Counted from the stretch's first letter, positions 1-21,822 are shown. The stretch is DNA of 21,822 nucleotides from a virus (IMGVR_UViG_3300035698_000775:1-21822); one strand, 5' to 3'. Program-made: numbers and translations. Notes: generated from the letters alone by a model not told the origin.

Positions 1-90
1 AATAAAACAATAAATATTTAAGAATATAACAAGATTTAATAATAGAGAGTTAACGAACAAATAAAATTAGATAAATAGATAACTTAACGC

Positions 91-119
91 TTGCAAGGGC
101 GTTGTAAATGCTGTATAAT
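91..119 (+). promoter_or_regulatory. Strong sigma70-like promoter
   Basis: TTGCAA (91-96) and a perfect TATAAT (114-119) are separated by exactly 17 bases. They lie in very AT-rich DNA upstream of the first gene, so this is the best promoter in the window and probably drives the terminase region. Transcription would start near 126. A short inverted repeat, AACGC (86-90) and GCGTT (99-103), brackets the -35 hexamer, and its spacer contains the palindrome CTTGCAAG (90-97). This could be an operator, but the arms are only 5 bases. The elements are seen directly; activity is inferred. Confidence 0.6.
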
Positions 120-153
120 GTAGGTTATTGAAATATGGATTAAGGGATTATAT

Positions 154-258
154 ATGCCAGATAAATGGTTTAAATTCGAGTTAACAGACAATTTCGAGCC
201 TATCAAGAATCGGGCAATGACAAAACAATCATACAAAGTGGCAAATAGAGCAATTTAG
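154..258 (+). CDS. Hypothetical 34-aa protein
   Basis: A short ORF starts with ATG at 154 and ends with TAG at 256-258. It begins MPDKWFKFELTD and ends KVANRAI. A ribosome binding site, AAGGG at 142-146, sits 7 bases before the start, and the strong promoter at 91-119 lies just upstream, so it would be the first translated ORF of that transcript. The peptide is basic and aromatic at its N-terminus, with no recognisable domain and no membrane segment. It could be a leader peptide or a small phage protein. The case rests only on the promoter, ribosome binding site and start arrangement; no function can be given. Confidence 0.4.
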   Translation: MPDKWFKFELTDNFEPIKNRAMTKQSYKVANRAI

Positions 259-295
259 GGCGTTAAATGGTTAAAAGAGGCGAAAAACAGATATA

Positions 296-763
296 ATGAG
301 TAAAACAGAAATCCCAATTCTAAGCGATAAGCAAACAAAATGGCTGGCTGCGTATTTAGCCAATGGTAAGAATGCTACAAGAGCAGCACAATCAGCAGGG
401 TATAAGGGCAATGAAAAAGTCTTAAAGGTAAAGGGACACGAAAACAAGCTAAACTGGAAAATACGCTATTTCTTAGACAAAGAGCAAAACATCGCTAAAG
501 AGTCTATTAAAGCCGATGTTATGTCAAGAGTCGAAAGACAAGCATTCTGGACTAAGGTGATTAAAGATAACTTAATAGATGATAATGGTGCTATTCAGCT
601 TAATATGGCCGACAAATTAAGAGCCAGTGAGTTATTAGGGCGTTCAGAAGCTGACTTTACAGACAATCTAAACAGCAAGAACGAGGAGATAATTCCCAAT
701 ACTGAGGCCGAAAATGCGGCTTTAGACGCTGCAAGCCGTGAAATTAAGCTTAAACTGGCCTAG
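296..763 (+). CDS. terS: Terminase small subunit (Terminase_2-like)
   Basis: This is the DNA-recognition subunit of the packaging motor, which binds phage DNA and hands it to the large terminase. The N-terminal 10-60 residues match the Terminase_2 pattern: LSDKQTKWLAAYLANGKN, then ATRAAQSAGYKG, with conserved Lys-Gln, a Gly/Asn turn and the A-x-x-A-G-Y helix-turn-helix core. The middle (about 60-120) is helical and charged, as expected for the oligomerisation region, and ends at a 155-aa length typical of the family. AGAGG at 276-280 is 15 bases from the ATG, a long spacing; the start is kept because the conserved domain begins within ten residues. It lies upstream of the large terminase, the usual place, but four small ORFs or gaps separate the two. 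Family confidence is good; no binding site for it was recognised. Confidence 0.85.
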   Translation: MSKTEIPILSDKQTKWLAAYLANGKNATRAAQSAGYKGNEKVLKVKGHENKLNWKIRYFLDKEQNIAKESIKADVMSRVERQAFWTKVIKDNLIDDNGAIQLNMADKLRASELLGRSEADFTDNLNSKNEEIIPNTEAENAALDAASREIKLKLA

Positions 764-774
764 AGAGGATTAAG

Positions 775-1218
775 ATGAATTGTATGATATGTGGTAAAGA
801 ATGTACTGGCAATACCTGTTCTGGAGCTTGCAGGGCTAAGCTATCGAGGCGCACGCGCGAAGGCGATAATGATAAGGCGCACGCGCACGCAGAGCCTATT
901 CTTGAGGCGCACGCGCACGCGCACGCGCACGCAGAGCCAAGGCTTAGCGTAACAGAAGTTAGCGTAACAGAACAAACGCACAAACCCGATAATTATCTTC
1001 TCGTATCTGGAGACAAAGTATATCACAGACAGGCGGTGAAATATATTGTTGATGGATTTGCTACTCGCCCTATTCCTGATAATGTAGACGATACGCCAGT
1101 AAGCGGAAATCGTGGACGATACGCCAGAGAAGATGGTAGCCAGTATCAAATAGACGATGCAGGCATATCACACCAATTAGAGCTAATTGATGGCAATTAC
1201 AGGGTATGTTCAGTATAG
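775..1218 (+). CDS. Zinc-ribbon protein with GC-rich DNA repeats
   Basis: This 147-aa protein has an AGAGAGGA ribosome binding site at 762-769, 5 bases before the ATG. The N-terminus holds a zinc-ribbon or treble-clef-like cysteine set: C3-x2-C6, then C15-x3-C19, followed by the basic run RAKLSRR. That layout (CxxC ... CSxACR ... RR) recurs in small phage proteins of unknown role. Residues 35-55 contain Ala-His repeats (AHAHAE, then AHAHAHAHAE), which might bind metal. Residues 57-66 hold a duplicated SVTE. The C-terminal part (about 70-147) is a globular-looking acidic region (DNYLLVSGDKVYHRQAVKY). The GC-rich stretch at 841-937 contrasts sharply with the AT-rich surroundings. Several repeats are copied at the DNA level and read in different frames (see findings). 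The protein may bind nucleic acid, but this is inference from the zinc ribbon only. Confidence 0.7.
   Translation: MNCMICGKECTGNTCSGACRAKLSRRTREGDNDKAHAHAEPILEAHAHAHAHAEPRLSVTEVSVTEQTHKPDNYLLVSGDKVYHRQAVKYIVDGFATRPIPDNVDDTPVSGNRGRYAREDGSQYQIDDAGISHQLELIDGNYRVCSV
847..937 (+). repeat. GC-rich GCGCAC repeat cluster, three AGGCGCACGCGC cores
   Basis: The 12-base core AGGCGCACGCGC occurs at 847-858, 875-886 and 905-916. The second and third copies run on into further GCGCAC units and both end in ACGCAGAGCC. The step from copy 1 to copy 2 is 28 bases, so copy 1 is read as Arg-Arg-Thr-Arg while copies 2 and 3 (30 bases apart) are read as Ala-His-Ala-His. The repeat is therefore conserved as DNA rather than as peptide. 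It lies inside the zinc-ribbon gene. Confidence 0.8.
944..972 (+). repeat. 15-base tandem duplication (TTAGCGTAACAGAA)
   Basis: TTAGCGTAACAGAA occurs at 944-957 and again at 959-972, a period of 15 bases. It is in frame and encodes the duplicated Ser-Val-Thr-Glu of the zinc-ribbon protein. It directly follows the GC-rich repeat cluster, marking the middle of this gene as a repeat-prone tract. Confidence 0.8.
1087..1127 (+). repeat. 13-base direct repeat GACGATACGCCAG, period 28
   Basis: GACGATACGCCAG is present at 1087-1099 and 1115-1127. The 28-base offset puts the copies in different reading frames of the same gene: the first gives Asp-Asp-Thr-Pro, the second Gly-Arg-Tyr-Ala-Arg. The sequence is thus repeated as DNA, as for the GC-rich cluster upstream. 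Confidence 0.8.
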
Positions 1219-1347
1219 GCCAGTAGAGTTTAGGGCCTTACGCGTAAAGCAGTGAGTCTGTTTAATGTAAGATAGTTAAGATAAGCATATAATCATTAGC
1301 AATTGAGACAATAACGAATACAGGCCGATTAGAGCAGGGATAAAACA
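1219..1347. other. Intergenic gap with weak promoter-like sequence
   Basis: This 129-base gap separates the zinc-ribbon gene from the next small ORF. It contains a perfect TATAAT at 1288-1293 but no good -35 hexamer at the right distance (1265-1270 reads ATGTAA), a 10-base palindrome TTACGCGTAA at 1238-1247, and a short AGGCC/GGCCT stem (1217-1221 and 1234-1238) without a following T-tract. None is convincing alone. No ORF with a plausible start was found in it. Confidence 0.3.
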
Positions 1348-1512
1348 ATGAGTACAATGGCAAGGGCGATGGCAATTAAACAGCACACACAGTCAGCAGC
1401 GGCGATTAAAAGGCAAGGGTGGGGTGGGAGGCCTGACGGGGGGCTTGTTGTGGTGTCTATATACCCTTATCCCTACGATATAGCAAGCAAGAATACAAGA
1501 CTAAGTGAGTAG
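1348..1512 (+). CDS. Hypothetical 54-aa glycine-rich protein
   Basis: A short ORF starts at ATG 1348 with AGGGA at 1336-1340, 7 bases upstream, and ends at TAG 1510-1512. The N-terminal half is Ala/Met/Lys-rich (MSTMARAMAIKQ) and is followed by a Gly/Arg patch, QGWGGRPDGG (residues 23-32), then a Val/Tyr/Pro stretch. The GRP core recalls an AT-hook, but one short match is not evidence of DNA binding. The middle is encoded by an extreme G-rich DNA tract (1417-1443), so the sequence may be kept for its DNA rather than its peptide. The good ribosome binding site and the position just before another small coupled ORF support coding. No function is recognised. Confidence 0.4.
   Translation: MSTMARAMAIKQHTQSAAAIKRQGWGGRPDGGLVVVSIYPYPYDIASKNTRLSE
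1417..1443 (+). other. G-run tract, possible G-quadruplex
   Basis: Four runs of three or more G (1417-1419, 1421-1424, 1426-1428, 1438-1443) lie within 27 bases, with intervals of 1, 1 and 9. The last interval exceeds the strict 7-base rule, but the first three runs are tightly packed. The tract is striking in an AT-rich genome and lies on the + strand about 200 bases before the large terminase. A quadruplex is a hypothesis only. Confidence 0.4.
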
Positions 1513-1516
1513 AGAA

Positions 1517-1648
1517 ATGGATATAACTTTAGATAGTAGGTGTTGTTTGCTTATAAGTGCTGCAACTGAGCTTGAGCAGTATTCCTTTAGGAAATGGTGT
1601 GATAACTTTGATTATGTCCAATTAGATAGTTCTTTAAAAAGTGAATAA
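1517..1648 (+). CDS. Hypothetical 43-aa protein coupled to large terminase
   Basis: ATG at 1517 opens a 43-codon ORF (MDITLDSRCCLLISA...) that ends in TAA at 1646-1648. The last A is the first base of the large-terminase ATG (TAATG). This one-base overlap is the classic arrangement for translational coupling and recurs at the portal/Bbp19 junction, so the ORF is probably translated. Its own ribosome binding site is poor (GAGTAGAG at 1507-1514), and the terminase itself has only a weak AAAAAG upstream, so terminase synthesis may depend on it. The peptide has three cysteines and a C-terminal acidic/aromatic part; no family is recognised. It could also simply be an upstream regulatory ORF. Confidence 0.5.
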   Translation: MDITLDSRCCLLISAATELEQYSFRKWCDNFDYVQLDSSLKSE

Positions 1649-3252
1649 TGGCTAAAGAAGATATAACTGAATTTCAAACTAAGTTAATGCAGCACGATTG
1701 TTTATTGTGGGCTAATTTCAAGCATTTATATTTGCGTGATGGGATTAGGTTTACATTGAAGGATATGTCTTACCTTGGATCGTTGGTTAACCAGAAGTAC
1801 AAGGTTACTAACGTTAAGAAGGGTGCTCAGGCTTGCTTGACTACTACTAAATTTATTGAAGCTGTACACGGTTGTTATTTCCGTAAGTTTGACCAGAACA
1901 TTATGTATATGATGCCTACGGTAACTGCGGCTGAGAAGTTGAGTAAGGTAACGTTTGACCCGATATTTGACTATAATCCTTGGTTGAAGAAGCGTGTATC
2001 TACTAATACAGCGAGTATTAAGGAGATAAACGGTCGTTCAATAGTCTTTGTAGGCGCTCAGCCCAAGAATGTAGGTGGCGGTGTTAAGGATAGCGACAAT
2101 TTGCGTAGTATCGCTTGTGATGTAGTACTTAGAGACGAGATAGACTTAATGGATATGGATATGGTCTATTTGAGTAAGCAGAGACTTAAAAGGTCGAAGT
2201 TTTCTTATGAATTTAATTTTGGTAGCCCTACATATCCGAGTTTCGGTATTGATGCTCTGCATGAGGGTTCTCGACAGCAGAAATGGCAGATAAAGTGTGG
2301 TTCTTGTGGAAAGTACACTAATTTGGTTGAGACTTTCCCGAATTGCATTATTTTAAAGAATGGACGTTGGATTAGGTCTTGTGTTCATTGCCACGCTGAG
2401 ATATTTGTTAAGAATGGTGATTGGCAACCAACATTTCCTGACAGGCGTGAAGATGGTTTTTGGGTAAGCGGATTACTGAGTCCATACGCTGATTTGGAAG
2501 AATTTCATTATCAGTGGGAGACTACTGAGGGTTCAAGACGATGTGAGTTTATGCGGTCGAGTTTAGGTATGGCTGCGATTGAGACGGAGAATCAACTGTC
2601 AGAACAGGACATATTGGCTTGTTGTAGTAATGACTCGATGGAGTTGTGTTCTACTGGTGAGACAGTGATGGGCGTTGACGTTGGTACTGCAATGCACGCA
2701 GTAGTAGGAATTAGGACGAGCAGGGACACATACGATATATTGTGTGTTCAACCTGTGGCAGACTTTAATCAGTTATATGATTTGGGTAAGAAGATGAATG
2801 TTAAGGTATGTGTTATAGATGCAATGCCAGACATTCACGCTACAAAGGAATTTGTCAAGAGTGCTGGTTATCCGGTGTTTAGGTGTTATTATTCTGAGAC
2901 GCAGAGTAGTAAGCCAAGCTTTGAGCATAAGGAGCATACGGTTAAATGTAATAGAAATGAGATGTGTGATAGCGTTTATTCGGCAATTACCAAGAAGAAT
3001 GTGAGGCTGCCAAGAAAGTCTCCTGAAATGAATAAGTTTTCATTCCAGATGACAAGGACTGCAAGACGATTAGAGGAACATCCTGAAACAGGTATTCCTA
3101 AACCAAAATGGATTAAACTGACAGGCGGTGAAGACCATTACTTCCATTCGATGGTATATTTTTTACTGGCGGCAAACAGGAGTACACCGAGAAGAAGAAA
3201 TGAAACAGAGGTAAAGAGATTAACAAAATGTATAAATAGATTTAGTATATAA
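1648..3252 (+). CDS. terL: Terminase large subunit, GpA type
   Basis: This is the ATP-driven motor and nuclease that packages and cuts DNA at the portal. The 534-aa protein shows the lambda GpA-type order. A degenerate P-loop, KKGAQACLTT (about 57-66), lacks the classic GK[ST], as is common in this family. The Walker B motif is VVLRDEID (159-166) with D163-E164. A coupling motif, FGSPT, follows (191-195). A zinc ribbon lies inside the ATPase region (C217-x2-C220, C245-x2-C248). The C-terminal RNase H-like nuclease has acidic residues D344 (MGVDVG), D391 (VIDAMPD) and D496-H497 (GEDHYFH). Length and all domains are complete. Translation is probably coupled to the preceding 43-aa ORF through TAATG. 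The gene uses AAG for lysine more than some later genes, without a clear sign of transfer. This is the most secure assignment here. Confidence 0.95.
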   Translation: MAKEDITEFQTKLMQHDCLLWANFKHLYLRDGIRFTLKDMSYLGSLVNQKYKVTNVKKGAQACLTTTKFIEAVHGCYFRKFDQNIMYMMPTVTAAEKLSKVTFDPIFDYNPWLKKRVSTNTASIKEINGRSIVFVGAQPKNVGGGVKDSDNLRSIACDVVLRDEIDLMDMDMVYLSKQRLKRSKFSYEFNFGSPTYPSFGIDALHEGSRQQKWQIKCGSCGKYTNLVETFPNCIILKNGRWIRSCVHCHAEIFVKNGDWQPTFPDRREDGFWVSGLLSPYADLEEFHYQWETTEGSRRCEFMRSSLGMAAIETENQLSEQDILACCSNDSMELCSTGETVMGVDVGTAMHAVVGIRTSRDTYDILCVQPVADFNQLYDLGKKMNVKVCVIDAMPDIHATKEFVKSAGYPVFRCYYSETQSSKPSFEHKEHTVKCNRNEMCDSVYSAITKKNVRLPRKSPEMNKFSFQMTRTARRLEEHPETGIPKPKWIKLTGGEDHYFHSMVYFLLAANRSTPRRRNETEVKRLTKCINRFSI

Positions 3253-3282
3253 CATAAAAGGTAGAGCAGTCGTTTATGTTAT
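3249..3282. other. Perfect 10-base inverted repeat after the large terminase
   Basis: ATAACATAAA (3249-3258) and TTTATGTTAT (3273-3282) are perfect inverted copies separated by 14 bases. The 5' arm contains the terminase stop codon (TAA 3250-3252). There is no T-tract after it, so it is not a standard intrinsic terminator; it could be a protein-binding dyad or an RNA processing or stability hairpin. It separates the packaging gene from the accessory block. Confidence 0.5.
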
Positions 3283-3306
3283 TCAATGAAAATGCTCATA
3301 ATTTAT

Positions 3307-3328
3307 AGGAGTTTTATTATGGCAACTT
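3307..3328 (+). repeat. Shared translation-start segment, copy 1
   Basis: AGGAGTTTTATTATGGC, then one variable base, then ACTT matches 12707-12728 at 21 of 22 bases. It includes the ribosome binding site, spacer, start codon and first codons of the beta-helix gene. Confidence 0.75.
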
Positions 3329-4224
3329 ATGTATCGAAATTAGATAGGGTGAGTTCAGCGAATTTTCGTGAGAACGCAAATAGGGCTGGAATTACAGAAA
3401 TGCAGAATACAGGCAGGACATATTATGTAGATGGTAACAGGACATCATCTGGTAGTGGTGATACTTGGGAAAGTGCTTACAAGACTCTTTCTGAGGCACT
3501 TGCGGCTTCTCACGCTAATATAGCGATTGCAGGACTTCGTAATTGGGCTGGTAGAAATACTATATACTTGAAAGCAGATTCAATTACAGAGGATTTGGTT
3601 TTGTTCGCAGATAAGACAGATGTAATTGGTGTTGGTGCTAAAGACTCTTATGATATGCCTTGTATCGTTGGAAATCACGTTCCTACCAATGGCTTGAGTA
3701 CAAGATTCTTTAATGTTCAGTTTAGGGGTGCGTTGGCTTCTGGTGCGGATATTATCACTTTGGCTTCTACAAGTTCAGGTATTGTGTTTAATAACTGTCA
3801 TATCAACGGATGGTCGACTATAGCGGCAACTATAGGAATTAAAGCAACCGCATCTCCGAGGCTTAGAATTGAAAATTGCAGAATAAATGGTGCATTTAGC
3901 ACTACTGCTATTGACATACTTGCGGGTGATGCTAACGGCACTATGCTCACAGGGAATATAATCGAATCTGCTGGTGTAGGTATTAGGGTTAATTCAAGTG
4001 CAACTTGTGCTAATGAACAGGCATTTATTGATGACAATGTGATTTATGCAACTGGCTTGGTTATTGACGAAGATTCAGATAAGTTTATTGTAACTCGTAA
4101 TATGGGTATTTCAGGTGGTTCGTTTGGTGCAACCTCTCACGATGTTGGTACTGCGTTATCTGCTGGTAATATAATAACTGGCTCTGATGTAACAGGTACA
4201 GTCCCATTCGCAACGATTGCTTAA
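3319..4224 (+). CDS. Parallel beta-helix protein, putative virion appendage
   Basis: The start is set at ATG 3319 (MATYVSKLDR), not the upstream in-frame ATG 3286, because AGGAG (3307-3311) lies 7 bases before it; the product is 301 aa. After a short helical N-terminus, residues 35-70 read TYYVDGNRTSSGSGD then TWESAYKTLSEALAA, the usual opening of pectate-lyase-like right-handed beta-helix proteins. The rest (70-300) is a run of short strands rich in Ile, Val, Asn and Gly with repeating rungs such as IVFNNCHINGWS, LRIENCRINGAF and MLTGNIIES. Such folds serve as phage tailspikes or capsid-surface proteins binding or cutting polysaccharide. No catalytic residues could be assigned. It is unusual to find it between terminase and portal. 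The start segment is nearly identical to that of the 146-aa gene at 12719. The fold is well supported; the virion role is inferred. Confidence 0.7.
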   Translation: MATYVSKLDRVSSANFRENANRAGITEMQNTGRTYYVDGNRTSSGSGDTWESAYKTLSEALAASHANIAIAGLRNWAGRNTIYLKADSITEDLVLFADKTDVIGVGAKDSYDMPCIVGNHVPTNGLSTRFFNVQFRGALASGADIITLASTSSGIVFNNCHINGWSTIAATIGIKATASPRLRIENCRINGAFSTTAIDILAGDANGTMLTGNIIESAGVGIRVNSSATCANEQAFIDDNVIYATGLVIDEDSDKFIVTRNMGISGGSFGATSHDVGTALSAGNIITGSDVTGTVPFATIA

Positions 4225-4225
4225 T

Positions 4226-4645
4226 ATGACAAAAATCACAAGAGAATATGAGCCGTCCATAATTGACAGTTTGAAAGATAACTTTGTCGAGGATGGTTCG
4301 TACTCTCGTGATATTATGATGGCTGAGTTTAAGTTATCAATGCGGTATTATAAGGATGATATTCTTGTACTTGTTGGCAGAGATGGCGAAAGCGTTGTAG
4401 GTCATTTGATTGCGTTTAGGCCGCAGAACAGGTCTTATGTTATGCTCGACCAAGTAGTTAATAGAGTTGTAGACCCTAAATTTGCAAAAGAGGGAATTGG
4501 GCTATTGATTGATTGGTGCAAAGAAATAGGCGCTACTGAGTTGCGAGGCGAGACTGAACGACATAGCGTAGCTGAAAAGTGTATGCGACATTGGGAATTT
4601 AAAGAACATGGCGTTGTATTAAGCAGAAAGATTGACAATGATTGA
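4226..4645 (+). CDS. GNAT-like acetyltransferase-fold protein
   Basis: ATG at 4226 lies one base after the beta-helix stop, so translation is probably coupled; an in-frame TTG at 4217 is a weaker alternative. The 139-aa product has the late GNAT pattern. Residues 10-70 give helices and a strand ending LVGRDGESVVGHLIAF, like the beta4 region. Residues 77-105 hold the pyrophosphate-loop-like KFAKEGIGLLIDWCKE, matching the [RQ]xxGx[GA] signature as KEGIG. The C-terminal half (GATELRGETE ... HWEFKEHGVVLSRKI) matches the last strands, where GNATs end in a 'GF' segment; here it is W-E-F. It may be an active acetyltransferase or a structural descendant, as with T7 gp13-type proteins. Its substrate is unknown. 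A second GNAT-like protein is encoded at 13828. Confidence 0.6.
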   Translation: MTKITREYEPSIIDSLKDNFVEDGSYSRDIMMAEFKLSMRYYKDDILVLVGRDGESVVGHLIAFRPQNRSYVMLDQVVNRVVDPKFAKEGIGLLIDWCKEIGATELRGETERHSVAEKCMRHWEFKEHGVVLSRKIDND

Positions 4646-4907
4646 AATTGTTGAATGGAATGGATATATTTTTCAGATGGATAAGGAAAGGCCAAACTTG
4701 CGGTTTAAGGGCGGTGGTAGTCCGGAATTACCAGAGCAAAAACCTATTGAGGTAGTTACTAATGTAGAGGATTTGAAGAACAAAGAAGTACAGCGACAAA
4801 AGAGGCGTTCGTATATTGCTGGCGGAAAACAATCTACAATGCTATCAGGAACGCAGACCAGACTTGCTCAACGATTAGATGCTCTAAAAACTAAATTAGG
4901 CGAATAA
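4638..4907 (+). CDS. Small virion-type protein before the portal
   Basis: The ATG at 4638 overlaps the previous gene by 8 bases; a TTG at 4632 is a weaker start. The 89-aa protein has a short N-terminal strand region (MIEIVEWNGYIFQMDKE), a Gly/Pro linker (GGGSPELPEQKP), a helical charged middle and a C-terminus containing RRSYIAGGKQSTMLSGTQ. The G-[RK]-x-S-T-x-L-[TS]-G motif occurs in many small uncharacterised phage proteins encoded next to podoviral portal genes, usually near their C-terminus. No enzymatic function is evident. Its place directly before the portal suggests a head or connector accessory role, which is inference from context. Confidence 0.6.
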   Translation: MIEIVEWNGYIFQMDKERPNLRFKGGGSPELPEQKPIEVVTNVEDLKNKEVQRQKRRSYIAGGKQSTMLSGTQTRLAQRLDALKTKLGE

Positions 4908-4908
4908 T

Positions 4909-6546
4909 ATGCTAAGTACACAAAATCTATTAGAAATATATTCTGATAATAAGTCAACGAGAGACCAATATAGGTCTACGCTGGAAGAGGCTGCGCGACT
5001 CTCTTGGCCTGCTGTTAAGGATATGGTTAGAGATGGTACGCCTGATACGAATATGGTTAAGACGGTTGACCTGCTTGACTCAGTTGGCGTTAGGTCGTCT
5101 TATAAGATGACTGCTGGAATCTTTACTAATCTAATGCCTACTGGTACGAAATGGTTTATCTTTAATCCATCTAATGCTGAAATGATAGGCGATATAGAAT
5201 CTGCTAAATGGTTCTCAATGGCAACTGATATTACTCTTAAAGAGATATGGCGGTCTAACTTCCAGAGACAGATGTTCTCTACGATACGGTCAATGGTCGT
5301 TCTTGGTACGGGTTGTATATCGGTAGTTTTGACTGACAAAAAAGACTTATTCTTTAAGTACCATAATATAGCGGATATATTCTTTGATATAGATTCTATG
5401 GGTAGGGTCGATACTGTTTATCATAGATTATGGTATACAGCGAGACAGGCACAGCAAGAGTTCCCTGATGCCGAATCTTTGGGCAAGACAATAGATAAAG
5501 AGCTAAATGATAAAAAGAAAAGCAATACTAAGCACGAGTTTGTGCATTGTGTGTACCCAAGAAAAGACTATAACCCTAAACTCAAATTAAGTAAACGAAG
5601 CAAAAAATACGTTTCTAAATATATCAATGTATCAGATAAGTTAATCGTTAAGGATGATAAAGGCTTTAACGATATGCCTTATATGGTTGGCAGGTTTGAT
5701 TTAGCACAAGATGAGCTTATGGGAACAGGGCCGGGCATTGATTTGATTCCTGAGATAAGGGAGTTATTTGCAATGCGTAAGGACTATACATTAGCCTCTG
5801 CACTTAACGTATTGCCTCCGATGATGGTTGAAGATGATGGTGTTATAGGGCCTCCAATTACAGAGCCTAATTCTGTTATGTATGTTAGGGCAGGGTCAGA
5901 ATACCCGCAACCTTATAAAACAGGTTCTAATTACCAACAGGCACAACAGGATATAGAAGCACAGCGACAAGTTGTCAAGGATGGTTATTTTACTAATATA
6001 TTCCAAGTGCTTGATGATAGGATAAATATATCATCTGCAAGAGAAGTTGACCAGTTAGCGGCGGATAGTTTTGCAATGTTAGCACCTTTTGTCAGTGGTA
6101 CTAATCAGGAAGTATCTGACCCATTGATTACAACTGTATTGAATTTGCTTATTGAGGCTAAGAAGATTGAAATTCCAGCAGGCAATGGCGAAAAATTAGA
6201 TTATGAAATAGCATATCAGGGCAGATTGGCAGTTGCTATGAGTGCAATGCAAGCGAATGCAATTGAAGCTGTACTATCTAAGTGGAGTCCGTTACAAGAG
6301 CTTTACCCTGTACTTGACAACTTTGATATTGACGGCTCAGCAGTTGATAGTGCTTTGGCGGCGGGTTATCCAGCAAATAGGATTAAAGACCCTGATGTTG
6401 TAAAGGCAGAGCGAGACGAGAGAGCTAAGGCGGCACAGCAGAAAGAGCAGGCAGAATTAGCAGACACAATGTCTAAAGCGTATAAGAATACTACTAACGC
6501 ACCACAGCCAAGTTCATTGGCAGAGGTTATCGGAGAAAATATATAA
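4909..6546 (+). CDS. Portal / head-to-tail connector (T7 gp8 type)
   Basis: This 545-aa protein would form the dodecameric portal through which terminase pumps DNA and to which the tail attaches. It fits the Head-tail connector family of podoviruses: an N-terminal helical part with ARLSWPAVKDM (about 29-39), DLLDSVGVRSSYKMTAGIFT (55-74), a PTGTKWFIF motif (77-85), a FRKFH-equivalent strand region around FFKYHNIADIFFDID (148-162), a central GTGPGIDLIPEIRELFAM motif (about 272-289) and a C-terminal helical, Ala/Gln/Lys-rich crown (about 500-545). Length is typical (500-560). The ATG follows the previous stop by one base with only AGG at 4898-4900, so coupling is likely. The last A of its stop codon is the first base of the next start (TAATG). 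Confidence 0.92.
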   Translation: MLSTQNLLEIYSDNKSTRDQYRSTLEEAARLSWPAVKDMVRDGTPDTNMVKTVDLLDSVGVRSSYKMTAGIFTNLMPTGTKWFIFNPSNAEMIGDIESAKWFSMATDITLKEIWRSNFQRQMFSTIRSMVVLGTGCISVVLTDKKDLFFKYHNIADIFFDIDSMGRVDTVYHRLWYTARQAQQEFPDAESLGKTIDKELNDKKKSNTKHEFVHCVYPRKDYNPKLKLSKRSKKYVSKYINVSDKLIVKDDKGFNDMPYMVGRFDLAQDELMGTGPGIDLIPEIRELFAMRKDYTLASALNVLPPMMVEDDGVIGPPITEPNSVMYVRAGSEYPQPYKTGSNYQQAQQDIEAQRQVVKDGYFTNIFQVLDDRINISSAREVDQLAADSFAMLAPFVSGTNQEVSDPLITTVLNLLIEAKKIEIPAGNGEKLDYEIAYQGRLAVAMSAMQANAIEAVLSKWSPLQELYPVLDNFDIDGSAVDSALAAGYPANRIKDPDVVKAERDERAKAAQQKEQAELADTMSKAYKNTTNAPQPSSLAEVIGENI

Positions 6547-6797
6547 TGGCAAAAAAAGAGAGAAAAAAGACAAGTCAGGAATGTATTGACGAACTTGCTA
6601 AGACGTATGTCGATGTATTTACCGGAATTAATGGTAAGATTATCCTTGCTGATTTAGAAGAAGCTTGTGGGCAGAACAAGACGAGTTTAAATGAAAGAGC
6701 GCCAGACGCATTACAGATGGCGTTTTGTGAAGGAAAGCGTAGAGTTTATTTAAGAATAATCGGATTTATGAAAAAGGGAAAAGAGAATGGAAAATAA
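6546..6797 (+). CDS. Bbp19-like phage protein
   Basis: This 83-aa protein resembles Bbp19 of Bordetella phage BPP-1, a small family found between portal and scaffold genes. Visible features are a basic N-terminus (MAKKERKKTS), the YVDVFTGINGKIILADLEE segment (about 21-39; F-x-x-x-G-x-x-[IV]-L-x-D-L pattern) and a C-terminal FCEGKRRVYLRIIGFM (EG-x-R-x-V-x-x-x-I pattern). Its start overlaps the portal stop by one base (TAATG), and its 3' end overlaps the scaffold gene by 11 bases, so all three are probably co-translated. The role in assembly is not established; position suggests head morphogenesis. Confidence 0.75.
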   Translation: MAKKERKKTSQECIDELAKTYVDVFTGINGKIILADLEEACGQNKTSLNERAPDALQMAFCEGKRRVYLRIIGFMKKGKENGK

Positions 6798-7563
6798 CGA
6801 AATACCGGCAGTAGATACTCCAGCAGTAGAAGCACCAGCGCATTCACCTGAAACAACGGCTTTAATGGAAGCTAAAGGCTGGAAAACAAATGATGATGTT
6901 GCAAATGCTTATACTGACCTTGAGAAAATGGCAAGGGGAGACCAGAATACTATATTACGGATTCCAGCGGATGATGATGTTGATGGTTGGTCTGGCGTTT
7001 ACCAGAAGCTTGGCAGACCTGAAACAGCAGAGGGCTATAAGTTTGAGAACAAGACTGGAATAGAACTCGATAAGGATAGTATTACCGCATTCAATAAGGT
7101 GGCTCTTGAGGGTAACTTTACTCAAAAGCAATATGAAATTGGATTAGCAGCCCACTTGGACGTATTTAAACAGTTTGAAGCGGAAGGAATACAGACTCAA
7201 AAGGATTCTGATGCCGCTTATGAAGCTGAGTTAAAGACTTGTGATGATGCTTTGACTGAAAAGTGGGGTGAGGATAGACAAGACAAGACAGTTAAAGCTC
7301 TTGAGCTGGCAAAAGAGTTGAAGATATTTGACTTGATAGAGAAAAAGAATCTTGGTAGTGACCCTGAAATAGTAGAGATGCTGTATAGTCTTTACGAAAT
7401 GAAAGACAATGATGGATTGAAAGGTTCTCTTGAGCAAAACAAACAGACTAAAGACGCTGAATTAGCAGAGATAGTAGCAAGTCCAGAATTTGTAAATAAT
7501 ATGTTACCCGGTCATAAAGAAACACACGCGCGGTTTCTTAAATTGATGGGAATTAGCGGCTAA
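6787..7563 (+). CDS. Capsid assembly scaffold protein
   Basis: This 258-aa acidic protein lies between portal and major capsid, the normal scaffold position. The N-terminus is a disordered Pro/Ala/Glu linker (IPAVDTPAVEAPAHSPE) followed by GWKTNDDVANAYTDLEKM and LRIPADDDVDGWSGVYQKLG (about 31-76), a conserved opening of podoviral scaffold proteins, then RPETAEGYKF. The rest (85-250) is almost wholly helical and charged. The C-terminus, ASPEFVNNMLPGHKETHARF, includes a short basic helix where scaffolds usually contact the shell. AAGGGAAAAGAGA precedes the ATG, and the start overlaps the previous gene. No protease catalytic residues were seen, so a separate protease role is not claimed. Confidence 0.78.
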   Translation: MENNEIPAVDTPAVEAPAHSPETTALMEAKGWKTNDDVANAYTDLEKMARGDQNTILRIPADDDVDGWSGVYQKLGRPETAEGYKFENKTGIELDKDSITAFNKVALEGNFTQKQYEIGLAAHLDVFKQFEAEGIQTQKDSDAAYEAELKTCDDALTEKWGEDRQDKTVKALELAKELKIFDLIEKKNLGSDPEIVEMLYSLYEMKDNDGLKGSLEQNKQTKDAELAEIVASPEFVNNMLPGHKETHARFLKLMGISG

Positions 7564-7691
7564 TCGAAAGACCCGCAAAATGGTAGTATTCTACTTGTGG
7601 ACTACACATTAAATAGAGCGAGGCCCTTAATAGGCTAACCAAGCGACAATTGTTAGTTTAATTAAAAGAAAGTCTATTTAAGGAAATTGTA
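7564..7691. other. Leader region before the major capsid gene
   Basis: This 128-base gap is one of the longest in the head module and precedes the most highly expressed virion gene. It holds a good ribosome binding site (AAGGAA 7680-7685), small inverted segments (GTAGT 7583-7587 with ACTAC 7601-7605, or the nested GTAG/CTAC) and a GGCC...AGGC stretch near 7622-7635. No good promoter hexamer pair and no ORF were found. It may be an untranslated leader with modest RNA structure. Confidence 0.35.
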
Positions 7692-8636
7692 ATGGCAAAT
7701 CCAAATTATGAGGACGCTTTTGTACTCGCTTACACAGCAGGATATAAAGACGTTCCGCAAGAACGTAAGAATCCTTTTGAAGGTGTTGTTATGCAGACAC
7801 CTCTTGAGGGCGAACAGATGTCATTTGATGATATTGGCACATCAACAATGACAAAGAAAACCACTAAATTTGCAGATGTAGTTTATTCTGATAATGAGTT
7901 TAGGCGTAGATGGATGTTCCCTGAATTCTACTATGATGCAAAATTAGTAGACAAACAGGACGAAATCGCACAGCATACCGAGGTTAGAAGTGCGTTTATG
8001 CGTAATCAGATTTTTGGTGTTGAAAGACAAAAACGGGATATTATCTTAGCTGGGTTTGATGCTACTGTTACTGGTGGTAAGAATCCGGGCGATGATTCGT
8101 TTAGTTTTACGAATACAGCAATAAGCAACGCAGCTGGTAGAACAATTCCTCACGATGCTACTAATGCTGGCGAAGCCGGTGGAACCTCTGCTGGGTTGAC
8201 AGTTAATAAACTTATCCTTATTAGGGAAAAGTTTGCTACACTTGGTAATGAAGATGGTATGCCAGTTCATTTGTGTTGCTCGTTCAAACAGAAATCAGAT
8301 TTACTTCGTGAAGCTGAAACTCAGAGTTGGGACACTTCTGAAATTAAAGCACTTGTTGATGGCAGGATTAATAGTTATATGGGTATCAAGTTTGTTAACA
8401 CAAACGCAATAACTATTGGTTCATCTAACGACATTGATACTGACACTAATGTTTATGAGTGTTTCGCTTGGTTGCCAGAGGGTATTCAGGCGGCTTGGCA
8501 TTTAGCTCCGACATTCAAGATTGACTACTTGCCTACAAAGGTTGGCGATACTTGGCAGATTAAGGTCGACTTCGGTGGCAATTCAATTCGGATGCACGAA
8601 GATATGGTTCTTAAAGTAGAATGCGCAAACGTTTAA
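7692..8636 (+). CDS. Major capsid protein (Phage_capsid_2 / BPP-1 type)
   Basis: This 314-aa protein forms the icosahedral shell. It matches the BPP-1-like capsid family: N-terminal MANPNYEDAFVLAYTAGYKD, the DDIGTSTMTKKTTKFADVVY segment (about 46-65), the hallmark RRRWMFPEFYYDAKLVDKQD (about 71-90) and FGVERQKRDIILAGFDATV (108-126), a central A-domain-like part with INSYMGIKFVNTN (about 228-240) and a C-terminal strand region WLPEGIQAAWHL then DYLPTKVGDTWQIKVDF. It is expected to have an HK97-type fold. AAGGAA at 7680-7685 lies 6 bases before the ATG. Position after the scaffold and before a putative cement protein agrees. No protease or cleavage site was identified. Confidence 0.9.
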   Translation: MANPNYEDAFVLAYTAGYKDVPQERKNPFEGVVMQTPLEGEQMSFDDIGTSTMTKKTTKFADVVYSDNEFRRRWMFPEFYYDAKLVDKQDEIAQHTEVRSAFMRNQIFGVERQKRDIILAGFDATVTGGKNPGDDSFSFTNTAISNAAGRTIPHDATNAGEAGGTSAGLTVNKLILIREKFATLGNEDGMPVHLCCSFKQKSDLLREAETQSWDTSEIKALVDGRINSYMGIKFVNTNAITIGSSNDIDTDTNVYECFAWLPEGIQAAWHLAPTFKIDYLPTKVGDTWQIKVDFGGNSIRMHEDMVLKVECANV

Positions 8637-8655
8637 TAATCGCGCAAACATTTAA
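8623..8655 (+). repeat. Near-perfect 14-base repeat at the capsid gene end
   Basis: GCGCAAACGTTTAA (8623-8636, the last codons and stop of the capsid gene) and GCGCAAACATTTAA (8642-8655) differ at one base and start 19 bases apart. The second copy lies in the intergenic gap just before the next ribosome binding site (AAAGG 8659-8663). Possible origins are slippage or a short duplication, or the pair could be a binding or RNA processing motif. Confidence 0.65.
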
Positions 8656-8670
8656 CGGAAAGGTTAAATT

Positions 8671-9117
8671 ATGGCAGCTATAACAACTGGTAATGGCGTA
8701 GAACAGACCAAATACGCCGCTGGTGGTATTGATAATATGGTAGGTAAGTTGTGGAATAACGATATAAAATTCGTTTATGACACATATTCACTACCTGCAA
8801 CTGATACCGCAGCAGCAGGAATGGTAATTTCAATGGGTCAAATTCCTAAGAACGCTATTGTTCTTGGTTTTATGTTTACCTCTACCGCACAGGGCGCAGC
8901 GGTAACCGCTGACGTAGAAATCGGTGGAACTGCGGCAACAACTTCGGAAGTGTTTACGGATATGACATCGGCAACGACTCAGATAGTCGGCTCTACAGGA
9001 GTATTCCCTTACACTCCATTGACGGCGGATTCAACGGTAACTTTGATTACTGCGGCTCAAGCAATTGACCCAGAATCAACAATTACATTATGCACAATCT
9101 ATGTAATGGATGTTTAA
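8671..9117 (+). CDS. Putative capsid cement / decoration protein
   Basis: This 148-aa, Ala/Thr-rich, beta-rich protein directly follows the major capsid gene, with AAAGG at 8659-8663, 7 bases before the ATG. After a short N-terminal arm (MAAITTGNGVEQTKYAAGG), residues 30-148 look like alternating strands (VYDTYSLPATDTAA, KNAIVLGFMFTSTAQ, VTADVEIGGTAAT, TVTLITAAQ, TITLCTIYVMDV), compatible with a small jelly-roll. In BPP-1-type phages the gene next to the capsid gene encodes the jelly-roll cement protein, so that role is proposed here. Sequence similarity alone would not have identified it. A strong intrinsic terminator follows (9125-9152), suggesting that capsid and cement genes end an abundant transcript. 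Confidence 0.55.
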   Translation: MAAITTGNGVEQTKYAAGGIDNMVGKLWNNDIKFVYDTYSLPATDTAAAGMVISMGQIPKNAIVLGFMFTSTAQGAAVTADVEIGGTAATTSEVFTDMTSATTQIVGSTGVFPYTPLTADSTVTLITAAQAIDPESTITLCTIYVMDV

Positions 9118-9124
9118 TTTAATT

Positions 9125-9152
9125 GGGGGCGGTTAACCCCGCCTCCTTTTTT
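9125..9152 (+). terminator. Intrinsic terminator after the head module
   Basis: GGGGGCGG (9125-9132) pairs with CCGCCTCC (9139-9146) to give an 8-bp stem with one G-U pair and a 6-base loop, followed by TTTTTT (9147-9152). It is the only complete intrinsic terminator seen in the window. It sits between the cement gene and tail tubular A, whose ribosome binding site begins only a few bases later, so partial termination would make head proteins more abundant than tail proteins. Confidence 0.85.
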
Positions 9153-9164
9153 CTTGAGGTTATT

Positions 9165-9905
9165 ATGGCACTTACAGCAGAACAAGACTTGCACAATACA
9201 GCGTTGGGTCTTATTGGTGAATATGAGATAACTGAATCAGACACCTCGTCTAAGCAATACAAGCGTTGTGTTCAATTTTATGATATTGCAAGAAACAGAA
9301 CACTTGTTTCGCACTGGTGGAATGAGGCAGAGGAAACTGTAATAATTCCACAAGAGCAATATGGCGACATTTTTAACTATACCTACAAATACGCACTTCC
9401 ATCTGATTGCTTAAAGGCTAAAGATATTGGTGAATATAAATATGATTGGGAAGTTAAGGGTGGTTATATCTTGACAGACTATTCGAGAACGCCTGCAACG
9501 TGGACTGCTGGTACGGTGTATATTGCTGGACAGTATGTAAGTTTAAGTGATATTACTTATCGATGCAATGTTAGCCATACTTCTGCAACTGCGACAAGTC
9601 CTGCGACTGACGTTGTAACTTGGACAACTGCTGGCGGTGATTACAATGTAATAGATTTTAGTTATATCAAAGAGCTTACGGATGTGTCTTTGTTCTCTCC
9701 AATGTTATATCAGGCTATTGCTTATAGATTAGCAATACTGGTAGTAGTGCCATTGACGGGCGATATGGGTAATAAGGGCAGTTTATTGCAAGAGTACAAT
9801 CAAATAGTAATGCCTCAAGCGAGAAGTATAGACGCTATGCAGGGTAAACCTAAAAAACTTATTGTAAGTCCAAATTCTTGGCGTAGAAGCAGAAATTTTG
9901 GTTAA
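9165..9905 (+). CDS. Tail tubular protein A (T7 gp11-like) with CBM-like insert
   Basis: Start ATG 9165 has GAGG at 9156-9159, 5 bases upstream; an in-frame start at 9123 would overlap the terminator and is rejected. The 246-aa product fits the podoviral tubular A family: EQDLHNTALGLIGEYEI (6-22), CVQFYDIARNRTLVSHWWN (35-53), YKYALPSDCLKAK (74-86), a C-terminal SPMLYQAIAYRLAILVVVPL helix and a PNSWRRSRNFG end. It would form the ring that joins portal to tail. Between the conserved halves, about residues 110-155 read like a CBM5/12 chitin-binding-type module: WTAGTVYIAGQYV, then YRCNVSHTS, ending in VVTWT. A similar segment is found in tubular B. The family call is strong; the binding role of the insert is inferred. 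Confidence 0.83.
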   Translation: MALTAEQDLHNTALGLIGEYEITESDTSSKQYKRCVQFYDIARNRTLVSHWWNEAEETVIIPQEQYGDIFNYTYKYALPSDCLKAKDIGEYKYDWEVKGGYILTDYSRTPATWTAGTVYIAGQYVSLSDITYRCNVSHTSATATSPATDVVTWTTAGGDYNVIDFSYIKELTDVSLFSPMLYQAIAYRLAILVVVPLTGDMGNKGSLLQEYNQIVMPQARSIDAMQGKPKKLIVSPNSWRRSRNFG

Positions 9906-9917
9906 AAGGACAATGAA

Positions 9918-10343
9918 ATGAAGAAAATACTAATGGTTTTGTCGATATTGTGTTTGACTGCAATAGCATTAGGCGCAACTGCGGCAACGTACAATAATTG
10001 GATAACCAGTAGAGGGACTTTTAGAGTTAGAAAGGTTGTATTTGGTGCGGTATCTGCATCTGAAACTGCTACATTTGTTTGGGACGGAAGTGTCAACAGG
10101 ATAGTAGTTGATATAACCGGAACTGATGCTGATGGCGATATAACAATTTCTGATACCTCTGGCGTTAATTATGTAAATTGGGAAAATAAGCTTGGTTCAG
10201 GCGACATTGATTATATTGTAAACGCTGTTGATGCAAGCGCTAACGTTTACGGCGGGCCTCCGACAAGTGGAACTCACACTATTACAATGACTGACTGTGC
10301 TGACTTAACAGCGGCTACGTTCTATATTTACTGCGATAGGTAA
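9918..10343 (+). CDS. Signal-peptide beta-rich protein between tail genes
   Basis: This 141-aa protein starts at ATG 9918 with AAAGGA (9905-9910), 7 bases upstream; an ATG at 9913 stops at once. The N-terminus is a textbook Sec signal: MKK, the hydrophobic core ILMVLSILCLTAIALGA (4-20) and an A-T-A-A cleavage region around 20-23. No lipobox is evident. The mature part (24-141) is Thr/Asp/Val-rich with alternating strands (RKVVFGAVSASETATFVWD, IVVDITGTDADGDITISD, HTITMTDCADL, ATFYIYCDR), resembling a small jelly-roll. Two cysteines, in DCADL and YCDR, could form a disulfide outside the cytoplasm. A secreted product is unexpected in a tail cluster; it could be an envelope-located or released phage factor, or the N-terminus could be a membrane-active virion segment. 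Function is not recognised. Confidence 0.65.
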   Translation: MKKILMVLSILCLTAIALGATAATYNNWITSRGTFRVRKVVFGAVSASETATFVWDGSVNRIVVDITGTDADGDITISDTSGVNYVNWENKLGSGDIDYIVNAVDASANVYGGPPTSGTHTITMTDCADLTAATFYIYCDR

Positions 10344-10345
10344 CA

Positions 10346-12706
10346 ATGGGTACAAAGATAATTAAAAACTCCTGCAATGCAGGTATATTATCAGAGAAGC
10401 TATCTGGGCGTACTGACCTATCTAAGTATTACAATGGCTGTTCGCAGATAGTGAATGGTATATGCTTACCTCAAGGTGGTATTATTAAGCGTAGTGGCAC
10501 TGAATTCATTGCTAAAGCAAAAGAGTTTATGCCTTGGGCAAAGAGTACGATATATCCGATAGGCATATTGATTTCGAGTGATAGTAATTATTATTATTGC
10601 AATGTGGCTCATACTTCCCTTGCAACTACACTTGCCGCGCAAATAATTGCTAATCCTACTTATTGGACTTTGGTCTCTGACACTGACGATGGAACGAAAA
10701 TAAAGATGTTTGGATTTGAGTTCTCTACTGACGATGTTCATACCTTAGAGTTTGGTACACGTTATATGAGAGTTTACAAATCTGGTGCAAGAGTATTTGA
10801 AACTGCACAGAGTATCATAGATATAACGCTATCAACGACAGACCCAGTAAGCGTAGAATTGACAGGACACGGCTATTTAACTGGCTATACTATTAAGTTT
10901 ACTGATGTAGGTGGTACTGACGAATTAGACGATAAAGAATATATTGTCATTAAGACTGATGATGATAATTTTACGTTATACGACACTGATAGTAGTGATT
11001 TTACAACTTGGACATCTGGTGGTACAACTAAAAAGGTCTACGAAATAACAACTCCATATTCGATAGATGACGTTTTTGAATTACACAAGACTCAGTCTGC
11101 CGATGTTATGTATATTGCACATGAAGACCACTACCCTAATCAGTTATCAAGATTGGGCGATTCTAATTGGACTTTAGCTGATGCGGCAATAACTAACGGG
11201 CCGTTCTTGTCAGAGAATACAGACGCATTAGGAATTCTTACATTTAAAACAGCGACAGTTCCGGTTTTAAAGTATTCAGTTGTCGGTGTAACTGGCACAT
11301 TAACGGCAAGTGGTACAGTTGATGGCGTTGCGAATGCTCCGTTCTTAGACGCTCACGTTGGCTCATTATGGGCGTTGAATCATTCAAGGAAAGACAACAA
11401 TACTTCTACGCCGGATAATGTTACAAATGCAGCTCCAACTACATTCACAAACGCAATAAGAATAAAAGGCAATTTTGCGTTTAAGATAACAGAATTTGTT
11501 GCTGGTACTGATTCTGCAAAGCTATGGCGAAAAGAGGGGAACGGAGAGTGGACAGAGTATGAAACTTTCCTTAGTGCAACGAGTTATTCGTCAACTGAAA
11601 CAGTTAATGATACATATTACGCATTTACCGTTTCAGTAAATACTATGGTTGGCAACTTAACAGCAAAAGAACAACTTAATAAAGGTGTGGTTAAAATAAC
11701 TGCCGTTACAAGTAGTGTATTAGTAACAGTAGAAGTAATGACAGCAGTTTATAATGAGGACGTTGTTGCGGCAAGTTATGACTCAGCAACCTCTATGTGG
11801 GCTGAGGGCGCTTGGAGTGATTATAGGGGCTATCCAAAGACCGTATCATTTTACGAGGACAGACTGTATTGGGCTGGTAACACATATAAGCCACAGACAT
11901 TATGGGGTTCTGCTACTGGTGAATACCTAAGTCATTTAACAGGTAATGTGGACTCAGACGCTATCGTATTGCCTATGAACGCTAATGATATTTCGCAGAT
12001 ACAATGGATTGCCGCAAGAAAGACTATGGTAGTAGGAACGGCAAGCACAGAGTTTGTAATAAGCGCCTCTAATCCTGATGACCCATTGACAGCAGTTGAT
12101 AAGAAGTCAACTCCGCAATCATATATAGGTAGCAATAATATTCAGCCTGTCATCTTAAATAGTGGGTTATTCTATCTTCAAAGACAAGGCAAGAAACTTA
12201 ACGTAATGACATTCTCGTATGAGATAGATTCTTATAAGTCTGAGAATGCAACTATACTCACAGATGACATATTCAACAGTATTCCTACAACAATGGCAGT
12301 ACAGTTAACGCCAGACTCCTGCTTATGGATTACAAGAGAAGATGGAGTTTTGTGTTCATTCGTTTACGAGCCAGGCGAGGAAGTGTTTGCCGCTTGGTCT
12401 GAACACGTTACAGGTTCATCTTTGCTTACTCCAATAGGATTTTTTGAGAGCGTTGCTGTTGTTCACGGAACGTCTGAGGACGAGATATGGGTATCTGTTA
12501 AGAGGATTATAAATAGCGAAACAATAAGAACTATAGAAAAGTTTTACACAAGACAAATTGATAATGTAGATGACGCTATGATGATGGATTCAGCTAAGGT
12601 GGTAAGTTCAAGTTTTGATTCACAAAATATATTATTAGCCTCTGACACTATAAGGTGTAATGAGGGTTTATGTAACTCAAGTTTATGTGGCGGTGTACCC
12701 GCTTAA
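10346..12706 (+). CDS. Tail tubular protein B (T7 gp12-like), N-terminal part
   Basis: This 786-aa protein would form the tail nozzle. It opens in the family manner: NSCNAGILSEKLSGRTDLSKY (8-28, F-x-x-G-x-L-S/gRxDl), NGCSQIVNGICLPQGGIIKR (30-49), SGTEFIA. A CBM5/12-like segment follows at about 63-109 (WAKSTIYPIGILIS, YYYCNVAHTS, PTYWTLV), then FEFSTDDVHTLEFG. A small HGL-type beta domain (about 158-230: LTGHGYLTGYTIKF ... DDDNFTLYDTDSSDF) of the kind often matched to an E1 FCCH fold comes next. Then come YSIDDVFELHKTQSADVMY and, further on, KTMVVGTASTEFVIS, SYIGSNNIQPV and a WITREDGVLCSFVYEPGEE region. The family normally continues into an HLEG.TV segment, but this ORF ends in a Cys-containing tail (CNEGLCNSSLCGGVPA). 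That missing segment is in the ORF at 13172. Start spacing: 2 bases after the previous stop. Confidence 0.83.
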   Translation: MGTKIIKNSCNAGILSEKLSGRTDLSKYYNGCSQIVNGICLPQGGIIKRSGTEFIAKAKEFMPWAKSTIYPIGILISSDSNYYYCNVAHTSLATTLAAQIIANPTYWTLVSDTDDGTKIKMFGFEFSTDDVHTLEFGTRYMRVYKSGARVFETAQSIIDITLSTTDPVSVELTGHGYLTGYTIKFTDVGGTDELDDKEYIVIKTDDDNFTLYDTDSSDFTTWTSGGTTKKVYEITTPYSIDDVFELHKTQSADVMYIAHEDHYPNQLSRLGDSNWTLADAAITNGPFLSENTDALGILTFKTATVPVLKYSVVGVTGTLTASGTVDGVANAPFLDAHVGSLWALNHSRKDNNTSTPDNVTNAAPTTFTNAIRIKGNFAFKITEFVAGTDSAKLWRKEGNGEWTEYETFLSATSYSSTETVNDTYYAFTVSVNTMVGNLTAKEQLNKGVVKITAVTSSVLVTVEVMTAVYNEDVVAASYDSATSMWAEGAWSDYRGYPKTVSFYEDRLYWAGNTYKPQTLWGSATGEYLSHLTGNVDSDAIVLPMNANDISQIQWIAARKTMVVGTASTEFVISASNPDDPLTAVDKKSTPQSYIGSNNIQPVILNSGLFYLQRQGKKLNVMTFSYEIDSYKSENATILTDDIFNSIPTTMAVQLTPDSCLWITREDGVLCSFVYEPGEEVFAAWSEHVTGSSLLTPIGFFESVAVVHGTSEDEIWVSVKRIINSETIRTIEKFYTRQIDNVDDAMMMDSAKVVSSSFDSQNILLASDTIRCNEGLCNSSLCGGVPA

Positions 12707-12728
12707 AGGAGTTTTATTATGGCTACTT
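12707..12728 (+). repeat. Shared translation-start segment, copy 2
   Basis: AGGAGTTTTATTATGGC, then one variable base, then ACTT, identical to 3307-3328 at 21 of 22 bases. It supplies the ribosome binding site and start of the 146-aa gene. A shorter related stretch, TTATTATGGCA, occurs at the tubular A start (about 9160-9170). Confidence 0.75.
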
Positions 12729-13159
12729 GGCCTGCAAATTCAGACACCGACTGGAATACTAAGATGCTGGCGTATCTTGCGATTGAACACAATACAGATG
12801 GAACTCACAAGGACGCTGTTAAAAGTCCATTCAGTGCATTAACATTAAATGACTCTGAATCTAATGCGATGTTAAAGGCTCACGCTTATTTGGCTGCGAC
12901 AGATGGGTTTATTCACGTTAATACTGTTAGCACAGACGGTAAGGTATTGCGGGGATATATTGGAGCAACAACTGACCCAGCGGGTGCGGGTTCTTTGGTG
13001 CAAGTTCACGTTAACGAGGGTTCTGGCCTTAAATACGAATCTATCAGTTTTTCTGTAGCTAAAGATGAATATTTTGAGATTACATACGATGGAACTCAAG
13101 CACCAAGTATTTTCTGGCGTTCAGTTGGAACGTTATCATCGCCAGTAGACCAAGACTAA
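12719..13159 (+). CDS. Beta-rich structural-type protein inserted between tubular B parts
   Basis: This 146-aa protein has AAAGGAG (12705-12711) 7 bases before its ATG. The N-terminus, MATWPANSDTDWNTKMLAYL then AIEHNTDGTHKD (about 1-32), resembles the short helix that begins many phage tail or head fibre proteins (D-W-N ... H-N-x-D-G-T-H-K). Residues 55-146 are strand-rich and look like a compact jelly-roll: GFIHVNTVSTDGKVLRGYIG, SLVQVHVNEGSGLKYESISF, EYFEITYDGTQAPSIFWRSV. Such domains serve as receptor-binding or decoration units, but no specific family was recognised. It lies exactly between the two ORFs that together make a normal tubular B, in the same reading frame as both, and its start region copies that of the beta-helix gene. 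It may be a mobile appendage cassette. Function inferred only. Confidence 0.6.
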   Translation: MATWPANSDTDWNTKMLAYLAIEHNTDGTHKDAVKSPFSALTLNDSESNAMLKAHAYLAATDGFIHVNTVSTDGKVLRGYIGATTDPAGAGSLVQVHVNEGSGLKYESISFSVAKDEYFEITYDGTQAPSIFWRSVGTLSSPVDQD

Positions 13160-13171
13160 ACAGGAATCGAA

Positions 13172-13831
13172 ATGGCAGATTTAATTATATATCTACAAAA
13201 TCACGGATATTCTGAAAGTGATTCTATATATGTTTCGTGGCTTGATGCTAATTATTATGTCAGGGATATAGATGAGGATTCTTTTAAAATCTCATCAACA
13301 GATGACGACCTTAACTTTGTTACGTTCACAACAACTGTAACAACTGGCTACGTTAGAGAAGTTGACTTAGCTGGCGGAACAACTACCATTTCTAACCTTG
13401 ACCACTTAGAGGGCGAAACAGTAAAGGTTGTTTCCGGCGGTGAAATTGTTGCAACAGAAGAAGTTTCTGGCGGTGAAATAACTATAAGCTCTGATTTGTA
13501 TTCCTATCAAGTTGGCTTGCCCTATACAATGAAAATTAAGACTACAAGGCTTGAGTTAGCGCAATCACCAACTACTACACAGTCAAAGATTAAGAGGATT
13601 ACAGAAGTTGATATAAGATACTTGAAAAGTGTTGGTGGTAAGGCTGGGCAGGAATATGGTGGTACAGAATACTTGCAAAATTTGGATTGTGAGTTTAGCG
13701 ATAAATCAAAAGATGTTAATAGGCTCAATAGTGGAGGCTTTGACCCTGACGCATATCTTATCTGTAAATCGGAAGACCCTTATCCGTTTACGCTAATAGT
13801 ATTTATGGCAGAATTGGATGTAACACAATGA
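13172..13831 (+). CDS. Tail tubular protein B, detached C-terminal part
   Basis: This 219-aa ORF starts at ATG 13172 with AGGAA (13162-13166), 5 bases upstream. Residues 4-62 form an HGL-type beta domain like the one in the larger tubular B ORF (LIIYLQNHGYSESDSIYVSW, YVRDIDEDSFKIS). Residues 74-125 carry the tubular B C-terminal hallmark: SNLDHLEGETVKVVSGGEIV, VSGGEITIS and YQVGLPYTMKIKT. About 139-160 read KIKRITEVDIRYLKSVGGKA, and the C-terminus ends in FDPDAYLICKSEDPYPFTLI, again typical of the end of tubular B. It therefore looks like the detached C-terminal half of the nozzle, made as a separate protein. It overlaps the next gene by 4 bases (ATGA). The assignment rests on motif recall; a profile search would settle it. 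Confidence 0.72.
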   Translation: MADLIIYLQNHGYSESDSIYVSWLDANYYVRDIDEDSFKISSTDDDLNFVTFTTTVTTGYVREVDLAGGTTTISNLDHLEGETVKVVSGGEIVATEEVSGGEITISSDLYSYQVGLPYTMKIKTTRLELAQSPTTTQSKIKRITEVDIRYLKSVGGKAGQEYGGTEYLQNLDCEFSDKSKDVNRLNSGGFDPDAYLICKSEDPYPFTLIVFMAELDVTQ

Positions 13832-14256
13832 GAGTAGTAAAATTCAATATAGAACACGCTCTTGAAGTCCTAAGTAATTCAACTGAGGATATTGGAGAAA
13901 AATTAGGTGTAGATAAATTGGAATTACTTGCGAATTCAGGGCCGACACATACTTGGATGGATGATAACGATATTATTGGTTGCGGTGGAATAGTTTTAAT
14001 GCCAGACGAAACAGGCGAAGCGTGGTGTTTAGTTAATAATAACATCACATTCAAGAGAAAAAGACAGCTTATAACTGGAGCAAAGAAATTTTTAGGCGAT
14101 ATGATTAAGGAGTTTAAACTCAAATATCTATCTGCTTGCTGGTCAGATTCGTTTGACGAAAAGATAAACTGGCTGAAACATCTTGGCTTTACTAAAACTG
14201 ATGAAAAGCGAACATACGATGGACAATCTTGTGTTGTATATATTCGGAGACACTAA
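13828..14256 (+). CDS. T7 gp13-like protein with GNAT fold
   Basis: The ATG overlaps the previous stop (ATGA 13828-13831), so it is translationally coupled. The 142-aa protein has the arrangement of T7 gp13-type internal or assembly proteins, which resemble GNAT acetyltransferases: HTWMDDNDIIGCGGIVLMPD (about 41-60) and GEAWCLVNNN for the central strands, a helix-loop segment with RKRQLITGAKKFLGDMIKEF (about 77-96) in place of the acetyl-CoA loop, then KYLSACWSDSFDEKINWLKH and LGFTKTDEK as the terminal GF motif. The acetyl-CoA loop lacks the usual R/QxxGxG, so it is more probably structural than catalytic. It precedes the gp14-like gene, as in T7-like gene order. Confidence 0.68.
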   Translation: MRVVKFNIEHALEVLSNSTEDIGEKLGVDKLELLANSGPTHTWMDDNDIIGCGGIVLMPDETGEAWCLVNNNITFKRKRQLITGAKKFLGDMIKEFKLKYLSACWSDSFDEKINWLKHLGFTKTDEKRTYDGQSCVVYIRRH

Positions 14257-14835
14257 ATGATAATTGCGGCAATAGCCATATCAACAGCAATCTCGGCGGC
14301 AGCGCAAGCACAAGCGGCACAGGCGACAGAAGCTCAGGGCAAAGCCCAACAGCAGATGCACGAGTATAATGCTCGTATGCAAGAAGCAGAGGGTCGTAAC
14401 AGAGAACGTGCGGCGCAGATAGAAGAGGCTCGCATAGCTGACCAGCAAAAGGGTGTACTTGGTAAGCAAAAGACTCAGTTCGCAAAACAGGGATTTTCTA
14501 TTGAAGAGGGTGCAAGCATTGATGTAATGGCAGACACTTATGGTGAATTTGCTATTGATAGGTCATTAACTCTGCGTAAGGGCTTAATTGACGAAATGAC
14601 TCTTAAATCTGAGGCTAACATATCAAGATATAAAGGTAGGGTCGCTAATCAATATGGACAGAATATGAAAAGGGCTGGTTATTTGGGTATGGCGGGAACG
14701 ATAGTTGGCGGCGCGGCATCGGCTTATAGTGCATATTCGTCTGCGCCAGCTAAAGGCGTGAATGCTTCTAATTCAGGAATTAACAATTCAGGTTCGTTTA
14801 ATCAATCAGCGTTTCAACCTCGCCGTTTTGCATAG
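14257..14835 (+). CDS. Internal virion protein, T7 gp14-like
   Basis: This 192-aa protein begins right after the preceding stop, with GGAGA (14246-14250) 6 bases before the ATG. The N-terminal MIIAAIAISTAISAAAQAQA is a hydrophobic, Ala-rich segment that could insert in a membrane. It is followed by a long coiled-coil-like helix rich in Ala, Gln, Glu and Arg (about 20-70: QGKAQQQMHEYNARMQEAEG) and a second hydrophobic segment near the end (YLGMAGTIVGGAASAYSAYS, about 143-162), with a disordered Ser/Asn tail (NSGINNSGSFNQSAF). That two-segment, helix-rich pattern and position match gp14, which is ejected into the host outer membrane at infection. Confidence 0.75.
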   Translation: MIIAAIAISTAISAAAQAQAAQATEAQGKAQQQMHEYNARMQEAEGRNRERAAQIEEARIADQQKGVLGKQKTQFAKQGFSIEEGASIDVMADTYGEFAIDRSLTLRKGLIDEMTLKSEANISRYKGRVANQYGQNMKRAGYLGMAGTIVGGAASAYSAYSSAPAKGVNASNSGINNSGSFNQSAFQPRRFA

Positions 14836-14844
14836 GAAATACTA

Positions 14845-16551
14845 ATGCCAAAAGTACAAACATATAAAAGTCAAGCACCTATACCAACTGGCGTAGGTGC
14901 ATCTCTAATACAGAACCCTGCGGCACTGACTAACACTGGAGAGGGTGCAGTGCTAAACGCTACTGCTAATTTGGCCTCTGGAATAGGAAGTATTATAGTT
15001 GGATTGTCGCAAAAGGCACAGGCATTTGATGATGTTATCGCATCGTCTGACCTCGCAAGGACTTCTAAAAAGGCTGAATTGAATTATCAAGCTAAGATAG
15101 AGCAAGACCCTGACACAAATAATCACTATAAATATCTCGAAGAATACAAACAAGAGGTCGCAACTGCATCTACTGGCCTTAAATGGGGAACTAAACAAGC
15201 CCAACAGAAGGCCGGTGTAAACTCAGAAGCAAATATGGACATCTTTGCCAGCAGAGCAGAAATGGGGATTATTAAGCAAAAGAGTAAGGAAGCTCTTATA
15301 GTATCTGGGGCAAATCTTGAAGAAGCTATTCTCTCTGACGATGGTTCTAAACAAGGCGCGTTAGAGGCAAGTGTAGCGTTAGAGAATTACGAAAAAGCAT
15401 TAAAGATGTCGTATCCGCAGGAAGTTGCGGAAGTAGTGATGGAAGATACTTTAGAAAAGTTAGAGTTTAAAAAAATATCTAATGCAGTTTCCTTAGACCC
15501 AGAAATTGCTATTAAGTTGATAAACAAAGAGTTAGAATTAAGACGCAAGGGTAAAGGTTCAAAGGAATATGCTAACCTTGAAGATGTTCAGTTACAAAAA
15601 CTCAAATCTCACGCTAATTCAGTTATAGCAACAAATAATTCTATACAAAATAAGGCTTATAAGGAATCAGAGGGTGAGGTATACGATAGTTATGTTGATG
15701 GTTCTTTGACTATTGGTAAACTTGATAGCGTAAGAGAATCTAATACTATTGACGATTCTACACATAAGGCATATACTAAATTATTAGAAAATAGAATACT
15801 GGAAAATACTGATGAAATACTTACAGATAAATGGATTAACGGTAATTTGACGTTAGATGATGTTAATGTTGCGTACAAATCTGGCAGATTAAATAGTAGT
15901 AATGTCTATTCGGCTTGGAAAAGTAGGGTATCTTCGGGTAGTGTTTTTAATGTTAGCCTGTACGATGAGGGGTTAGCGATGACAAGAGAGGTAAGAACTG
16001 ATAAAGGTAAATACGAATCAGTTAGAAAATGGCAATTAGAAAACGCTAACGAGCTTGGTAGTCAATATGCAGAACTCAGAAAAACTCTTGAGACTAATAT
16101 GAATGCCAAACCATCTGGAAAGACTGCATATATAACAAGGTCGCATAAAAACGTAACTGATTACTTCAAAGATAATGTAGACATGACGAGCCTTGACTCC
16201 ATAAGGGAACAAGAAGTTATACATTCTGCAATAGACGCAAGAGCAGAGGAATATACGCCAACTCAAATGGCGGATTATGTTCAGGCTTTGTTGTTGCCGC
16301 ATCAAGAAGCGGAAGTTATTGGAGCATTTAGTACTGGAAGGCTAACTGAAAGGTTGACTGGTTTGTTTGGTGTAAAGTCTGCTTATGAAAAATCTAAACC
16401 AGCAGTTATGGCGATACAAACAACTCCAATAAGTGAAGCAGAATTTAAGAATACATTTAGAGCATTAGAAAAATTATATGGCGAGGATGACGCACATGCT
16501 CAAGCATATTTTGATAAATACAAATGGTTATTCACCGCAGAGGCAGAATAA
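14845..16551 (+). CDS. Internal virion protein, T7 gp15-like
   Basis: This 568-aa protein has AGGAAA (14834-14839) overlapping the previous stop, 5 bases before the ATG. It is nearly all helical and charged, with an N-terminal flexible region (MPKVQTYKSQAPIPTGVGAS, then Ala/Gly segments to about 60), followed by long helices such as SKKAELNYQAKIEQDPDTNN and YLEEYKQEVATASTGLKWGT, and repeated K/E-rich blocks (LINKELELRRKGKGSKEY). Both length and position between gp14-like and gp16-like genes suit gp15, the middle part of the ejected core. No enzymatic motif is seen. It abuts the next gene with no gap (TAA then ATG). The call rests mostly on gene order and composition. Confidence 0.6.
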   Translation: MPKVQTYKSQAPIPTGVGASLIQNPAALTNTGEGAVLNATANLASGIGSIIVGLSQKAQAFDDVIASSDLARTSKKAELNYQAKIEQDPDTNNHYKYLEEYKQEVATASTGLKWGTKQAQQKAGVNSEANMDIFASRAEMGIIKQKSKEALIVSGANLEEAILSDDGSKQGALEASVALENYEKALKMSYPQEVAEVVMEDTLEKLEFKKISNAVSLDPEIAIKLINKELELRRKGKGSKEYANLEDVQLQKLKSHANSVIATNNSIQNKAYKESEGEVYDSYVDGSLTIGKLDSVRESNTIDDSTHKAYTKLLENRILENTDEILTDKWINGNLTLDDVNVAYKSGRLNSSNVYSAWKSRVSSGSVFNVSLYDEGLAMTREVRTDKGKYESVRKWQLENANELGSQYAELRKTLETNMNAKPSGKTAYITRSHKNVTDYFKDNVDMTSLDSIREQEVIHSAIDARAEEYTPTQMADYVQALLLPHQEAEVIGAFSTGRLTERLTGLFGVKSAYEKSKPAVMAIQTTPISEAEFKNTFRALEKLYGEDDAHAQAYFDKYKWLFTAEAE

Positions 16552-19500
16552 ATGGCACAACTGCAATTCCAAACTATGGCAGACTTGAGAGGGCAACCAC
16601 AAGAAGAAGCTCCGCTTGCGCCTAAGCTAAAATACGAATCTATGGAACAGGTTAGAGAACCAACATACGATTTCGGACTTATAGACAGGGACAAGAGAAT
16701 ACAGCAATTTGTAGGCGATTCCGGCGTAACTAACGAGAAGGTCAAGAGCAAATTAGTAAGCTCAGTGTACTTTGCGGAGAAGTTTGATATACCTTTTGAT
16801 AAGGCTTATGCTAATTACGATGGTATTGTTAGCCACGTTTACAAAAAGAAAATGAATCCAGAGGAAGTCTTAAAAGGAATCCAGCGTTCGCAAAAGACTA
16901 ATGCTGAACTCTTTGAGGAATACGATAACAGATATTACAAAGAAGCCAGAGAGCAAGGCAAGGGTAGAATCCAGTCAGGTGCTATATCCGGATGGGAAAA
17001 GATAAAAGACCGCTACAATCGTATGGGTGTTAATATGACTAAGGAATTAGTCGGGTTAACGGAAGCTCTTGGCGATATTACTTTCTCTGAATCACTGTCA
17101 AGTTGGTCAAAGGGTATGCGTGAAGCTACTGACTTATATGCTCAGGAGCATCCAGAGGAATTTGTAGACCCCGCTGGCAAAGGATTTTGGGACACCACTT
17201 GGAATTACGTATCTAATCCAGAATTTATTTTACTTGGTACAATGGAACAAGTACCCTTGATGGCATCGTCTGTCGGTTTAGGTATTGTTACAGGTGGTAC
17301 GGCTACTGCGGCTGGTGCAAGTGCAAAGGCCGCAAGTTGGGCTAAGAAGATAGGTGCTATACAGGGCTTTGCTACGCCTGCTTTTGGTAGGAACTACTCT
17401 AATCTAAGGTCGTTGGGCGTTAGCCCTATGGGCGCGTTGCCAGAGGCTTTCCTGTCTGCACAAGCAGAGGGTTTACTTGAAGAATGGACATTAGGCAAAA
17501 AGATACAGCTATTTAAGGGTGCTGGCAATGTAGCTAAAACTGGCATTGCAAATACTTCTGCTAAGATGCTTTTAGGTGCTGGCAAGACATACAGTCGAGG
17601 TGCTTTTGAGGAGGGTACTCAGCAGATTTCTAACAACTTCTTTGAGATGATGTTTAGAAATACTGACGTTGCGTTACTTGACGATGTGGGTTCGTCCGCT
17701 GCCGCAGGTGGATTACTTGAAATGACTATGGCAGGTGCTTTTTCTGCTGGTGGTAAGGTTGTTAATTACAAATCTAAGGCAGGAAAATTAGAATCCCTTG
17801 ATGCTATTGAGGAGATTATTAAGAATGCACCACTCAACTCAGAACAGCGAAACGAAGCTCTTAGTGAGGTTGACGCTTGGCGAAAGCAAGTCAGTGGTGA
17901 GGTTGAGATTCTTGGTGAGCAAGGTGTTACTGTTATTGGTAAAGACGACATTGAACTTACAGATTTAGAAGGTAATCCGCCGAAGCTAAATAACGATAGA
18001 ACTATAACGTTGTATCATAGAACATCAGAAAAGAATGCCCAGAAAATTAAAGAAACTGGGGAATTTGAATCAAAAGAGCAGGGTGAGGTGTTTTTTTCTA
18101 CCTCAGAAAAAGGACAAGCTAATGGATATGGAGATTCTATTGTGTCAATAAGTATTGACCCATTAAAAATTTCTTTAGACGATGCTTTTAGTGGCGGAGA
18201 AATTCACGTTTCTGTATCTAATAAAGATATATCTCTTAAGAATTTGTCCCAACCAATTCCGCAACAACAACCCATCCCAAAATCCCAAGCCGAAGAAATA
18301 GAGAACACTCCAATAGTAGGCGTAGAGGAATCTAAGGGCGGTTGGCAGGTCAAGGATTACTCAACTGGCGAGGTTATTGAAACTAAAGCTACTGAGCGTG
18401 AGGCAATGGAATCTGCTAATAATATGAACATACCACCAATAGCAACTATGGGTGGCACTTCAACAGAAACAATAGATTGGATTAGAGCCTCCGGCGAAAC
18501 AGTTAAGATTTCCAGAACTGAATTGACTAACGAAATGGAGAGGTTGGCGACTGACCTTGAAGCAAGGATAGAGAGCAATGAGTTAGCGACCGATGAAGAT
18601 GTTAAGCAAGCCGAACAAGACTGGCTTGATATTCAATCATCGAGGAAATCGTTAGGACTCAACAAAGAGACTAAACCTTTTAAGATAGTAAAGTCTAAAG
18701 ATAATAAAACAATAGAAATTCAAAGGGTTAAGTCGAGAATATGGGCGGCGATTAAAGGTGAGCAAAAGACGGTAACTGTCAAGCAAGCATTAGAGGCTGT
18801 AATGAAAGGCAAGACCACAGCGGCTAAAGCGGCTTATCGAGAAGCGGCCAAAGCAATAATCTCTATGCACAAGGATATAGTCAAATACGCAAAGGCTCAA
18901 CTCAAAGGATTGCCGATAGGTAGAGTAGAGATGACTCGTATTATGACAGCGGTTGCTAACGCTAAGTCTGAGACACAAAAGATAGATGCTATTTCACTGG
19001 TTAATGCTATTAAAGACAACAATGCAAAGGCTGGTGCGGTTAAATCTTTAAAGAAAAAGATAGCTTGGATTAACCGTAAAATGGGCAAACCTCGTTCTGA
19101 GAATGGTATAGCCCCAGACTACCTTGAGAAGATTCAAGAAATACTTAATAGTTTTACCACTAAAGAGACTTCTGCTATTAAAAAGAAAAGAATTAAGGGT
19201 TTTGCTAACTACCTTGAGACTATCAAGCGTGGCGAAGAAGCTACTTATGACGAGAAGTGGACTGAGTACAATCTGCCAGCAGAGCTAATAAGTCAAGTCG
19301 AGAAGATGGAACTCAAGTCTCTTGAGAAAATGACACTTGAAGAAATCAAAGGCATCAATGATATCATTGGCAAGCTCATACATCTCAACAGTACAAAGAA
19401 CCGCCTTATCAATGAGCGTACCGGCAGGCGTGTAGCGGAATCCTTAACGGAAGCCTTAGAAGAAGCTGAACAACTTGAACCCCGTTCTGACATAGAACAG

Positions 19501-21645
19501 AGGGGCGAGATTGATACACAAGATAGACCTGACCAGAACAGAGGCTTTTGGCCTGACCTAAAGCAAGGACTCAAAAGGGTTTGGGACGTAGTTGGTGGCG
19601 TAGAGAATCATAATATAGAAACCCTTGCCGAAACATTGTCGAGTAGTAAAAAGGGTTCTATCTTTGAAATACTTGCAACTAATATATCTAAGGGCCGACA
19701 AATACAGTCCGAATACCTTAACAAATCATCTGATATAATCAATAAGTACACTGAAAATATGTCGATAGAGGAATTCCAAGAGCTATCCCCTGCATTCTTT
19801 CAGTGGATTAAGAATCCTGAAATGAGAAAGTCTTTGCAAAAGCAGGGCTTGAACCTATCCGTAACGCCGAGGTCTTATGCCTTTTCAGTAGGCAATCAGA
19901 AAGTCAACTTCACAATGTCAGAGATGATGAGCGTCTATATGGCAACTGAAAATCTTGACACTGTAAACGAGATGTTAAGGGCTGGCGTTGCAGACTCATA
20001 CAAAAAATTAGGCGGTATAACATTTAAAGACATCAAGCGAATCAGGACTAAAGTAGAACAAAATGCTACTGCTATGAAGTTAATAGAAATGGGCAAAGAG
20101 CTTAAAGACTATGATGCAAAGAGAATAAACGAGACATCTCGACAATTAGACGGTATAGATATTGCTGATATAGTGAATTACTGGCACAGAGAACGCCGAG
20201 GTGGGGGAGTTAGGGGACATCAAGAATTTAGGAACTCGTTATTAGAAGCTATGGGCTGGCTCAAAAAACGAGAGGGTAGCGGGAATCCAGTAGTAATAAG
20301 GGACTTCTTTAGCGTACTTATTAGCGACCAAGCACAAATATCAGAATACGTTGGTATGGCACAACCTTATCGAATGGTTAAGAATCTCTTAAATTACAAA
20401 GCGTTTAGGACTACTGTTGAAACAAAAGGGTATGGTAAGGAACTAAAGAACATCGACTCACTAATTGAACGAACAGAACAAAGACCCACAAACTCCGGTA
20501 TTATGGACGCGATAATATCCAAGATGACTAAAGGACTTATTAGGTCTGTTTTAGTTAATCCGGGCATTATGGCAGGTCAGGTGTCGTCAATCATTCCTAT
20601 TATTCAAAACGAAATAAGCGGCAAATATGCCTCTGCTATTGACCTTAGATTGCAAGATGATTATGTAAGCCGCATTAAGCAGTACTGGTACGCTGGCAGA
20701 CGTAGATTAGAGGGCGGGGTATCGAGCATAGCCCTAAAAGAGTTAGGCGACTCAGACGCAGCCCTACGGACTTTCAAAGGCAAACACGACTACCTTAACT
20801 TCTTGATGCAGGGTATTCACAATATGGACTCAAGAGCTATTGTTAGTATCGCAAAAGCTGTTGAGGCTGAAATGGCTGACGGTAGTATGGACGGTATATC
20901 AAGAGAATACTGGCAATGGTACGATGTTGACCCATCACTACTCGAAAAGAATAGCCCTGAGTATTGGGACGCATTCAATGACAGGGCAGATTATATTGTT
21001 AGACGTACGCAACCTATGTTTCACGGTGAACATAAATCAATGCTGACAAGCGACCCATCTACGCTGGCAAGGTCTTTTGCTATGTTTAGGTCTTATGTTG
21101 ACCAGCCGATAAGAATGGTACACCGGAACGTAACTGCTTATAATAACGGTACTATAACCGGTAAAGAGCTGGCAACTCGTTCTGCGACTATATGGGCTGG
21201 CCTTGCAACTTATGAAGTAATAAGGGCGTTAATTAGCAAGGGAATGTTCGGTGGGGATGATGATGAGATTGATTTAATGCTGAACATAATAACCGCACCA
21301 ACAAAGGTTATGGCATTTATTGGATTCCCTGCACAGAAAACATTAAGAGAATTGATAGACAATAAGCTGACTGGCGACCCTATACAGCTTAGATATGCTG
21401 ACCTATCACCAATGCCTATTCAGTTTGCTAACGATATTGTAAGAAATACGAGCGATTTAACAAGAGCGTTAGGGTATTCCGGCTCTAAAGAAAGATTCAA
21501 GTCTGGCAAAAATCGAGGTAAGTTAAAGTCTAAAGTTTACTTTGATAAGGCAATATATGGTATTACCAAAAACGCACTAAGGTACAATGGAATACCTGCC
21601 GTACAGATAGATAGAATACTCAAGAACATTAACGAACAGGACTAA
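16552..21645 (+). CDS. Giant internal/ejection protein, gp16-like polyvalent, with ART-like domain
   Basis: This 1697-aa protein has AGAGG (16539-16543) before its ATG and is probably the large ejection-channel component, as for T7 gp16 (1318 aa). Parts seen: a helical N-terminus (1-220) with no lytic transglycosylase motif recognised; a hydrophobic, Gly/Ala-rich segment at about 225-260 (FILLGTMEQVPLMASSVGLG); a helical region including EEGTQQISNNFFEMMF; an ART-like segment at about 482-565 with LYHRTS (H489), FFSTSEKGQA (514-523), GYGDS (525-529) and GGEIHVSV (E550); a Pro/Gln linker (565-580); a small GWQVKDYSTGEVIETKATE domain (about 597-630); long basic helices (744-880) of the type seen in large polyvalent proteins; and a conserved C-terminal helical region with hydrophobic stretches at about 1544-1610 around GGDDDE. 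The catalytic status of the ART-like part is unknown. Confidence 0.75.
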   Translation: MAQLQFQTMADLRGQPQEEAPLAPKLKYESMEQVREPTYDFGLIDRDKRIQQFVGDSGVTNEKVKSKLVSSVYFAEKFDIPFDKAYANYDGIVSHVYKKKMNPEEVLKGIQRSQKTNAELFEEYDNRYYKEAREQGKGRIQSGAISGWEKIKDRYNRMGVNMTKELVGLTEALGDITFSESLSSWSKGMREATDLYAQEHPEEFVDPAGKGFWDTTWNYVSNPEFILLGTMEQVPLMASSVGLGIVTGGTATAAGASAKAASWAKKIGAIQGFATPAFGRNYSNLRSLGVSPMGALPEAFLSAQAEGLLEEWTLGKKIQLFKGAGNVAKTGIANTSAKMLLGAGKTYSRGAFEEGTQQISNNFFEMMFRNTDVALLDDVGSSAAAGGLLEMTMAGAFSAGGKVVNYKSKAGKLESLDAIEEIIKNAPLNSEQRNEALSEVDAWRKQVSGEVEILGEQGVTVIGKDDIELTDLEGNPPKLNNDRTITLYHRTSEKNAQKIKETGEFESKEQGEVFFSTSEKGQANGYGDSIVSISIDPLKISLDDAFSGGEIHVSVSNKDISLKNLSQPIPQQQPIPKSQAEEIENTPIVGVEESKGGWQVKDYSTGEVIETKATEREAMESANNMNIPPIATMGGTSTETIDWIRASGETVKISRTELTNEMERLATDLEARIESNELATDEDVKQAEQDWLDIQSSRKSLGLNKETKPFKIVKSKDNKTIEIQRVKSRIWAAIKGEQKTVTVKQALEAVMKGKTTAAKAAYREAAKAIISMHKDIVKYAKAQLKGLPIGRVEMTRIMTAVANAKSETQKIDAISLVNAIKDNNAKAGAVKSLKKKIAWINRKMGKPRSENGIAPDYLEKIQEILNSFTTKETSAIKKKRIKGFANYLETIKRGEEATYDEKWTEYNLPAELISQVEKMELKSLEKMTLEEIKGINDIIGKLIHLNSTKNRLINERTGRRVAESLTEALEEAEQLEPRSDIEQRGEIDTQDRPDQNRGFWPDLKQGLKRVWDVVGGVENHNIETLAETLSSSKKGSIFEILATNISKGRQIQSEYLNKSSDIINKYTENMSIEEFQELSPAFFQWIKNPEMRKSLQKQGLNLSVTPRSYAFSVGNQKVNFTMSEMMSVYMATENLDTVNEMLRAGVADSYKKLGGITFKDIKRIRTKVEQNATAMKLIEMGKELKDYDAKRINETSRQLDGIDIADIVNYWHRERRGGGVRGHQEFRNSLLEAMGWLKKREGSGNPVVIRDFFSVLISDQAQISEYVGMAQPYRMVKNLLNYKAFRTTVETKGYGKELKNIDSLIERTEQRPTNSGIMDAIISKMTKGLIRSVLVNPGIMAGQVSSIIPIIQNEISGKYASAIDLRLQDDYVSRIKQYWYAGRRRLEGGVSSIALKELGDSDAALRTFKGKHDYLNFLMQGIHNMDSRAIVSIAKAVEAEMADGSMDGISREYWQWYDVDPSLLEKNSPEYWDAFNDRADYIVRRTQPMFHGEHKSMLTSDPSTLARSFAMFRSYVDQPIRMVHRNVTAYNNGTITGKELATRSATIWAGLATYEVIRALISKGMFGGDDDEIDLMLNIITAPTKVMAFIGFPAQKTLRELIDNKLTGDPIQLRYADLSPMPIQFANDIVRNTSDLTRALGYSGSKERFKSGKNRGKLKSKVYFDKAIYGITKNALRYNGIPAVQIDRILKNINEQD

Positions 21646-21680
21646 AACACAGCTAACTAACTAAGTTTAAGGAAACAGCG

Positions 21681-21822
21681 ATGGCAAATGAAAACATAAG
21701 TACGAGCCTAAAGACTGCAAGTTTGTTTTTAGGGATAATACTGATGTTCGCGTCAGTAATTGGCGCTGCCTGCATTGCCTATGATACTGGCAAGGAAACC
21801 AAACTTGAAGTCGCAAGCCTAA
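21681..21822 (+). CDS. Membrane protein, partial, possible holin or spanin
   Basis: ATG at 21681 has AAGGA (21669-21673) 7 bases upstream. The reading frame is open to the window edge (47 codons), so the gene is partial. It starts MANENISTSLKTASLFLG, and residues about 13-38 form one clear hydrophobic segment (ASLFLGIILMFASVIGAACI), followed by AYDTGKETKLEVASL. A single N-terminal transmembrane helix after the ejection genes fits a holin or inner-membrane spanin opening a lysis module. That role is inference; the rest of the protein is outside the window. Confidence 0.6.
   Translation, partial: MANENISTSLKTASLFLGIILMFASVIGAACIAYDTGKETKLEVASL

Follow-up and report, generated by a model that had tools for sequence, protein, structure and literature searches.

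The window, the whole 21,822-nucleotide stretch of DNA that was analysed, is a virus record of 21.8 kb whose genes are ordered as in podoviruses. ORFs resembling those for terminase, portal and capsid, identified by visual inspection and position, are followed by a gp11-type adaptor gene, the nozzle, a GNAT-like gene, a gp14-like gene and two long ORFs. The adaptor gene (9123-9905) matches phrog_394, its position fitting a nozzle hexamer that would lie below the adaptor, and the gp14-like gene downstream of the nozzle matches the Pfam family T7_gp14. The nozzle locus comprises three ORFs (Table 1), closed by TAA, TAA and TGA and lying in one frame. An earlier note described them as tail tubular protein B split in two by an intervening 146-aa gene, here called M, and the elements it read from the sequence are present. 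M has its own ribosome binding site, AAGGAG, 7 nt upstream of its start, and AGGAA lies 5 nt upstream of the start of the 219-aa ORF. The HLEG...GLPYT segment is missing from the 786-aa ORF and found in the 219-aa ORF, where it is preceded by a further HG-type domain containing an NHGY (‘HG’) stretch.

Table 1. Features of the nozzle locus; positions are those of the window except in the last row.
Feature	Position	Strand	Description	Basis
Nozzle N-half, 786 aa	10346..12706	+	three N-terminal platform strands, beta-propeller with tip domain, C-terminal tail	phrog_376, PDB 8ck1, AF2
N-half tail, residues 751-786, ending LASDTIRCNEGLCNSSLCGGVPA	12596..12703	+	in split members only; opens the cassette	
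Shine-Dalgarno AAGGAG of middle gene	12706..12711	+	overlaps the N-half stop codon	sequence
Middle gene M, 146 aa	12719..13159	+	putative modular tail-fibre/spike-like appendage	anchor common to 14 split contigs; relatives’ domains
N-terminal anchor of M, ~35 aa, MATWPANSDTDWNTKMLAYLAIEHNTDGTHK	12719..12823	+	conserved; helix 10-26 predicted, low confidence	
C-terminal domain of M	12854..13156	+	variable; predicted C1q/TNF-like jelly roll	
Nozzle C-half, 219 aa	13172..13831	+	HG head, putative fibre dock, six platform strands	phrog_376, PDB 8ck1, AF2
C-half head, residues 1-66, NHGY/HG type	13172..13369	+	cassette part; missing in close unsplit relatives	
Putative fibre-dock segment	13370..13546	+	six strands in AF2 model; mostly moves with the cassette	mosaic pattern
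C-terminal platform part, six strands	13577..13828	+	beyond the exchanged block	AF2, mosaic pattern
74-76-aa gene of relatives	L067:8742-8969, L119:9723-9950, L128:10217-10441, L133:9842-10069, L217:7771-8001		conserved, between M and C-half	

The earlier note also took the shared frame as a clue to the history of the locus. The frame is indeed common to the three ORFs of the window, but this is coincidental, as it is not conserved in relatives: the start positions modulo 3 are 0,0,1 in L001 and 2,0,1 in L128. The shared frame as the trace of one former ORF is rejected on this ground.

Other features of the window lie outside the split itself. Between the adaptor and nozzle genes, positions 9918-10343 encode a 141-aa protein with a signal-like N-terminus; this second variable slot holds a homologue in L002 and other genes in further relatives, among them one for a LamG-domain protein in L001. 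The terminase-like gene is immediately followed by 3286-4224, which encodes a 312-aa repetitive beta-helix-like protein with no Pfam or PHROG match; G003 and G001 also have genes with a similar start close to their terminase-like gene. A carbohydrate-binding-like insert with a Y.C..H motif occurs both in the adaptor (9498-9593; CBM_5_12, E 2e-7) and in the nozzle N-half (10522-10695), the latter copy being missing in four aligned relatives. A 147-aa ORF at 775-1218 contains an AHAHAHAH repeat stretch.

Profile and fold comparisons confirm that the 786-aa and 219-aa products are consecutive parts of one nozzle family and that their joint fold is complete. Against phrog_376 (tail protein), the 786-aa product covers profile positions 57-552 of 712 (E 5e-122), where its match ends, and the 219-aa product covers positions 556-709 (E 4e-27). 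Against PDB 8ck1, the ‘Tail Nozzle’ of the Carin 1 phage and the single close relative with a solved structure, the N-half maps to residues 12-589 and the C-half to residues 672-823. In line with the earlier note, the 786-aa product does not make a complete nozzle by itself, and the 219-aa product is a member of this family rather than of an unrelated one. A Pfam search of the 219-aa half gave no match, which makes it an annotation trap. A T7 gp12-type nozzle is a single polypeptide; here there are two ORFs with a gene between them, and the locus therefore represents a split variant of the phrog_376 nozzle family.

Because the three window ORFs are in the same frame, the locus could be read through and folded as one chain with AF2, TAA being read as Gly. 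The mean pLDDT of the resulting model is 74, and most positions within residues 120-700 and 1010-1160 exceed 85. Residues 1-1161 superpose on 8ck1 with a Z of 39.5 (2.4 A over 647 residues) and on T7 gp12 (9jyz) with a Z of 27.4 (3.2 A over 542 residues); this fold comparison was substituted for an hhalign mapping to T7 gp12, which gave no usable match at so great a distance. In T7 gp12, N-terminal platform strands are followed by the propeller with its tip, the fibre dock and the C-terminal platform; the dock joins propeller to platform, and three of the nine platform strands are N-terminal (PMC6702177). In the model, the C-half comprises six short strands (1012-1066) and then six long ones (1082-1160). 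With domain borders taken from this strand order, not from residue-level mapping to T7, the break would fall at the propeller-dock link, and the C-half would hold the dock and six platform strands. The N-tail and C-head have pLDDT values below 50, and the anchor of M is also not reliably modelled. Because the AF2 alignment placed residues ~707 onwards of the N-half rows in the C region, tail and head are uninterpretable in the model, which is equally uninformative on contacts of M with the nozzle.

Both core parts lie in one ORF at 221 of 232 distinct loci and in two ORFs at 11, including the window (L068), a proportion that is not an unbiased frequency, the search having been seeded with the window’s own family. 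Split loci were identified on 14 contigs, 11 of which were seen complete; contig ends truncate L118, L119 and L121, which retain the N-half together with the middle gene. In all 14, the N-half stops at the same point, and the gene that follows begins with a shared motif. Many metagenomes have yielded contigs with this arrangement, their proteins being 40-55% identical, and it is therefore neither a chance event nor an assembly error. An apparent split of another kind in L004/L066 (667+577 aa, directly abutting) was excluded from the count. Searches of openly accessible literature gave no earlier report of a split nozzle.

Comparison with relatives suggests that the middle gene encodes a modular tail-fibre/spike-like appendage. 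Conservation is confined to its first ~35 residues, and the remainder is unrelated between phages; a conserved N-terminal anchor with an exchangeable C-terminal domain is the pattern that marks modular RBPs. On the same anchor, L118 and L121 carry a pectate-lyase-like tailspike, L067 a phrog_3484 tail-fibre segment and L127 a minor-tail/C1q-like segment, which bears out the proposal of the earlier note that the middle protein is an appendage. In the window, residues ~46-146 are weakly predicted to form a C1q/TNF-like jelly roll (Z 7.7, near background). Viral structural hits of this domain include C1q-like and tail-fibre proteins, and two genes of contig L136 carry the domain behind different N-termini. 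The complete M product had no match in Pfam, in PHROGs or, by tblastn, among known phages, and its anchor none in Pfam or PHROG. A profile built from the anchors of 12 split contigs had a single site in each of these contigs; the anchor was also found in L217, and the profile had no site in the records of six close unsplit relatives (L122, L065, L123, L124, L130 and L004). M as the sole spike is unsupported: at least one split phage, G003, encodes a separate pectate-lyase tailspike elsewhere, and the appendage therefore need not be the only spike.

Identity patterns along the locus indicate that the transferred unit is wider than the middle gene; it appears to comprise the 36-aa N-tail, the appendage gene, the 66-aa C-head and most of the dock strands. 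Tail and head are missing in close unsplit relatives and kept in split ones, among which their identity is roughly 40-70%. In unsplit L065, for example, DSGVTYD is directly joined to TVTGLGHLEGE. Split L001 and unsplit L123 are 99% identical over N-half residues 481-580 and 91% over residues 581-670, after which identity drops, reaching 71% and then 47% at residue 750; they have no common tail or head, and identity is 38% over C-half residues 67-112, then 83% and 72% in the platform. The block is cleanly missing in close unsplit relatives between flanks that are 99% and 83% identical. Between L001 and L217, N-half residues 1-670 are 28-39% identical and residues 671-750 are 43-48% identical, followed by the tail at 67%, the head at 77%, the dock at 72% and the platform at 24% and 20%. 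Nucleotide matches between these two contigs occur only at the start of the middle gene and in the first ~300 bases of the C-half. This mosaic, together with an N core that the tree places outside the group, argues that the block entered the nozzle of another lineage in L217. The term cassette is apt because the block was gained by the nozzle of L217 and is absent as a unit in close relatives.

The suggestion of a cassette inserted into a once continuous gene is therefore supported, with amendments. The 221 continuous loci found among distant relatives, the gain in L217 and the absence of the block as a unit from close relatives all agree with it. Its limits shift: the middle gene belongs to the cassette, which in addition takes in 36 aa of the first ORF and 66 aa plus most of the dock of the third. 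The split is moreover a conserved, exchangeable state and not one insertion event peculiar to the phage of the window.

In the N-half tree as well as in the C-half tree, the unsplit L122, L065, L123 and L124 fall inside the split group, and the split members as one clade are rejected by the AU test. A single gain with later losses or recombinational replacements would fit this history. Two types of N-tail occur. The Cys type (the window, L001, L118, L128, L133, L134 and L217) accompanies a W-N anchor, and the Tyr type (L002, L003, L067, L117, L119 and L127) a W-G anchor; the tail of L121 is of neither type. Tail and anchor types pair in 13 of 13 cases (p 0.0006 if these are independent, with types named post hoc and a tree that gives two independent contrasts). 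In the Tyr type, the YGG codons of the tail contain GGAGG, the Shine-Dalgarno of M; since these codons hold the start signal of M, physical linkage alone could maintain the pairing, and the pairing may reflect such linkage.

We consider it probable that the locus is a two-part nozzle with a cassette through which recombination replaces a receptor-binding appendage along with its dock. The 786-aa and 219-aa proteins would assemble together, the first supplying propeller and tip and the second the dock and most of the platform. The anchor of M probably attaches at the nozzle dock, beside the new N-tail and the new C-head, and its variable C-terminal domain probably touches the cell surface. The block that begins with the N-tail, continues with appendage and C-head and takes in most of the dock appears to be exchanged between phages by recombination, so that an appendage moves with its own dock. 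The analysis shows homology, a complete joint fold, conservation, the strict co-occurrence of split and anchor, a modular appendage and mosaic exchange; from these we infer physical docking, receptor binding and a benefit of matching anchor and dock. That a transferable ‘fibre plus dock’ cassette turns the recipient nozzle into a two-protein nozzle while keeping the anchor-dock fit is a proposition for which the balance is even.

The modularity of M bears on a three-piece nozzle, in which M would be a structural or decoration part, such as a collar or seal, and not receptor-binding. The small size of M (146 aa), the position of its gene inside the nozzle gene and the separate tailspike gene found elsewhere in some split phages would suit such a part. 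A fixed part, however, is expected to be conserved, and in M only ~35 aa are; the rest gives way to unrelated domains, pectate-lyase tailspikes and tail-fibre C-termini among them, which leaves the structural role unlikely. Still less probable is that a selfish or neutral mobile element, such as a homing endonuclease or an intron-like element, broke the gene and that the split was then tolerated. The gap is variable, with the extra 74-76-aa gene in five contigs, and in L001 an endonuclease VII gene (HNH-type; PF02945, E 4e-23; L001:5084-5551) lies between the N-half and the middle gene. Yet of those split contigs in which the gap was read, L001 alone has an endonuclease there, and the window gap (12707-13171) contains none. 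Every split contig has the anchor, and the ~40-70% identity of tail and head is unlike a tolerated scar. Thirteen records, several of them fragments, contain no PF00078 reverse transcriptase (0/13), which speaks against a mobile element and led us to reject M as the target of a diversity-generating retroelement.

The distinct ORFs with their own start signals might also be read as two independent parts, the 219-aa product being a separate tail protein (a paralogue or adaptor) and the 786-aa product a truncated, self-sufficient nozzle. Their consecutive, non-overlapping coverage of one family and of one solved structure, and the trees of both halves with unsplit relatives inside the split group, make this the most improbable of the readings considered.

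The preferred reading, an exchangeable appendage carried with its dock, can be set beside known systems. The whole fold of the joint model is common to T7 gp12 (tail tubular protein B; 6R21, 9JYZ) and the Carin 1 nozzle (8CK1), as is the gene order, the nozzle gene being preceded by that for the gp11-type adaptor and followed by those for gp14-type and other internal virion proteins. The T7 and Carin 1 nozzles are one polypeptide, whereas here there are two, with a foreign gene between them and an extra 36-aa tail and 66-aa head. Epsilon15 gp12 (825 aa), L007, L044, L054 and L071 belong to the same family and carry additional residues where propeller and dock are linked, as at the break here: about 85 aa for epsilon15 gp12 and an HG-type domain for the others; unlike the split loci, they have an unbroken ORF and no inner appendage gene. 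The unsplit L065, L122, L123, L124 and L130 have nozzle flanks up to 99% identical to those of split members, but a continuous ORF without the anchor gene. A LamG/ConA-like lectin insert occurs in the nozzle N-half of unsplit L065, L123, L124 and L130 and of split L121; as L121 has both, the insert as a strict alternative to M is rejected.

Modular podovirus tailspikes and RBPs (for example those of Przondovirus, PMC12692247) likewise consist of a conserved N-terminal anchor, whose fit to nozzle and gatekeeper is important, and an exchangeable C-terminal domain. To our knowledge their genes lie outside the nozzle gene. At the loci described here, in contrast, the appendage gene lies inside the nozzle gene and would move with the dock. 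The conserved two-chain nozzle shows where a nozzle tolerates a break, namely at the predicted propeller-dock link, and points to the segments that need to match for appendage attachment. In Klebsiella phages, a poor fit of the spike N-terminal domain to nozzle and gatekeeper is reported to be able to lower virion assembly (PMC12692247); at the loci described here, dock and appendage apparently move together in nature.
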